From SAR86 cluster bacterium (GTDB taxonomy: Bacteria; Pseudomonadota; Gammaproteobacteria; Magnimaribacterales; Magnimaribacteraceae): a stretch of DNA of 64,000 nucleotides. The DNA lies in NCBI GenBank assembly GCA_029268615.1, contig JAQWNM010000013.1:1-64000 (forward strand), read 5' to 3'. The notes under the pieces were generated by a model, which ran no database searches, was not told the DNA's origin, and saw only the letters and a list, made by a program, of their open reading frames with translations. A program made the translations under genes and the position numbers. Shown here in pieces: positions 1 to 64,000 of this stretch (the first letter of the stretch is position 1; each line of letters opens with the position of its first letter).

Positions 1-3000
1 CATCCTCCACATCGGTTATGTTTACAGTAACTTCTTGACTGGCAGTATTGCTTCCATCACTTACATTAACGGTGATGGAGTAACTGGTCTTAGTCTCATA
101 ATCCGGAGATGTATTGAAAGTGATGACTCCAGAAGAATTGACACTCAGTGATCCAGCGTCTGTTCCAGTTAAGCTATAAGACAAAGAATCCCCGTCCGCA
201 TCAGAAGCAGACACCGTAGTGACTGCAGTTTGGTTCTCGGCTGCAGAAACGGAAGACAATAGTCCTGATATAACCGGATTATTGTCATTAATATTATTGA
301 TATAAATGGTAAAGCTTTTATTAACACTATCTGTACCATCGCTAACACTTATGGTTATAAAATAAGATGACTGTGATTCAAAATCAGGAGAAGAATTAAA
401 CGTTACTACTCCAGTAGAATCAATAGAGAATGATGAGCTATCATTGCCTGAAAGTGAATAACTTAGGCTATCTCCATCTGGATCAGAAGCTGAAATAGTG
501 ATCACTGAAGTTTGGTTTTCATCAACAGTTATGCTATCACCCAATCCTGAAATTGTAGGCTCTTGATTAGGAGCCGGTGCTTGATCAAAAGAATCTGGTT
601 CATAGACTGAGGTAAAATCAGAAGCGCTAATAGATGAAGAATCTTCATCAAGCAACAAGAGCAAATATTCCCCTGAAGAAACTGATCTAATTAGGACATC
701 ATCCCCGCTTTGTTCTATTGAAAGGTCAGAAATTTGAATTCCGCTTAATCCTATTATATCTTTTCCATCTTCAAAGCCATTTGCTGTATCAGTTTGTATA
801 ATTCTTGGGTTATCTGGTCTCTGCCTAAAGGTCTCAAATGCTCCTAGACTAATTTCATTAAAATCTGAAGACCCACTTCCAGGTCTTAACACAATCGTAT
901 CTGATCCTGAACCAAGAGCATAAAAATCTTTCCCAGAACCTCCATCTAAGGTAGTTTCTCCCTCCCCACTAGATAAAGTATCATTTCCCCCTCCGCCGTA
1001 AAGTATATCTTCACCATTTCCACCAATTAAGTAATCATCACCTAAATACCCATAAATTTTGTCATTGCCATCTATTCCTTCTAACTTATTGGAGGAAGAA
1101 TTTCCTGTGATTGTATCATTTCCAGAGGTGCCAATTATATCTTCAAAATTAGTTGCTCCTCCAAATGCTGGATGTAAATCTAGACCATCGGATGAAGACA
1201 AAAATCTGAAATCTAAAACATCTCTAACTGGCTCATTAAACCCACCACTATATCCATTAGGCCCTCCATCCACTAAAGAAAGATCTAAAGCGTTTAAGAA
1301 AGGTGTACCGTTTGTACCTGTTATTTTTATTCTTAAAATATCACCCCCGGGACCAAGATTAATTACGTCACCGTTCTTAAATCCTAAATTACTAATTATA
1401 TCGTTGCCTTTACCTAAATCTATATTGACATTCTGACTGTAGATAGAGCGATCTAAATCTTCTCCTCTACCACTTCCAAAAGAAATGGGGGGGGTTTCAC
1501 TACTAATACCTATCGAATCTGAACCATCAAATCCTTTTATTTTCAAAGGATCATCTGGGGATAGGTTGTTAGTTATATGGTCAGTTTCAAGTCTATCTCC
1601 ATTGAATGTGTCTCCTGTAAATGTTCCATATTGAGTGTTTACAAGCCAACCATCCTCATCTAAATCATAGGCCATGTAAAAAACTTTTTCATCGCTATTC
1701 CAATAGACCTTCCCTGCAGAAGTCTCCAATGTGGTATAGGTGTAATCTCCTACCTTAATGTTTTCTATTCCAGAAAAAATTATTGTACCACCGTTAGGAT
1801 CTACTAATTTGTAAGATCCATCTGGATAGTCTTGGAAGAAATTAGCAAAACCACCCAAATTATTAATTCCTCCATAGTTGATTACCAAGGTGTCATTGCC
1901 TTCTCCTCCCGAGATATTTTCTACAAAGCTCCCAGTTTTATTTTCAACAGTAAAAGTGTCGTCACCTGAAGTTCCAACTGATGAATTTTCTACTGGTGCC
2001 GGAGCAGGTGTTTCATCTACATCTGCTATATTGATTGTTAAATTCTGGCTGGTTGTATCACTTCCATCACTTACATTGATAGTAATAGAATAACTGGTCT
2101 TAGTTTCATAATCTGGAGCTAAGTTAAAAGTAAGTACTCCAGATGAATTAATACTTAAAGAGCTAGTATCTAGACCGCTTAGGCTGTAGGTTAAATTATC
2201 TCCATCCGCATCTGAAGCAGAAACCGTTACTATTGAAGTTTGATTTTCATCAACAGTAACACTCGAAGCCAATCCTGAAATTTCAGGAAACATATTTGCT
2301 GGTAAAACAACTGGTGTATTGGTTGTTGCGGTTGCATCGGTTGGGGTATCCGTTGTTGCGGTAGCATCGGTTGGGGTATCCGTTGTTGTGGTTGCATCGG
2401 TTGAGGTATCTGTTGTTGCGGTTGTATCTACAAAAGAGTCTGTACCTGCAAAAAAATCAAAGAAATTAAATACGCCCCCACCTTGCGTAGTTCCAATGAC
2501 TGAACCTCCCTGGTCTGCTGAAGGAAGAATAACTTCAGGAGTAGTAATAACAGAAGATGAACTTGTAGAACTTCCTAAGTCAGTTGAAGGACTGCTAGAA
2601 GATGTTGTATCTGTTGGTGTCGTGGTCGTTGTAGTATCAGATGAACTCGTGGTTGATGTTGTGTCAGCTGGTGTTGGAGCAGTTGTGGTCGCTGGCGGAG
2701 TTGCAGTTGATGTCTCTGTAGTCTCTGTAGTCTCAGCAGTTGTGTCTGCTAGTGTTGGAGTGGTTGTAGTCGGAGTTGTGATCGCCGGCGGAGTTACAGT
2801 TGATGTCTCTGTAGTTGTGTCTGCTGGTGTTGCGAAATTAACAAATCCGTCAAAAAAGGATGAAAGGAAATCAAAACCACCACTCTCGGCTTCAAGACCA
2901 AAGTCCGTAGGTGCAGTGACTGCAGGAGTAGTTACAGCAGGAGAAGTGATTGCCGGCTGAGTTACAGTTGATGTCTCTGTAGTCTCAGCAGTTGTGTCTG

Positions 3001-4267
3001 CTGGTGTTGGGACGGTTGTGATCGCCGGCGGAGTTACAGTTGATGTCTCTGTAGTTGTGTCTGCTGGTGTTAAGAAATCAATAAATCCGCCAAAAAAGGA
3101 TGAGAGGAAATCAGAACCACCATCTTCGGCTTCGAGATCAAAGTCCGTAGGCGCGATGACTGCAGGAGTAGTTACAACAGGAGAAGTGGTCGCTGGTGTC
3201 GTTGTAGTCGGAGTTGTTGTTGGTGTGTCTGTAGCTGTTTCAGTTACCTCAGGTGTTTCTGTTGAAGTAGTAGTTGATGTATCCGGGCTAGTCAAAGACT
3301 CTTCTAATACATTTAACACATTGAAATATCCTTGCATGGTAGTAAAGGCTATGCTGTCAGTATCGACGAAATCAATTCCAGTAATTTCAATTGAGTAGAA
3401 ATAAGTGCCCTCTGTCATGTAACCGGTTAAATCCAAACTGCCTGGGTTAACCAGATCAAAAAAGGCTAAATTGAGGTCTAAATTGTTACTTACGGACAAG
3501 ACTGTAGAGCTGGATGAAAGACTCTGATAAGTTCTTTCAATGACCGTGCCCTCTGCGGTGAAATAATCAATGGTAAGGGTTTGTGTTGGTAGATCCAGAT
3601 CCACCATAGAGCCATCAGAACTCCAGTCTACCGTAGCCGAAGTTTGCAGCAATCTTTCAGAACCACTTTGAGTGGCATCGTTGCCGTCGTATAGTTTTAA
3701 GGCAATCGTTACCGTGCCACTTCCAGCAGACGGGATACTACTTAATGGCAAACTCAGTGTTGGAGATAAGCCATCCGAGAAAGGTGTAAAAAGTTTCTCT
3801 AAGTTATTTAAATCTAGGGCTCCTTCATCTAAATTAGCCGTCAACACTCCATCGCTGGTGGTATAGATCAATTGATAAGTAGTTTGAGGATCAGGGGTAC
3901 TTTCTGGATAGTCTATTAGAGTAAGAGTCTCACCTATTTGAAAGCCATTAAAAGTAGTAGAATCAGTTACAGGACTACTAGAAGTAGACTCAATTCCCCA
4001 AACGTACTTCCACTCACTAACTCCCCCGCAGGTAATCCCATAGACATTCCATTGCAGTTTTGCCACTTCAACTTGTTCACTGCCGTTACCGGATTTACTA
4101 CCGGACCAGTCTTCAAAAGCCGCACAACTCGAAGCCGAAGAAGACCAGGTCAGAGTGATGGTTTCACCGACTGCTGCAGTTTCCTTATTTGAAGAGATAT
4201 CAGCATAAATTCCATCCGTAACTACAAAGAGGAATAAGAGCAAAAACTTATTTGATTTTGAAAACAT
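1..4267 (-). CDS. Large secreted RTX/cadherin-repeat protein (adhesin-like), 3' end beyond window
   Basis: Read on the minus strand from ATG at 4267, the frame stays open to position 1, so about 1,420 residues are present and the C-terminus lies outside the window. An N-terminal signal peptide (Lys-rich start, run of Leu/Phe/Val, cleavage near residue 22) is followed by an Ig-like segment with paired Cys. Next comes a very Thr/Pro-rich linker with tandem repeats (about 2320-3250). A cadherin-like repeat with a VDENQT start and a DADGD calcium motif lies at about 2015-2290, an RTX block of GGxGxDxLx-type nonapeptides (GIDGNDKIYG, GGNGEDILYG, GGGGNDTLSS) at about 905-1123, and two more cadherin-like repeats at 285-562 and 1-284. 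This layout is typical of type I-secreted, calcium-binding surface adhesins of marine bacteria, but no secretion genes are adjacent. Substrate or partner is unknown. Confidence 0.85.
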   Translation of the reverse strand, partial: MFSKSNKFLLLFLFVVTDGIYADISSNKETAAVGETITLTWSSSASSCAAFEDWSGSKSGNGSEQVEVAKLQWNVYGITCGGVSEWKYVWGIESTSSSPVTDSTTFNGFQIGETLTLIDYPESTPDPQTTYQLIYTTSDGVLTANLDEGALDLNNLEKLFTPFSDGLSPTLSLPLSSIPSAGSGTVTIALKLYDGNDATQSGSERLLQTSATVDWSSDGSMVDLDLPTQTLTIDYFTAEGTVIERTYQSLSSSSTVLSVSNNLDLNLAFFDLVNPGSLDLTGYMTEGTYFYSIEITGIDFVDTDSIAFTTMQGYFNVLNVLEESLTSPDTSTTTSTETPEVTETATDTPTTTPTTTTPATTSPVVTTPAVIAPTDFDLEAEDGGSDFLSSFFGGFIDFLTPADTTTETSTVTPPAITTVPTPADTTAETTETSTVTQPAITSPAVTTPAVTAPTDFGLEAESGGFDFLSSFFDGFVNFATPADTTTETSTVTPPAITTPTTTTPTLADTTAETTETTETSTATPPATTTAPTPADTTSTTSSSDTTTTTTPTDTTSSSSPSTDLGSSTSSSSVITTPEVILPSADQGGSVIGTTQGGGVFNFFDFFAGTDSFVDTTATTDTSTDATTTTDTPTDATATTDTPTDATATTNTPVVLPANMFPEISGLASSVTVDENQTSIVTVSASDADGDNLTYSLSGLDTSSLSINSSGVLTFNLAPDYETKTSYSITINVSDGSDTTSQNLTINIADVDETPAPAPVENSSVGTSGDDTFTVENKTGSFVENISGGEGNDTLVINYGGINNLGGFANFFQDYPDGSYKLVDPNGGTIIFSGIENIKVGDYTYTTLETSAGKVYWNSDEKVFYMAYDLDEDGWLVNTQYGTFTGDTFNGDRLETDHITNNLSPDDPLKIKGFDGSDSIGISSETPPISFGSGRGEDLDRSIYSQNVNIDLGKGNDIISNLGFKNGDVINLGPGGDILRIKITGTNGTPFLNALDLSLVDGGPNGYSGGFNEPVRDVLDFRFLSSSDGLDLHPAFGGATNFEDIIGTSGNDTITGNSSSNKLEGIDGNDKIYGYLGDDYLIGGNGEDILYGGGGNDTLSSGEGETTLDGGSGKDFYALGSGSDTIVLRPGSGSSDFNEISLGAFETFRQRPDNPRIIQTDTANGFEDGKDIIGLSGIQISDLSIEQSGDDVLIRSVSSGEYLLLLLDEDSSSISASDFTSVYEPDSFDQAPAPNQEPTISGLGDSITVDENQTSVITISASDPDGDSLSYSLSGNDSSSFSIDSTGVVTFNSSPDFESQSSYFITISVSDGTDSVNKSFTIYINNINDNNPVISGLLSSVSAAENQTAVTTVSASDADGDSLSYSLTGTDAGSLSVNSSGVITFNTSPDYETKTSYSITVNVSDGSNTASQEVTVNITDVED
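2322..2429. repeat. 30-bp tandem repeat inside the adhesin gene
   Basis: Three nearly perfect 30-bp units begin at 2322, 2352 and 2382, with a partial fourth from 2412. On the coding (minus) strand each unit encodes ten residues of the type TDTPTDATAT. The repeats stay in frame, so copy number can change without breaking the gene; they look like an expandable Thr-rich linker. Confidence 0.85.
2781..3188. repeat. 240-bp tandem duplication inside the adhesin gene
   Basis: The stretch 2781-2948 recurs at 3021-3188 with a period of exactly 240 bp (80 codons) and few substitutions. Each copy encodes a Thr/Pro-rich linker plus an unusual aromatic patch (LEAE-GG-DFLSSFF-GF type). A looser third Phe-rich patch lies near 2440-2500. 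The near identity suggests a recent in-frame duplication. Confidence 0.85.
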
Positions 4268-4410
4268 TACTGAACTAAAATTATACCCTTTTTAATTAAT
4301 CATTTAATGTAACTAATTAATTACTTTTTAAGAAGGAATTAATATTTTAAATTAGAATACTTAAAACCCCTGTCCTTTTTTAAAAAACTATTTTATGAAT
4401 CATTCCTTTT

Positions 4411-6069
4411 TTACTTCTGCTTAGGTTGTACATAGCCTGAATCTATAGACTTCATTTCTTTTCTTAATAAGACTAAAGCCAGTAAATTGGGAATAGTTGC
4501 AATTGGACCTATGACGGTAGCTATATCCCAAATAATTTTAGTATCAATAATGGAAGCAAGAAAAAAAGCACTAACATAAATTATCCTATAATAAAGTATC
4601 CAACCTTCGCCGAATAAGTAAGCAGTTGCTCTATCGCCATAATAAGACCAAGCAATTACTGTAGAAAAGGCAAACATAAGTAGACCTATTGCTACAATAT
4701 ACTGACCAAAATTTCCAAATATACTTCTAGAAAATGCTTTACTGGTTAAATCTGCTCCAAGTAGTAATGACTTTCCATCAACATCATAATTCCCAACGTC
4801 CATAATTTTTCCATCGTCTACAAAAATAGATCCTGAAAATACTTCTCCAGTAGAAGAATCAAGGAATGTGACATCTTCAGCAATAGACCTGTTATGAATA
4901 AGGGTAACTTTTGAAGTATTAAGAACACCATTTTTTATTGGAATGTTGCCCGTAAACTCAATATCACTAGAAGCGCCTGTGATAAAATTTTGCAAAGGTT
5001 TTATAGATTGTGGATCTTCTAGATCAAACTGCCCTTCTACAAAGTACATAGAGCTGGCTTCAAATCTATTTTCAAATTTCTCTGTCCAGACACCTGAAGA
5101 TAAAATTACTAATCCGGTGATAGTGCAAATAACAATAGTATCAATAAAGGGTTCTAAGATTGAAACAATACCTTCTTCAATTGGGTTTTCTGTCTTAGAC
5201 GAGGCGTGAGCAATAGGTGCAGATCCTTGTCCTGCTTCATTTGAATAAAGCCCCCTATTCACTCCTCGTGTTAACGCTGCAGCAACACTCGCTCCTAAGA
5301 AACCTCCTACTGCAGCTGTAGGAGTAAAGACATGCACAAAGATATTTTGGAATGAAGGAAGAATGTTATCGTAATTTGAAATAATCACCGCAAAAGCTCC
5401 AACTAAATACCAAAAAGCCATGAAAGGAACTAGTTTAGAAGCAATTAAAGCTATTCGCTTAATCCCCCCAATGATTACTAACCAGAGAAGAATAGTTAAG
5501 ACAATACCTGTCATTATTTTTGGAATCTCAAAAGTATCCTTCATAACTACTGCAATACTGCTTATTTGAGGCATATTGCCAGTGCCTAAACACATCAACA
5601 AAAGACAAATGGAGAAGAGTACTGCCAGCCATTTCATATTAAGGCCATGCTCTATATAGTACATAGGGCCACCAGCTATTGAGTCATCTTGTAATTTAAT
5701 TCGATATTTGTGTGCCAAAGTCACTTCCACAAATTTTGTGGTCATGCCTAAAAAAGCAGTAACCCACATCCAAAAAATTGCAGCCGGCCCACCTAGAAAA
5801 ATAGCGAGGGCGACACCGCCGATGTTTCCTGTTCCAACGGTCCCAGACAAGGCTGTAGTCAGGGCTTGGAATGGAGTAGTTTCTCCAACTGTATCTTCTT
5901 TAATATATTTTCCAGTAAGAATGCTCCAACCATGACGAAAATACTTAATTTGAGGGAAACCTAAATATATAGTAAAGAATATGCCCGTACCTATAAGTAG
6001 AGCAGGAAACCAGTATTGGTCAACTAAATAATATGTAAGGAAATCAAGTACTTGAGATAATGTATTCAT
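4411..6069 (-). CDS. agcS: Amino acid:sodium symporter, AGCS (alanine/glycine carrier) family
   Basis: A 552-residue multi-spanning inner-membrane protein. The family motif GTVGTGNIGG sits at residues 76-85, and GANxGLYSNEAGQGSAPIAHA-type sequence (here RGVNRGLYSNEAGQGS) follows near residue 270. AGCS carriers import alanine or glycine with Na+. The protein is longer than the usual 440-480 residues because of a soluble, Asp/Ser-rich insert at about residues 325-440, just before the conserved SKAFSRSIFGNFG segment. It follows a glutaredoxin gene by 13 bp and is probably cotranscribed with it. Amino-acid specificity cannot be read from the sequence. Confidence 0.9.
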   Translation of the reverse strand: MNTLSQVLDFLTYYLVDQYWFPALLIGTGIFFTIYLGFPQIKYFRHGWSILTGKYIKEDTVGETTPFQALTTALSGTVGTGNIGGVALAIFLGGPAAIFWMWVTAFLGMTTKFVEVTLAHKYRIKLQDDSIAGGPMYYIEHGLNMKWLAVLFSICLLLMCLGTGNMPQISSIAVVMKDTFEIPKIMTGIVLTILLWLVIIGGIKRIALIASKLVPFMAFWYLVGAFAVIISNYDNILPSFQNIFVHVFTPTAAVGGFLGASVAAALTRGVNRGLYSNEAGQGSAPIAHASSKTENPIEEGIVSILEPFIDTIVICTITGLVILSSGVWTEKFENRFEASSMYFVEGQFDLEDPQSIKPLQNFITGASSDIEFTGNIPIKNGVLNTSKVTLIHNRSIAEDVTFLDSSTGEVFSGSIFVDDGKIMDVGNYDVDGKSLLLGADLTSKAFSRSIFGNFGQYIVAIGLLMFAFSTVIAWSYYGDRATAYLFGEGWILYYRIIYVSAFFLASIIDTKIIWDIATVIGPIATIPNLLALVLLRKEMKSIDSGYVQPKQK

Positions 6070-6082
6070 TTAATAATTTAGA

Positions 6083-6304
6083 TTATTTTTTTAAAAGTAT
6101 TTCTAATTCTGTATATCCACCAACATAGTTGCCATGCTGAGTTATTTGTGGAAAAGTTTTAGCATGAGGAAATTTATCCAATAAATCCTCCATTGTGAAA
6201 TCTTCATTCAACATATATTTTTTAAATTCTAAATCCTTAATCTTACATAAATTAACAGCTTTATCGCAAAATACACACTGAGGTTTTGACCAGATTTCTA
6301 TCAT
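6083..6304 (-). CDS. Dithiol glutaredoxin
   Basis: A 73-residue thioredoxin-fold protein. It has a CVFC redox site at residues 10-13, the cis-proline motif TFPQI (Pro52) and the glutathione-binding GGY motif at 62-64. It reduces protein disulfides or glutathione mixed disulfides in the cytoplasm, like GrxC. The gene sits between holB and agcS and has a good ribosome-binding purine run (GGGAGCAGGG) before its ATG. The length is slightly short for the family (about 80-85) but all key residues are present. Confidence 0.9.
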   Translation of the reverse strand: MIEIWSKPQCVFCDKAVNLCKIKDLEFKKYMLNEDFTMEDLLDKFPHAKTFPQITQHGNYVGGYTELEILLKK

Positions 6305-6352
6305 CCCTGCTCCCTAATTCAAAATAATTTCTTAGACTATACTATACAAAAC

Positions 6353-7345
6353 TCATTGAGTTGAGATATTAAGCTTTTGTCCCCAGTCAATCAATAAACT
6401 GCGCAAATGATAATCTGGTTTTAGACTAGTTCCATTTTTAAAAAGATTCCACAGTGAATTAGTGCTGAATAGAAGAGAACAGAGGACTTGATGCGTAACT
6501 TTTTGAGCTAAATATTTACTAATTATTTTAGAGTCTTCCTGAACTTGGATCAAACTACTTCCCGTTTTAAATCTCAGAGCATCCATTAAAAGTCTGCTCA
6601 TCCAATCTAGATGTAAAGTAAGGCTTGTTGGTTCTTTAGACCAGGAGGATGATACCTCTAATAAATTATGTCCTTGTTTAATAAATAACCCTATTTCATT
6701 AATAAATGATTGCCTGTCTTCTAAAATCTGAGAATTATCCTGTTTAATTAAAGTGCTTATATTCTTTCTATTGAGACTTAATATCTTTAATGATTCATCT
6801 CTATTAAGATCTGTCTGATCCAACCAATTTATAATTTGAGCATCAGAAGGATTGGGTATTTGCATTTCTATACACCTGCTTCTTACTGTTAAAGATATTG
6901 ATTTTGAAGAATTACTTGTCAAGATAAAGAAGGTATTCTTTGGAGGTTCTTCCAGAATTTTTAACATAGAATTTGATGCTTCGGAATTCATTAACTCACA
7001 TCTATTAATTAAGAAAACTTTACTTCCACCCATAAATGCCGTTTCAAAAACACTAGACTGAATATCTCTAATTTGGTTTATAGATATAAAGGTTTTATCC
7101 TCTTCTTTAGAAATTAAATATAAATCTGGATGGTTATGACTTATAAACAATTTACAAGACTTGCATTTTTCGCAAGGGAAAAAATTATCTCTATTAGAGC
7201 AAAGAAGAGATTGAGCAAAAAGATTACAAAAATCTATTTTCCCTAAGCCTTCATTGCCTGATATTAAGTATGCGTGACTTAAATTCTTATCCTGGAGAGC
7301 TTTAATAGTATTATCAAACCAAGGAAAGATAGCTGGATTCTTCAT
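6353..7345 (-). CDS. holB: DNA polymerase III subunit delta'
   Basis: A 330-residue AAA+ clamp-loader subunit. A P-loop-like GNEGLGK lies at residues 30-36, with four zinc-binding cysteines at about 49, 58, 61 and 64. A conserved LKILEEPPKNTFFILTS stretch and the SRC motif (VRSRC) follow. The protein opens and loads the beta clamp together with delta and tau/gamma. Its position directly after tmk matches the E. coli order. The C-terminal third is weakly conserved, as usual for delta'. Confidence 0.93.
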   Translation of the reverse strand: MKNPAIFPWFDNTIKALQDKNLSHAYLISGNEGLGKIDFCNLFAQSLLCSNRDNFFPCEKCKSCKLFISHNHPDLYLISKEEDKTFISINQIRDIQSSVFETAFMGGSKVFLINRCELMNSEASNSMLKILEEPPKNTFFILTSNSSKSISLTVRSRCIEMQIPNPSDAQIINWLDQTDLNRDESLKILSLNRKNISTLIKQDNSQILEDRQSFINEIGLFIKQGHNLLEVSSSWSKEPTSLTLHLDWMSRLLMDALRFKTGSSLIQVQEDSKIISKYLAQKVTHQVLCSLLFSTNSLWNLFKNGTSLKPDYHLRSLLIDWGQKLNISTQ

Positions 7346-7349
7346 TTAA

Positions 7350-7961
7350 TTAAACTAATTCAAAGATTAATTTAGAAACTACTTCCTGCACATCAGCTTG
7401 TTCTTTAGAACTATCTATAATACGAATACGATCTTTATTTTCACGAGCTATTCTCTGATAATCTAACCTGATTCTTTGATGAAAATCTTTTGACTCTTGT
7501 TCAAATCTATCCAATCCACCTCTAGATCTTACTCTCTTTAGAGCTTCATCAACTGATAAATCAAATAAAAGAGTTAAATCAGGGGTAGGTAAATCCAACC
7601 TTGAAGTGATGGACATAATTATATCCTGAGATATTCCTCTTCCTCCGCCCTGGTAGCAAATTGTAGAATCTAAATATCTATCAGAAATTACCCATATTCC
7701 TTTATTTAAATTTGGATTTATGACATTTTCTACGTGGTCCACTCTATCTGCTAACATTAATAATAATTCAGTTATAGGTGTGATTTTATTGTCTCTATGT
7801 AATAAAACATCTCTTATGTTTGAGCCATTAGGCCCTCCTCCGGGCTCTCTTGTTGCAATAAAAGGTATGTTATTATTATTAAGAACTTGTTTGATATAAG
7901 TTATTGCAGTAGATTTTCCAGAACCTTCTATCCCCTCTAAAGTAATAAATTTAGCATCCAT
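7350..7961 (-). CDS. tmk: Thymidylate kinase
   Basis: This 203-residue enzyme phosphorylates dTMP to dTDP. The P-loop EGSGKST covers residues 12-18. The TREPGG substrate motif, the SDRYLDST motif near residue 93 and an Arg-containing lid (SRGGLDRFE, near 147) are all visible. The start overlaps the stop of mltG by one base, and holB follows four bases later, consistent with one operon. Confidence 0.96.
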   Translation of the reverse strand: MDAKFITLEGIEGSGKSTAITYIKQVLNNNNIPFIATREPGGGPNGSNIRDVLLHRDNKITPITELLLMLADRVDHVENVINPNLNKGIWVISDRYLDSTICYQGGGRGISQDIIMSITSRLDLPTPDLTLLFDLSVDEALKRVRSRGGLDRFEQESKDFHQRIRLDYQRIARENKDRIRIIDSSKEQADVQEVVSKLIFELV

Positions 7962-8938
7962 TATTGACCCAATTGATATTTTTTTACCGCCTTTAAATGC
8001 TCCTCATAGGACTTTGAGAAGTAATGCGTACCATCGCCTTTAGAAACAAAATATAAATACTCTTCATCGTTTAATATAGACGCGGCTTGAATAGATGATT
8101 GGCTAGGATAAGAAATAGGTCCTGGAGGTAGTCCTTTAATAAAATATGTATTATATGGGTGCTGCATCCTCAAATCTTTTTTGGTAATATTACCATGATA
8201 ATTATTTCCCATAGCATAGATCACCGTGGGATCTGTTTGAAGTTTCATTCCCATTAGTAGTCGTCTTAAAAAAACTCCTGCAATTAGCTCTTTTTCTTCT
8301 CCCTCCTTTTCTACAATAGAGGCAAGTATAAGGAGATCAGATTTAGATTCATAAGGTAACCCCATCGATCTTAATTCCCAATATTTATCTACAATTAAGT
8401 TTTGTCTATCAAATGCTCTTTTTAGAAGATTAGAATAAGTATCTCCATATTTATAAAAGTAAGTTTCAGGAGCAAATACTCCTTCCAAAGAAAAGGGAGC
8501 CAGAAATTCACTAAGAAAAGCTTCTGGATTGCTCCCTAAATCATCAACCAAACCCTTTGAGTTTCTTAACTCTGCGATTAGTTCTTTAAAGGTAGAAGAT
8601 TCTTTAATTCTGATGTCCCTATAATAATTATTGCCCAAAGAAATATCATGCAAAATTCTTAACAAATTCATATCCGGCTTTAAAAGATACTCACCTGTTT
8701 TTATTTCTGTTTCCTTCCCACTAATTCGCATATATATATTTACAAGAAGTGTATGTCTTGTAGCACCAATTTTTTCCAAGTTTGAAGATATAGTTTTAAG
8801 GTTGTCACCAGAATTAATTGTTAAAATTTTATTATTAAGACCTAGCTCTGAATTAAAAGATTTAAGAATATATATCAATACAAAGAGAATTAAAGTTAAA
8901 GAAACTATGGAGAGATAAGTAGTTTTTTTAAATTGCAC
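7961..8938 (-). CDS. mltG: Endolytic murein transglycosylase
   Basis: A 325-residue YceG-family protein with one N-terminal membrane span (about residues 8-26) and a periplasmic catalytic domain. The catalytic Glu lies in ASIVEKEGEE near residue 210, followed by LQTDPTVIYAMG and YNTYFIKGLPPGPISYPS, hallmark segments of the family. It cleaves nascent glycan strands and is thought to terminate their elongation. It lies between fabF and tmk as in E. coli, but pabC, which separates fabF and mltG there, is absent. Confidence 0.95.
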   Translation of the reverse strand: MQFKKTTYLSIVSLTLILFVLIYILKSFNSELGLNNKILTINSGDNLKTISSNLEKIGATRHTLLVNIYMRISGKETEIKTGEYLLKPDMNLLRILHDISLGNNYYRDIRIKESSTFKELIAELRNSKGLVDDLGSNPEAFLSEFLAPFSLEGVFAPETYFYKYGDTYSNLLKRAFDRQNLIVDKYWELRSMGLPYESKSDLLILASIVEKEGEEKELIAGVFLRRLLMGMKLQTDPTVIYAMGNNYHGNITKKDLRMQHPYNTYFIKGLPPGPISYPSQSSIQAASILNDEEYLYFVSKGDGTHYFSKSYEEHLKAVKKYQLGQ

Positions 8939-10180
8939 TTAGTATTCTTTAAAGACTAGAGAAGCATTGGTGCCACCAAAACCAAATGAATTTGAAATAC
9001 TAATATCGACTGAAGTCTCGGTAGCTTCATTAGCAGAATAATTAAGATCGCATTGCTCATCAGGATTATCTAAATTTATTGTGGGGGGAGTTATGTTATC
9101 TCGTATAGATAAAATTGAAAAAATAGCTTCCACTGCTCCAGCAGCTCCTAATAAATGACCAGTCATTGATTTAGTAGAGCTAACTATAAAATCTGATGGA
9201 TCTTGACCGAATACACTTTTAATTGCTTGAGTCTCTGCTATGTCACCTGCAGGAGTCGATGTTCCATGTGCATTTATATAATCAACCTGAGAGGCATCGA
9301 TTTGAGCATCCTTAATTGCATTTTCCATGGCTCTCGCAGCCCCTTCTCCACCTTCTGGTGGTGACGTAATATGATAGGCATCTGAACTCATACCAAAGCC
9401 TATAATCTCTGCATATATGTTTGCTCCCCTTTTTTTAGCATGGCCCAATTCTTCTAAAACTAAACAACCAGCTCCTTCACCCAACACAAAACCATCTCTG
9501 TCCTTATCCCATGGCCTACTAGCTTGTTGAGGATTCTCATTATTTGTTGATAAAGCTTTAGCTGCATTAAATCCAGCTAAACCTAATGGAGATATAGCCA
9601 TTTCTGCCCCTCCTGTAATAATAATATCTGACTCCCCATAGGCAATTGATCTTGCAGCATATCCTATGGAATGACTTGCACTTGAACATGCACTAGCTAT
9701 AGACATGCTAGGTCCTTGAAATCCATTTAATAAAGAAACATAACCTGAAACCATATTACTTATAGACCCAGGGACAAAGAAAGGTGATATTTTTTTTGGT
9801 CCTTTTGCCTCTAATAGGACTTTATTGTTTTCTATCGTTGAAAGACCTCCAATACCTGATCCAATAGAAACCCCAATTCTTGTTTTATCTAAAGCACTAT
9901 CATTAAGTCCTGAATCGGAAATAGAATTAGCTGCAGCCACTATTCCGTATTGAATAAATAAATCCATTCTTCTTAGATCTTTTGGATTTATATAACCCTC
10001 AGTATTAAAATCTTTGACGGAAGCAGCAAAATGAGTTGCAAATTCATCAGTATTGAATTGATCAATAATGCTTACTCCACTTTTACCAGATAGAATATTA
10101 CTCCAGGCCGTTGATAATTCTGACCCCACAGGGGAAACAATTCCCAAGCCAGTTACAACAACTTGTCTATTACCATTCAT
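8939..10180 (-). CDS. fabF: 3-oxoacyl-ACP synthase II
   Basis: This 413-residue condensing enzyme elongates acyl-ACP with malonyl-ACP. The catalytic triad is present: Cys in SACSSASHS near residue 164, His in [11 protein letters not shown] near 306 and His in [12 protein letters not shown] near 343. The C-terminal [11 protein letters not shown] motif is intact. It follows acpP by 39 bp in the same orientation. In this cluster it is the only beta-ketoacyl-ACP synthase, since fabH is missing. Confidence 0.97.
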
Positions 10181-10219
10181 TTATTGGATGATTAAAGAAA
10201 ATCTTTAATCCTAGAGAAA

Positions 10220-10450
10220 TCAGGAATTATTGGTTATGTAGTCAACTGCATTTTTTACTGTAGCGATTACTTCAGCTTCTTCATCGGGTATTTCAATTTC
10301 AAATTCTTCTTCAAAAGCCATAACTAATTCAACTGTATCTAATGAATCAGCTCCTAAGTCATCAACAAAAGATGCCTCAGTTTTCACTTCTTCTTCAGTA
10401 ACTCCTAACTGTTCGCAAACAATTTTTCTAACTCTTTCTTCTACACTCAT
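10220..10450 (-). CDS. acpP: Acyl carrier protein
   Basis: A 76-residue, very acidic four-helix protein. The phosphopantetheine attachment Ser36 lies in the invariant DSLD motif ([12 protein letters not shown]). It carries acyl chains for fatty acid, lipid A and phospholipid synthesis. A 125-bp gap from fabG contains a likely separate promoter, which fits the high demand for this protein. Confidence 0.98.
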
Positions 10451-10501
10451 TATGGTTCTCCCACTTAGGATTATGTAATTCTATCTATAAAAAAACGTGA
10501 T

Positions 10502-10530
10502 AGTATCAAGTTCCTGATTAATTGCATCAA
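10502..10530 (-). promoter_or_regulatory. Candidate sigma70 promoter for acpP-fabF
   Basis: On the minus strand TTGATG (10525-10530) and GATACT (10502-10507) are separated by 17 bp and lie about 50 bp upstream of the acpP start at 10450. Match to consensus is four of six at each box. An independent acpP promoter is known in E. coli, which supports the reading. Confidence 0.4.
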
Positions 10531-10575
10531 CATTCGCTATATTTTTAATGAAAAGTCAAGATATTATCTTATAAA

Positions 10576-11295
10576 TTACATATAGAGGCCTCCATTAAGG
10601 TGAATAGTTTGACCTGTAATATAAGAAGCTTCTTCTGAAATTAAATAGTTAACTAATTCAGCAACTTCATCTGGTTTACCGAACCTTTCTAGAGGAATCT
10701 GCCTTAGAAGATCTAGACGCTCTTCTTCAGTTAAATAAGAAGTCATATCTGTAGATATGAAGCCTGGCGCAACAACATTTGATGTAATATTTCTGCTTCC
10801 AAATTCTCTTGCCATTGTTCTAGTTAGGGCTTCAAGTCCAGCTTTTGCCGCAGAATAATTAGCTTGGCCAGCATTCCCAAGAGATGCTGAGGTTGAAGAT
10901 ATATTGACTATCCTACCCCATTTATTTTTAATCATGTATTTACTTGCCATTTTACACATTCGATAAGCGCCAGTTAAATGCACATTCAATACCTCATGCC
11001 ATTCTTCTTCTTTCATTCTAAGAAGTAAATTATCTCTTGTAATACCGGCATTATTCACAAGTATATTAATTGTCTGATATTGTTCTTTAATTTCCGACCA
11101 AAAGGTTTCCACACTATTACTTTCAGTTAGGTTGAGTAGCGCACCAATAAAACCTGCTGCATTTATATCTTCAACACCTTTTTTAGTAGTTGCCGTGCCA
11201 ATAACTTTTATTCCAGAACTCTTCAAAGCTAAAGAAATTGCTTGACCAATACCTCTAGTGGCTCCTGTTACTATAGCTATTTTAGGTTCAGACAT
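10576..11295 (-). CDS. fabG: 3-oxoacyl-ACP reductase
   Basis: A 239-residue short-chain dehydrogenase that reduces 3-oxoacyl-ACP with NADPH. The nucleotide motif TGATRGIG covers residues 10-17, NNAG is present, and the Ser-Tyr-Lys triad is seen in NISSTSASLGNAGQANYSAAKAG. The C-terminal YITGQTIHLNGG is typical of FabG. The start overlaps the end of fabD by eight bases, and acpP follows. Confidence 0.96.
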   Translation of the reverse strand: MSEPKIAIVTGATRGIGQAISLALKSSGIKVIGTATTKKGVEDINAAGFIGALLNLTESNSVETFWSEIKEQYQTINILVNNAGITRDNLLLRMKEEEWHEVLNVHLTGAYRMCKMASKYMIKNKWGRIVNISSTSASLGNAGQANYSAAKAGLEALTRTMAREFGSRNITSNVVAPGFISTDMTSYLTEEERLDLLRQIPLERFGKPDEVAELVNYLISEEASYITGQTIHLNGGLYM

Positions 11296-12235
11296 GATCT
11301 ATGAATAATTCCTTAAAAGAAGATACTTTCTCTAGTGCAAAATTATTAGCATCTTTATAAATTTGTCTATTTAATCCAGTTAGAACTTTTCCAGGACCAC
11401 ATTCTATTATGAGTTCAATATCTTGTTCTTCAAAAAATCGTATAGTGTCTACCCAATTAACCGGACTGAATATCTGACATAGTAAATTATTTCTTAAAGA
11501 GGCTAAATCTTTTGCAATGCTTGCATTGAAATTCTGCACTACCGGAATTACTGGTTCTTGAAAAGAAACACCATCTAAAAAACTTAGAAATTCATCCGCA
11601 ACTCCTTCCATAAGCTGGCAATGTGCAGGAACACTCATGGGGAGTAATAAGGCCCTCTTTGCTCCTGCTTCTTTTAATTCAACTATCGCGCACTCTACTC
11701 CGAGCTTGGTTCCTGAAATGACTGTTTGTGAAAGTGAATTTAAGTTAGCAGGACTTACTAGATTTTTTGGATCTTTAGAAATAGATTGGCATATATTTTT
11801 AATATCTACAAAAGGAAGACCTAAAATAGCTGCTATTCCACCTTCACCTTCCGGAACTGCTTCCTGCATTAATCTAGCCCTATTAGAGACTAAAAATACT
11901 GCATCTTTGTAAGTTATAACCTCCGATGCTACTAAAGCAGAATATTCACCTAAAGAATGTCCTGCTAAAAATTTTATGCTAGATAAATTCTCTAATGGAA
12001 TTTGTCTCCAGATTGCAATATCAGCAGCAAGCATTAAAGGTTGAGTTATCTCTGTTTTTGCTAAATCTTCAGAGGTTCCATCTTTTAATAAATTAATTAA
12101 GTCAACATTGATTATCGAAGATGCCTCTTCGAACGCATCTTTAAAAGAGACATACTCATCAAAATAATCAGACAGCATATCAAGGCTCTGAGAGCCCTGT
12201 CCTGGAAAGACTATAGAAGTGTTTTCCAATATCAT
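11288..12235 (-). CDS. fabD: Malonyl-CoA:ACP transacylase
   Basis: A 315-residue alpha/beta acyltransferase that moves malonyl from CoA to ACP. The N-terminal FPGQGSQ motif, the nucleophile Ser in AGHSLGEYSAL (near residue 93) and the catalytic His in VPAHCQLM are all present. It lies only eight bases after rpmF; in E. coli, plsX and fabH lie between the two genes. Confidence 0.96.
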   Translation of the reverse strand: MILENTSIVFPGQGSQSLDMLSDYFDEYVSFKDAFEEASSIINVDLINLLKDGTSEDLAKTEITQPLMLAADIAIWRQIPLENLSSIKFLAGHSLGEYSALVASEVITYKDAVFLVSNRARLMQEAVPEGEGGIAAILGLPFVDIKNICQSISKDPKNLVSPANLNSLSQTVISGTKLGVECAIVELKEAGAKRALLLPMSVPAHCQLMEGVADEFLSFLDGVSFQEPVIPVVQNFNASIAKDLASLRNNLLCQIFSPVNWVDTIRFFEEQDIELIIECGPGKVLTGLNRQIYKDANNFALEKVSSFKELFIDHV

Positions 12236-12243
12236 TGAGAATG

Positions 12244-12444
12244 TTAAGGCGTTTCTTCTGCTTCCTCTTCTACCTTAAGTTCTATGACTTGCTTGCCTTT
12301 ATAAAAGCCATCTTTGGTCATATGATGTCTTAAATGACGCTCACCTGTAATACTATCCGTCGATAGAGTAGGTGATTTTAAGGCATGATGAGAGCGTCTT
12401 TGCCTTTTTCTAGATTTTGATACTTTACTTTTTTGAACAGCCAT
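12244..12444 (-). CDS. rpmF: 50S ribosomal protein L32
   Basis: A 66-residue basic protein with the classic N-terminus AVQKSKVSKSRKRQRRSHHAL and the following LSTDSITGERHLRHHM segment. It is the zinc-free form, since no CxxC pairs are present. The C-terminal acidic tail (VEEEAEETP) is a local feature. Position between yceD and fabD follows the usual gammaproteobacterial order. Confidence 0.96.
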   Translation of the reverse strand: MAVQKSKVSKSRKRQRRSHHALKSPTLSTDSITGERHLRHHMTKDGFYKGKQVIELKVEEEAEETP

Positions 12445-12476
12445 TTATTTCTCCTGAAAGCATTTTAAATGAAATC

Positions 12477-12935
12477 TTAAAGAAGGTCTTTAAGTTTTTT
12501 AAAAGGACTCTCTTTTTTTATAGCGGAAAGGTGTTTCTCTTTACACTTTTGATCTTCACAAAAAATTCCATTTGGGTAGCTTAATTGAATTTCTTCTTGC
12601 ACTAAATCTTCAATTGAAAAGCAACTTAGATCTTGATAATGGATTTCTTCAAAATTACTTTCATTCTTAAATTCAAGATTTTTTTCTAAAACAGTGACAC
12701 TTACTTCAAGTGACAATGGAAGATTAATAGTCTTTAAGCAGCTGCTACAATAATCCTTACAATCTAGATTTATTGATCCTTTTATAGAAAAATTATCTTC
12801 TGTTATTTTATTAATTACTAAGGCTATTGATACACGCTCTTTATTATTATCTATAGAACTTGCCTTAATCATTAAATCTACTTCAACGTTTACTACACTA
12901 GGAAATTCTATTTCAAGTAAATTCAAATCTTTCAT
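12477..12935 (-). CDS. yceD: YceD/DUF177 family protein (23S rRNA accumulation protein)
   Basis: A 152-residue protein of the DUF177 family, recognised by the Cys motif (LDCKDYCSSCLKTINLPL), the acidic loop and its position before rpmF. In E. coli and plants this family affects 23S rRNA accumulation; the mechanism is not settled. The start overlaps the end of rluC by four bases, so translation may be coupled. Confidence 0.88.
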   Translation of the reverse strand: MKDLNLLEIEFPSVVNVEVDLMIKASSIDNNKERVSIALVINKITEDNFSIKGSINLDCKDYCSSCLKTINLPLSLEVSVTVLEKNLEFKNESNFEEIHYQDLSCFSIEDLVQEEIQLSYPNGIFCEDQKCKEKHLSAIKKESPFKKLKDLL

Positions 12936-13852
12936 TTAATTTTATTGGCTAAATTAATAAACTCTTTTGGTTCTTCTGCTTGAAATCCAATATCTAAACT
13001 AGGAAAACTTATAGATTTTGCGTGCAACATCATTCTTTTATGCCCTTGAATTGCCATCTCTTTATTAAAAATTTTATTTCCATATTTTCTATCCCCAACT
13101 ATAGGATGGCCTAGAAAATCACAATGCACTCTTATTTGATGGGTTCTTCCTGTTTTTATGGAACAATTTACTAAAGCTAAATTATTATCTTGTTTTAGAA
13201 CCTTAAAAAGAGAAGTAGAAAATTTTCCTTCTGTTACAACTTTTACTTTCTGCTCCCCCGACATACTGCCAACCTTGTCAAGATCAACAGTAACTTCTGT
13301 AACATTCTTTTTCCAGCCTGCTTTTGTAATAGCCACATAGTCTTTAGAAACTTTTTTTTGTCTTAAAAGTAAATGAAGTTCTCGTAATTTACTTTTCTTC
13401 TTAGCTAAAAGGATGCACCCAGATGTATCTTTGTCTAATCTGTGGACTAATTGTATGGCCTTATAGGCGGGTTTAATTTGTCTTACGATTTCTATTAATC
13501 CTAAAGATATGCCACTACCTCCATGACTTGCTATGCCAATTGGTTTATTTAATGCCAAAAGATTACTATCTTCATAAATAACTTGTCTTTTTATTAATTC
13601 TATTAGATTTTCACTTGGCAGAATTTGGTGGTCCTCTTTTTTGATTATAGGGGGAATTCTAACTATATCCCCTAAAGATATTCTTTGCTTAGGTTTATAT
13701 CTAAGACTATTAACGCGAACCTCACCTCTTCTAATAATAGAATATATTTTTGATCTAGGAACACCTTTAAGTAACGAAATAAGAAAGTTATCCAAACGCA
13801 TACCATCATGATCTGCATCTACAGACTCTTTACTTACTCTTTGAAATTCCAT
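12932..13852 (-). CDS. rluC: 23S rRNA pseudouridine synthase, RluC/RluD type
   Basis: 306 residues. An N-terminal S4 RNA-binding domain (about 15-75, RLDNFLI...PRSKIYSIIRRGEVRVN) precedes a catalytic domain with the active-site Asp in HRLDKDTSG (near residue 140). A C-terminal TGRTHQIRVH motif follows. RluC modifies uridines in 23S rRNA helix 39. The gene is divergent from rne, the arrangement seen in E. coli, which favours RluC over RluD. Confidence 0.9.
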   Translation of the reverse strand: MEFQRVSKESVDADHDGMRLDNFLISLLKGVPRSKIYSIIRRGEVRVNSLRYKPKQRISLGDIVRIPPIIKKEDHQILPSENLIELIKRQVIYEDSNLLALNKPIGIASHGGSGISLGLIEIVRQIKPAYKAIQLVHRLDKDTSGCILLAKKKSKLRELHLLLRQKKVSKDYVAITKAGWKKNVTEVTVDLDKVGSMSGEQKVKVVTEGKFSTSLFKVLKQDNNLALVNCSIKTGRTHQIRVHCDFLGHPIVGDRKYGNKIFNKEMAIQGHKRMMLHAKSISFPSLDIGFQAEEPKEFINLANKIK

Positions 13853-14157
13853 AACAGAATTATAAAGCCTTTGTATTCATAAACTTTGATTATTTAGCTA
13901 TTTGTGGTACTTTGCTCGGAGATTTTGTTTAAAAGTAATGAAATTTTAACTTTAAACTTAATTAAAATTGAAAGAAAGTAGGATATTTAGGGCATAAAAA
14001 AGCCCTCAAGGGATTTGGAATTTTTTTGTTATTTGAACGTGGCAAAAAAAATAGAAGGTAATACGTTCATTAAAATATATCTAAAAAAATATTAATTTAA
14101 TATCTTTTAGGTCTTTAGTAAAAAACTACTTTCTTTATAAAAATATAAAGGAAACAA
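13853..14157 (+). promoter_or_regulatory. rluC-rne divergent region with structured rne 5' leader
   Basis: This 305-bp gap holds no gene. On the rne side I see three inverted repeats: AGGGC/GCCCT (13989-13993 with 14002-14006), TGAACGT/ACGTTCA (14034-14040 with 14063-14069) and CTTTATA/TATAAAG (14133-14139 with 14144-14150). In E. coli RNase E controls its own mRNA through hairpins in a long 5' leader, so a similar role is plausible here. I could not settle which boxes serve as promoters. Confidence 0.55.
14133..14150 (+). promoter_or_regulatory. rne: Hairpin overlapping the rne ribosome-binding site
   Basis: A 7-bp stem with an AAAA loop ends in AAAG at 14147-14150, which is the start of the AAAGGA ribosome-binding sequence before ATG 14158. 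Folding would partly hide the binding site. The stem is nearly all A-U, so its stability is modest. Confidence 0.4.
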
Positions 14158-16536
14158 ATGAAAAGAATGTTAATAAATGCATCTCAACCAGAAGAGTTGA
14201 GATTAGCCCTAGTTGATGGACAAAGCCTATATGACTTTGATTTAGAACAAATTGGCTATGAAAGAAAACGAGCGAATATCTACAAAGCAAGAGTATCAAG
14301 AATAGAGCAAAGCCTTGGTGCAGCTTTTATTGATTACGGCGCTGAAAGACATGGATTCCTTCCAATGAAGGATATAGCTCCACAGTATTTTCCTAAGGGA
14401 AAGTTCTCAAGAAATTCTTCAATAAAAGACTGCTTAAAAGAAGGTCAAGAAATAATAGTACAAGTTGAAAAAGAGGAAAGAGGAAATAAGGGTGCAGCCC
14501 TAACAACTTTCATAACACTGGCTGGGCACTATATTGTTTTACTGCCTAATAATCCAGAAGCCGGCGGCATCTCTAGAAATCTTGATCCGAAAGAAAGAGA
14601 TAAAATTAAAGCAAGTATTAGAGCTCTAGAAGTTCCAGATAAAATGGGGCTTATAGTTAGAACAGCTGCAAAAGGTGTTGAAAAAAATGAACTTGAGTGG
14701 GATCTAGAATATTTATTAAACGTATGGGATGCCATTATTGAGGCGAATCAATTAAGGAAGGCTCCTTTCTTGGTTTATCGTGAAAGTGATTTAATTACGA
14801 GATCGTTAAGAGATTACTTAAGAGATGATATTAAAGAAGTGTTGATAGACTCAGAAGAAGCTCATGAAAAAGCACTAGATTTTGTATGTAAACTAATGCC
14901 TGAATATGAAAGCAGAATAATTCATTATACTGAAACAACCCCTTTATTCAGTAAATACCAGATAGAGCCTCAAATAGATTCAGCCCAACAAAGAGAGGTT
15001 ACTTTAGAAAGTGGTGGCTCAATTTGTATTGATCAAACAGAAGCTCTTGTTGCAATTGATATAAATTCAGCAAAATCTACAAAAGGATCTAATATTGAAG
15101 ATACAGCTGTTAAGACTAATTTAGAAGCAGCAAAAGAAATTGCAAAACAGTTACGCCTTAGAGACATAGGAGGCTTGATAGTTATAGATTTCATAGACAT
15201 GACTTCCTTAAAACATAAAAGACAAGTCGAGGAAGCTGTTTGGGAATCAGTTGAAATGGATAGAGCAAAAATACAAATAGGAAGAATTTCTAGGTTTGGA
15301 TTAATTGAAATGTCTCGTCAAAGATTAAGACCTTCTCTTCAAGAAAGATGGCAACAAGATATAAATAGTCTTTCAACAGCTGTTCTCAGAAGAATCGAAG
15401 AAGAGTCAGCTAAAGAAAATAGCTTAGAGATAAGAGCTAAAGTTTCTCCCGAGATGTCTGTTTATCTCTTGAATGAAAGAAGATCTAGAATCAATGAAAT
15501 AGAACAAAAGGCAAGTATAAGGATAGTTATAAAAGCAGATCAAACAAGAGAAGATGATAGGTATGAAGTTACAAGAATAAGAATCAATGATGCTAAAAAT
15601 AATAAGGTTCCTCAAGAGGATAAGGAAGATAAAAACGTAAAACAACCAGAAAAGAAAAAAAATATTAAACCAAAAAAACTGGAAGTAGCTGCCGTTGATA
15701 TTGTGCAAAAAGCAAGGCCTGTAAAAAAAGATAAAGGTTTTTTTGGAAGGCTAATAGATAATCTTTTTAAGAAAAAAGCTATAACGCCTCCGTCTCCTAA
15801 GCCAAGAAAAGCTAGCAACCAAAATAAGAATAGAAGAACTAACTACAAAACTAGTAACCAAAATAAGAATAGACAAGCTTCTGCTAATAAAAAAGAAGAT
15901 AGTAAAAAATTAAACCCTGAAAAAGCAAAAAATAGACCAAATAATCCAAAAAATACTAAAGATAAACAAAGTGCAAATAAAAGCACTACCCCTAGAAAGC
16001 CTGTTAAGCAAAAGACTAAAGAAGTTGATGGCAACAAGATAGAGCCAGAAAATAATTCAATAAAGAACGTAAATTCTAAGGCATCTACTTCTAGTAAAAC
16101 ATCAAAAAAACCTAAGGATTGGGGTCAAGCGTCCAATGACCCTAGATTCAAAGAAATACCTGCTTCAGGAAACACAGAAGAAATCCTTAAAGAGGTTGAT
16201 GGCAACAAGATAGAGCCAGAAAATAATTCAATAAAGAACGTAAATTCTAAGGGATCTACTTCTAGTAAAACATCAAAAAAACCTAAGGATTTTGGTAAGG
16301 CAGATAATGATCCCAGGTCAACTGAAATGCCCTCTTCAGTAAATACAGGTGTATTAAGTCAGCAAGAAATTCTGACAAAAAATGACGATATTACTGAAAA
16401 TAAATCTGAAGAAAAGACAAAAATTAAAAATACTGAAGAAGAATCTAATAAACTTGACTCTATCAATGATACAGAGAGCTCGAAGAGAGCTTCTGACTGG
16501 GGTATGGCTTCAAATGACCCTAGAAACCAAAGTTGA
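14158..16536 (+). CDS. rne: Ribonuclease E
   Basis: 792 residues. The N-terminal catalytic half has an S1 domain (about 35-120), the 5' sensor region and DNase I-like domain with catalytic Asp in VAIDINS (about 300) and VIDFIDM (about 345). It is the endonuclease that initiates mRNA decay and processes rRNA. Two features are odd. The zinc-link CPRCxGTG expected after RLRPSL (near residue 395) is deleted, with the sequence passing straight to ERWQQDINSLS. The Lys/Asn-rich disordered C-terminal half carries a 57-residue repeat and three copies of a WGxASNDPR-like motif, the last at the very C-terminus. The gene is convergent with nudC with four bases between stops. Confidence 0.95.
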   Translation: MKRMLINASQPEELRLALVDGQSLYDFDLEQIGYERKRANIYKARVSRIEQSLGAAFIDYGAERHGFLPMKDIAPQYFPKGKFSRNSSIKDCLKEGQEIIVQVEKEERGNKGAALTTFITLAGHYIVLLPNNPEAGGISRNLDPKERDKIKASIRALEVPDKMGLIVRTAAKGVEKNELEWDLEYLLNVWDAIIEANQLRKAPFLVYRESDLITRSLRDYLRDDIKEVLIDSEEAHEKALDFVCKLMPEYESRIIHYTETTPLFSKYQIEPQIDSAQQREVTLESGGSICIDQTEALVAIDINSAKSTKGSNIEDTAVKTNLEAAKEIAKQLRLRDIGGLIVIDFIDMTSLKHKRQVEEAVWESVEMDRAKIQIGRISRFGLIEMSRQRLRPSLQERWQQDINSLSTAVLRRIEEESAKENSLEIRAKVSPEMSVYLLNERRSRINEIEQKASIRIVIKADQTREDDRYEVTRIRINDAKNNKVPQEDKEDKNVKQPEKKKNIKPKKLEVAAVDIVQKARPVKKDKGFFGRLIDNLFKKKAITPPSPKPRKASNQNKNRRTNYKTSNQNKNRQASANKKEDSKKLNPEKAKNRPNNPKNTKDKQSANKSTTPRKPVKQKTKEVDGNKIEPENNSIKNVNSKASTSSKTSKKPKDWGQASNDPRFKEIPASGNTEEILKEVDGNKIEPENNSIKNVNSKGSTSSKTSKKPKDFGKADNDPRSTEMPSSVNTGVLSQQEILTKNDDITENKSEEKTKIKNTEEESNKLDSINDTESSKRASDWGMASNDPRNQS
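16021..16360 (+). repeat. rne: 171-bp tandem duplication in the RNase E tail
   Basis: The copy starting at 16021 recurs at 16192, a period of 171 bp (57 codons). The first 110 bases or so of each copy are almost identical, then the copies diverge. Each encodes EVDGNKIEPENNSIKN followed by a Ser/Lys linker and a KPKD(W/F)G-x-A-xNDPR motif. Confidence 0.85.
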
Positions 16537-16540
16537 TAAT

Positions 16541-17371
16541 TTATCCCAAGCTCTTGATATAGGATTCAATTAATTGTCCAGAAATAGAGATGTTACCTGT
16601 TGGTACTTCAGGAAGATTTTGATAATTAAACCAATCTGCTTTATCAATTTCAAGGCCATCTGGTTTTATATCTCCAGATTTAAATTCGGCATGAAATCCA
16701 AGCATTAACTGACTGGGAAAGGGCCAAGACTGACTTCCGTAATAAATAATATTCTCAATCTCTATATTCACTTCTTCTAAAACCTCGCGTCTTAGGGAAT
16801 GTTCAGCAGATTCGCCAGGTTCTATAAAACCAGCTAGAGTACTGAAAAAATTTCCTGGAAAATTCTTATTGTGCGCAAGAAGTAATTCTTCCCCTTTAGT
16901 AACTAAAACTATTACACAAGGAGATATTCTAGGGTAGACCAGGTTGCCGCAAGAACATTTCATTGCTCTTTCCTTCTCATCCTCTTGAAGACTTTTACTG
17001 CACTTACCACAATATTGATTTGATCTATACCATTCAACAATTTGTACTGCTCTAGACAAAGCGGTAAACAGAGAATCCGCAACTCTTCCTAGAAGAGCAT
17101 ACATGGTAGACATCTTAGTATTATCGAGTAAGTTACTTGATTGTGATAATTCAGCTGCATAAAGAGCTTTATCGTCTAAGTATCCTAGAAAATGTTCGGA
17201 AAGTAATTCTAAACTTGACCACTTTAAGTCATCTTCTGCTAGGAGTGCAACTTGCCCAGAAATACCATCTTCTAAAACTTCTTGCCCTCTTATTATTAGG
17301 AATATTTTTTGATTATTCGAAGTATTAATATTTTCAGGGATGAAAATAGATTTATCATGGTATAAAATCAT
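16541..17371 (-). CDS. nudC: NADH pyrophosphatase / NAD-capped RNA hydrolase
   Basis: A 276-residue Nudix hydrolase. A four-Cys zinc ribbon (CGKC near residue 118, CSC near 137) precedes the Nudix box, which begins GFIEPGES near residue 180 and continues REVLEEVNIE. The NudC signature SQ-x-WPFPxxLM follows (here SQSWPFPSQLM). The enzyme splits NAD(H) and removes NAD caps from RNA. The 5' end abuts the divergent ion transporter gene. Confidence 0.93.
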   Translation of the reverse strand: MILYHDKSIFIPENINTSNNQKIFLIIRGQEVLEDGISGQVALLAEDDLKWSSLELLSEHFLGYLDDKALYAAELSQSSNLLDNTKMSTMYALLGRVADSLFTALSRAVQIVEWYRSNQYCGKCSKSLQEDEKERAMKCSCGNLVYPRISPCVIVLVTKGEELLLAHNKNFPGNFFSTLAGFIEPGESAEHSLRREVLEEVNIEIENIIYYGSQSWPFPSQLMLGFHAEFKSGDIKPDGLEIDKADWFNYQNLPEVPTGNISISGQLIESYIKSLG

Positions 17372-17441
17372 TTTTTTTTGTTGTATTTTAGAGTATAAAT
17401 TATTTTATACGAATTTTTTTAAACTAATACTAAGATTTATT

Positions 17442-18815
17442 ATGCATGAATTAGTAATGTCAGAATCAATGTTTGTTTCGGCCGTAATACTCGTATTAAG
17501 CTTTGTTGGTATCTTTACAGAAACAGTACATGGATTTCACAGAGTAAAAGTAGCGATGGCAGGAGCTGCTGTAATGCTCGTGGTTGGTCAATCGTATGGT
17601 TTCTACTCCCCAGAAGCAGCTTTTAAAGCGGTAGATTGGAATGTAGTATTCCTTCTTGGCTCAATGATGGCTGTTGTAACGATTATGATAAATTCAGGCG
17701 GCTTTGAAGTTCTTGCAGCTAATATAGGAAAGGTAGCAAAAGGCAGGCAATTTATGCTTCTTGCCCTACTTGGCACAGCTGTAACGGTCATATCATTATT
17801 ACTTGATAACGTCACAACCGTTGTAATTTTTGGACCATTAATTGTATTGATCTGTCAAAAAATGAGGGTTAGTGCAATTCCTTATTTAATGGCGGCAGCT
17901 TTATTGTCAGATACTGGAGGTGTAGCTACTTTAGTGGGTGATCCTCCAAACTTAATGATTGGATCAGCATTTGATATCGCATTTATGCCATTTGCTTACA
18001 AAATGTTTCCAATAGTTTTTGTAGCTTGGATCGCAACAGTTTTCTTTATGAGATATTTATTTAAAGAAGAACTGGCAATTGTACCTGAGGGTAAATTCGA
18101 AGACTCAATTCCTTATAAGGATAAAACCTTGTGGAATAAATCACTTTCAATTTTAGGATTAATGGTAATTCTCTTTATCATCCATAACAAAATAGATTGG
18201 GAACCATGGATGGTTGCCGGTACAGGTTTAATTCTTTTAACTATTCTTGCTAAGGAAATAGAATTTTCAGATGTAATGAAAGATATGACTCACGAAATAC
18301 CGTTACTAATGTTTTTTGTTGCGTTATTCATGATAGTTGGTGGAGTAGAAGGAAGTAAATTTCTTGAATACCTAGGTCAATTTATAATTCCCTTCTTGAT
18401 TGACCCGGTAACAGGCGAAGTTATTCAGGAAAACTTCATGATGACTTGTATCGCATTAATGTGGGTTGCAGCTATCATGTCAGCAGCCATAGATAATATC
18501 CCATTTACTGCTGCTATGATTCCGATCATTGCCTCATTAGAAGCTGTAGGTGTAAATATTGCAGCATTATGCTGGTGTCTTGCAATAGGAGTTGGTATGG
18601 GTGGTAATGGTACTCATATTGGTTCTACAGCAAATGTATATATAGTTACTGTTTCAGAGAAACTAGCTAAAACAACAGGTAATCCTGATATGGCAATTAC
18701 TCCTCTTAAATGGGCGCAAAAAGGTTTACCTGTGATGATTTTGACTTTGGTGATATGCACCATAATTATGTATCTATTTTTTGACTATTATGCATTGCCC
18801 CTTCATACATCTTAA
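17442..18815 (+). CDS. NhaD/ArsB-type ion transporter (probable Na+/H+ antiporter)
   Basis: A membrane protein of about 457 residues with 11-12 predicted spans. It belongs to the ion transporter superfamily: DNVTTVVIFGP and VGDPPNLMIGSA in the first half are mirrored by AAIDNIPFTAAMIP and GGNGTHIGSTANV in the second, the two re-entrant motifs of NhaD/ArsB/P-protein carriers. I chose ATG 17442 because the longer frame from 17340 would overlap the nudC coding start and adds a non-family N-terminus; 17457 is also possible. NhaD antiport is likely for a marine organism, but arsenite or another ion cannot be excluded. Confidence 0.85.
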   Translation: MHELVMSESMFVSAVILVLSFVGIFTETVHGFHRVKVAMAGAAVMLVVGQSYGFYSPEAAFKAVDWNVVFLLGSMMAVVTIMINSGGFEVLAANIGKVAKGRQFMLLALLGTAVTVISLLLDNVTTVVIFGPLIVLICQKMRVSAIPYLMAAALLSDTGGVATLVGDPPNLMIGSAFDIAFMPFAYKMFPIVFVAWIATVFFMRYLFKEELAIVPEGKFEDSIPYKDKTLWNKSLSILGLMVILFIIHNKIDWEPWMVAGTGLILLTILAKEIEFSDVMKDMTHEIPLLMFFVALFMIVGGVEGSKFLEYLGQFIIPFLIDPVTGEVIQENFMMTCIALMWVAAIMSAAIDNIPFTAAMIPIIASLEAVGVNIAALCWCLAIGVGMGGNGTHIGSTANVYIVTVSEKLAKTTGNPDMAITPLKWAQKGLPVMILTLVICTIIMYLFFDYYALPLHTS

Positions 18816-19762
18816 TGATTCGTAGATTTTGTGTTGCTCCTATGATGGATAGGACTGACTGTCATGAAAGGTATTTCTTAAGATGTATCACCAAAAGAGC
18901 ATATCTTTATACAGAAATGATACATGCCAATGCTATTATTCATGGAAAGAGAAATTTAATATCTTACGACAAAAAAGAACACCCTCTTGCAATTCAAGTA
19001 GGAGGATCTGATCCAGGAAAGTTATCACTTTGCGCGGAAATTGCTGAAGAGTCTGGTTTCAAAGAAATTAATCTTAATATAGGGTGTCCAAGTCAGAGAG
19101 TTCAAGATGGTTCATTTGGAGCTATTTTAATGAAGAATGCTCCTTTAGTAGCAAAATGCTTAAAGGCGATGAAAAATAGTTGCGATATACCAGTAACCGT
19201 CAAATGCAGGATCGGAGTAGACAAAATGTGCGAAAAGAAGGATCTACAAAATTTTATTTTTAGCTGCAAGGACGAAGGAGTGGAGACTTTTATCATTCAT
19301 GCGAGAAAGGCATGGCTTAAGGGCCTTAATCCAAAACAAAATAGAGAGATACCGCCTCTTAATTATGGCGCAGTTTATGATTTAAAAAATTTATTACCTG
19401 ATACAGAGATAATCATAAATGGTGGAATAAAAACTCTTGAAGAGTGCAAACTGCATCTTAATTATGTTGATGGAGTGATGATTGGAAGAGAGGCTTATGA
19501 GAACCCGTACCTTTTAAAAGATGTAGATTCAAAAATATATGGGGACACTTTTTTGAAAACTTCTAGAAGTGAAATATTACTAAAACTTTTTCCATATATG
19601 GAAAAACAATACAAGAATGGTGTAAATTTACAATATATTTCTAAGCATTTGATGGGTTTATATAAAGGCACAAAGCAAGCTAAAAAGAATAGAAAATTTT
19701 TTGCAAATTTAGCCTATCAAGAAAATCCTTTAAAATTAATACAAGAAATGATACAAACATAA
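18815..19762 (+). CDS. dusA: tRNA-dihydrouridine(20/20a) synthase
   Basis: A 315-residue FMN enzyme that reduces uridines in the tRNA D-loop. CVAPMMDRTD at the N-terminus, the QVGG motif and the catalytic Cys in NIGCPSQRVQDGSFGAILM (near residue 92) fit DusA rather than DusB or DusC. HARKAWLKGLNPKQNREIPPL is also DusA-specific. The start overlaps the transporter stop by one base (TAATG). Confidence 0.95.
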   Translation: MIRRFCVAPMMDRTDCHERYFLRCITKRAYLYTEMIHANAIIHGKRNLISYDKKEHPLAIQVGGSDPGKLSLCAEIAEESGFKEINLNIGCPSQRVQDGSFGAILMKNAPLVAKCLKAMKNSCDIPVTVKCRIGVDKMCEKKDLQNFIFSCKDEGVETFIIHARKAWLKGLNPKQNREIPPLNYGAVYDLKNLLPDTEIIINGGIKTLEECKLHLNYVDGVMIGREAYENPYLLKDVDSKIYGDTFLKTSRSEILLKLFPYMEKQYKNGVNLQYISKHLMGLYKGTKQAKKNRKFFANLAYQENPLKLIQEMIQT

Positions 19763-19764
19763 AA

Positions 19765-20205
19765 ATGATTAAAAAAATAAGAAATATTTTTAGTAAATTA
19801 GAAACTGATGATTATGATAATAATACTCAAGAAGATGTAAATATAACTTGTGCTGCATTACTTATAGAAACTGCATACGCCGACAAGACCTTGGAAAAAG
19901 ATGAAATAAATTCTTTACGCTCTTGTTTGCAAGAAGTCTATGGATTAGAAGAACAGATAGTTGAATCACTTATAATTGAAAGCGAAGCAAGCATTAAAAA
20001 CAGCACATCTCTTTATGAATATACAAAACCATTAAATGACAATCTAAATTACAAAGAGAAATTACTGCTAATCAACACCATGTGGAAAATAGCATATGCT
20101 GATAATAGTCTTGATAAATATGAAGAACATTTAATAAGAAAGATTGCAGGTCTACTGTATATAGATCACACAGATTTTATTTCAGAAAAACTAAAAGCCC
20201 GTTAA
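19765..20205 (+). CDS. TerB-like (tellurite-resistance type) acidic helical protein
   Basis: A 146-residue cytoplasmic protein with two related helical halves, each with an ADKTLEKDE / ADNSLDKYE acidic motif characteristic of TerB-family domains. TerB domains are thought to bind metal ions or act as scaffolds near the membrane; function here is unknown. The ATG comes two bases after the dusA stop, so it is probably cotranscribed. Family assignment is by eye from the ADxxLDxxE pattern. Confidence 0.75.
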   Translation: MIKKIRNIFSKLETDDYDNNTQEDVNITCAALLIETAYADKTLEKDEINSLRSCLQEVYGLEEQIVESLIIESEASIKNSTSLYEYTKPLNDNLNYKEKLLLINTMWKIAYADNSLDKYEEHLIRKIAGLLYIDHTDFISEKLKAR

Positions 20206-20208
20206 GAA

Positions 20209-20913
20209 TTAAAAATCAAATTCATCGGAGTCATCAAATTCATCTTTCATCATACCATTACTTATATCAAAAGCTCTTTGCTGATAGAAAGCATTTTTCA
20301 TAAATGTGTATTTATCTCCTATGATTAAAGAATCAAAACCTAAATATCTGGCCCTTGTTTCTACTAAATCTATAAAAGTATATGTATAACTAGTCCTGTC
20401 ATCATCTAAAGCTAATGTTGGGCTAACAAAACTATCCGGTATTTTTCCAAATGTATCTCTTAGCGTACTTGGGCCTAAAAGAGGTAAGACTATATAAGGA
20501 CCAGCAGGAACACCCCAGACTGCTAAAGTTTGACCAAAATCCTCGTCATGTTTTTCTAAGCCAAAAGAAGTGGCAACGTTAAATAAACCTCCAATGCCTA
20601 AAGAGCTATTAATAATCACCCTTGTAAAGTCCATTATCCCGAGTTTAAAATGACCCTGTAAAATATTATTTATTCCGATACTTACATCTTCTACATTAGA
20701 AATAAAATTAGTGACTCCTGTCTGAACTATTTCAGGTGTTACATAGAGATATCCTCTAGCCAAAGGAGTAGCAATTGTTGCATCCATAGCCTCATTAAAA
20801 TTATAAGTATTTTCATTCATAACCTGCCAAGGGTCTTCTTCGGCTGCCATAGTCCCCGAAGAGGAAATTAAAAAAATATAAAGAAAAAGTAAGTTATTTC
20901 TTAGCACAATCAT
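20209..20913 (-). CDS. mlaA: MlaA/VacJ outer-membrane phospholipid-asymmetry protein
   Basis: A 234-residue exported protein. A signal peptide (cleavage near residue 23, TMAAEEDP) precedes the MlaA domain with NEATYxFN-like (here NENTYNFNEAMD), NILQGHF, GLFNVAT and GVPAGPYIVLPLLGPST motifs. MlaA removes mislocalised phospholipids from the outer leaflet and passes them to the Mla pathway. Unlike E. coli MlaA, I see no lipobox Cys at the cleavage site, so it may not be lipid-anchored. It overlaps mrp by four bases (ATGA). Confidence 0.93.
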   Translation of the reverse strand: MIVLRNNLLFLYIFLISSSGTMAAEEDPWQVMNENTYNFNEAMDATIATPLARGYLYVTPEIVQTGVTNFISNVEDVSIGINNILQGHFKLGIMDFTRVIINSSLGIGGLFNVATSFGLEKHDEDFGQTLAVWGVPAGPYIVLPLLGPSTLRDTFGKIPDSFVSPTLALDDDRTSYTYTFIDLVETRARYLGFDSLIIGDKYTFMKNAFYQQRAFDISNGMMKDEFDDSDEFDF

Positions 20914-21731
20914 TTTAATGTCGTCTGGGGTATCTCCTCATTTTGTGTTGTTCTTAAATTACCTATTTCTTGTCGAACGGATTCTGCTAGTTTAGCAAAA
21001 TTTTCTTTGCATATAGAATTTTGCAATATATTTTTATTCTCATCAGAGTTTAATAAAGGAAATGATGTTAATAAGTCTAAATTATATTCTGTAGCTAATT
21101 TCTGCCCTCCTCCTTTTCCAAATATATAATGACGTTCATCACAATTATTACAATTAAAGTAACTCATATTCTCTACTAAACCTAAAATTGGTATAGAGAG
21201 TTTATTAATCATTTCTATACCTTTACGTGTATCTGATATAGAAACTTCTTCTGGGGTAGTAACCACTATGGCAGCAGTCAAAGGCAACCTTTGCATTAAA
21301 GTTAACTGAATATCACCAGTGCCTGGAGGTGTATCAATTATAAGATAGTCAAGACTGCCCCACTCGGTTTGGCTTAAAAGTTGCATAATTGCTCCACTTA
21401 CCATTGGGCCTCTCCAGATTACTGGCATACGATCACTTGAAATAAGGCCCATAGACATAAAGCTAATTCCATCTACCATTAAAGGCTTAAGCATTTTTTG
21501 ATCCTTCACCTCAACTGTTTTTTCTGCAACATCAAGCATAATTGCTTGACTTGGCCCATAAATATCTCCATCAACTAGGCCAACCTTGTGACCCAAAGCA
21601 TTCAGTGACTTAGCTAAGTTTAAAGAGATCATGGATTTACCTACGCCTCCTTTTGCAGAAAATACTCCAATTAAAGACTTAACCTTTAATAAAGTTTCTG
21701 GAATTCTAAGTGCATTTGAATTTTCTGGCAT
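20910..21731 (-). CDS. mrp: Mrp/ApbC-type iron-sulfur cluster carrier ATPase
   Basis: A 273-residue P-loop ATPase of the MinD/Mrp class. The deviant Walker A SAKGGVGKS lies near residues 24-32, with a VDGDIYGPS motif and a C-terminal cluster-binding CxxC in NMSYFNCNNCDERHYIFG. It is a scaffold or carrier for Fe-S clusters. The N-terminal DUF59/MIP18 domain of E. coli Mrp is missing; only about 20 residues precede the ATPase domain. Confidence 0.9.
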   Translation of the reverse strand: MPENSNALRIPETLLKVKSLIGVFSAKGGVGKSMISLNLAKSLNALGHKVGLVDGDIYGPSQAIMLDVAEKTVEVKDQKMLKPLMVDGISFMSMGLISSDRMPVIWRGPMVSGAIMQLLSQTEWGSLDYLIIDTPPGTGDIQLTLMQRLPLTAAIVVTTPEEVSISDTRKGIEMINKLSIPILGLVENMSYFNCNNCDERHYIFGKGGGQKLATEYNLDLLTSFPLLNSDENKNILQNSICKENFAKLAESVRQEIGNLRTTQNEEIPQTTLK

Positions 21732-21795
21732 AAAATTGAAATATAATCCGGTATAATTAAAATTCTTATTCTATTCTATATAAGCCTAGGCGCAA

Positions 21796-23454
21796 ATGTC
21801 ATCCAAAGAAAATTTAAAAAAATTCCTAGTAACAAACGCTTTACCATATGCTAATGGACCTCTTCATTTAGGTCATCTATTAGAACATATCCAAGCAGAT
21901 ATATGGGTTCGTTTTCAGAGATTAAAGGGGCATGAGTGTTTATTTGTTGCTGGAGATGATGCTCATGGAACTCCAATAATGCTTAAAGCTGAAGAGTTAG
22001 GCTTGACACCAGATGAGCTCATTCAAAATATTTATAAAGAGCATACTGAGGAATTATCTAAATTTCTTATTTCTTATGATAATTATCACACAACTCACAG
22101 CGAAGAAAATAAAGAGCTTTCTGAAAAAATATTTAAATCTGCAGAAAAAAAGGGACTAATAACAAAAAAAAATATAGAGCAGCTTTTTGATATAACTAAA
22201 GATATGTTCCTATCTGATAGATATGTAAAAGGTCAATGCCCCTCTTGTGGTGCAAAAGAGCAATATGGCGATAATTGTGAAGTTTGCAGCGCTACATATG
22301 ATGCTTGCGAGTTAGTGGATCCAATTTCTCAATTAACTGATACAAAACCTACTCTTAAAGAGTCAGAGCATCTTTTCTTTCAATTAACTAAATTAAAAAC
22401 ACAAATAGTTTCTTGGTTAAATCAATCTGACATCCAAACATCAGTAATTAATAAACTTAATGAATGGCTATCTGGAGAACTTAAAGACTGGGATATAAGC
22501 AGAGATAAGCCATACTTTGGATTTCAAATACCGGGTTATAAAGATAAATATTTTTATGTATGGTTAGATGCTCCTATCGGATATATAGCAAGCACAAAGA
22601 ATTTCTTAAAGAATAGCAATTCGTCCTTTAATTTAGATGATGTATGGGGAATAAAATCTGAATTTAATATTTATCATTTCATTGGTAAAGATGTCATGTA
22701 CTTTCACACCCTTTTTTGGCCTGCATTGTTGAGCGCTGGAGAGTATAAAATGCCTAATGGAGTTCATGTACATGGCTTTCTTACTGTGAATGGAGAAAAA
22801 ATGTCTAAATCTAGAGGAACTTTTATTTTAGCTAAAGCTTATCTAAAATTCTTAGAACCTGAATATTTAAGATACTTCTTTGCTAGCAAACTAAGTAATG
22901 GCGTTGAAGATATTGATATGAATTATGAAGACTTCAGACAAAGAGTAAACTCTGATCTAGTTGGTAAGTACATCAATATAGCAAGTAGAAGTGCTAAATT
23001 TATAAATAAGAATTTTGATAATAAACTTTCTGGAAAGTTAGACCAGCCTGAACTAGTGCAATCATTTGTAAATAAAAGTAATTTATTAGATGAACTATAT
23101 AACAAGAGGCTCTATAGCAAGGCTGTAAAAGAAATAATGACACTTGCTGACCAAGCAAATCAGTATTTTGATTCAAAAAAACCTTGGATCTTAATTAAAG
23201 AAGATCCATCTTCTCAAGAAGTTCAAGCGATATGCACCACCACTTTGAATCTATTTAAAATACTTTCTATATATTTAAATCCTATTCTTCCTAAAATTAC
23301 CAATGGTGCTTTTAATTTTTTAAACTTAAAGTTACAAACTTGGGAGGACATAAATTCTATTATTGTGGATAAAAGGATTAATAACTATGAACCACTTATT
23401 AATAGAATTACAGAAGATAATCTAAAATCAATTGAAAAAGAGGCGAAAGGATAA
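21796..23454 (+). CDS. metG: Methionyl-tRNA synthetase, catalytic and anticodon-binding chain
   Basis: A 552-residue class I synthetase charging tRNA-Met. HLGH (the HIGH motif) lies at residues 24-27, the zinc knuckle is CPSC...NCEVC near 145-165, and KMSKSRG sits near residue 335. The protein ends after the anticodon-binding helical domain. The C-terminal EMAP/Trbp111-like domain found on the 677-residue E. coli enzyme is encoded by the next gene in another reading frame. Confidence 0.95.
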
Positions 23455-23456
23455 AA

Positions 23457-23789
23457 ATGGAAGAAATAGAGATTCAAGATTTTATGAAAATAGATTTAAG
23501 AGTTGCAATAGTTGAATCAGCAGAAGATATTGAAGATGCAAATAAATTAATTAAATTAAATCTTAATTTAGGTGAATTAGGAAAAAAAACAGTCTTTGCT
23601 GGTATAAAGAAATCATACCAAAGCAAGGATTTAATTGGAAGGAAGCTTGTATGTGTTGCAAATCTTAAACCCAGAGAAATGAGATTTGGAACTTCGGAAG
23701 GAATGATTTTGGCATGCGGAGAGGACGAAAGCGGAATCTTTCTTCTCTCTCCAGACTCTGGAGCATTAGCAGGTATGCAAGTAAAATAA
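23457..23789 (+). CDS. Methionyl-tRNA synthetase C-terminal tRNA-binding domain as a separate gene
   Basis: A 110-residue OB-fold protein that aligns with the dimerisation and tRNA-binding tail of E. coli MetG ([41 protein letters not shown]). Its ATG is two bases after the metG stop and in a different frame. Free-standing proteins of this kind (Trbp111, CsaA) bind tRNA or act as chaperones. Position and similarity suggest it forms a complex with the catalytic chain. Confidence 0.9.
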
Positions 23790-23793
23790 AGAA

Positions 23794-24828
23794 ATGAAGA
23801 AAGTAATAGAGACAGATATTCTAGTTGTAGGAGCAGGTCCAGTAGGACTTTTTACTGTATTTGAAGCAGGGTTGCTGGGACTACATTGTGAGATTATTGA
23901 CAACTTAGATAAACCAGGTGGTCAATGTTCTGAACTTTATCCAGAGAAACCAATATATGATATTCCTGGAGTTGCTATTCAAACAGCAGAGGAGCATGTA
24001 AATGCATTACTAGAACAAATCAGACCTTTTGATTACAACTTACATCTAAATCAAAGAGTCAATTCAATTAAAAAAGTAGATGATGATAGTTGGGAAGTAA
24101 TAACGTCTGAAGACAGCCTCTTTAGAACTAAAAATATATTTATAGCCGCTGGAGGTGGTTCCTTTGAACCAAGAAGACCGCCCAGTGTAAAAGATCCAGA
24201 CAAATTTTTATCAAAAGGAATAGAGTATTCCGTAAAAGAAAGGGATAAGTATCAGGATAAAGATCTTCTTATCTTTGGTGGAGGTGATTCTGCATTAGAT
24301 TGGTCAGTAGAATTAGCTGAAGTTTGTAGATCTATTACCTTAATTCACAGAAGAGATGCATTTAGAGGGGCACCAAATACTGAAAAGAAGATGAGGGATT
24401 TAGTTCATTTAGGAAAAATTAATCTTAAAACTCCTTTTGTAATTGAATCAATAATAGGAAATAAAAAAGCGACTGGCGCTCTGATTAAAAACTTTGCAAC
24501 TAAAGAAATAGAAGAAATTTCATCAGATGAGATACTGTTTCTTTTTGGGTTGAACAAAAAATTAGGTCCAATTTTAAATTGGGGCCTTGACTTAAAGGAT
24601 AACAAAATAAAGGTAGATACAGAAAAATTTGAAACTAGTGAATCTGGAATATTCGCTGTGGGCGACATAAATGACTACCCTGGTAAACTAGATCTAATCT
24701 TATGCGGTTTCCATGAAACCACCTTAGCAGTTCAGCATGCATATAAAAGATTAAATCCTGGAGAAAAAGTGCCTTTCGGATACACCACTTCAAATACTAA
24801 GCTACAAAAGAAATTAGGAGTTTCTTAA
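23794..24828 (+). CDS. Ferredoxin/flavodoxin-NADP+ reductase, thioredoxin-reductase-like type
   Basis: A 344-residue FAD and NADPH protein. The FAD motif GAGPVG is at 13-18 and the NADPH motif GGGDSALDW near 163-171. A C-terminal [22 protein letters not shown] segment follows. There is no CxxC redox pair, so this is the YumC-like ferredoxin reductase group rather than thioredoxin reductase. It supplies reduced ferredoxin or flavodoxin. The rubredoxin and the Rieske oxygenase elsewhere in the window are possible partners, but that is speculation. Confidence 0.85.
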
Positions 24829-26039
24829 TCTTTTTTTCTTTTAGCGATAGCTTTTAATCTCACTGCATTGATTTTTATAAAGCCTGAGGCATCTTCTTGA
24901 TTAAAAGTATCCGCACCATCTTCAAATGTAGCTACCTTTGGATCATATAAACTAAAATTAGATTCTCTACCCAATACTTCAATATTACCTTTAAATAATT
25001 TTAAACTTACACTTCCCTCAACATATTCTTGGGTTTTATCAATAAAAGCTTGTAAAGCGATCCTCTCAGGACTCCACCACAAACCGTTATATATTAAATT
25101 TGAATACTTTGGCATTAATTCATCTTTTAAATGAATAACTTCTCCGTCTAACGTTATTGATTCTATTGCCCTGTGAGCTTTTAATAAGATTGTTCCACCT
25201 GGAGTTTCATAACAACCTCTTGATTTCATACCAGTAAATCTATGCTCTACCAAATCCAACCTACCGATTCCATGCATTCCTGCTAACTCATTTAAATTTT
25301 GAAGTAAATCTCCAGGCTCTAACTTGCTATCATCTATGGAGATTGGATCACCATTTTTGAAACCAATTTTAATTAATGAAGGTTCATTTGGAGTATTCAT
25401 CAGATTTTGTGTTCTTAGCCACATGTCTTCAGGTGGAATAGTATTTGTATCTTCCAATGGGCCGCCTTCGTATGAAGTATGAAGTATATTCTCATCCATA
25501 GAATATAGAGGGTCATTTTCACTTTTTTTATCTACTTCTATTTCTTCTTGTTTACAATAATTAACAAGATCAGACCTAGAATTGAAGTCCCAAATCCTCC
25601 ACGGAGCTATGACTTGTATATTAGGACTAAGAGAGTAAGCGCTAAGCTCAAAGCGAATTTGATCATTACCTTTTCCAGTAGCACCATGAGATATGGCATG
25701 TGCTCCAGTATCATTCGCAATTTCTACCATCCTTTTTGCTATTAGTGGCCTTGCTATAGATGTCCCTAAAAGATACTCACCTTCGTAAACGGTATTGCAT
25801 CTAAACATAGGAAAAATGTAATTCTTTACAAATTCATTTTTTAAATCTTCAATATGAATATTGGCTGCTCCAATTCTAATAGCTTTTTCTTCAACCTTCT
25901 GTGTATCAATCTCCTGTCCAAGATCAGCAGTAAAAGCGATAACTTCTGCAGAATAAGTCTTTTTTAGCCAATGAAGAATTACGGTGGTATCTAAACCTCC
26001 GGAATAAGCTAATATTATTTTTTTAAATTTACCTTTCAT
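24825..26039 (-). CDS. argG: Argininosuccinate synthase
   Basis: A 404-residue enzyme that joins citrulline and aspartate with ATP in arginine synthesis. The PP-loop motif AYSGGLDTT lies at residues 10-18, followed by the family segments [15 protein letters not shown] and DSMEP-like citrulline-binding stretches. The stop overlaps that of the convergent reductase gene by four bases. No other arg genes are nearby. Confidence 0.96.
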
Positions 26040-26096
26040 TTCTTAAAAAATAGCCGGACATTCTATAGTGAAAATTTTAAAAGACCAACAAAGGTC

Positions 26097-26852
26097 CTAT
26101 AAAAGCACCTCATTATCAGCATCTGTACAAACAATTTTGGTTGATAATTCACTTAAATCTAACAAATCTTGTAAGTCTTGATAATTTCCTTTAATACTTA
26201 AAAAATTATTAAGAAAACCTTCGTTGGCATTTGCATTAGTACCTGTTGGTAGAAAGTATTTAGGTTTCAATATTTCAAGGATATTGAAAACTCTTGTTGG
26301 ACTCATTGATAATTCAATTTGTAATAATTTAACTGATTCTGTCGTTCCTATAAAGGCATCTAAATTAGTTATTGAATTAATTGATTTTAATGAAACTACA
26401 TGGGGTTCAATAAAAATTCTTTTATTATTGGTTAAGTCTTCAATTAAAAAGGACAAGGAACTATATGAATATGGAAATCCAGACATTATTCCTTTTAAAG
26501 ATAACTGATTAGCAACTATATTTTGACCAGGATTAAGGATATTTAAATCTATAAAACCTATATTTTTCAATGATTTATAAGAACTTTTTGAACAAAATAC
26601 TTTAATATTTTTTGGGAGCAATGATAAAGACTCTTTATTTAAATGATCAGTATAATTAGAAGAAATTAATAAAATATCAGAATCTAAAATTTTATCTATT
26701 ATTGCATTTAAATTTTCTTCTTGAGTTCTTGATAAGAGCCAAGACGCTCCAGGGATAGAAAGCTTATTTGTTAGCCAAGGATCAATTATTATTTTTGAGG
26801 TACTTGTATGGATAAGCCAGGACTGGTAGCCACCTAAACGATAAATCTTCAA
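26097..26852 (-). CDS. Metallo-beta-lactamase-fold protein with degenerate metal site
   Basis: A 251-residue protein that resembles UlaG-type MBL hydrolases (GGYQSWLIHTSTSKIIIDPWL near the start). The HxHxDH motif expected at residues 65-70 reads SNYTDH, so two metal-ligand His are replaced by Ser and Tyr. Later ligand positions also look lost (PTGTNANAN where P-x-H is expected). It is probably not a normal metallohydrolase. It lies five bases downstream of the grxD stop. Confidence 0.7.
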   Translation of the reverse strand: MKIYRLGGYQSWLIHTSTSKIIIDPWLTNKLSIPGASWLLSRTQEENLNAIIDKILDSDILLISSNYTDHLNKESLSLLPKNIKVFCSKSSYKSLKNIGFIDLNILNPGQNIVANQLSLKGIMSGFPYSYSSLSFLIEDLTNNKRIFIEPHVVSLKSINSITNLDAFIGTTESVKLLQIELSMSPTRVFNILEILKPKYFLPTGTNANANEGFLNNFLSIKGNYQDLQDLLDLSELSTKIVCTDADNEVLL

Positions 26853-26857
26853 GAGAA

Positions 26858-27178
26858 TTAATCCTCAAGATTAAGAGAATCTATAGATTTTTGTAAATCA
26901 CCATTTTCTAATAGTTCAGATATTATGTCACTACCTCCAACTAACTCTCCGTTAATAAACAACTGAGGAAATGTTGGCCAATCTGAAACTGAAGGTAAAT
27001 TAGCCCTTATTTCTTGGTTTGAAAGGATGTCTACAAAGGAAAAAGGTTTTCCACAGGCTATTAAGGCCTGAGAAGCCTTAGATGAAAAGCCACATTGCGG
27101 GGCATCAGGTGAACCTTTCATGTAAAGCAGAATAGGATTTGCTTTAATCTGTTCTTTAATTTGTTCTTCAATATTCAT
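26858..27178 (-). CDS. grxD: Monothiol glutaredoxin (Fe-S cluster trafficking)
   Basis: 106 residues with the CGFS active site at 29-32, preceded by YMKGSPDAPQ, then WPTFPQLFINGELVGGSDI. Grx4-type proteins carry [2Fe-2S] clusters between scaffold and targets. It lies between pdxJ and the degenerate MBL-fold gene on the same strand. Confidence 0.95.
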   Translation of the reverse strand: MNIEEQIKEQIKANPILLYMKGSPDAPQCGFSSKASQALIACGKPFSFVDILSNQEIRANLPSVSDWPTFPQLFINGELVGGSDIISELLENGDLQKSIDSLNLED

Positions 27179-27192
27179 ATCCTTATTTTAAC

Positions 27193-27939
27193 TTATGCGC
27201 AGAGTTTCAGGTACTCTTTAATTATATTTGGTATGCCATGGACTAATGAATCAGATATTAGTGCCTGGCCAATTGAAACCTCGGCAATGCCTCCTATAGA
27301 AAGAAAAGTACTTAAATTCTGGAGATTCAGATCATGTCCTGCATTAACCTCTAATCCAATACTATTAGCGTACTCAGATGCATTTTTATAAACTTCAAGA
27401 ATATTTAAATCTTTAGACTTTAGAGCATATTCTTCAGCATATGGGCCAGTGTAAAGTTCTATCCTGTCAGCTCCAATTTCTTTAGCTTGAATGACCTGCT
27501 CTATATCTGGGTCTATAAATAAACTAACTCTAGTACCTAATTCTTTAATTTCCATTATGCAATCTTCTAATCTTTGGTTCATAGTTAAAAGATTCCATCC
27601 ATGATCTGAAGTTAATTGGTCATGACTGTCTGGCACTAAAGTGCATTGTATAGGCTGAGTAATTCTAACTATTTCCATGAAGCCATCATAAATTTTAGTT
27701 TTAGAAGAAAAAGGATTGCCTTCTATATTAAATTCTTTAGAAAAGATTTTAGTTAATTCAGAGAGTTCATAAACGTCTTTTGGTAAAATATGCCTTAAAT
27801 CTGGCCTAGGATGCACAGTAATTCCATGAGATCCTGATTCTAATATTAATTTACTTACATTAGAAAGATCAGGAACATTACCTCCCCTAGCATTCCGAAG
27901 CCAAGCTATCTTGTTAACATTAACGCTTAGTTTTGTCAT
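27193..27939 (-). CDS. pdxJ: Pyridoxine 5'-phosphate synthase
   Basis: This 248-residue TIM barrel condenses 1-deoxyxylulose 5-phosphate with 3-amino-2-oxopropyl phosphate. Recognised by SVNVNKIAWLRNARGG, the catalytic HPRPDLRHI, the CTLVPDSHDQLTSDHGW segment and EVNAGHDLNLQNL. The overall length is normal. No recO or acpS neighbour is present, unlike in E. coli. Confidence 0.95.
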   Translation of the reverse strand: MTKLSVNVNKIAWLRNARGGNVPDLSNVSKLILESGSHGITVHPRPDLRHILPKDVYELSELTKIFSKEFNIEGNPFSSKTKIYDGFMEIVRITQPIQCTLVPDSHDQLTSDHGWNLLTMNQRLEDCIMEIKELGTRVSLFIDPDIEQVIQAKEIGADRIELYTGPYAEEYALKSKDLNILEVYKNASEYANSIGLEVNAGHDLNLQNLSTFLSIGGIAEVSIGQALISDSLVHGIPNIIKEYLKLCA

Positions 27940-27949
27940 GAATCTTAAA

Positions 27950-28978
27950 TTAACTGCTCTCCATATTAATAATTATCTTACCGCTAGCATGGCCAGTTTC
28001 CACATTATCATGCGCTGCGGATATTTCTTCTAACCCATAAACTTTACTTATAACTGGTTTAATTATTCCTATCTGGACCATTCTAGTTAACTCCTTCAAG
28101 GCAGAAAGACTTGGCCTATATATAGCCCAATGATAATTAATAGGACGATATTTATTTTTAAGTTTTTGTCTCTTAGAGATTGCTGACGGGAGGCCTAACA
28201 ATAAGCCTTTTGTATCTAATGCGGCCATAAATGGATGGACTAAGGTTATGAAGTGTGATTCGCTATTTTTCTTTAGTGTGCTGATACAATTTTCTTCCTG
28301 ATCTCCCCCCAGCAGGTCATAAAAAATATCATATTCAGAGAGAATATCCTGAAACTTAGTTTCCTCATAATTTATTACTTCATCAGCTCCTAAGCTATAT
28401 AGAAGTTCTATATTCTTATGACTGCAATTTGTAGACACATAACACCCTAAGTGTTTAAAAAATTGAACAGCATAAGTGCCGACTCCTCCAGATCCTGCTT
28501 GAATAAAAACCTTTTTTCCCTTTAAATCTACTGGTCTTAATCCTGCCCAACGCACAAGAGCTGACCAAGTAGTAATCGCAGCATATGGTAACGATGCAGC
28601 TTCTTCGAAACTTAAAATATCAGGCTTTAAGTCCAATTCATCTTCGTGAAAAGATCCTAAATCAGAGTATGTCCCTCTATTTGGATTGGTAGATGAACCC
28701 CAAACCTGTTGGCCAACTTTAAATCGGGTTACTCTTTCTCCAATTTCAAGCACTACACCAGCTAAATCAGTTCCTAATACCCAAGGAAAAAGAATTTTTC
28801 TTTGCTTTTCAAAGATAGATTTTCCATAACCTTCTCTTTTCATTACATCGATAGGGTTTATGGAAGTTGCCTTAATACTTATCAATAATTCTTTAGGGCC
28901 TAAAATAATCTTAGATTCTGTATCTAAGATTTCAAAACATGATGAATCTCCATAACATCTTAATTGTGCTGTTTTCAT
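27950..28978 (-). CDS. Zinc-free MDR quinone reductase-like protein (RTN4IP1-like)
   Basis: 342 residues of the medium-chain dehydrogenase/reductase superfamily. The GroES-like half (GTDLAGVVLEIGERV) is followed by a nucleotide-binding domain with AGSGGVGTYAVQFFKHLG near residue 160. The catalytic zinc Cys and structural Cys cluster are absent, which fits NADPH:quinone reductases. The C-terminal half resembles the mitochondrial RTN4IP1 group. Substrate unknown. Confidence 0.8.
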   Translation of the reverse strand: MKTAQLRCYGDSSCFEILDTESKIILGPKELLISIKATSINPIDVMKREGYGKSIFEKQRKILFPWVLGTDLAGVVLEIGERVTRFKVGQQVWGSSTNPNRGTYSDLGSFHEDELDLKPDILSFEEAASLPYAAITTWSALVRWAGLRPVDLKGKKVFIQAGSGGVGTYAVQFFKHLGCYVSTNCSHKNIELLYSLGADEVINYEETKFQDILSEYDIFYDLLGGDQEENCISTLKKNSESHFITLVHPFMAALDTKGLLLGLPSAISKRQKLKNKYRPINYHWAIYRPSLSALKELTRMVQIGIIKPVISKVYGLEEISAAHDNVETGHASGKIIINMESS

Positions 28979-28981
28979 TTT

Positions 28982-29731
28982 TTATAAACCCATAATTCCA
29001 TCATAAGATAATTTTAAGCCTATTAATGACAAACCAAAATATGCTGTCCCATAAAAAAATTTTTCATCTACTTTATGTGTTAAAAAATAGCCTATTGCAA
29101 AACCAAAAGGAGCAAATATAACTAAAATTAACGAAGTATATAAATTTTCAATCCTTAATTGATCCAATAAGTAATACGGATATAATTTAACATAATTCAC
29201 CATACAGAAGAAAAGAGCAGCAGATCCCGCGTATACTCTTTGATCTAGTTTCTGAGGCAACATATAAATATTAAATGGAAGACCTCCGGCATGTATTCCA
29301 AAACTAGTAAATCCAGATAATGAACCCCAAAAAGTTCCTTTTGTTTTAGAGGGTAGTGTTTTATCCACATCATCACCCTTGAGGAGATAAGAGATTACAA
29401 AACCTAAAGCAATAATACCTATCAAAAGCCTAATATGCGACTCACTAAGATATTGAAACCAAAAAAAACCAACTGTTATTCCAAATAAAGCTCCTGGTAT
29501 AAGAATTTTTAAATTCTCCAAATGAAATTTCTTTCTATAAAAATAAACAGCGATTAAGTCTTGAATACATAAAATAGGCAATAAAATTGCAGCAGCTTGT
29601 ATAGGAGAAATAACCAATGACATCAATGGGACGCCTAAGATAGCTAACGGTCCAGCAAAACCACCTTTAGCTATACCATAAAGTATGACAGCAGGTATAG
29701 CCGTTAAATAGAAGAAAGGATTCTCTATCAA
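28982..29731 (-). CDS. TSUP family membrane transporter (TauE/SafE, sulfite exporter-like)
   Basis: A 249-residue integral membrane protein with about eight hydrophobic spans. GIAKGGFAGPLAILGVPLMSLVISPIQAA in the first span and the GIHAGGLPFNIYMLPQ repeat in the middle are the paired TSUP motifs. Members export sulfite, sulfoacetate or other small anions. It precedes the start of the catabolic block on the same strand, separated from its neighbours by 3 and 11 bases. Confidence 0.83.
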   Translation of the reverse strand: MIENPFFYLTAIPAVILYGIAKGGFAGPLAILGVPLMSLVISPIQAAAILLPILCIQDLIAVYFYRKKFHLENLKILIPGALFGITVGFFWFQYLSESHIRLLIGIIALGFVISYLLKGDDVDKTLPSKTKGTFWGSLSGFTSFGIHAGGLPFNIYMLPQKLDQRVYAGSAALFFCMVNYVKLYPYYLLDQLRIENLYTSLILVIFAPFGFAIGYFLTHKVDEKFFYGTAYFGLSLIGLKLSYDGIMGL

Positions 29732-29742
29732 CTACTATTAAA

Positions 29743-30126
29743 TTAAGGAATAGGGGTAATGCAAGTAGCGTCCCAAAAAGCGCGCGCCAATATTATTTGT
29801 CCACCTGAATTAACTTGAAAAAAATCTGTTACCTCTAAATCCATTCCTCCTGACTCTCCTCTAACTTCCATTCTAAAAGAGACCATAGCTTCATTTCCTA
29901 AGAAGACTGATCTATTAATTATTGGATTTAGTGTGCCTTTAGGATCGCTATGAGCTTGATCCCAAAATTTTCCTATTTGATCTTTACCAATATGTGGTGA
30001 TGATCCTACAGGATCCTCCCAGACAGCGTCATCTGAAAAAACAGATAAAAGTAACTCTTTATTATTTTTTTTCCAGGCCTCAAAGTAAGATTCTACAGAA
30101 TCTTGTGATAAGTTATTTTCTGACAT
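29743..30126 (-). CDS. SnoaL-like / NTF2-fold protein
   Basis: A 127-residue cone-shaped NTF2-fold protein (VESYFEAWKKNNKELLLSVFSDDAVWEDP is the typical start). Members include ketosteroid isomerase-like enzymes, polyketide cyclases and dehydratases. The residues conserved are not enough to name a reaction. Its place beside a second SnoaL-like gene and an SDR suggests a role in the same catabolic or modification pathway. Confidence 0.75.
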   Translation of the reverse strand: MSENNLSQDSVESYFEAWKKNNKELLLSVFSDDAVWEDPVGSSPHIGKDQIGKFWDQAHSDPKGTLNPIINRSVFLGNEAMVSFRMEVRGESGGMDLEVTDFFQVNSGGQIILARAFWDATCITPIP

Positions 30127-30134
30127 TCAATCCT

Positions 30135-30701
30135 CTAGTTTTTATTAATTTTATTATTCATCTCATCTAAAAAAGAATTAGATTCATTTCTTTCATCGTC
30201 AGTGAGCTTCTTTCCATGACTAGAAAGATAGGCATAAGTAATATTAGTATCAGGACTTAAAGGTTCGTATTGTTCCCATATTCTGTCATATTCAGATTTT
30301 TTTATATACCAAGTTTCATCTATCTTTTCATAAATATCTTTATAGATAGCAGAGCCTCTAGTAATTATTTTTCTTTTTGTATCTGTGAACATATCACTCA
30401 AATACCATAAACCTTCGGCATTATTCTGACTCAGAATATCTATTTCAGGATGATGCCCTTGGTGACATGTCGCTGCATCCGAAGAGAAAGAATTTTCAAT
30501 TTGTTGAACAATATTTTCTTTTCCTGTAACTTCCCATCTATAGACCGCTCCTCTGTAATCAAGTTCAGCATCATCTGTAAAAAGCGTTCTCAATAAATCA
30601 ACATCGGCGGTGTCAAGTCCTCGAAAATATCTATATTTGATTTTTTTTATCTCTTCTATATCTAATAATTTTTGTAATTTATCCTCCATATCATCCTCCA
30701 T
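30135..30701 (-). CDS. SnoaL-like dehydratase/cyclase family protein
   Basis: 188 residues with an NTF2-like fold of the SnoaL_4 type (IEEIKKIKYRYFRGLDTADVDLLRTLFTDDAELDYRG, then CHQGHHPEI with a possible catalytic His). Such proteins include scytalone dehydratase-like and linA-like enzymes. The Asp in LDTAD and His in HHPEI sit where the catalytic Asp-His pair of this group is usually found. It starts one base after the SDR stop. Precise activity unknown. Confidence 0.75.
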   Translation of the reverse strand: MEDDMEDKLQKLLDIEEIKKIKYRYFRGLDTADVDLLRTLFTDDAELDYRGAVYRWEVTGKENIVQQIENSFSSDAATCHQGHHPEIDILSQNNAEGLWYLSDMFTDTKRKIITRGSAIYKDIYEKIDETWYIKKSEYDRIWEQYEPLSPDTNITYAYLSSHGKKLTDDERNESNSFLDEMNNKINKN

Positions 30702-30702
30702 A

Positions 30703-31461
30703 TTATCTTAAGTGTGAGTGCCCACCATCTATAGGTATTGTTGCACCGGTTATATATTTCATATTAGGTCCGACTAAAGAAACAACCGCCTTACCAATAT
30801 CATTTTTACAATCTCCAATCCTGTCAAGTGGAATAGATTTCTTGAATGCATTTGCTTCTTCAGGAACTAATTCTTCCCAAATCTGCATGCCGGGTGAATT
30901 GCCTATTGGTATAATAGTATTGATACGAATTCCATCTTTACCCCATTCCACTGCTGCTGCTCTTGAAAGAGCTCTGATTGCCTCTTTAACAGCTGAATAT
31001 AATCCAAACCCATCTGGGTCTGGTCTAATTGCTGCTCCAGTACCTAAATTTACTATACTACCTTTTGCTGATTTTAAATGCGGATAACATAACTTCATAA
31101 ATCTATGAACTGCTAAAGGTCCAGAATTCCAACCGTCCAGGAATGAAGAATCAGTAACATCTAAAATCTTACCTAAAGGAACTAGTTGAGCGTTGTTTAC
31201 CAAGATATCAATACGGCTATATGTTTGAATAGCTAAAGACACTACATTTTCTATTTCTTCTAGATTTGTAACGTCACATTCAACGGCTATTGCCTCACCT
31301 CCAAGAGAAGTGATTTCATCTGCTGTTTCATCAACTTTTGAAAAAGTTCTTCCAGCTGAAACAATTTTAGCACCCTCCTCTGCTAAAGCTAAGGCAATAC
31401 CCTTTCCAATACCTTGTCCACTACCGGTAACTATCGCTACTTTTTCTTGTAAACTTTTCAT
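30703..31461 (-). CDS. Short-chain dehydrogenase/reductase
   Basis: 252 residues. TGSGQGIGKG near 12-21 binds NAD(P), NNAQ replaces the usual NNAG, and the catalytic Tyr-Lys sit in LYSAVKEA. Ending YITGATIPIDGGHSHLR is typical of classical SDRs. It is cotranscribed with a zinc alcohol dehydrogenase (three bases upstream). The same SDR plus Zn-ADH pairing recurs at 51259-53098. Confidence 0.85.
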   Translation of the reverse strand: MKSLQEKVAIVTGSGQGIGKGIALALAEEGAKIVSAGRTFSKVDETADEITSLGGEAIAVECDVTNLEEIENVVSLAIQTYSRIDILVNNAQLVPLGKILDVTDSSFLDGWNSGPLAVHRFMKLCYPHLKSAKGSIVNLGTGAAIRPDPDGFGLYSAVKEAIRALSRAAAVEWGKDGIRINTIIPIGNSPGMQIWEELVPEEANAFKKSIPLDRIGDCKNDIGKAVVSLVGPNMKYITGATIPIDGGHSHLR

Positions 31462-31464
31462 ACA

Positions 31465-32403
31465 TCAAATAGTTGTATCAAATACAACTTTTATAGCCCC
31501 TGATTTCTTGTCCTTAGCAGTATCAAATGCTTCTTTTGCTGACTCCAAAGGGAATCTATGAGAGATTAAAGTCTCACCTATTTGGGGGTTCTTTGCCAGA
31601 ATTGTTACTGCCTCATCCATATCTCTGACTCCATTGGTCTGACCATACATCATAGAAGGAAATATTTTTAATTCTTTAACAAAAGCAGATATTCCAGGCA
31701 TTTCAAATTGATCCCAATAAACTGATAAAAGGATTACCCATGCTGCAGGATTCGCAAGTGAATGACATAATTCCATAACGCCAGAAGCACCAGCACAATC
31801 AATAACCCTGTCATATGTTCCTTTTATAGGCTCAGCACCTAGTTTTTCTCCCGCAGCCATTTGATGATCATATTTAGCATGCAAACCAACTTCACATCCA
31901 ATATATCTAGCTGCTGCGACTGCACAAAGACCTATACTCCCAGCTCCTACTACTGCTACTCTATGATGTGATTTTGTACCTGTTCTTACTAGGCCATGAA
32001 AAGCAACTGCAAGAGGCTCAACAAGACAAGCATCTTTTACCTCTACTTTATCTGACAATGGCACTAAACAATATTCTGGTACGATCATTTGTTCTGTCAT
32101 TCCACCATTCGAATTAACCCCAAAACAAGAAAAATCTTCCGTACATAAATGACTATCACCTATCGAACAAGAATTACATTTTCCACATCTTGTATAAGGT
32201 TCTATAGCTACTGGCTTTCCATTTTCAGTGATTCCAGAAAATTCATGTCCTGCTATATGGGGAGATTCTAATCCGGATGAAAATAAATGGATATCGGTAC
32301 CACAAATACCAGATGCGAGAATATTAACTAATACCCCCTCACCGGAGGGAGCTGGCGTATCAAAAATATTGACCTGTCCATCGTGATAATTTATTGCTTT
32401 CAT
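31465..32403 (-). CDS. Zinc-dependent alcohol dehydrogenase (MDR)
   Basis: A 312-residue enzyme, short for the family. It has the catalytic zinc motif GICGTDIH near residue 34, GHEFSG with the second ligand, the structural Cys cluster CGKCNSCSIGDSHLC (near 73-87), and an NAD site GAGSIGLCAVAA near 152. It resembles sorbitol/threonine dehydrogenase relatives. Located between the esterase-like gene and the SDR in one operon; substrate unknown. Confidence 0.85.
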   Translation of the reverse strand: MKAINYHDGQVNIFDTPAPSGEGVLVNILASGICGTDIHLFSSGLESPHIAGHEFSGITENGKPVAIEPYTRCGKCNSCSIGDSHLCTEDFSCFGVNSNGGMTEQMIVPEYCLVPLSDKVEVKDACLVEPLAVAFHGLVRTGTKSHHRVAVVGAGSIGLCAVAAARYIGCEVGLHAKYDHQMAAGEKLGAEPIKGTYDRVIDCAGASGVMELCHSLANPAAWVILLSVYWDQFEMPGISAFVKELKIFPSMMYGQTNGVRDMDEAVTILAKNPQIGETLISHRFPLESAKEAFDTAKDKKSGAIKVVFDTTI

Positions 32404-32408
32404 ATTTT

Positions 32409-33614
32409 TTAAACTCCTCTTATTTTATATACTAAAGATGCTATATCATTTGCCGTCTTCCATGCTGTTATGCCAGGATGCATTTGGTTCATAACAAAAC
32501 CTAAAGATGTTTTATTTTCTGGATCACTAAAACCGAGAGATCCACCAGCGCCTCCATGTCCAAAAGATTTTATTCCTGGACCCATACTAATATGCTCAGT
32601 TCCAAGCATAAAACCTAATCCAAATTTACTTTTAATGTTGGCTAGAACAAGATCCTTACCTTCCACTTCGGCGGTTCTTCCTTTTTCTATTGTTTCTGGA
32701 TTTAATATATGAATACCATCTCTCGAACCTCCATTAGCAAGTATGCCATAAAGTTTGGCCAAGGCACGAGCTGTTCCATGACCATTAGCAGCTGGTATTT
32801 CAGCATTTCTCCATTCTTTAGTATTAACATACTCTATATTAAATTCAGGATTTGAAAAAGCAGAACCCTGAGGAGTGTTAGAGTCAAAAAAATTTAATAA
32901 GATTTTTAAGTAAGGAGGATAAAAAGGCATCTGAGGGATTTTTTTAAGAATTGGCATGAAAAAATCTACTATTGGAGTTTCTGCTTTAAGGATATTCGTG
33001 ACTCTATCAAACTTATCATCTGGTAATCCAATCCAGAAGTCTAATTCCAGTGGCTCTTGTATATTTTCTTTAAAATATGTACCGATCGACTTACCAGAAA
33101 TTCTTCTTACTAACTCTCCCACCAAATGACCATAAGATAGTGCATGATAGCCGTGTCTAGAACCTGGAATCCACCAAGGTTCTTGTTCCGCTAAAGATGT
33201 AGTAATTAAATTCCAGTCCGTCCAAGCACCACTAGGTAAAGGTTTTTTAATTCCACAAAGACCTGATTGATGACTTAATAAAAACCTTACTGGTATGGAC
33301 TCTTTCCCACCTTGACTAAATTCAGGCCAATGCTTAGAAACAGGATCATCAAGATTGACTGAACCTTCCTCCAGTAACTTTAAAAAACAAATTGCCGCAA
33401 TTCCTTTTGTTGTAGAAAAAACATTTACTATGGTATCTTTTTTCCACAGTTCTTTTGAATTTTTACTTACCCTTCCTCCCCAGAGATCTATAACCATTTC
33501 TCCTTCAACTTCTATTGCAATAGCCGCACCGAACTCAAACCCTGAATCAAAACTTTTTTGAAAAAGATCTCTTACTTCTAAAAATTTAGAGTCGCAATAT
33601 CCCTCTACTTTCAA
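32409..33614 (-). CDS. Beta-lactamase-fold serine hydrolase (EstB-like esterase)
   Basis: A 401-residue cytoplasmic protein (no signal peptide). The SxxK nucleophile motif is STTK in NVFSTTKGIAAI near residue 90. A Tyr in HGYHALSYG (near 165) fits the second motif, and the HGGAGGSLGFSDP stretch near the C-terminus replaces KTG. Such enzymes hydrolyse esters or small lactones. It overlaps the KstD-like gene by four bases, so it probably works on the same pathway. Confidence 0.83.
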   Translation of the reverse strand: MKVEGYCDSKFLEVRDLFQKSFDSGFEFGAAIAIEVEGEMVIDLWGGRVSKNSKELWKKDTIVNVFSTTKGIAAICFLKLLEEGSVNLDDPVSKHWPEFSQGGKESIPVRFLLSHQSGLCGIKKPLPSGAWTDWNLITTSLAEQEPWWIPGSRHGYHALSYGHLVGELVRRISGKSIGTYFKENIQEPLELDFWIGLPDDKFDRVTNILKAETPIVDFFMPILKKIPQMPFYPPYLKILLNFFDSNTPQGSAFSNPEFNIEYVNTKEWRNAEIPAANGHGTARALAKLYGILANGGSRDGIHILNPETIEKGRTAEVEGKDLVLANIKSKFGLGFMLGTEHISMGPGIKSFGHGGAGGSLGFSDPENKTSLGFVMNQMHPGITAWKTANDIASLVYKIRGV

Positions 33615-35311
33615 TTAGCTCTCCCTATGTCTCTACCGGCAATATAACCAAAAGTCATGGCAGGGCCAAGAGTAGATCCAGGTCCTGGATACCTAGGTAA
33701 AAGTGCAGAAGTACAATTTCCACAAGCCCATAAACCTGGTATGTGTAAATTATTAGAATCTAAAACTCTGGCTCTTGAATCTATTACTAGGCCTCCAGCT
33801 GTGCCCATTTCCCCAGGATAAAGAGTAATACTATAGAAAGGAGGTTTGCTGACTGTACCTAGACATGGATTAGGTTTGATTGAAGGATCGCCATAATATC
33901 TGTCGTAAACACTATCTCCTCTTTTATAATCTAAATCTTTACCTTCTGCAGCAAAGGTGTTCACTTTGTTTATTGTCTTCATAAAGCCATCTTTATTTAT
34001 AGAGAGTTTATCAGCCAATTCCTCTAAAGAATTGGCCTTTACAAGAAAAGAATTATCCCACCAATGATTAGGTACCAAGCTATCAGGCATCATAGAGGAC
34101 TGAAGAAGAGGTCCACAAGGCCTTTTTTTTCTATACTCTGAATCAAAAATCATAAAACAAGGTATGCAAGGGTTTCCAACAGAAAATTTATCATACATCT
34201 CATCAACAAAACTCACATAATTTTGAGATTCATTTGAAAATCTCTCACCATTAGAATTTACACAAAATGCCCCAGGTAGTGATTTATCTACCATTGAAAG
34301 TCTAGCTTTTTCTTCTCCGGGAACTTGCATAACTGTTGACCACCAGGCTGATTCCATTTGATTAGTCTTACCTCCAATCTTGATCGCTTCTGTGATGACC
34401 TCTCCTGTATTATCAAGATTTGCGGCACTCCATGATGTTTTAGAAGGCTTGGGCAGGAATTTATCCCTCATTTCTTGATTGCGTTCAAATCCACCTGAGG
34501 CCAAAACAACCCCATGTCTTGCACTTATAGTAACCTCATCTCCTTCTTTTATAGCCTTTATTCCCGTTACCTTTCCGCCTTCAAATACAAATTCTTTAAA
34601 AGAGGTATTAAGCCAAAAAGGAACTTCTCTTTCTTTTAACGACATTCTTAATCTAGCAATTCCAGCATTACCCATTGTCAATCTTCTGTCTTTGAAATTT
34701 GTAAAACGATATGGAAAATCAAACAAAAATTTTATTAGAAGTTTGATAAACAAAATAACCCATCCCGATAATCCACCTAATAATATTTGGCCTTCTACTT
34801 GAGTAAAATTAATGCCCATGGGTCCTTTTGTCTGAGGATGCTGACCCCTTAAAAATTTCAAGTCCTCTCTTAATAAGTCCCCATAAAAAGGCTCTGGCTC
34901 CATTGATCTATGGCCTGACTTGCCGCCTGGATCATCAGGAAAATAGTCAGGATAGTGTTCAAGACTAATATACTTTACGTGTGTATTTTCATGAAGATAA
35001 TCAATCATCTCAGGCCCTTTAATTAAGTATGTCTCTATCAAGTCATCACTTATTTTTTCTTTAGGGGAAACATGTTTTATATATGTCCTTGCCTCTTCCA
35101 AGGAATCATTTGCCTCTAATTCTTTTGCATATCTATTATTAGGTACCCAAACTCCCCCACCAGAAGTTGCGCTTGAGCCCCCAAATAATCTACTTTTTTC
35201 TATGATTAATACATTAAGCCCCTGATCGTGCGCTGAAATAGCAGCTGTCATTCCACCATTTCCTGAACCGATTATTATTACATCATACGAATAACTTGAT
35301 TTAACAGTCAT
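33611..35311 (-). CDS. FAD-dependent dehydrogenase, 3-ketosteroid delta-1-dehydrogenase-like
   Basis: 566 residues of the fumarate reductase/KstD flavoprotein superfamily. The FAD motif GSGNGGMTAA is at 15-24, followed by EKSRLFGGSSATSGGGVWVP. The C-terminal segment GEMGTAGGLVIDSRARVLD and YPGPGSTLGPAMTFGYIAGRD is the KstD signature. KstD introduces a double bond in ring A of 3-ketosteroids. The real substrate here could be another cyclic ketone. It is divergent from a KshA-like Rieske oxygenase, the natural partner in steroid ring opening. Confidence 0.83.
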   Translation of the reverse strand: MTVKSSYSYDVIIIGSGNGGMTAAISAHDQGLNVLIIEKSRLFGGSSATSGGGVWVPNNRYAKELEANDSLEEARTYIKHVSPKEKISDDLIETYLIKGPEMIDYLHENTHVKYISLEHYPDYFPDDPGGKSGHRSMEPEPFYGDLLREDLKFLRGQHPQTKGPMGINFTQVEGQILLGGLSGWVILFIKLLIKFLFDFPYRFTNFKDRRLTMGNAGIARLRMSLKEREVPFWLNTSFKEFVFEGGKVTGIKAIKEGDEVTISARHGVVLASGGFERNQEMRDKFLPKPSKTSWSAANLDNTGEVITEAIKIGGKTNQMESAWWSTVMQVPGEEKARLSMVDKSLPGAFCVNSNGERFSNESQNYVSFVDEMYDKFSVGNPCIPCFMIFDSEYRKKRPCGPLLQSSMMPDSLVPNHWWDNSFLVKANSLEELADKLSINKDGFMKTINKVNTFAAEGKDLDYKRGDSVYDRYYGDPSIKPNPCLGTVSKPPFYSITLYPGEMGTAGGLVIDSRARVLDSNNLHIPGLWACGNCTSALLPRYPGPGSTLGPAMTFGYIAGRDIGRAN

Positions 35312-35352
35312 AATTATGCTTTTTAGTTTTAATATAAATCCAAAAACTTAGT

Positions 35353-35381
35353 TATAATACTTAAATTAACAGAGAAGGGAG
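35353..35381 (+). promoter_or_regulatory. Candidate -10 box and ribosome-binding site of the Rieske gene
   Basis: A perfect TATAAT lies at 35353-35358, and a strong AAGGGAG ribosome-binding sequence at 35375-35381 precedes GTG 35388. No good -35 box is visible. The binding site decides in favour of the GTG start. The 76-bp gap is shared with the divergent KstD-like gene. Confidence 0.45.
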
Positions 35382-35387
35382 AAATTT

Positions 35388-36356
35388 GTGAGTCGTTTTC
35401 CAATGCCAATTCCACATGGGTGGTATTTTGTATCTTATTCAGAAGATCTTATTAAGGAAAAATCAAAACCTTTAAACTATTTTAATACCGAGTTAGTTTT
35501 ATATAGAACAAAAAAAGGAGATCCAGTTCTTATGGAAGCCTATTGTCCACATATGGGTGCTCATCTTGGTTATGGTATTCACGAAAACATAGGAGAAGGC
35601 GGACCCGTTAAAGGCGATAATATTTCATGTCCTTTCCATGGATGGACTTTCAGTAAAGAAGGTTACGTAGTTGATATTCCCTATGCTGATAATATTCCAC
35701 CAAAAATTAAAGATAAAAAATGTATAAAAACTTTTCCTACGAGAGAAGTAAATAGAACAATAATGGCCTGGTATCATCCAGATGACTTAGATCCTATATG
35801 GGAACCAGATATTTATGATGAAGCTACAAATGCTAATTGGACAAATTTTGATAAATATGAATATAAATTCAATGCTCATTTACAAGAAACAGCGGAAAAT
35901 GGAGCTGATTCAGCTCACTTCGTATATGTACATGGTACGGCAACGCTTCCAGAATGGGATTTTTCTTATGAAGAACATAAACGTGTTGGAGTAATGAAAG
36001 CAAAAATGCCAACACCTAGGGGACTGGTAGATGGTTCTATCAATCTTTTTGGATCAGGTCCTGGTCAAAGTTCAACAAGATTTACTGGAATTTGTGAAAC
36101 ATTTCTTATGGGTTTACCTACTCCAATTAATTCTGAAAAGATGGAATTAAGGTTTGCCTTTTGTCAGGAAAAGAAAGATGGGAAAGACCCTAAAGGAGGA
36201 GTGGCTGCTGCAATAATTGCTGATATAAATAAGCAAGTCCAAGAGGACATACCCATATGGGAAAATAAAAAATATTTAGAAAACCCTATACTATGTTCTA
36301 AAGACGGACCAATTGCTGGTTTTAGAAGATGGTTTAAACAATTCTATACAAATTAA
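35388..36356 (+). CDS. Rieske non-heme iron oxygenase, KshA-like
   Basis: 322 residues, starting at GTG. The Rieske cluster ligands are C53-P-H55 and C81-P-F-H84. The mononuclear iron ligands fit D-x2-H-x4-H in NGADSAHFVYVH (near residue 175). It resembles the oxygenase component of 3-ketosteroid 9-alpha-hydroxylase and related cholesterol desaturases (DAF-36/Neverland). No dedicated reductase gene is adjacent. The C-terminal helical part looks somewhat short compared with KshA (about 380). Confidence 0.87.
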   Translation: MSRFPMPIPHGWYFVSYSEDLIKEKSKPLNYFNTELVLYRTKKGDPVLMEAYCPHMGAHLGYGIHENIGEGGPVKGDNISCPFHGWTFSKEGYVVDIPYADNIPPKIKDKKCIKTFPTREVNRTIMAWYHPDDLDPIWEPDIYDEATNANWTNFDKYEYKFNAHLQETAENGADSAHFVYVHGTATLPEWDFSYEEHKRVGVMKAKMPTPRGLVDGSINLFGSGPGQSSTRFTGICETFLMGLPTPINSEKMELRFAFCQEKKDGKDPKGGVAAAIIADINKQVQEDIPIWENKKYLENPILCSKDGPIAGFRRWFKQFYTN

Positions 36357-36372
36357 ATAAAATAAAAATCTA

Positions 36373-36993
36373 ATGACCTCCAATATAGCTGTCATTGATT
36401 ATGGCATGGGTAACTTGCATTCAGTTAAAAAAGCCCTTAATTATTTGAACGTAGACCCTATAATCACCTCAACTAAAATAGATATTGATTCAGCTGATAA
36501 AATTATTCTTGTAGGGGTTGGCCACTTTAAGAAAGCTTTAGAAAATTTAAGATCACTAAATATTATAGATGCTTTAAATGATGCAGTCCTTATTAGAAAA
36601 AAACCAATTCTAGGTATATGTTTAGGCATGCAGCTGATGGCAAAAAAAAGCGAAGAAGGAAATATTGAAGGACTAGGCTGGATAGATGGCGAAATAAAGA
36701 AGTTTGAAGTTAAAAACTCTTTAAAATATAAAGTACCACATATTGGATGGAATAACATTGAAATTACTCAAGACAGCCCTCTAATGAAAGATATTAAAAA
36801 TAATACTGAGTTCTATTTTGTTCACTCTTATCACTTTGTAACAAAAAATAAGAAATACATTGTCAATGAGACAAAATATGAAGATAGATTTATTTCAGCT
36901 TTTCAAGATGACAATATTTTTGGAGTTCAATATCATCCTGAAAAAAGTCATGATCATGGGAAAACTTTATTAAAAAACTTCATAGAGATTTAA
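36373..36993 (+). CDS. hisH: HisH-type glutamine amidotransferase subunit (surface-sugar amidation)
   Basis: A 206-residue class I glutaminase. The catalytic Cys83 is in GICLGMQ and the His-Glu pair in QYHPEKSH. It makes ammonia from glutamine and passes it through the HisF partner. In histidine synthesis this pair makes IGP; here the neighbours hisF and wbpG suggest the HisH2-HisF2-WbpG route that amidates nucleotide-linked amino sugars in LPS. No other his genes are present. Confidence 0.87.
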   Translation: MTSNIAVIDYGMGNLHSVKKALNYLNVDPIITSTKIDIDSADKIILVGVGHFKKALENLRSLNIIDALNDAVLIRKKPILGICLGMQLMAKKSEEGNIEGLGWIDGEIKKFEVKNSLKYKVPHIGWNNIEITQDSPLMKDIKNNTEFYFVHSYHFVTKNKKYIVNETKYEDRFISAFQDDNIFGVQYHPEKSHDHGKTLLKNFIEI

Positions 36994-37751
36994 TGTTTAG
37001 GCCGCGAGTTATACCAGTACTTCTTCTAAAAGATAATATATTGGTTAAATCTACAAAGTTTAAAAAATATAGATATATTGGTGATCCTATAAATGCAGTT
37101 AAAGTTTTTAATGACCTTAAAGCAGATGAACTAACTTTTTTAGATATATCAGCCACGATTGAAAAAAGAATAATTCCACTAGAGTTAGTAGAAAAAGTAG
37201 GAGAAGAAGCAAATATGCCCTTTTCAGTGGGTGGCGGAATTACAAAGCTAAAAGAAATTCAAAATATTATAGCCAAAGGGGCTGAAAAGGTTATTTTAAA
37301 TACATCAGCGATTTCTAATCCTGATTTCATTAAAGAGTCCTCTGATAACTTTGGTACATCCACAATTACAGTTTGCATAGATGTAAAAAAGAGACTTTTT
37401 GGAAAAGAAGTTGTTTGGACTCATGGTGGAAAAAAGGCAACTAATTTATCCCCAATCGATTGCGCCATGATGCTAGAGGATAAAGGAGCTGGAGAAATTA
37501 TCATACAAAGTATTGATAGAGATGGTCAAATGAATGGTTATGACGTTGAATTAATAAGAAATGTTTCTACATCTGTTTCGATTCCTGTAGTTGCTTTAGG
37601 GGGCGCTGGTAAAATTGAGGATTTAATAGAAGGGTATAAAAAAGCTCATGCTAGTGCTGTGGCAGCAGGAAGTATGTTTGTCTATCAAGGTCCAAAAAAG
37701 GGTGTTTTAGTAAATTATTTAGAAAAAGATTCTCTTTCGCTTTTTAAGTGA
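36993..37751 (+). CDS. hisF: HisF-like ammonia-channel barrel with a substituted catalytic residue
   Basis: A 252-residue TIM barrel that aligns without gaps to HisF at its N-terminus. The catalytic Asp11 of IGP synthase is Leu here (IPVLLLKDN instead of IPCLDVKDG), while Asp130 (CIDVKK) is kept. Loss of Asp11 argues against cyclase activity and for a role only in ammonia transfer. The start overlaps the hisH stop by one base. This fits HisF2-type proteins of O-antigen clusters. Confidence 0.87.
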   Translation: MFRPRVIPVLLLKDNILVKSTKFKKYRYIGDPINAVKVFNDLKADELTFLDISATIEKRIIPLELVEKVGEEANMPFSVGGGITKLKEIQNIIAKGAEKVILNTSAISNPDFIKESSDNFGTSTITVCIDVKKRLFGKEVVWTHGGKKATNLSPIDCAMMLEDKGAGEIIIQSIDRDGQMNGYDVELIRNVSTSVSIPVVALGGAGKIEDLIEGYKKAHASAVAAGSMFVYQGPKKGVLVNYLEKDSLSLFK

Positions 37752-37791
37752 TTTATAATTTAACTAAATTTCACGCACCTATAATTCTTAT

Positions 37792-38919
37792 ATGAATAAT
37801 CTTCACCAAATATGCAAAAGATGCGTAATGGATACTTCTGATCCAGCAATTATCTTTGATGAATTAGGCAACTGTAACCATTGCAATGAATTCTTATCTA
37901 CCTCCCAAGATATTGTTTATCACGGAGAAGAAAGTGATAGGCAATTAGAACAAATTTTAAAAAGGATTAAGGCTGAAGGAAAAGGTAAAGAATATGATTG
38001 TTTAATTGGTATGAGTGGAGGAGTTGATAGCAGCTATGTTACCTATAAAGCTGTAGAATATGGGTTAAGACCTTTGGCAGTGCATATGGACAATGGCTGG
38101 AATTCAGAAGAGGCTGTTAAGAATATAAAAAATGTCTGCACCAAACTCAATGTAGATTATCAAAGTTATGTCTTGAATTGGGAACAATTTAAAGAGATAC
38201 AACTTTCTATTCTTAAATCTTCTATTGTCGAAGTAGAAATACCCACTGATGTAGCAATAACACGAGTATGTCACAAGGTGGCATCTGAAAATAATATTAA
38301 ATACATTATAGGCGGAGGTAATTATGCAACAGAAGGAATATTACCAAACCTTTGGTTTTACAATCCAAAAGACCTTAAATTACTAAAATCCATCCATAAA
38401 GAATTTGCTTCAAAGGGACTTAGTGATTTTCCTACATTTGATTACAAAATAGAAATCTACTATAAATTTATAAGACGAATCAAAATAGTATATTTACTAA
38501 ATTACTTACCATTTAATAAATCTAAGGCAATAAGTGAACTAGAGGAAAAGGTAGGCTGGAAAAATTATGGTGGAAAACATCATGAATCAGTTTATACGAG
38601 GTTTGTTCAGTCTTATCTTCAGCCAGTAAAATTTGATCTTGATTACAGAAAAGCAACCTTTTCGAGTCAAATATGCAATGGTGAAATTTCAAGAGAAGAA
38701 GCCCTGATAGATCTAAAAAAAGTACCTTTTAATCAAGAAACACTTCGATCAGATAAAGAATATGTAAGTAAAAAACTTGGCATTAGTTATGAAGATCTTG
38801 AAAATATTATTAGAGCCAAGCCTAAATCTTATAAAGACTATCCAAATGAAGAAAAAAAACTTGAATTCCTTTATTCAATTTATCGAAAGTATTTTGCTAA
38901 AATTATGAGAGTTTTTTAA
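37792..38919 (+). CDS. wbpG: N-acetyl sugar amidotransferase, WbpG/PseA-like
   Basis: A 375-residue PP-loop ATP pyrophosphatase. Zinc-type cysteines C8, C11, C28, C31 are followed by the ATP motif GMSGGVDSSY near residues 74-83. The family adenylates an N-acetyl sugar and replaces the oxygen with ammonia delivered by HisH-HisF, giving an acetamidino group. It lies 40 bases downstream of hisF. The nucleotide-sugar substrate genes are not in the window. Confidence 0.87.
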   Translation: MNNLHQICKRCVMDTSDPAIIFDELGNCNHCNEFLSTSQDIVYHGEESDRQLEQILKRIKAEGKGKEYDCLIGMSGGVDSSYVTYKAVEYGLRPLAVHMDNGWNSEEAVKNIKNVCTKLNVDYQSYVLNWEQFKEIQLSILKSSIVEVEIPTDVAITRVCHKVASENNIKYIIGGGNYATEGILPNLWFYNPKDLKLLKSIHKEFASKGLSDFPTFDYKIEIYYKFIRRIKIVYLLNYLPFNKSKAISELEEKVGWKNYGGKHHESVYTRFVQSYLQPVKFDLDYRKATFSSQICNGEISREEALIDLKKVPFNQETLRSDKEYVSKKLGISYEDLENIIRAKPKSYKDYPNEEKKLEFLYSIYRKYFAKIMRVF

Positions 38920-38935
38920 GTAAATTTTATGAATT

Positions 38936-40033
38936 ATGGACCGTAAGAATAGCTCTATTTATTTCTTTCTTTATGACCTCAGAATAGGAGGTACAGAGAA
39001 AGTGGTTATCTATTTAGCGAATTATTTTGTTCAACAAAATCTAAATGTGTCTATTCTTACAATCTCGAATGAGAATCATCTTAATGACCTAATTGATCCA
39101 AGAATTAATATAAAAAGCTTAAATAAAAAAGTAATCTCTTCCGCTTTTTTTCCTTTGTATAGATTTGTATTACAAAATAAGATTGATGTCTTTGTTGCAA
39201 ATGTCTGGCCTTTAACAATCCTATCTAGCTTTATAAATCTTATCTCGTCTAGAACGCGACTAGTTTTTATAGACCATTGCAATTTATCAGCTGAATTTAA
39301 GAAATATAATTTTTTATTTAAGAAGATGCAAAATATCTCAATTTTACTTTTTTATAAATTAGCACACCATGTAATAGCTGTGTCTAAAGGTGTAAAAGAA
39401 GATTTAGAAGATAAAGGAGTAACTAATAAAAAATTATCGGTTATCTATAATCCTTTGCATTCTTCGTCTGAGTCTGTTCTTTCTGATATAAAAATAGATA
39501 AATGGTTAAATTCAAAAGAAAAAAAACTTATTGCCATAGGTCAATTTAAAAAACAGAAAAACTTTCCCAATCTAGTAGAAGCTATGGCTCATTTCTATAA
39601 AAACTATGAACTAAAACCTCAAGTTTTAATTTTAGGTGACGGGGAAGAAAGGGAATTTATTCAGTCTAAAATTAATAGTCATAACTTACAAAATTTTTTT
39701 TCATTGCCCGGCTGGGTAGATGACCCTATGCCCTTCTTAAAAGAATCAGATTTATTTATTCTCTCATCTGATTTTGAAGGTTTTGGGGTTGTTATAGCTG
39801 AAGCTCTCTCTGAAGGCGTAAATGTTGTCTCCACTGACTGCCCATCTGGACCAAGTGAAATTCTTTTAAAAGGTGAATTAGGATATTTATGTAAAATTAA
39901 TGATGCAGAGGACTTATCTAAATCTATCCATAAAGGTCTTTTAAATCCTTTTGATGCAAGCGTACTAAAAAATAGAGCAAAAGATTTTTCTATTGAAAAA
40001 ATAGGCAAGGAGTATTTAGATTTAATTTTATGA
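38936..40033 (+). CDS. Glycosyltransferase family 4 / GT-B fold
   Basis: 365 residues with two Rossmann-like halves. The start IGGTEKVVIYLANYF and the donor-binding region LSSDFEGFGVVIAEALSEGVNVVSTDCPSGPSEIL, with the EX7E pattern, are typical of GT4. No signal peptide. It probably adds the amidinated sugar, or a neighbour sugar, to a lipid-linked glycan on the cytoplasmic face. The donor is unknown. Confidence 0.87.
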   Translation: MDRKNSSIYFFLYDLRIGGTEKVVIYLANYFVQQNLNVSILTISNENHLNDLIDPRINIKSLNKKVISSAFFPLYRFVLQNKIDVFVANVWPLTILSSFINLISSRTRLVFIDHCNLSAEFKKYNFLFKKMQNISILLFYKLAHHVIAVSKGVKEDLEDKGVTNKKLSVIYNPLHSSSESVLSDIKIDKWLNSKEKKLIAIGQFKKQKNFPNLVEAMAHFYKNYELKPQVLILGDGEEREFIQSKINSHNLQNFFSLPGWVDDPMPFLKESDLFILSSDFEGFGVVIAEALSEGVNVVSTDCPSGPSEILLKGELGYLCKINDAEDLSKSIHKGLLNPFDASVLKNRAKDFSIEKIGKEYLDLIL

Positions 40034-40110
40034 TAGCTATTGGTAGCAAAAGGTCTAATATACTGTTTCCAAAAATAATGAAGCAATTTTTTAATTAAAA
40101 ATCTATAACA

Positions 40111-40878
40111 ATGCTAGAAGATTTAAAGACTTTACTTTGGTTTTTACTAAAAGGGCCCAAATTTTATCCTACAATGTTTTCTTTAATTTTAAGAAAATTC
40201 TTACCATTTAAGGACTCTTTACAACATAAAGAATTAGAAAGATCTTGGTGTGAAAAACACAGCATTTCCTTAGAGGAATGTGTTCAAAAATATGGTTTTA
40301 CGTTGCCAGCAGATCCTATATTTAACAATGACTATATTCTAGAAGTGGAAAATAGATTAAATAAATCTAGATCAAATTTTGGCGGTCAAGGGCATATAGA
40401 TCTTTTATACATAGCATGTGAAGGATTAAAAGCAACAAAAGTTGTAGAAACGGGAGTTGCATACGGATGGTCATCATCTGCCATCCTTAAATCTCTTTCC
40501 AAGAGATCTGGAAAATTAATATCAGTTGATATGCCAATGATGAAACAAACTGATTATCACTTAATAGGGACTGCTGTTCATGAAGAAAATCTAAAGTTTT
40601 GGGATTTAATAAGGGAGCCAGATAAATTTGGGTTAAGGAAGGCTATAAAAAAACATGGCGATAGTTTTGATATAGCCCACTATGACTCAGATAAATCTTA
40701 TTATGGTAGAAAATGGTCTCAACCCTTAATTTGGAAGCACTTAAAGGAAGGAGGTATTTTCATCTCAGATGACATTGAAGATAACTCAGCTTTTAGAGAA
40801 TTTGTAGAGGAAAATCAGTTAGAATTTTGTGTACTTGAATTTGAAGGTAAATATGTAGGAATGGTAAAAAAATATTAA
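40111..40878 (+). CDS. Class I SAM-dependent methyltransferase (Methyltransf_24-like)
   Basis: 255 residues. The SAM motif VVETGVAYGWSSSAIL lies near residue 110, a second acidic strand (LISVDMPM) follows, and FDIAHYDSDKSYYGRKW and EGGIFISDDIEDN form the later motifs. Such genes are common in surface-polysaccharide loci, where they methylate sugars. It is the last gene of the cassette and ends 11 bases before a convergent gene. Confidence 0.77.
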   Translation: MLEDLKTLLWFLLKGPKFYPTMFSLILRKFLPFKDSLQHKELERSWCEKHSISLEECVQKYGFTLPADPIFNNDYILEVENRLNKSRSNFGGQGHIDLLYIACEGLKATKVVETGVAYGWSSSAILKSLSKRSGKLISVDMPMMKQTDYHLIGTAVHEENLKFWDLIREPDKFGLRKAIKKHGDSFDIAHYDSDKSYYGRKWSQPLIWKHLKEGGIFISDDIEDNSAFREFVEENQLEFCVLEFEGKYVGMVKKY

Positions 40879-40889
40879 TTCATTAGTCA

Positions 40890-41762
40890 CTACTTATTCG
40901 GCCACAACATTATCATAGACGTCTTTTTCATATAAGGAAGATAGTCTGATCTCTTCCCAAGGCTTCTATCATCCATCATCTTGCAAGTTCCAAATATAAA
41001 CATAAAAGTCATACTTAGAGGGCATATAAATAGCCACCATAGATTTAAGTTGAGACTAATGGCCATCAAATAAAGTCCCCACCAAAATAAAGTTTCTCCT
41101 AAATAATTAGGGTGCCTTGAATATTTCCACAAACCTTGCTTCATGGTTAAATTAAAATTGACTGATTTAGACTTAAAATTCCTCATCTGATCATCCGCTA
41201 TTTTTTCTAAAATTACTGCTAAAAATGTAAAAATACAAGAAAGGTAAAAAAAACTATTTATGGAGTCAGTAGAGCTTGATAAAACAAAATAAACTGGAAA
41301 TAGAGAAAAATTAACCTGTAAGGTGGGATATAGATGGATTCCAAAGAAATCTATGATGTAAGGCGATTGAGATGATTTTTTTCTTAAATCAACATATCTC
41401 CAATCTTCCATTTGTAAACCTTGCCAATGCCTAGCCCAATTATGCGTCAACCTATAAGACCAATAAGATATTGGTAGTAAAACAAATATTATTTTTTCAT
41501 AGTTTATTACTCCTGACACAGGCCAAAAACTTAGATAAATTACTATAGGTAAAGGCCCAAGAGACCAGAAAGGGTCATATAGACTAGAGTTTTTTAATAA
41601 AAAACTAAAAACAAAAATAATACATGTAGCTGCTAGATGAGCAGCCAAAATAATAAACCATTGAGTTAGATTTGATACAAAATAACCTATACATAGGGAG
41701 ATTAATAAAGTAAAAAGGTAAATAAAAGAACAAATTAATAGATCTTTATTTTTGCTGGTCAT
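40890..41762 (-). CDS. DUF1295 membrane protein (steroid 5-alpha-reductase/ICMT-like)
   Basis: 290 residues with about seven membrane spans. Family motifs YDPFWSLGP and the C-terminal SRHPNYLGETLFWWGLYLMAI are present; the latter resembles the cofactor-binding end of steroid 5-alpha-reductases and isoprenylcysteine methyltransferases. The gene lies only eight bases downstream of fbiC and is probably cotranscribed with it, which raises the question of a link to F420 or to sterol-like substrates. Activity unproven. Confidence 0.8.
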   Translation of the reverse strand: MTSKNKDLLICSFIYLFTLLISLCIGYFVSNLTQWFIILAAHLAATCIIFVFSFLLKNSSLYDPFWSLGPLPIVIYLSFWPVSGVINYEKIIFVLLPISYWSYRLTHNWARHWQGLQMEDWRYVDLRKKSSQSPYIIDFFGIHLYPTLQVNFSLFPVYFVLSSSTDSINSFFYLSCIFTFLAVILEKIADDQMRNFKSKSVNFNLTMKQGLWKYSRHPNYLGETLFWWGLYLMAISLNLNLWWLFICPLSMTFMFIFGTCKMMDDRSLGKRSDYLPYMKKTSMIMLWPNK

Positions 41763-41770
41763 AATTATGT

Positions 41771-44185
41771 CTAAATATTTTTAATTCTTATAAGATCTTT
41801 TTTTATTTTTTTTCTATCAACCAATCCATTAACAGGCTCTTGCAACTTTGAAGGAGTTTTTGCTTTGGATGAGATTTGAGATTCTACTTGTCCATATAAA
41901 GTATTTCGCTGCCTTGGAGTTCTTCCCATGTCTTGAATTATGTTCTCTAATTTAAAAGGTGATAGTTCTTGTCCATGCTCTGATCCTGCGGCGCTGGTGA
42001 TAGATTCATTCATTAAAGTTCCACCAAGATCATTTGCACCAGCTTCTAGACATAGCTTTACTCCAGAAGGTCCCATTTTAACCCATGAGGTTTGAATATT
42101 TTTTATAAGTCCATGAAATACTAACCTTGAAACTGCATGCATCAAGACTGATTCCCTTAAGGTAGGGCCGTACCTTGATTTGCCATTTTTGTACATTGGA
42201 GCTTCCTGAGCAACATATGGTAGTGGTACAAATTCTGTAAAACCGCCCGTCTCTTCTTGAAGCCTTCTTATTTGCATAAGATGATTAGCCCAATGCTCAG
42301 GTTTCTCAATATGCCCAAACATAATGGTAGAAGTAGATGCCAAACCTATTTCATGTGCCGTTTTCATAACCTCTATCCATTGAGATGTATTTATTTTATC
42401 AGGACAAATAATTTGTCTTATTGAATCGTCTAATATTTCGGCAGCTGTTCCTGGCAAAGTACCTAACCCAATTCGTTTAAGTTCAGTTAGATAGTCTTTT
42501 AAACTAAGACCTAAAGAGCTAGCTCCCTGCCAAACCTCCAATGGAGAAAATGCATGGATATGCAAAGAAGGATTATGTTTTTTTATTGAATTGACGATTT
42601 CCATATACGTATGACCGTCGTAAGATGGGTGGATTCCACCTTGAAGACATACCTCAGTTGCTCCTCTATCTTCTGCCTCTTGGCATCGTCTTAGAATCTC
42701 AGATATTGGAATATCATATGGAGATCCGCGTAAATCTGAATTACCCTGCCCCTTAGAAAAAGCACAAAAAGTACAACCAAAATAACAAATATTTGTGTAG
42801 TTAATATTTCTATTTACAACATAAGTGACTTCATTACCTATCTGGTCTTTTCGAAGTTCATTTGCTGCTTCAATAACATAATTAAAATCAGAACCTCTGG
42901 CATTAAATAACTCTATTATTTGTTTATTATTTAATGACTTTCCTGATTCAACTACTTTTAAATGTTCGTTAAATGTTTTGGATTTATGCAGAGGAATTAC
43001 ACTATCTTTTTTTATTGGAATTTTTCCTTTACCAGTTATCCAATTATCTTCTCTTGATAGACCTGTAGCATCTGATAAAAAAAGAATTTTTGCATGAAGT
43101 GCCTTATGACTCCAGTGATTTAAATCATCAAGATATTTAGGATAAATAGTTAAACGGGGAACTAAAATCTTATTAGAAGCTAAAGTTTCTTTAGCAAGCT
43201 CCTCAAGATGAGGCCAAGGTAACTCTGGATTAACATAATCTGGCGTTAGTGGTGAAACTCCTCCCCAATCGTTTATACCTGCATTTATTAAAAGATTTAA
43301 TTTATTTGGGCTTAAATTAGGAGGGGCCTGAATACTCATTCCTTTTCCAAAGATAATTCTAGCAATAGCTATTGTCCATATTAGATCTTCAGTCAATGGC
43401 TCTTCAGATGCAGACATCTTTGTATTTTGTTTTGGTTTAAAATTCTGAATTATGACTTCTTGAATATGTCCATATTTATCGTGTATATTCTTGATAGCTA
43501 TAAGGGACTCTATTCTTTCTAGCCTAGTCTCACCTATACCAATCAGTATCCCGGTTGTGAAAGGAATTTTATGAATACCCGCTAGTTCTATAGTTTGTAA
43601 TCTAACTCGAGGATCTTTATCAGGAGATCCATAATGTGGACCGCCTTTTTCACAAAGTCTTAATGAAGAGCTTTCTAGCATTAAACCCATAGAGGCTGAC
43701 ACTTCTCTCATAGATATTATTTCTTCTGATGTCATACATCCCGGGTTTAAATGAGGAAGAAGACTTGTTTCTTTAAGAACAGCGGAACTAGCTTCGTGCA
43801 GATAGGATAGAGTTGAATCATGACCTAAATCTTTAAGGGCCTTTCGCGCTGCAGAATATCTTAATTCAGGCTTCTCTCCCAAGGTAAATAAAGCTTCTTT
43901 ACAACCTGCTTTTTCCGCTTTTTTTGCAGACTCTACAACCTCCTCAATACTCATAAAAAGACTTTTTACATTTTTGGGAGTCTTAGCAAAAGTGCAATAA
44001 TGACAAACATCTCTGCAAAGATGAGTTAAGGGAATAAAGACTTTTGGAGAGTAAGTTATAATATTAGAGAAGTTTGAATCTCTCAAAGAAGAAGCATTCA
44101 ATGATAGCAATTCAGTATCAGTAGCTTTAGCCAGATTCAGGATATCTTGATCTTTGTAGTTTTTTACGTATGCCTCATGTTCCAT
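41771..44185 (-). CDS. fbiC: FO synthase, CofG-CofH fusion (F420 deazaflavin synthesis)
   Basis: 804 residues with two radical SAM domains. The N-terminal CofG half has its cluster cysteines at C57-x3-C61-x2-C64 (CRDVCHYC), and the C-terminal CofH half has CYFGCTFC near 467-474. Together they join tyrosine to 5-amino-6-ribitylaminouracil to give FO, the deazaflavin core of F420. The fused order CofG-CofH is that of actinobacterial FbiC (about 850 residues). cofC, cofD and cofE lie about 1 kb upstream on the same strand. Confidence 0.95.
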   Translation of the reverse strand: MEHEAYVKNYKDQDILNLAKATDTELLSLNASSLRDSNFSNIITYSPKVFIPLTHLCRDVCHYCTFAKTPKNVKSLFMSIEEVVESAKKAEKAGCKEALFTLGEKPELRYSAARKALKDLGHDSTLSYLHEASSAVLKETSLLPHLNPGCMTSEEIISMREVSASMGLMLESSSLRLCEKGGPHYGSPDKDPRVRLQTIELAGIHKIPFTTGILIGIGETRLERIESLIAIKNIHDKYGHIQEVIIQNFKPKQNTKMSASEEPLTEDLIWTIAIARIIFGKGMSIQAPPNLSPNKLNLLINAGINDWGGVSPLTPDYVNPELPWPHLEELAKETLASNKILVPRLTIYPKYLDDLNHWSHKALHAKILFLSDATGLSREDNWITGKGKIPIKKDSVIPLHKSKTFNEHLKVVESGKSLNNKQIIELFNARGSDFNYVIEAANELRKDQIGNEVTYVVNRNINYTNICYFGCTFCAFSKGQGNSDLRGSPYDIPISEILRRCQEAEDRGATEVCLQGGIHPSYDGHTYMEIVNSIKKHNPSLHIHAFSPLEVWQGASSLGLSLKDYLTELKRIGLGTLPGTAAEILDDSIRQIICPDKINTSQWIEVMKTAHEIGLASTSTIMFGHIEKPEHWANHLMQIRRLQEETGGFTEFVPLPYVAQEAPMYKNGKSRYGPTLRESVLMHAVSRLVFHGLIKNIQTSWVKMGPSGVKLCLEAGANDLGGTLMNESITSAAGSEHGQELSPFKLENIIQDMGRTPRQRNTLYGQVESQISSKAKTPSKLQEPVNGLVDRKKIKKDLIRIKNI

Positions 44186-44258
44186 TTGGGTGATATAATA
44201 TCTTTAATTACATAATAAATAAAAAAAACTTAAGTTATGAAAAATAAAGGGGAATAAA

Positions 44259-45134
44259 ATGAAATTTGGATATCACGCAGCTATGTGCAACCCAGAATTC
44301 TATATACCTCTAGCCAAGGCAGCTGAGTCTGCTGGTTTTGATAATTTTGTTATTCCGGATAGCATATGTTTTCCAGAGACTCCATCGAAATCGACATATC
44401 CATATAATGAAACTGGTAAAGGTGATTTTCTAGATGGAGTTCCTTTTTTAGAACCTTTTACTCTTATACCTGTTCTTGCCTCTCACACTTCTTCATTAAG
44501 ATTTACTACTCAAGTAATGAAATTGCCTATCAGGCAACCCGTCCTAGTAGCAAAACAATTATCATCAGTTGCTGTAATATCAAATAATAGATTTACTTTT
44601 GGTGTTGGTCTAAGTCCTTGGATTGAAGACTTTGAAGTAACTCAATCCCAATGGAGCGGAAGAGGTAAAAGAATGGATGAAATGATAGAGATCATAAGAG
44701 GTTTATTAAAAGGAGATTATTTTAGCTACGAAGGGGAATTCTATAAACTTCCTTCTATCAAAATATGCCCTGTTCCCTCTTTGAAGATACCTCTTTTAAT
44801 GGGAGGTCATAGTGAACCGGCTCTAAAAAGAGCTGCAAGATTTCTTGATGGATGGACTAGTGCTGGCTTAGAAATAGATGAAACTGAAAGAATTATTAAC
44901 CGAATAAATGAGTTAAGATCTGAATATGGAACAAAAGATAAAGAATTTTATAATCTTTCAATGGGGCCTGAATGTTATTCACTTGAAGGAGTATCGAAAC
45001 TAAATTCTATAGGCGTTAATGAGTGTGCTGTAGGTTTTAGAGATAGTTATGCAGGCGGTAAAGATGATCGAACTTTAGATGGCATGCTTGCTGAAATAGA
45101 TTTTTATTCCAGAACAGTAATCAAACAATACTAA
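44259..45134 (+). CDS. LLM-class (luciferase-like) F420-dependent oxidoreductase
   Basis: A 291-residue TIM barrel of the bacterial luciferase-like family. Its start (FGYHAAMCNPEFYIPLAKAAESAGFDNFVIPDS), the GVGLSPW segment and the PLLMGGHSEPALKRAARFLDGW motif fit the F420-dependent branch. A strong AAAGGGG ribosome-binding site precedes ATG 44259. The gene is transcribed against its neighbours but lies inside the F420 gene set, which supports F420 over FMN. Substrate unknown. Confidence 0.87.
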   Translation: MKFGYHAAMCNPEFYIPLAKAAESAGFDNFVIPDSICFPETPSKSTYPYNETGKGDFLDGVPFLEPFTLIPVLASHTSSLRFTTQVMKLPIRQPVLVAKQLSSVAVISNNRFTFGVGLSPWIEDFEVTQSQWSGRGKRMDEMIEIIRGLLKGDYFSYEGEFYKLPSIKICPVPSLKIPLLMGGHSEPALKRAARFLDGWTSAGLEIDETERIINRINELRSEYGTKDKEFYNLSMGPECYSLEGVSKLNSIGVNECAVGFRDSYAGGKDDRTLDGMLAEIDFYSRTVIKQY

Positions 45135-45772
45135 CTATTTAAATAACTTTCTAAATTTAAATATTTTCTTTCGGTTAGGAAATCATCTAAATCTTGACGA
45201 ACATCAATATCAGCTGATAATTTATTAGCCTTATGGATCTTTATTTTTACTTTTACTTGACCAGCCTCTTCAAGATGATAACTACAACTATCTATTCCAT
45301 ACCTAAATTTAATTGCATTTGGAGGAGTGCAAATCATACAGTTAGTACCTGCTCCAATTGTATCTGGTAATAAAGTTACAGCGGCTACATTATTTATCAA
45401 TAATTCATTATGCGCATTAATAATTGAAAATATTGATGCTTGATCGACTCCCGGAATATCTCCATGCATTATAAATATAGACTTAGCTCCATTACTCATA
45501 GAGTAAGATACTCCTTCTTTAACACCTTGATTTAAACCTGGTTTTTTTTGCAATAAAGATTTACAGCCTAGTTTCTTAGCAAACCTAATAACCTCTTCGT
45601 CCTCCGTTACTATCAAATGCTCTGTGAAAGCTTTTGTATTCTGTTGAACTTTAATGACATCCGAGAGCATTTTCCGGACTAAACTTCTTCTCTCATCCAA
45701 AGAAAGAATATCATTTAATCTACTTTTAGGTCTTTTGAATGATTTAATGGGAACTAGAGACCAAATAGTCAT
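45131..45772 (-). CDS. cofC: Phospholactate/PEP guanylyltransferase (CofC/FbiD)
   Basis: 213 residues of the nucleotidyltransferase fold. SLVPIKSFKRPKSRL at the N-terminus, MHGDIPGV (the metal-binding Asp) and the PDTIGAGTNCM segment are family features. It activates 2-phospholactate, PEP or 3-phosphoglycerate with GTP for transfer to FO. Which of the three is used cannot be read by eye. It overlaps the LLM gene by four bases (convergent) and ends the cofE-cofD-cofC run. Confidence 0.92.
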   Translation of the reverse strand: MTIWSLVPIKSFKRPKSRLNDILSLDERRSLVRKMLSDVIKVQQNTKAFTEHLIVTEDEEVIRFAKKLGCKSLLQKKPGLNQGVKEGVSYSMSNGAKSIFIMHGDIPGVDQASIFSIINAHNELLINNVAAVTLLPDTIGAGTNCMICTPPNAIKFRYGIDSCSYHLEEAGQVKVKIKIHKANKLSADIDVRQDLDDFLTERKYLNLESYLNS

Positions 45773-45773
45773 T

Positions 45774-46706
45774 TTAATTTAATAAATTTAAACAAGCTTC
45801 AGCTAAAGTTATTTTAGTTTTTGTGTCAGTCATTAATATTTCATCAAATTCTATTTGAATATTTTCTCTGCCAGAAAAAGACAACTTGTCTTCATGATCT
45901 ACCAATAGTATGTCAATCATATCTTTATAATGTTCTAAAATTGTATCTATACTAACTTGCAAATCCAATTCTTCCATAATTTTAACTGTAGGGCCTTTAA
46001 TAGCACGATTCTTGATAATTGGAGAAACAGCTATTGCTGGGCATTTTCTATTAATCAAAAAATCTCTTATATCTTTGACTGACAAGATTGGATCAATACT
46101 TAAATAAGGATTTGAAGGACAAATAATAATTCCAGAAAAATAATTTTCTTGCATTTTTTGTAATAAAGAGTCAGGAACTTTGGCATTTATACTATTTCTG
46201 AAGTTAATCTCTTTTATTGCGGGATGGCATTTATGTTTAACGAAATATTCTTGGAATGATAATGTGCCTATGTCTGTTTCTAATATAGTACTGACAGGAA
46301 TCTCAGACATAGGAAAAATAGAATAATGTACATTAAAATCAACTGCAATTTTAGTGATAACTTCTGAAAAAAGACCTCCTTCTTTTATTAAGAAACTTCT
46401 TTTTATATGAGTCATAAGGTCTTTATCTCCTAATTGGAACCAGGTATCTTCTTTAATGCGATCTAATATTCTCATGAATTCCCAAGTTTCATCTTTTATG
46501 CCCCAGCCTCTTGTATGGTCATTTATGTTTGTTAATGTATAAATCAAAGTATCAATATCTGGGCTAATATTTAGATCAAAATGAATAAAATCATCTCCAG
46601 TATTAACAATAAAGATTAATTCATCAGATGAAAGTTTTTTTGATAAACCAAAGGCTAATTTAGCTCCACCAATTCCGCCGCATAATGCTAAGTATTTTTT
46701 TTTCAA
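45774..46706 (-). CDS. cofD: 2-phospho-L-lactate transferase (CofD/FbiA)
   Basis: A 310-residue enzyme that joins the activated phospholactyl or enolpyruvyl unit to FO, giving F420-0 or dehydro-F420-0. The start CGGIGGAKLAFGL (residues 9-21) and the NTGDDFIHFDLNISPDIDTLIYTLT segment are diagnostic. It lies one base from both cofE and cofC, so the three genes are a tight operon. Confidence 0.95.
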   Translation of the reverse strand: MKKKYLALCGGIGGAKLAFGLSKKLSSDELIFIVNTGDDFIHFDLNISPDIDTLIYTLTNINDHTRGWGIKDETWEFMRILDRIKEDTWFQLGDKDLMTHIKRSFLIKEGGLFSEVITKIAVDFNVHYSIFPMSEIPVSTILETDIGTLSFQEYFVKHKCHPAIKEINFRNSINAKVPDSLLQKMQENYFSGIIICPSNPYLSIDPILSVKDIRDFLINRKCPAIAVSPIIKNRAIKGPTVKIMEELDLQVSIDTILEHYKDMIDILLVDHEDKLSFSGRENIQIEFDEILMTDTKTKITLAEACLNLLN

Positions 46707-46707
46707 C

Positions 46708-47472
46708 TTATCTAAATAAATCCTGGTCTGCCAATCTAAGTAATTCTTTTGCTGATTGTTCTACTGTTGGAAGCATTAAACCCTTAATCAGAACAACAGG
46801 AAGCCCCTCATCTGCTTGCCCCATAAGAATTGAAGCTGAAGAAGCTAATTCATCGCCTAATCCTATTTGGGTAACTTCTAGCAATCTACCATATAAATCC
46901 TTTTTTCCTCTCAAATCTGATAAAGTTAAAACTCCACTAGATCCAATAGCAATACCAGTTGTTCCATTCCTCCAGGCTCTTCCTGCGCTATCATTAATGA
47001 TTACTCCCAACTTTACATGTAACTTCTTTTCTAATGATAGCCTTATATCCTCAGCGCTTTTATCAGGATCTTTGGGTAATAATAGTACCTTTGGGTTATT
47101 ATCCAATGAATCTATATTTGATCTATCAATTCCTGCATTAGCATGAACAAAACCTAATTTATTTTCAACTACTATAACTCCTTCTCTTGTTCTAACTACT
47201 CTTTCAGATTCTTGGAGAATCACTTGAACTAATCTTGGATCTTTCTTTGTCTCCTTTGATAATGCAATAGCTTCTATTGATGGCTTGACTTCATTTAAGT
47301 AAACATATCTATTTTCTGATTTTGAAACAACTTTTTGTGCAATCACAAATATGTCTCCATCTTGGATATCTAAACTAAGTTTGACAATGGAGTCATAGAT
47401 AATCTGAGGAAGATCATCTCCTGGTTCTATAAGAGGAATTGATTCTAATGATTTTAAGATTAAATCATTCAT
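46708..47472 (-). CDS. cofE: F420-0:gamma-glutamyl ligase, single-domain CofE type
   Basis: 254 residues that add gamma-linked glutamates to F420-0. IPLIEPGDDLPQII, the VVSKSENR stretch, and INDSAGRAWRNGTTGIAIG identify the CofE fold. The C-terminal FMN reductase domain of mycobacterial FbiB (about 450 residues in all) is absent. If the organism uses PEP, reduction of dehydro-F420-0 must come from another protein. Confidence 0.94.
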   Translation of the reverse strand: MNDLILKSLESIPLIEPGDDLPQIIYDSIVKLSLDIQDGDIFVIAQKVVSKSENRYVYLNEVKPSIEAIALSKETKKDPRLVQVILQESERVVRTREGVIVVENKLGFVHANAGIDRSNIDSLDNNPKVLLLPKDPDKSAEDIRLSLEKKLHVKLGVIINDSAGRAWRNGTTGIAIGSSGVLTLSDLRGKKDLYGRLLEVTQIGLGDELASSASILMGQADEGLPVVLIKGLMLPTVEQSAKELLRLADQDLFR

Positions 47473-47474
47473 AA

Positions 47475-48125
47475 TTACATTTCTTCTATTCCAGTTATCT
47501 TTACACCCGAGTGTTTTATTTTGTGATGCCTATTAATACTTATAAGAACAGACGTTAAAGCTTCTGAAGCAGATGAATTAGCTAACTGCCCAGCATGCCA
47601 ACCCTTCATTCCCATTTTTTTTATTAAATCTATAACTTTCTGACGTGCTTCTTTATTATTTCCGCAAACTAGAACATCACAATCTATCGATTGATCATTT
47701 TTTAGAAGTTCTGCTGATATATTCTGGAAAGCAGAGACGACCTTTACCTTCTTTCCTAAGATTAATTGTGCAGATACAGCTGCTGATTGATATTTTGGTA
47801 ATTGCACTGTTCCAACTTTTGGTGGCATTAGAGGAACAGTTGCATCGATAAAAATTTTGTCTTGCACCTCATTAAAACAACTATTAATTGTAGATTCATG
47901 GTGAGCGAAAGGAACAGTCAAAATTGAGATATCACCTTTCTTTGCAGCATCTTTATTCAGTAAACCTTCGCAAGAAGGACTTAATAATTTTGCAGAAGCC
48001 TGAGCTGCTTCTAACTTTCTTGATCCTATAATAACTTTATAATTTGCTCTTATAAGTCTTTTTGCAATACCAGTTCCTAAATCTCCTGTACCACCTAATA
48101 TTGAAATAGTTTTATTACTTTCCAT
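47475..48125 (-). CDS. npdG: F420H2:NADP+ oxidoreductase
   Basis: A 216-residue Rossmann protein with ILGGTGDLGTGIAKRL at the N-terminus (NADP and F420 binding) and SRKLEAAQASAKLL after the second strand, typical of Fno/NpdG. It exchanges hydride between NADPH and F420. It is the first gene of the cof operon and starts two bases before cofE. It supplies F420H2 to enzymes such as the adjacent LLM oxidoreductase. Confidence 0.92.
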   Translation of the reverse strand: MESNKTISILGGTGDLGTGIAKRLIRANYKVIIGSRKLEAAQASAKLLSPSCEGLLNKDAAKKGDISILTVPFAHHESTINSCFNEVQDKIFIDATVPLMPPKVGTVQLPKYQSAAVSAQLILGKKVKVVSAFQNISAELLKNDQSIDCDVLVCGNNKEARQKVIDLIKKMGMKGWHAGQLANSSASEALTSVLISINRHHKIKHSGVKITGIEEM

Positions 48126-48216
48126 AGTTAACCTTTTTTACTGTTATATTGGTTTGCGTATAATGAATAGGTGTATCATTTATGTCAAAAACATTTGGTA
48201 AAAAAACTAGACTATT

Positions 48217-48984
48217 GTGAACTTTAAAAAAGAATTTTCGAATAAAATAGTCCTTATTACTGGTGGAACTAAGGGCATAGGAAAAGGTATAGCTGAAAGT
48301 TTTCTAAAAGAAAAAGCGAATGTAATAGTTTGCGGAAGAAATAAACCTAATAGTCTCCCTAGAGTATCTGGATTGAAAGCAGAATTTATTAAATGTAATG
48401 TTAAAGATCCTGATCAAATAAAAAAAATGTTTTCAACTATTCTAAAGAAAAAAAAGTCTATAGATATTTTAGTCAATAATGCCGGAGGGGGGCCGCCCAT
48501 AGAAGCAAGTAATGCCCCTCCTAAACTCACTAAAGCTATAATAGATTTAAATCTTTTAGCGCCTATATATGTAAGTCAGGCGACAAATAAAATAATGCAG
48601 AAGCAAACTTATGGAGGGTCAATTATAAATATTTCAAGCGTAAGTGTAATTAGACCTTCTCCTGGAGCAGCAACATATGGAGGCGCTAAAGCTGGTTTAG
48701 CTAATTTAACAGAATCTTTAGCTATAGAATGGGCGCCCAAAGTTAGAGTAAATAGTATACTTTCAGGACTAGTTGAAACAGAAGAATCCATTATGCATTA
48801 TGGTGACAAAGAATCTATAAACCGGATATCAAATACTATTCCTTTAGGAAGAATGGGAAAACCAAGTGATATTGGCAATAGTTGCTTATTCTTAAGTTCA
48901 TCTTTAGCTCAATATATTAGCGGAGCTTCATTACTGGTACATGGAGGAGGAGAAAAGCCATCCTATCACGACGCCAAAGAATAA
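48217..48984 (+). CDS. Short-chain dehydrogenase/reductase
   Basis: 255 residues with a GTG start. TGGTKGIGKG binds the nucleotide, NNAG is present, and the Ser-Tyr-Lys set lies in ISSVSVIRPSPGAATYGGAKAG. C-terminal YISGASLLVHGGGEKPS. A single gene divergent from npdG; an SDR beside F420 genes could use NADPH made by the pair, but this is guesswork. Substrate unknown. Confidence 0.83.
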   Translation: MNFKKEFSNKIVLITGGTKGIGKGIAESFLKEKANVIVCGRNKPNSLPRVSGLKAEFIKCNVKDPDQIKKMFSTILKKKKSIDILVNNAGGGPPIEASNAPPKLTKAIIDLNLLAPIYVSQATNKIMQKQTYGGSIINISSVSVIRPSPGAATYGGAKAGLANLTESLAIEWAPKVRVNSILSGLVETEESIMHYGDKESINRISNTIPLGRMGKPSDIGNSCLFLSSSLAQYISGASLLVHGGGEKPSYHDAKE

Positions 48985-49042
48985 ATTTAAAGTCTTTACT
49001 TTCTTCTTTTCATCACTAATATAAAAATAAAAGTAATATATT

Positions 49043-49726
49043 ATGAAAAATCTAGTCATCTCAGCCTTAATCTTTTTTTCCTTAAATGCATATGCTGCTC
49101 ACCATGAAGAATCTGATCTAGGGTCTAATAACTATCAACTTATTTCTACATACGAAATAGCTTATGGACAGAATCCTCAAGTTCTTTCTAAATGGTTACA
49201 AACTTACCAAAAAAATCAAGAATCATTTGGTTATAATAATTGCGGAGTCTATCAACATGAATTTGGAGCACCTAGGTCATTTTATACCTATTGCAATTTT
49301 GATGATTTTGGACAATTTGCTGAAATAATGAAAAAATCAAATGCTGCACCAAATACTTCAAGTAGACAAAATTTTGCTTCTCATAGTGATAATTTTGTCT
49401 CTGTAATAGAAAGAAACCTGACAGAAGCACCTAATTACCTTCTTTATTCTAAATTTATTTTTGGCCCTTACCTTACAGCTACTGAAAGAGGAGACAGAGC
49501 TAAAAAATTATTTAATCTATTTCAGTCGTCATTTAAAGCTTGCAATCTAGCACAACACAAGTTCGGTCCTGAAATTGCTTTTTATATAAGTTGCGGATTT
49601 AGTGACTATTCTGATTTTGCAAAAAAACAAAAAATACAATCAGAACTCAATAAAAAAGAATATTCAGATATCAATCTCGACATAAAAGATCATTCAGATA
49701 ATATTTTAGTTCTAATCATGGATTAA
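49043..49726 (+). CDS. Secreted protein with two related ferredoxin-like (NIPSNAP/ABM-type) halves
   Basis: 227 residues with a clear signal peptide (cleavage after NAYA, residue 19). Two halves, about 30-110 and 130-205, share a pattern (QHEFGAPRSFYTYCNFDDFGQFAE versus QHKFGPEIAFYISCGFSDYSDFAK), each with a conserved Cys. This suggests an internal duplication of a dimeric alpha/beta-barrel domain. I do not recognise a named function. Convergent with the next gene, overlapping its end by four bases. Confidence 0.75.
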   Translation: MKNLVISALIFFSLNAYAAHHEESDLGSNNYQLISTYEIAYGQNPQVLSKWLQTYQKNQESFGYNNCGVYQHEFGAPRSFYTYCNFDDFGQFAEIMKKSNAAPNTSSRQNFASHSDNFVSVIERNLTEAPNYLLYSKFIFGPYLTATERGDRAKKLFNLFQSSFKACNLAQHKFGPEIAFYISCGFSDYSDFAKKQKIQSELNKKEYSDINLDIKDHSDNILVLIMD

Positions 49727-51240
49727 TCTAATTTATAACCTTTCTCAATCATACTTTCTTTTATTTTAAAGAAATTATTTTCGTAATTCTTTGAAAACCC
49801 AACAGAAGAAGTATTGATAGGTTGCCTAGCTTGATAAGAACTAGCTGTTAAAATATTTCGACTACTATTGTGAGGAGATAAATACTTATTGTCCCATCTT
49901 AAATTACAAAATTTTATCAAATTATAAATTTCTGTTTCAGGGCTTTTTACTAATGAATCATATTCCAGATGATATATTTTAGATGGAAACTGCCTTTCCC
50001 AATATTCCATAACTTTTTTATAGAAGTCATAATATCTCTCAATTTCATCTAAGCTAAATGTCCATTCAAGTTCATTACTAAAATATGTGGTGAAAAGAGA
50101 AAAAATATTATCTAAGGGATTTCGATAAGTATGTAATATTCTTGCCTCAGGAAAAGAATTTAAAATAATTCCACAAAACTTAAAATTAAATAACATTTTA
50201 TCGGTAAAACTTCTGGTACCACCAACTAGATCTATATATTTCTTTCTTAATGCACCTGCTTTGTTATTTGTTTTTAGTAATACAGTCGAATAAATAGCCT
50301 CATTCAAATGATCTACCTCACCTAAACTAGAGATATCACCATTCATTGATAAAATCGATTCAACTAATGTTGAACCTGAGCGTGGAAGCCCTATTATAAA
50401 TATAGGAAGAAGTTCTTTATTACTTGTTACTTTTTTAAAAGACTCAAATTGTTGATGAAGAAATATGATCTCTTCAAATTCTTTATCGTAATTAGTAGGT
50501 TTCCGAGATAATAGATTGTATTTTCTTTTATTTGCTTTCTTATAAAAAGTAAATGATTTATCAAAAATTTCTAAGTCTTTGTACGCTTTACCTAAGGCAA
50601 ATTCTATATTAACTAGATCTTCTTCTTCTTTTAATGATTTATAGGCCTTTTCTGCTGAGAGTAAATACTCAGATTTATTATTAACCTTAAATAAGGTAAA
50701 TAAATTTCTATAAGCTACAGTGTTATTTTTATTTAATCTGATAGCATCCTTATAGAGGGAAGTTGCCTCATCAATCTTACCTTGATATCGGAGAACATTT
50801 GCAAGATCATTACAAGCTTCAGAATATCCATCACTATATTTAATAGCTAAACGATATGAATCTGCAGCATCATTAAATTGTTCTAATTCTTTATATACCA
50901 ATCCTAAGTTTCTATGAGCAACGGAATAGTTAAATTTATTTTGAATTGCCTTTTTAAATGCTTGAATAGATTTATATAACTGCTTATCTTTTTTATAAGA
51001 TAAACCTAAAGTATTTAAAGCCTCAGGAAAATCTGAACGAATTTCAAGGCTTCTTTTTAAATATAATATTGAATTTTTATAGTCGCCTAAAACAAGATAA
51101 ACCTCACCTAGAATTCCAAGTACTACAGAAAGATCAAACCTTTTAAGTTCTTTTTTAAGAAGATTAAGTAACTTTTTTTTTGAGTTTTCTAAGTCACCTG
51201 ACTTTAAGTCCACAATTGCTGACTTAATAGACTCATCCAT
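49723..51240 (-). CDS. TPR-repeat sulfotransferase
   Basis: 505 residues. About six tetratricopeptide repeats cover residues 1-240 (ALNTLGLSYK, AHRNLGLVYKEL, ACNDLANVLR). A PAPS-dependent sulfotransferase domain follows, with the 5'-phosphosulfate loop IGLPRSGSTLVESIL near residue 285 and the 3'-phosphate motif TYRNPLDNIFSLF near 375. No signal peptide. It transfers sulfate from PAPS to an unknown acceptor, perhaps a glycan or the RTX-type surface protein class. Confidence 0.85.
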   Translation of the reverse strand: MDESIKSAIVDLKSGDLENSKKKLLNLLKKELKRFDLSVVLGILGEVYLVLGDYKNSILYLKRSLEIRSDFPEALNTLGLSYKKDKQLYKSIQAFKKAIQNKFNYSVAHRNLGLVYKELEQFNDAADSYRLAIKYSDGYSEACNDLANVLRYQGKIDEATSLYKDAIRLNKNNTVAYRNLFTLFKVNNKSEYLLSAEKAYKSLKEEEDLVNIEFALGKAYKDLEIFDKSFTFYKKANKRKYNLLSRKPTNYDKEFEEIIFLHQQFESFKKVTSNKELLPIFIIGLPRSGSTLVESILSMNGDISSLGEVDHLNEAIYSTVLLKTNNKAGALRKKYIDLVGGTRSFTDKMLFNFKFCGIILNSFPEARILHTYRNPLDNIFSLFTTYFSNELEWTFSLDEIERYYDFYKKVMEYWERQFPSKIYHLEYDSLVKSPETEIYNLIKFCNLRWDNKYLSPHNSSRNILTASSYQARQPINTSSVGFSKNYENNFFKIKESMIEKGYKLD

Positions 51241-51258
51241 ATTTCTGAAATATATAAT

Positions 51259-52062
51259 CTAAATATTAGAGACCCTAACTACCACACCCCCATCGCAGGT
51301 AATTACATCACCTACGGTATAAGCACCGGCTCTTGAACTTAAGAATATTGCTAAACCAGCTATATCCTCCATTGTGCCTACTCTCTTCCTGGGATTAGAA
51401 TCTGAAACAAATGACCAGTCAATATCCGTATCTCCACCACCCCCTACGCCTGTACTTAACATCCATGTAGGGAACGGACCCGGTGCTATAGCATTAACAA
51501 TAATATTATCTTTAACTAGCCTGGATGCCATCTCTTTTGTTAAATGATGCAGAGCTGCCTTAGAAGGCCCATAAGCATGAGCATCAAAGGAATGACCTCT
51601 AATCCCATCTATTGAGCCAATATTTATAACTCTTGAAGGGTCTTGATGACTTGCATTCACCTTTAATAAATTAAGAAGTTGCTGTGTTAAAAAGAAAACA
51701 CCTTTGACATTTGTATCCATAACTTTATCCCAACCCTTAGAGGAATATTCCTCTAGTGGTTCTCCCCAAGAAGCTCCGGCATTATTAACAAGAATATCAA
51801 GCCCTTCTTCTTTTAAAGAGAGTTCTTTTGCTAAAAATTTTATGCCTTCATCGGTAGATAAATCAGCTGGTATAGAAATACAGTCACTTCCATATTCTTT
51901 CATTAGTCTTTTTGCAGTGGCATTACAAATATCAGATTTTCTTGAGCTAATATAAACCTTTACTCCATTAGCTAAGAAACCAGCTGCTATCATTTCTCCA
52001 ATGCCTCTTGAACCGCCTGTAACTAAAGCTATCTTTCCTTTAACGGAGAATAAATCTTTCAT
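51259..52062 (-). CDS. Short-chain dehydrogenase/reductase
   Basis: About 267 residues. TGGSRGIGEM near the N-terminus, NNAG, and catalytic Tyr-Lys in HAYGPSKAAL are seen; the end YTVGDVITCDGGVVVRVS is normal for the family. I prefer ATG 52062, which has a GAAGAG ribosome-binding sequence and lies just after the Zn-ADH stop; ATG 52074 would overlap that gene. It forms a pair with the Zn-ADH upstream, like the pair at 30703-32403. Confidence 0.85.
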   Translation of the reverse strand: MKDLFSVKGKIALVTGGSRGIGEMIAAGFLANGVKVYISSRKSDICNATAKRLMKEYGSDCISIPADLSTDEGIKFLAKELSLKEEGLDILVNNAGASWGEPLEEYSSKGWDKVMDTNVKGVFFLTQQLLNLLKVNASHQDPSRVINIGSIDGIRGHSFDAHAYGPSKAALHHLTKEMASRLVKDNIIVNAIAPGPFPTWMLSTGVGGGGDTDIDWSFVSDSNPRKRVGTMEDIAGLAIFLSSRAGAYTVGDVITCDGGVVVRVSNI

Positions 52063-52063
52063 T

Positions 52064-53098
52064 TTACTCTTCATCAGGAGCCAACATAACTTTGCAATGA
52101 TTATTAGGTTTTCTCAAATCTTCGAAAGCATCAGGAAAGTCAGAATAACCTACTGTTCCGGTACACATATTAGAAACATCGAGCCTATCAGAAGCAATTA
52201 GACCAGAGATAAATTCAAAATCTTCTTTATGATAGGATAAGACAAACTTAACTGTCATTTCTTTTGCCATAGCCGTAGCAGGTATAAAGTGATCCTCACG
52301 AGTACAAAACCCAACTACTATTAGTTCAGTTCCGTAAATAGCAATATTTGTTGCTTCAGAGATCATGCCAGGTATACCAACACATTCAAATATAATATCG
52401 GGGAAGGAGCCATCGCAGATTTTAGAAAACTCTTCTCCTACATCTGGTGTTAGAGTTGGATTAATAGTTGCAGTTGCACCATAATCATATGAAGCCTTAT
52501 TGCGAATATCTTCAGGCTCACTAACAATAATATTAAAAGCGCCCATAAAACGTGCCCAGTAAGTTACAGACAGTCCAACAGGACCTGCTCCGATTATTAA
52601 TATATTTTTACCTTGTAACGAAGAAGCCATCTTAACAGCATGAAGACCTACAGCCATAGGCTCTATAAGAGCTCCTTCAATCCAATCAACACTATCTGGA
52701 AGAATAATAGAATTATGGGTATCCAAGCAAACATAGTCTGCAAAACCTCCTGGATGCATCATGCCTATAACTTCATTTTTTTTACATTGCCAAGGCCTAC
52801 CTAACTGGCATGAAGCACAATTTCCACAACTATAGAAAGGAAGTCCTGTTACTTTCTTACCTGTTTTCCAATCTTTATCTACAGACTTACCTGTAGCTAT
52901 AATTTCTCCTACATATTCATGGCCAGGTATTGTTCCAGATGGAAGAGCTGTTGCATGTGATTCAGTCCCGTGAAGATCTGTTCCACAAATTCCACATCTC
53001 TTTACCGCAATAACCACCTGTTTATCTCCAGGCGTGGGATCATCTACATTTTCTATGCTTAAAGGTTTTCCTGCCTCCTTAAAAACTGCAGCTTTCAT
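52064..53098 (-). CDS. Zinc-dependent alcohol dehydrogenase (MDR)
   Basis: 344 residues. The catalytic zinc site CGICGTDLHG is near residue 36, GHEYVGE near 66, the structural zinc cluster CGNCASCQLGRPWQC near 95-109, and the NAD site GAGPVGLSVTYWA near 170. Resembles butanediol or threonine dehydrogenases. First gene of a two-gene operon with an SDR. Substrate unknown. Confidence 0.87.
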   Translation of the reverse strand: MKAAVFKEAGKPLSIENVDDPTPGDKQVVIAVKRCGICGTDLHGTESHATALPSGTIPGHEYVGEIIATGKSVDKDWKTGKKVTGLPFYSCGNCASCQLGRPWQCKKNEVIGMMHPGGFADYVCLDTHNSIILPDSVDWIEGALIEPMAVGLHAVKMASSLQGKNILIIGAGPVGLSVTYWARFMGAFNIIVSEPEDIRNKASYDYGATATINPTLTPDVGEEFSKICDGSFPDIIFECVGIPGMISEATNIAIYGTELIVVGFCTREDHFIPATAMAKEMTVKFVLSYHKEDFEFISGLIASDRLDVSNMCTGTVGYSDFPDAFEDLRKPNNHCKVMLAPDEE

Positions 53099-53231
53099 AT
53101 TTCCTCCAAGAAAGTAAGATACAAAAACCTAAATATAACATAGCAAATCTAAGGTTATACTGATTTATGTTGCATGCCCGCATAACTTAATAACGAAATT
53201 ACTATGTAATTTATCTCCTAAAGTATTAGGA

Positions 53232-53414
53232 CTAGGATTTTCTTTCCTGTTTCTTTTTAGAATTTTCTTTATCTAAATTATATGGTTTAGAAATCATCTT
53301 TTCTATTTTGAGTAGAGAGTTATTTATAAAATTTTCTGCAAGTAATGATTTCTTCATGACATTATCAGCGATCTTTTTTGCTTTTTTAGAATACTTATCT
53401 TTTTCGTTAGTCAT
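53232..53414 (-). CDS. Small Lys-rich protein of unknown function
   Basis: A 60-residue, strongly basic ORF whose ATG is seven bases downstream of the TauD gene stop on the same strand. The sequence is rich in Lys, Asn and Ser and looks helical, with no known motif. Position in the operon supports it being a gene; composition alone could arise from AT-rich DNA. A 133-bp gap with no visible gene separates it from the Zn-ADH start. Confidence 0.4.
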   Translation of the reverse strand: MTNEKDKYSKKAKKIADNVMKKSLLAENFINNSLLKIEKMISKPYNLDKENSKKKQERKS

Positions 53415-53421
53415 CTTAAAA

Positions 53422-54291
53422 TTAATATGGTTTATTACCTTTTATAGTAACTCTTTCTACAGCTCTGTTTTGAGGAAAATAATCCTGAACTGCATAATGT
53501 TGGCAAGCTCTATTATCCCAAAAGGCAATAGAATTTTTTTTCCATTTAAACCTGCACTGGTACTCCGGAATAGAAGACCTAGAGTAAAGATATTTTAACA
53601 TCTCTTCTGATTCCTGTTTATTCCAACCTTTTATTTCTTGCGTAAAGGCTACATTCACATAAATAGTTTTTTGACCTGTACCCGGATGTGTTCTTATTAC
53701 CGGATGTTCAGGTTTAGGATACATCATATTAAAAGATTCTATTTCATCTTTAGTCTTCCCTTCTTTTATCATCCTGTATCGGAAAGTTGTAAAGTCATGT
53801 ATGGCAACTGCTCCAACTAACTTTTCTTTAACCTGATCAGGAAGATCATTATATGCTGCACCCATATCTGCAAATAAAGTGTCTCCACCATTTTTTGGAC
53901 ATTTCAACATTCTAAGTATAGAACCTAAAGAAGGTTCCTTTCTCCAGGTTACATCAGAATGCCAAACATTCTCTTTTCCTTTATTTCTTTTATCTCGAAC
54001 TATACTTAAAACTTCTGGGTAATCAGGATTATTAGCTCCAAAAGGATGGACTTCTAGATCCCCAAAGTAGTTAGCAAATCTTATATGATCTTTTGTATTT
54101 ATTACCTGTTTCCTAAAGAAAATTACTTTATATATCAGGAGGGCCTCATAGATTAATTGTATTATTTCTTTGCTAAGATTTTTAGTTAAATCTATATTTA
54201 AGAGTTCCGCTCCTATTGAAGGACTTAACCTTTTTACCTTAAATGGAAGGTTTTGTTTTTCAAATTTACTTGGTTCTAAACTTTCCTGCAT
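53422..54291 (-). CDS. TauD/TfdA family Fe(II)/2-oxoglutarate dioxygenase
   Basis: About 289 residues. The iron ligands are His and Asp in NVWHSDVTW (near residue 110) and a distal His in DNRACQHYAVQDY near the C-terminus, followed by the 2-oxoglutarate-binding Arg. I chose ATG 54291 four bases after the aldehyde dehydrogenase stop; a TTG at 54318 would overlap that gene. These enzymes hydroxylate taurine, sulfate esters, 2,4-D or carnitine-type substrates; the substrate is not readable. Confidence 0.87.
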   Translation of the reverse strand: MQESLEPSKFEKQNLPFKVKRLSPSIGAELLNIDLTKNLSKEIIQLIYEALLIYKVIFFRKQVINTKDHIRFANYFGDLEVHPFGANNPDYPEVLSIVRDKRNKGKENVWHSDVTWRKEPSLGSILRMLKCPKNGGDTLFADMGAAYNDLPDQVKEKLVGAVAIHDFTTFRYRMIKEGKTKDEIESFNMMYPKPEHPVIRTHPGTGQKTIYVNVAFTQEIKGWNKQESEEMLKYLYSRSSIPEYQCRFKWKKNSIAFWDNRACQHYAVQDYFPQNRAVERVTIKGNKPY

Positions 54292-54295
54292 AATT

Positions 54296-55831
54296 TTAAC
54301 CAAACATTTTCCTAACAAGTTTACTGCCCCAAAATAATTTTATTGCTCCTTGCATATCCTTGACTGTTTTTTCTGAATAAGGATATTCAGAAACAGGACC
54401 CTTAGAAAAACGTTCAGTAATAATCGGCATAGGATGACAGTACCCTTTCAAACCTTCAACTCCATTAACTAAACCAAAACCACTATTCTTTATTCCTCCA
54501 AAAGGAACTTCATTAACTCCATAGCTCATAGCCATATCATTTATACTAACTGCTCCAGTATTTAACTTGTTAGCAAGCCTTATTCCCTTTTCCCTACTTT
54601 CGGTCCAAATATTTCCATTAAGTCCATAACTGGAATCATTAGCAAGCATTAAAGCTTCTTCTTCATCTACTACCTTTTGAACGCAAGCAATAGGTCCAAA
54701 GGTCTCCTCATTCATAATCTTCATTGAATGATCTACATTAGAAAGAACGGTGGGTTCAAAATAAAGACCTGGAAGAGAAGTATTTCTTTTTCCTCCCGTG
54801 TGAAGAATAGCTCCGTCATCTATAGCAAGTTGGACATGCTCTTCAATAATCATTAGCTGCTTGTCCCATACTATCGAGCCTACATCAGCATTTTCTTTTC
54901 CATTTTGAATGAGAAGAGAAGCTTTATGAGAAAGTTTTTTAATAAATTCATCATAGTTCCCTTCTGTCACATATATTCTTTCTGTACCACAACAATACTG
55001 CCCCGCATTCATACATGAACCAATTAAGGCGCCTGAAGCTGCCTTGTCTATATCGGCATCATCGCAAACAATCATTGCGTCATTCCCACCTAATTCAAGT
55101 GTAAAAGGAACTAATTTTTCACTACAACTCATTGCTACTTTTTTTCCTGTAGCAACACTTCCAGTAAAAGAAATTTTATCTACAGAACTTTCCACTAGAT
55201 CCTCTCCTGTTTGACCATCTCCAACTAGAACTTGAACTAAATTATCTGGTAAGCCTGATTGTAAAAATAATTTCTCAACTAATTTAGATGAAAAAGGTGT
55301 TACCTCCGAAGGTTTTATAATAACAGCATTGCCTGCTAACAATGCTTGGACAGCTGGATTTAGAGCAAGAATAAAAGGGCCATTCCAAGGAGTAATAATA
55401 CCTATTACTCCAAGAGGTTTATGAAGGACCATGGCTTTTTTTAAAAGATTCATAACGCCATGAAGTTTTATCCTTTTAGGTTTTAAAAGTTTCTCTGCTC
55501 TTTTAGCATAAAATGATAAAGAATCCACTGCAGCATAAACTTCCATTGATAATGCTTCAGTTTTCGGTTTTCCTGTCTCTTTCATTACAACTTCCATAAT
55601 TTCATCTTGATTCTTAATAATCTCATCAATCATGGAATGCATGTATGCGGCTCTTTCTTTATAAGACAAAATAGACCATTTCTTTTGAGCTAACCTTCCC
55701 TTGTCTACAGCCTCAACAATCTCTTTTTTAGTTGTCGCTATAAAGGACCCAGCTGAACTAAGGTCTACTGGACTCTTAAGAATATATTCTCGTCTGCCGT
55801 CTTCTAAAATATGTCTTGTTAAAATGGACAT
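54296..55831 (-). CDS. NAD(P)+-dependent aldehyde dehydrogenase
   Basis: 511 residues. The catalytic Cys is in NAGQYCCGTER (near residue 275-280), the general-base Glu in TLELGGND (near 245), and the cofactor region is GVIGIITPWNGPF. The enzyme oxidises aldehydes to acids. It lies between an APH-like kinase gene and the TauD gene, consistent with one catabolic operon. Confidence 0.92.
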   Translation of the reverse strand: MSILTRHILEDGRREYILKSPVDLSSAGSFIATTKKEIVEAVDKGRLAQKKWSILSYKERAAYMHSMIDEIIKNQDEIMEVVMKETGKPKTEALSMEVYAAVDSLSFYAKRAEKLLKPKRIKLHGVMNLLKKAMVLHKPLGVIGIITPWNGPFILALNPAVQALLAGNAVIIKPSEVTPFSSKLVEKLFLQSGLPDNLVQVLVGDGQTGEDLVESSVDKISFTGSVATGKKVAMSCSEKLVPFTLELGGNDAMIVCDDADIDKAASGALIGSCMNAGQYCCGTERIYVTEGNYDEFIKKLSHKASLLIQNGKENADVGSIVWDKQLMIIEEHVQLAIDDGAILHTGGKRNTSLPGLYFEPTVLSNVDHSMKIMNEETFGPIACVQKVVDEEEALMLANDSSYGLNGNIWTESREKGIRLANKLNTGAVSINDMAMSYGVNEVPFGGIKNSGFGLVNGVEGLKGYCHPMPIITERFSKGPVSEYPYSEKTVKDMQGAIKLFWGSKLVRKMFG

Positions 55832-55838
55832 CTAAACT

Positions 55839-56921
55839 CTAACCATGTTTCTCTAATTCTTGAGTCATGTACTGAGTGACATGATTGTTTATATAATAAT
55901 CACTATCTTCAGGCATCACTCCATTAATTATCATTTTTTTACTTGTCATTATCATAACAATTGAAAATTTTTGGAGGGCAAGAATTCTATAATAAAAATA
56001 GTTAGTTGGATCATAACCTGTTTTTTTTACCCACACCTCGATAGTCTCTTCTGCTTCTGGAAAACCTTCTAATCTCGGCACCGACAAGCCTAAGCTATTT
56101 GCATCATCAACAGCAATTCCCCAAGATAAGTCCATAACTGGATCTCCTAAAATAGCCATTTCCCAATCTAGTAAGGCTGAAGCTTTAAAATCTTTATATA
56201 AAATATTTCCACAACGACAGTCACCCCATACTAAGCTTATAGGATTGATATCCAAAGTTGGTTTATTATCTTCTAGCCAAGCAAATGCATCTTCACATAC
56301 TTTATGCTCCTCTTCTGGAAGAGCCGATGACATAAAGTTCCGATAATATTGGATCTCTTGATCTAGGGGTCTTTCACCTAATTCAGGCCTATCTAAAGAG
56401 CTGAGTTGTAGATCTTCTAAATCAATTAGATGAACCTCTGACATGTAGTGAACCCATTCCCACCATATTCTCTTCTTTTGCTCTATAGAAGCCCTTGCAA
56501 CCCAACAGTTTGGGTCCATATGAAATGGGGGGCTATCTGGGGGAGCTGTACCCTCTACATATCTCATTAAATAAAAGGGTGAGCCAATTATTGTAGAAGA
56601 AGATTCATTCCACACGACTTCCGGGGTTGGCAAACCTAACTTATATAATTCATTCATTATTAGAACCTGCTTATCTAGGTCATATTCTGGAAAAACCTGA
56701 AAACCTGTCGGCTTAACTCTTAAAACATAAGAATCTTCATGAGGAATATCTTTTTTTATATAACTAGCTTTTATTATTAAAGTTTCATTAGAAAAACCAG
56801 TGTCCTCAGGTCCTCCAGATGAAGTTAACTCAAGAACTTTAGGGCTATCTAAGCGATCCTCAAACCAAGGCGTCAATTTATTGAGGACTTCTTTTACATT
56901 AGCAGTTGTAGACTCGGGCAT
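55839..56921 (-). CDS. Aminoglycoside-phosphotransferase-fold kinase (APH family)
   Basis: 360 residues of the APH/choline-kinase fold. The catalytic loop reads VWGDCRCGNILY (usually HGDxxxxN, so His is Trp-Gly here), and the metal-binding motif is LLDWEMAILGDPVMDLSW. Relatives in bacteria are often tied to acyl-CoA dehydrogenase genes and lipid breakdown. Not likely to be a resistance gene. Substrate unknown. Confidence 0.85.
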   Translation of the reverse strand: MPESTTANVKEVLNKLTPWFEDRLDSPKVLELTSSGGPEDTGFSNETLIIKASYIKKDIPHEDSYVLRVKPTGFQVFPEYDLDKQVLIMNELYKLGLPTPEVVWNESSSTIIGSPFYLMRYVEGTAPPDSPPFHMDPNCWVARASIEQKKRIWWEWVHYMSEVHLIDLEDLQLSSLDRPELGERPLDQEIQYYRNFMSSALPEEEHKVCEDAFAWLEDNKPTLDINPISLVWGDCRCGNILYKDFKASALLDWEMAILGDPVMDLSWGIAVDDANSLGLSVPRLEGFPEAEETIEVWVKKTGYDPTNYFYYRILALQKFSIVMIMTSKKMIINGVMPEDSDYYINNHVTQYMTQELEKHG

Positions 56922-57005
56922 TAATTTAATTAAATGATTTTTTTAGAAGTATAACCTTTGATAAGGTAGTCTGTTAATCAGAAATTAAACTAAATAAATT
57001 AGACA

Positions 57006-57398
57006 ATGAAAGCCAATAAACATTTAATAGGATATATTTCGGAATTAAATCAAAATCTATTGCAAACTTCGGCTATTTATATTCAATCTATAAATGGTTG
57101 CAACTTTCATTTCAAAGAAGTGGAATTTAATGATGAGATGATATTGAATATAGATTACTTATTAAAATATTTTAAAAAGAATAAAAAGAATCTAATCATC
57201 AATGATGAGAAAGAAATTTCAGTAGCTTATGAAGCTAATCAGCTGCGGAGATTATTTCTTATAACACTCCCTTTTTTATCAGATAATAATAAAAAATCTT
57301 TTAACTGGGTTAAAGTTAACTCTCTGAAAGAATCTGAATTAGATATTGCCATATCAATAAATTTTCAAGGACAGTTACTTCAGGTCTTAAATTACTAA
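57006..57398 (+). CDS. Protein of unknown function
   Basis: A 130-residue soluble protein with no motif I recognise. It has mixed alpha/beta character and no signal peptide or membrane span. It precedes the amidohydrolase-like gene by 13 bases, with a GAGG ribosome-binding sequence between, so the two are likely cotranscribed. Codon use is like its neighbours. Confidence 0.6.
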   Translation: MKANKHLIGYISELNQNLLQTSAIYIQSINGCNFHFKEVEFNDEMILNIDYLLKYFKKNKKNLIINDEKEISVAYEANQLRRLFLITLPFLSDNNKKSFNWVKVNSLKESELDIAISINFQGQLLQVLNY

Positions 57399-57411
57399 AG
57401 AGGTAAATTTT

Positions 57412-58284
57412 ATGAAGTTTTCGAAGAATATAAAAATAATAGATCTAATGATGGGAATACCAAGTAATTCAGATAGAAATGACTGGTATGAATTTATGAA
57501 ACCACTTTTGTTAGATAAGGAAAGTAAGGAGTTGTTTTCTTTTCCCGCTGAATATATGTTTAAAGATGTTCCAGTTACTGGAGATCAAAAAGATTTTGTA
57601 AAATTTATCATAGATGAGATGGATAAATATGGAATAGATAAATCTTTTATTGGACTTAACGAAGATCAAGAGGAGTTTCAAAGAGCTTTTAAGGACCACT
57701 CAGATAGATTCTTCTTTAATTATCCAGCCAATCCTAACAGAGGAATGGAAGAAGTTAGGAATATAAGAAGGCTTCATAAGAAATATGGAATTAAAGGAGT
57801 TGATGCTTTCCCATCAGGCCTTTGTCCTCAAGTTCCCATTAATGATAAAAAATGGTATCCAATATATGCAACGTGTGTAGAACTAGACATTCCTTTTTCG
57901 TGTTGCGCAGGAGTACCAGGACCAAGACTACCAATGGAGCCTCAAAAAATAGAATTAATAGACGAAGTTTGCTGGTTCTTTCCGGAACTAAAATTTGTAA
58001 TCAAGCATGGTGGAGAGCCATGGACCGCCCTTGCAGTAAAATTAATGATTAAATATCCTAATCTTTACTATATGACAAGTGCATTTACGCCAAAATATTA
58101 CCCAAAAGATATAATAGATTATGCTAACAGCAGAGGGTCTGAAAAAATAATGTATGCAGGATATTTTCCTATGGGATTGACCTTGGAGAGGATTTTTTTA
58201 GAAATGCCTCAGGTTCCTTTCAAAGAAGAGGTATGGCCTAAATTTTTATCAGAAAATGCTACCAAAGTATTTAACTTAAGTTAA
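57412..58284 (+). CDS. Amidohydrolase-2-like TIM barrel with degenerate metal site
   Basis: 290 residues. The fold is recognisable from [13 protein letters not shown], the VIKHGGEPW strand (His near 199) and the C-terminal [12 protein letters not shown] typical of amidohydrolase 2. The N-terminal DxHxH metal motif is DLMMG at residues 11-15, and the late metal-binding Asp is replaced in MYAGYFPMG. So it may be a decarboxylase or lyase variant, or a non-catalytic relative. Overlaps the convergent rubredoxin gene by four bases. Confidence 0.75.
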
Positions 58285-58451
58285 GAAACAATAAGTTCAA
58301 AATCAAATTTACTAACACCACAATCTGGGCAACACCAATCATCAGGAATATCTTCGAATAATGTACCTGGAGGAATACCATCTTCAGGTATGCCCTTTTC
58401 TACATCATATATATACCCGCAAATGACACATTCCCATCTTGAAGAGGCCAT
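58281..58451 (-). CDS. Rubredoxin
   Basis: A 56-residue protein, found by reading the minus strand between two larger genes. It has the two rubredoxin knuckles CVICGY near residues 8-13 and [12 protein letters not shown] near 41-52, with the conserved Tyr, Trp and Pro-Gly turns ([15 protein letters not shown]). One extra Cys precedes the second knuckle (WCCPDC). It is a one-electron carrier and may feed a hydroxylase. The start directly follows the stop of the enoyl-CoA hydratase gene (TAAATG), suggesting coupled translation. Confidence 0.93.
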
Positions 58452-59258
58452 TTATTTGCCAGTAAATTTTGGTGTTCGTTTTTCTGCAAAAGCAGCTAAG
58501 CCTTCTTTAGAGTCATCAGATTCAAATACTGGCCAACCTAATTCTAGCTCTTTTTTTAAAGCCTCTTCCTCTGGTATTCCCTCGCCTAGATCCCTTAGGC
58601 TTTTCATAATTGCTTTAATTGCCACTGGAGAGTTTTCTACTATTTGTCTAGCCAATTCAAAGGCTTTATCTAATGATTTTCCTTCAGGGACAACGTGACC
58701 AATTAAACCATACTCCTTAGCCTCATCTGCGGTTATTCGTCTTCCTGTCAATAACATTTCTGCAGCCAGAGTATATGGAATTTGCCTCCTAATTCTAACA
58801 GTTGCTCCACCTAACGGAAATAAACCTCTTTTAGCTTCTGTTAAACCAAAAGTAGCTGTTTCAGCTGCTACTCTTATATCTGTTCCATGCAAGAATTCAG
58901 TGCCTCCAGCTAGAGCAAATCCTTCTACAGCAGCTATGATAGGTTTATATGGTCTATTGTGTCTTAGTAGAGCTTGCCAATGAAGATCTGGAACAGTTTC
59001 CATTCTTTTAATAATTTCCTTACTGCCTTGATCACCGCTATACATTGCAGTTAAGTCAGCTCCTGCACAGAATACATCTTTTGTTCCAGTAATAATTGCA
59101 CATCTTAAATTATCATCTTCATCAAGTTCTCGCCAAGCATCATATACATTTATTAACATGTCAGGACTGAGTGCATTTTTCTTTTCAGGCCTATTTAATT
59201 GGACTAAGAGAATATGATCTTTTTTTTCTATAATTGCATGTTGATCAGATAATTCCAT
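58452..59258 (-). CDS. Enoyl-CoA hydratase/isomerase family protein
   Basis: 268 residues of the crotonase fold. Oxyanion-hole segments are VFCAGADLTAMYSG (near 65) and GFALAGGTEFLHGTDIRVA (near 115), with the second Glu-containing region GLFPLGGATVRIRR. Such enzymes hydrate enoyl-CoA in beta-oxidation. Followed directly by rubredoxin. The exact acyl group is unknown. Confidence 0.87.
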   Translation of the reverse strand: MELSDQHAIIEKKDHILLVQLNRPEKKNALSPDMLINVYDAWRELDEDDNLRCAIITGTKDVFCAGADLTAMYSGDQGSKEIIKRMETVPDLHWQALLRHNRPYKPIIAAVEGFALAGGTEFLHGTDIRVAAETATFGLTEAKRGLFPLGGATVRIRRQIPYTLAAEMLLTGRRITADEAKEYGLIGHVVPEGKSLDKAFELARQIVENSPVAIKAIMKSLRDLGEGIPEEEALKKELELGWPVFESDDSKEGLAAFAEKRTPKFTGK

Positions 59259-59286
59259 AAAATATTATATTAATTACAAGTATTTA

Positions 59287-60069
59287 TTAAGGTTTCTTAA
59301 ACAATAAAGTCATTCTATCGCTTTCACCTATTTCTATATATTTAGCCCTACCTTCTTCCTTTAACCTTAAGACTGGAGGTAAAGTCCAGACCCCTTTCTC
59401 ATAATTTTTAGTATCTTTAGAGTTAGCATTAATTTCACTAGTTTTAACTAAAATGAAACCTACTTTTTTAGCTTCTTCTATAGCAAGTTCTTGTGTCACA
59501 TAACCGCTTTTTTTCATCTCATCAACAGAAGTCCCAGGATTAGCTCTATGTGTAACTATACCAAAAATACCGCCCGACTTTAGAGCGTCAAAAGATTGAC
59601 TAAATATAGAACCCATATTTGGACCTAACCAGCTATGCAGGTTTCTAAATGTCAAAACAGCATCAACTGAGCCTTTTTCAGCCAAAACTTCTCCTAAATT
59701 CACAATACTAACTTTATCAAATGCCCCATTGGTAGATAATTTAGTCTCATATCTTTCTCTAGATCTTTTTTGATAAGAACCCTTGCTTGCATCATGTGCA
59801 GCTGCTATGAACTTTCCTGAGCCAGCTCCTATATAAGGAGCTAATATCTCTGTATACCAACCCGACCCTGGAGATAGTTCTACAAGAGTCATATCAGAAG
59901 AAATTCCAAAAAAAGAAAGAGTCTCATATGGATGTCTGAAGATATCTCTTTCTTGATTAACGCTAGATCTCAAATCACTCTCAATAGCATCTTGCAAAGA
60001 ATACGAGTAAAGGTTTAAGCAAAAAAAACAGAGAAAGATTGAAAGTCTTTTTACGTTTATATATTTCAT
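59287..60069 (-). CDS. Exported class I methyltransferase-like protein
   Basis: 260 residues. A hydrophobic N-terminal segment (SIFLCFFCLNLYSYS) indicates export. A SAM-like motif VELSPGSGWYTEIL follows near residue 63, with VDAVLTFRNLHSW near 135. Proteins of this group (annotated as methyltransferases with a signal peptide) are common in marine proteobacteria. How SAM would be supplied outside the cytoplasm is unclear. Function unproven. Confidence 0.77.
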   Translation of the reverse strand: MKYINVKRLSIFLCFFCLNLYSYSLQDAIESDLRSSVNQERDIFRHPYETLSFFGISSDMTLVELSPGSGWYTEILAPYIGAGSGKFIAAAHDASKGSYQKRSRERYETKLSTNGAFDKVSIVNLGEVLAEKGSVDAVLTFRNLHSWLGPNMGSIFSQSFDALKSGGIFGIVTHRANPGTSVDEMKKSGYVTQELAIEEAKKVGFILVKTSEINANSKDTKNYEKGVWTLPPVLRLKEEGRAKYIEIGESDRMTLLFKKP

Positions 60070-60125
60070 ATTATCGTCTCGTTATTATTTATTTTATATA
60101 ATTTTTATAGGTATACTTCTGCAAA

Positions 60126-61280
60126 TTAAGGTTTTTTTGATGACACTATCCACATCGCAAAGAATTGTGCTCCTCCTCCAAAAGCATGTCCCATTGCAAT
60201 CTTAGCATTTGAAACCTGATACTCTCCAGCCTTTTGTCTAACTTGTTGTGCAGCTTCACCAAAACGAATAAGCCCAGAAGCACCTATAGGATTAGAAGAA
60301 AGCACACCTCCTGACATATTTACTGGAAATCTTCCTTCCAAAGCAGTATCTCCATTCTCAGTCATCTTCCAACCTTCTCCTTCGTCAGCAAGTAATAAGT
60401 TTTCTAGCCACATTGGTTCATACCAACTAAAAGGAACATAAATTTCAGCACAATCAATTTCTTTCCTTGGATCTAAGATTCCAGCCTGCTTATAAACATC
60501 TTGAGCACACATTTTGCCAGCTACAGGATTCACAACATCTCTACCTGCATACATAGTAGGCTCTGATCTTGCTGACGTACCTAAGATCCAGGCAGGAGTT
60601 TGATTAGAATCTACGCAATCTTCAGATGAGATGACTAAAGAACAGGAACCGTCTGATGATGGGCAGCTTTCTAAGAAAGTTAGTGGATCCCATAAAATAG
60701 GTGATTTTTCTACCATTTCTTCATTTATGCCTTCTATTTTTAAATGTGCATTTGGGTTTTTTAATGCATTTAATCTATCTTTAACAGCAACAAGTCTACC
60801 GATATTATCTGGAACATTATGTCTTCGTTTATATTCCCTCATATAGGGAGTAAAGTAGCCACCCGCACCTGCATTAATCAAAGGAGCATAAGGCACAGTA
60901 GTAGATAATGCCCACATGGCATTAGATTCTGATTGCTTTTCGTATGTAGAAACTAAAACTCTTTTAAAAAGACCACTTTGTATATACGATGCTGCAACTA
61001 TACCTGTAGCACCTCCTACACTACCTGCTGTATGGACTCTAATAATAGGTTTGCCGTTAGCAACCAAAGCATCAGATAAATATAATTCTGGCATCATTAC
61101 TCCTTCAAACATATCTGGCGCCTTTCCAAGTATGACAGCATCTATATCCTTCCAATCTAAATTAGCATCTTTTAAAGCCTTATCAGCTGACTCCCTTACT
61201 AATCCGGCCATAGATACGTCATCTCTTTTTGATTTATGGTGAGTCTGACCAACTCCCACTACAGCTGCTAAAGCAGTCAT
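60126..61280 (-). CDS. Thiolase-like protein lacking the nucleophilic cysteine (SCP-x/Ltp type)
   Basis: 384 residues from ATG 61280; the longer frame adds 24 residues that overlap the upstream gene, while 61280 gives the ATGA overlap usual for coupled genes. The fold is thiolase (VVGVGQTHH start, GGVLSSNPIGASGLIRFGEA). At the position of the active Cys the sequence is RVHTAGSVGG, with Gly86. The usual His in GHPxG is Asn. This fits thiolase-fold proteins such as Ltp2 that act as aldolases. Paired with the next thiolase-like and two DUF35 genes. Confidence 0.85.
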   Translation of the reverse strand: MTALAAVVGVGQTHHKSKRDDVSMAGLVRESADKALKDANLDWKDIDAVILGKAPDMFEGVMMPELYLSDALVANGKPIIRVHTAGSVGGATGIVAASYIQSGLFKRVLVSTYEKQSESNAMWALSTTVPYAPLINAGAGGYFTPYMREYKRRHNVPDNIGRLVAVKDRLNALKNPNAHLKIEGINEEMVEKSPILWDPLTFLESCPSSDGSCSLVISSEDCVDSNQTPAWILGTSARSEPTMYAGRDVVNPVAGKMCAQDVYKQAGILDPRKEIDCAEIYVPFSWYEPMWLENLLLADEGEGWKMTENGDTALEGRFPVNMSGGVLSSNPIGASGLIRFGEAAQQVRQKAGEYQVSNAKIAMGHAFGGGAQFFAMWIVSSKKP

Positions 61281-62335
61281 GAAGTAGCCTCTAAAAGAAC
61301 CAACATATTCTGCTGCAAACAAGGCCCTGAAGTTGCATGTGCAAGACCACAATTTAGTGAGGACGACTGAAGTTGTTGAAAAATAGACCCTACCCTATCG
61401 AGTCCTGCTGTCATAATTATATTACCTGCTAATGGTCCACCTGACTGATTTATTAAAACATCATCAGATAAATTTAATTCTTTTTTTAATAATAAATGTT
61501 GATGTGAAAAAGGTGCATGTAATTCAGCTACCTGTATGAGTTTTTTATCAAGATTTAATGCTTTTGCAGATATTTGGATAGAAGGAGATTTTGTAAGATC
61601 TCTCATTCCAATTTGTCCCGTTTCTATTCTGTGATCAAAACCAGTTATAAAAACTGGTCTTTTATGAAGCTCCTTTGCTTTCTTTTCTGAAGCAATAACC
61701 ATAACCGAAGCTCCGTCAGTGATAGGTGGGCAGTCATGTTTTCTGAGTGGTGATACAAAATATGGTTCATTAAGTAGATCCTTAATTGAAATATTACCAG
61801 ATAACTGTGCATTGGGATTATTTAAAGCATAACTTCTACTTTCTTTTACTACATGAGCCATCTCTGTTTCTGAAATAATATCTTCTTCTAGGAGTAATCT
61901 AGCTTGTAAAGCAGCAAGACTTACACTGTCAGGCCATAAAGGAGCCATGTAATAGGGATCTAACTGTAAACTTAATATCTCCCTAACTTGCCCTGGTGAG
62001 GATTTACCAAAACCATAAATTAAAGCTACTTCAGCCTGACCTGATTGTATTTTTAACCAGGATTCATAAAGAGCCCAAGCTGCATCCATTTCAACATGAG
62101 ATTCTTTAATAGGAGGAACTGCACTTACTGCATTTAAGCCATCCACAAATGCAAACGACACTCCTTGTAAATAGTCACAACTTCCAGAACAAGTAAAATC
62201 AATATCAGATTGAGTAATATTTAATTCAGCAAAAGCCTTATGAATAACGGACATAATGAGTTCAACTTCATTCTGGGCTCCTGTATCTCTCATCATAGGA
62301 GTCTGTTCGTAACCTATAATTCCAACTTTATGCAT
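61277..62335 (-). CDS. Second Cys-less thiolase-like protein
   Basis: 352 residues. Thiolase-type N-terminus (KVGIIGYEQTPMM) and C-terminus (SGGPLAGNIIMTAGLDR). At the active-Cys position the sequence is HVEMDAAWAL, giving Ala85. So neither of the two thiolase-like genes can use the normal mechanism. It overlaps the DUF35 gene upstream by eight bases and the other thiolase-like gene downstream by four, so the set is one operon and could form a mixed complex. Confidence 0.85.
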   Translation of the reverse strand: MHKVGIIGYEQTPMMRDTGAQNEVELIMSVIHKAFAELNITQSDIDFTCSGSCDYLQGVSFAFVDGLNAVSAVPPIKESHVEMDAAWALYESWLKIQSGQAEVALIYGFGKSSPGQVREILSLQLDPYYMAPLWPDSVSLAALQARLLLEEDIISETEMAHVVKESRSYALNNPNAQLSGNISIKDLLNEPYFVSPLRKHDCPPITDGASVMVIASEKKAKELHKRPVFITGFDHRIETGQIGMRDLTKSPSIQISAKALNLDKKLIQVAELHAPFSHQHLLLKKELNLSDDVLINQSGGPLAGNIIMTAGLDRVGSIFQQLQSSSLNCGLAHATSGPCLQQNMLVLLEATS

Positions 62336-62831
62336 TTTTAAATTTATCCCAAAGATTATCTATATCTCGATCTGGTTCTCCTGTTGGTTCAAAATAAATT
62401 ATATTTTCCAGGCTAGGTTTCCACTCATTTTTAGGTCTCCATAAAGCTTTTACTCTCATACCTATCGTTACTTGATCATGAGGGATTCCGCTTATAAGAT
62501 GCATAAAAGACAAGTCTGCTCCATCCAAGACAATATTAGCGGAAACAAATGGAGGATCTACAGCACCACCTGGAATCGGAATATAATTAATTGTAAAAGA
62601 TTCCACCGTACCTGTATGAGCTACTTCAACCTCTTCTTCTGTAGCCACTCCGTCTCTAGGACAAGAGCCTCTTGGCGGAACATAAACCCCTTTACATATG
62701 GGGCAACGTTGTCCAACTATTTTACCTTCTAACATTTTTTGTAAGAATAATGTCGTAGCAGCTCCAGCTGTATAGCTATAATTAAAATGAATAGGTGCTT
62801 CAAATCCAATTATTTTATTGTCTTCACTCAT
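62328..62831 (-). CDS. DUF35 OB-fold acyl-CoA-associated protein with zinc ribbon
   Basis: 167 residues. An N-terminal ribbon CPICKGVYVPPRGSCPRDG has three Cys (the fourth usual ligand is Asp), followed by the OB fold (GTVESFTINYIP, PPFVSANIVLDGADLSFMH, GMRVKALW). DUF35 proteins bridge or gate thiolase-fold partners; known pairs are ChsH2 with Ltp2 and the archaeal thiolase/HMG-CoA synthase complex. It is followed directly by the thiolase-like genes. Confidence 0.87.
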   Translation of the reverse strand: MSEDNKIIGFEAPIHFNYSYTAGAATTLFLQKMLEGKIVGQRCPICKGVYVPPRGSCPRDGVATEEEVEVAHTGTVESFTINYIPIPGGAVDPPFVSANIVLDGADLSFMHLISGIPHDQVTIGMRVKALWRPKNEWKPSLENIIYFEPTGEPDRDIDNLWDKFKNA

Positions 62832-62835
62832 CTAA

Positions 62836-63276
62836 TTATATTTTTTCAAAATAACAAATATCCTTGATAGATCCCTTTGGAGGAAGTGCCCAGCAAGCCT
62901 TAACTCTCATTCCTATTTTCATCTCATCTTCTGAAGAGATTTTAATAGCATGTAAAAAATTAGTGTCAGCGCCGTCTAATAAGATTAATGCCCAGGCAAA
63001 CGATTCCTGTATTGGGTGCTTATCTAGAGGGGAATGAACCCAAGACCAAGATTTTACTGTTCCTATGTTACCTAACTCAACGAATTCAGATAGTTCTTCT
63101 CCTGTATCAGGATCAAATTCTACTGGAGGCATTAGCACTTTACCCTTGCTATTTTTGATGCCCATAATCTGGCAAGATTGAAGACATGTAAGGAAATGCC
63201 CAACTATTGGGCCTGTAGACCTAGTATAAGTAAATCCTAAGTCAAAATTAGCTCTTAAAATATTTTTTTCATTCAT
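62836..63276 (-). CDS. DUF35-like OB-fold protein with degenerate zinc ribbon
   Basis: 146 residues, related to the preceding DUF35 protein. The ribbon is reduced to C-x3-C (CLQSCQIMG) with no second Cys pair, then an OB fold (GTVKSWSWVHSP, SFAWALILLDGADTNFLHAI, GMRVKACW). Having two DUF35 genes beside two thiolase-like genes suggests each partner has its own thiolase. First gene of the operon, divergent from the SDR at the right edge. Confidence 0.83.
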   Translation of the reverse strand: MNEKNILRANFDLGFTYTRSTGPIVGHFLTCLQSCQIMGIKNSKGKVLMPPVEFDPDTGEELSEFVELGNIGTVKSWSWVHSPLDKHPIQESFAWALILLDGADTNFLHAIKISSEDEMKIGMRVKACWALPPKGSIKDICYFEKI

Positions 63277-63339
63277 AGAATTTAGGTAAAATTAAGAATC
63301 AAGTTATCATTCTAAAAAATATATTGTAAGGAAAATAAA

Positions 63340-64000
63340 ATGAATAAACCACTCGTTGTTATTACTGGAGCAGGATCAGGCATTGGAAGAGCTTGTGCAA
63401 TCAAATTCCAAGAAAATGGATACCAAGTTGCCTGCCTAGATATTGACCTTCAGGAAGCTAAAAATACCCTTAAATTAATTAATAGTGATGGCAGAGCATA
63501 CCAAGTTGACGTAAGTGATTATAAGATAGTAGAGAAAATATCCCAGAATTTAATTTCTAATCTCTGCTCTCCCTGCGCACTAATAAACTGCGCAGGAATT
63601 AGCCCTAACCCTATGCCAACTCATTTATATGACATCGAAGAATGGAAAAGAGTAATTGATATAAATTTAAATGGATCTTTCTATATGATGAAATATCTGA
63701 TACCTGCTCTTCTTGAAAATAGCAATAGTTCTATTGTCAATATTTCTTCAGTCTTAGGAGTCGTTGCAAATGCTACAACCTCTGGTTATGCAGCAAGTAA
63801 ACATGCGATAGTTGGTCTTACTAAAGCGACAGCATTAGATTATGCCCAACAGGGTTTAAGAGTTAATTGCGTAGGTCCAGGTGTTATTGAGACTAATATG
63901 ACTAAAGAAATATTGGCAGATCCTAAGACTAAGGAAATGCTGTCTTCACAAACTCCCATTGGTAGGGTAGCAAAACCTCGCGAAGTAGCTAATCTTATTT
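63340..64000 (+). CDS. Short-chain dehydrogenase/reductase (3' end beyond window)
   Basis: About 220 residues are seen, continuing past 64000. ATG 63340 follows an AAGGAAAA ribosome-binding sequence. TGAGSGIGRA binds the nucleotide, NCAG replaces NNAG, and the catalytic Ser and Tyr-Lys are in NISSVLGVVANATTSGYAASKHA. PGVIETNMT follows. Divergent from the DUF35 operon. Substrate unknown. Confidence 0.88.
   Translation, partial: MNKPLVVITGAGSGIGRACAIKFQENGYQVACLDIDLQEAKNTLKLINSDGRAYQVDVSDYKIVEKISQNLISNLCSPCALINCAGISPNPMPTHLYDIEEWKRVIDINLNGSFYMMKYLIPALLENSNSSIVNISSVLGVVANATTSGYAASKHAIVGLTKATALDYAQQGLRVNCVGPGVIETNMTKEILADPKTKEMLSSQTPIGRVAKPREVANLI

Follow-up and report, generated by a model that had tools for sequence, protein, structure and literature searches.

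The window, a stretch of 64,000 nucleotides at the start of contig JAQWNM010000013.1 of a SAR86 cluster bacterium, contains at positions 60126-63276 four genes encoded on the minus strand. From upstream to downstream, they encode two DUF35 proteins, hereafter DUFn (without zinc ribbon) and DUFz (with a ribbon), followed by two thiolase-fold proteins, Ltp4-like and Ltp3-like (Table 1). This position and gene count had been proposed in a sequence-only reading and are correct, and Pfam confirms its description of two DUF35 proteins, one of them ribbon-less. The same reading described the four genes as overlapping, which holds for two junctions (8 nt for DUFz/Ltp4 and 4 nt for Ltp4/Ltp3) but not for DUFn and DUFz, separated by a gap of 4 nt. 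A possible TTG start at 61352 for the Ltp3-like gene was rejected as spurious; the preferred start, ATG at 61280, produces an ATGA overlap with the stop codon of the upstream gene.

Table 1. Genes of the four-gene set and steroid-related or adjacent genes of the window
Gene product	Coordinates	Strand	Features
DUFn (DUF35 protein 1)	62836..63276	-	OB fold without Zn ribbon; Pfam OB_ChsH2_C only
DUFz (DUF35 protein 2)	62328..62831	-	Pfam OB_ChsH2_C and zf-ChsH2 ribbon
Ltp4-like thiolase-fold subunit	61277..62335	-	352 aa; Cys-less active site (ESHVE82MD, H273APF, N305)
Ltp3-like thiolase-fold subunit	60126..61280	-	384 aa; G86, Y281VPF, N330
260-aa protein	59287..60069	-	Between the Ltp3 and EchA19-like genes; methyltransferase-like look, apparent signal peptide
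EchA19-like enoyl-CoA hydratase	58452..59258	-	NF005864/PRK07799, 360 bits vs 316
KshA-type Rieske oxygenase	35388..36356	+	Pfam KshA_C, 112.5 bits vs 23.3
KstD-like 3-ketosteroid dehydrogenase	33611..35311	-	Best NCBIfam match 3-oxosteroid 1-dehydrogenase, 537 bits, under cut-off 788

Both thiolase-like proteins have the SCP2-thiolase fold and score above the curated cut-offs of distinct NCBIfam models: 623.1 bits against NF006180/PRK08313 (cut-off 514) for the Ltp3-like protein and 477 bits against NF005924/PRK07937 (cut-off 419) for the Ltp4-like protein. Among 399 Pseudomonadota genomes sampled, the PRK07937 cut-off is passed by this genome only. The set thus corresponds to Ltp3, Ltp4 and two DUF35 helper proteins, an enzyme set that is already known but structurally unstudied, with no structure of the Ltp3-Ltp4 family in the PDB. 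Neither protein is an orthologue of Ltp2, the model PRK07855/NF005892 giving scores of 108 (Ltp3) and 63 (Ltp4) for a cut-off of 469. For the Ltp3-like protein, this identity is further contradicted by an Asn at the position of Tyr344 of Ltp2. A true Ltp2 lies on another contig of the genome, C9 (E 1.3e-83 with 6ok1; 472.5 against the PRK07855 cut-off of 469).

AlphaFold2 monomer models (pLDDT 86.6 for Ltp4 and 81.2 for Ltp3) are thiolase folds, matching 6esq, 4yzo, 6ok1 and 9myr, as well as 7pxp and 5m3k. The best match of the Ltp4 model is a complex in which a DUF35 protein bridges two thiolase-fold enzymes, although these retain an active Cys and work in the opposite chemical direction. Model confidence is low on conserved loops (119-138 in Ltp3; 54-61 and 127-131 in Ltp4), as would be expected if they became ordered on a partner, so that the models support the fold and not the active-site geometry.

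We aligned the active sites of Ltp3 and Ltp4 with those of the SCP2 thiolase (6hsj), Ltp2 (6ok1) and paralogues. Ltp3 carries Gly86 at the position of the nucleophilic Cys (Gly in 81/81 orthologues and in Ltp2), Pro283 at the Cys position of the HDCF motif, which in CtSal is the acid Cys304, and Asn330 in place of the GHP His of thiolases, a site occupied by the acid Tyr344 in Ltp2 and by Gln352 in CtSal. Tyr281, in the motif YVPF, aligns with Tyr294 of Ltp2 and Tyr302 of CtSal, and all four Ltp3 residues are invariant (n=81 sequences). The aligned tyrosines act as catalytic base in Ltp2 and CtSal, and both enzymes are active aldolases despite lacking the thiolase nucleophile (PMC12329534). 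Ltp4 has neither catalytic Cys; the multiple alignment places at the nucleophile position Glu82, invariant (77/77) within the motif ESHVEMD, an assignment of this loop that is less sure because phmmer puts a gap there instead. Its position 273 is His or Tyr, and position 305, the GHP His site, is mostly Asn (Asn305 here). Across the orthologues examined, both catalytic Cys positions are lost, and the GHP His has disappeared from every copy of Ltp3 and from almost every copy of Ltp4.

The sequence-only reading had already recognized the absence of the nucleophilic Cys and of the GHPxG His. Its Gly86 is correct for the Ltp3-like protein and the His site is Asn in both subunits, but Ala85, which it placed at the nucleophile position of the other subunit, is doubtful in view of Glu82 or the phmmer gap. 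A normal thiolase with a displaced Cys, a possibility raised at the same time, was rejected: the conserved Cys206 and Cys213 of Ltp3 align with the structural, non-catalytic CCPTSDG segment of SCP2 thiolases. An SCP2-type thiolase was likewise rejected, since the nucleophile Cys, the HDCF Cys and the GHP His are all missing, only His273 of the HDCF motif being retained in Ltp4.

Comparison with the steroid aldolase Ltp2-ChsH2(DUF35) (PDB 6ok1), also suggested by the earlier reading, reveals a common thiolase fold, a DUF35 partner, the Gly at the Cys position and the base Tyr (YDHF in Ltp2, YVPF here). However, Ltp2 is a homodimer whose DUF35 is fused to a MaoC hydratase, whereas here we find a predicted hetero-pair, two DUF35 proteins and a hydratase of the crotonase type, with Asn330 in place of the acid Tyr. 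The bile-acid aldolase Sal-Shy(DUF35) (PDB 9myr) similarly shares the fold, the DUF35 protein, the base Tyr and an amide residue (Gln/Asn) replacing the GHP His, but differs by its acid Cys in a YDCY motif and by a C3H1 zinc finger. Because the acids Tyr344 and Cys304 are replaced by Asn330 and Pro283, the mechanisms of Ltp2 and CtSal are not simply transferable. A tentative idea, which we consider possible but less likely than not, is that of a third type of aldolase active site, split between subunits, in which Tyr281 of Ltp3 would be the base and the acid would come from a residue, invariant in Ltp4 or Ltp3, that has no such role in Ltp2 or Sal (e.g., Glu82 or His80 of Ltp4, or His83 of Ltp3), within an obligate four-part complex where the zinc and zinc-less DUF35 proteins would each serve a different subunit.

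No ribbon Cys is conserved across 75 sequences of DUFn, and the loss of the ribbon in one DUF35 protein is a trait of the family. We detected no relative of DUFn in the PDB by sequence search. DUFz matches ChsH2(DUF35) (6ok1_B, E 3.6e-9) and has at the ribbon positions three Cys and one Asp (C43, C46, C57 and D60), position 60 being Cys in 51/77 orthologues. DUFn corresponds to the N-terminal half of fused DUF35 proteins of the type of Rv3521, which we take to be a double DUF35 protein. The pair is fused in 39 loci of Actinomycetes (four others being split), five of Gammaproteobacteria and one of Acidimicrobiia; in the 31 remaining scored loci, the two are separate genes.

Scanning named genomes, we recovered 80 loci in Actinomycetota, Gammaproteobacteria (SAR86 cluster, Halieaceae and Spongiibacteraceae) and Myxococcota. 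The order DUF35 (no Zn)-DUF35 (Zn)-Ltp4-Ltp3 on one strand is conserved in 75 of them, which argues against a chance arrangement, and four more are interrupted by the end of a contig. The last one, on a chromosome labelled Deltaproteobacteria, has an intact Ltp3, but its Ltp4 is reduced to the C-terminal 85 residues and a DUF35 gene is missing upstream, corresponding either to an assembly error or to a real loss. Within the order to which the genome belongs, 31/199 genomes have an Ltp3 orthologue (E<=1e-100), directly beside an Ltp4 gene in 30 of the 31 (at least one truncated at a contig end); the remaining one is cut at the contig start. In a tree of concatenated Ltp4 and Ltp3, the window groups with SAR86 copies (SH-aLRT 99) and all Gammaproteobacteria lie on one side of a branch, leading us to reject a recent patchwork or local oddity. 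It is on this tree, together with the small size of the genome, that calling the host SAR86-like is based here. The double set, which had appeared unusual from the sequence alone, is in fact the standard form of the family, known in Mycobacterium as Rv3521-Rv3522-Rv3523.

The known counterparts are actinobacterial. Ltp3-Ltp4 is described in reviews as a heteromeric aldol-lyase needed for the degradation of C24-branched sterol side chains (PMC6678751, citing Wilbrink 2012), ltp3 and ltp4 respond to phytosterol with an induction of about 97-fold (PMC6593523), and Rv3521, Rv3522 (ltp4) and Rv3523 (ltp3) have consecutive locus numbers in a cholesterol gene list (PMC6429209). In Mycolicibacterium neoaurum, ltp3 or ltp4 knockouts still made 4-HBC from phytosterols (PMC10398937), suggesting that some strains or routes may dispense with the Ltp3/Ltp4 step. 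The set of the window resembles these systems (Rhodococcus; M. tuberculosis Rv3523/Rv3522 with Rv3521) by the membership of both curated subfamilies, the order DUF35-Ltp4-Ltp3 and a nearby hydratase of the EchA19 type. In Nocardia farcinica and Tsukamurella, a DUF35 fusion, Ltp4 and Ltp3 likewise lie near an EchA19-like hydratase, the Tsukamurella record annotating in addition an AMP-binding protein, a P450 and a steroid 3-ketoacyl-CoA thiolase; the motifs HTAGSVGG, YVPFSW, SNPIGA and ESHVEMD are identical in both and here. In contrast to the mostly fused DUF35 proteins of Actinomycetes, the window has two DUF35 genes, in a streamlined SAR86-like gammaproteobacterium. The tie to the characterised Rhodococcus proteins runs via family models, gene order and neighbours.

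Sterol genes are present in the window and elsewhere in the genome. The EchA19-like hydratase, which is found near the set in 56/80 loci, scores 345 with the EchA19 model itself, just under the cut-off of 400, and probably supplies the 3-hydroxyacyl-CoA substrate. The intervening 260-aa protein has no Pfam or NCBIfam match and its gene is not beside the set in other loci. In the 199 genomes of the order, Ltp3 and KshA_C occur together in 30, Ltp3 alone in one, KshA_C alone in five and neither in 163; KshA_C is thus present in 30/31 genomes with Ltp3 and 5/168 others, with a Fisher p of 3e-29 that overstates independence because the co-occurrence is phylogenetically clustered.

F420 biosynthesis genes (CofGH, CofC, CofD, CofE and an F420-dependent oxidoreductase) are located at 41771-48125, beginning less than 6 kb from KshA. 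CofGH is present in 27/31 genomes with Ltp3, and in several genomes of the order the CofGH and KshA_C genes are about 1-12 kb apart. Contig C10 (231239-232192) encodes a protein of the F420_Rv3520c family (443 bits, cut-off 335); the locus number of its M. tuberculosis namesake, Rv3520c, precedes Rv3521-Rv3523. The Ltp2 of contig C9, whose motif is YDAF (Ala for the His of YDHF), belongs to an igr-like locus (C9:117008-121954) with a separate DUF35 gene, a P450, two MaoC-like genes and acyl-CoA dehydrogenases. Finally, in another DUF35-thiolase pair, at C13:101957-103528, the nucleophile Cys is retained (NGCATGG) while QDTE replaces HDCF and GEP replaces GHP, which looks, from these motifs, like a half-converted active site.

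Taken together, we propose, with a probability of about 80%, that the set encodes, together with two DUF35 partners, an Ltp3-Ltp4 aldol-lyase for steroid side chains, acting on a C24-branched sterol substrate. The heteromeric retro-aldolase of the Ltp2-ChsH2 type suggested by the sequence-only reading, with a steroid or terpenoid 3-hydroxyacyl-CoA as substrate, is supported by the family models, the conserved order, the neighbouring hydratase and the published work on Ltp3-Ltp4. This literature, the EchA19-like neighbour, the KstD and KshA genes and the co-occurrence with KshA argue for retro-aldol cleavage, the substrate being likely a sterol-CoA. In the proposed route, a beta-hydroxyacyl-CoA with its hydroxyl on the alkyl-branched (tertiary) C24 would be formed by a CoA ligase, an acyl-CoA dehydrogenase and the EchA19-like hydratase. 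A tertiary alcohol is not oxidisable to a ketone for thiolysis, and the heteromer would therefore split the C-C bond by retro-aldol cleavage, yielding a C24 ketone together with a short acyl-CoA. In this reaction, Tyr281 of Ltp3, the likely catalytic subunit, would act as base on the hydroxyl and Gly86 would open the pocket. Ltp4 would be a conserved partner whose pocket has been remodelled in its own way, and one DUF35 protein would clasp each of the thiolase-fold subunits.

The same aldolase chemistry might be directed at another substrate, either an unbranched sterol or bile-acid side chain or a branched terpenoid 3-hydroxyacyl-CoA. The sequence does not reveal the substrate, the presence of KshA is compatible with any steroid, and Sal and Ltp2 handle unbranched C5/C3 chains with the same fold (PMC12329534). 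We consider this possible but clearly less probable, since a distinct Ltp2 locus is present for the C3 step and the published ltp3/ltp4 genetics point to C24-branched sterols (PMC6678751). The lack of catalytic Cys and GHP His in both subunits, and the name "lipid-transfer protein" given to PRK07937 in NCBIfam, could also suggest a catalytically silent pair working as scaffold or as CoA-ester or lipid carrier; this is improbable, given the pocket residues invariant in 81 (Ltp3) and 77 (Ltp4) orthologues and the activity of Ltp2 and Sal without thiolase nucleophile (PMC12329534). Even less probable is an atypical thiolase or an acyltransferase of the Friedel-Crafts type, such as BbsAB or PhlABC, which would share the DUF35 plus thiolase architecture and agree with the fold matches 7pxp and 5m3k, but is at odds with the loss of the catalytic Cys and His and with the existence, at another place in this genome, of a DUF35-thiolase pair that is canonical in its HDCF, GHP and Cys.

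The Ltp3-Ltp4-DUF35 set, already known in Actinobacteria, is here also present in a SAR86-like genome. Passages of SAR86 genomics studies report steroid ring degradation in some lineages, with no mention of Ltp3-Ltp4 in these passages (PMC11582366; PMC4810484). The set flags a widespread steroid aldolase that differs from Ltp2 and Sal, for which structures are solved and whose acids are absent from Ltp3 and Ltp4. Such enzymes attract interest as biocatalysts for steroid drugs. Sterols alkylated at C24 are characteristic of algae and plants, and the presence of the set points to an ability of some streamlined SAR86-like bacteria of the ocean to strip C24 branches such as those of algal sterols.
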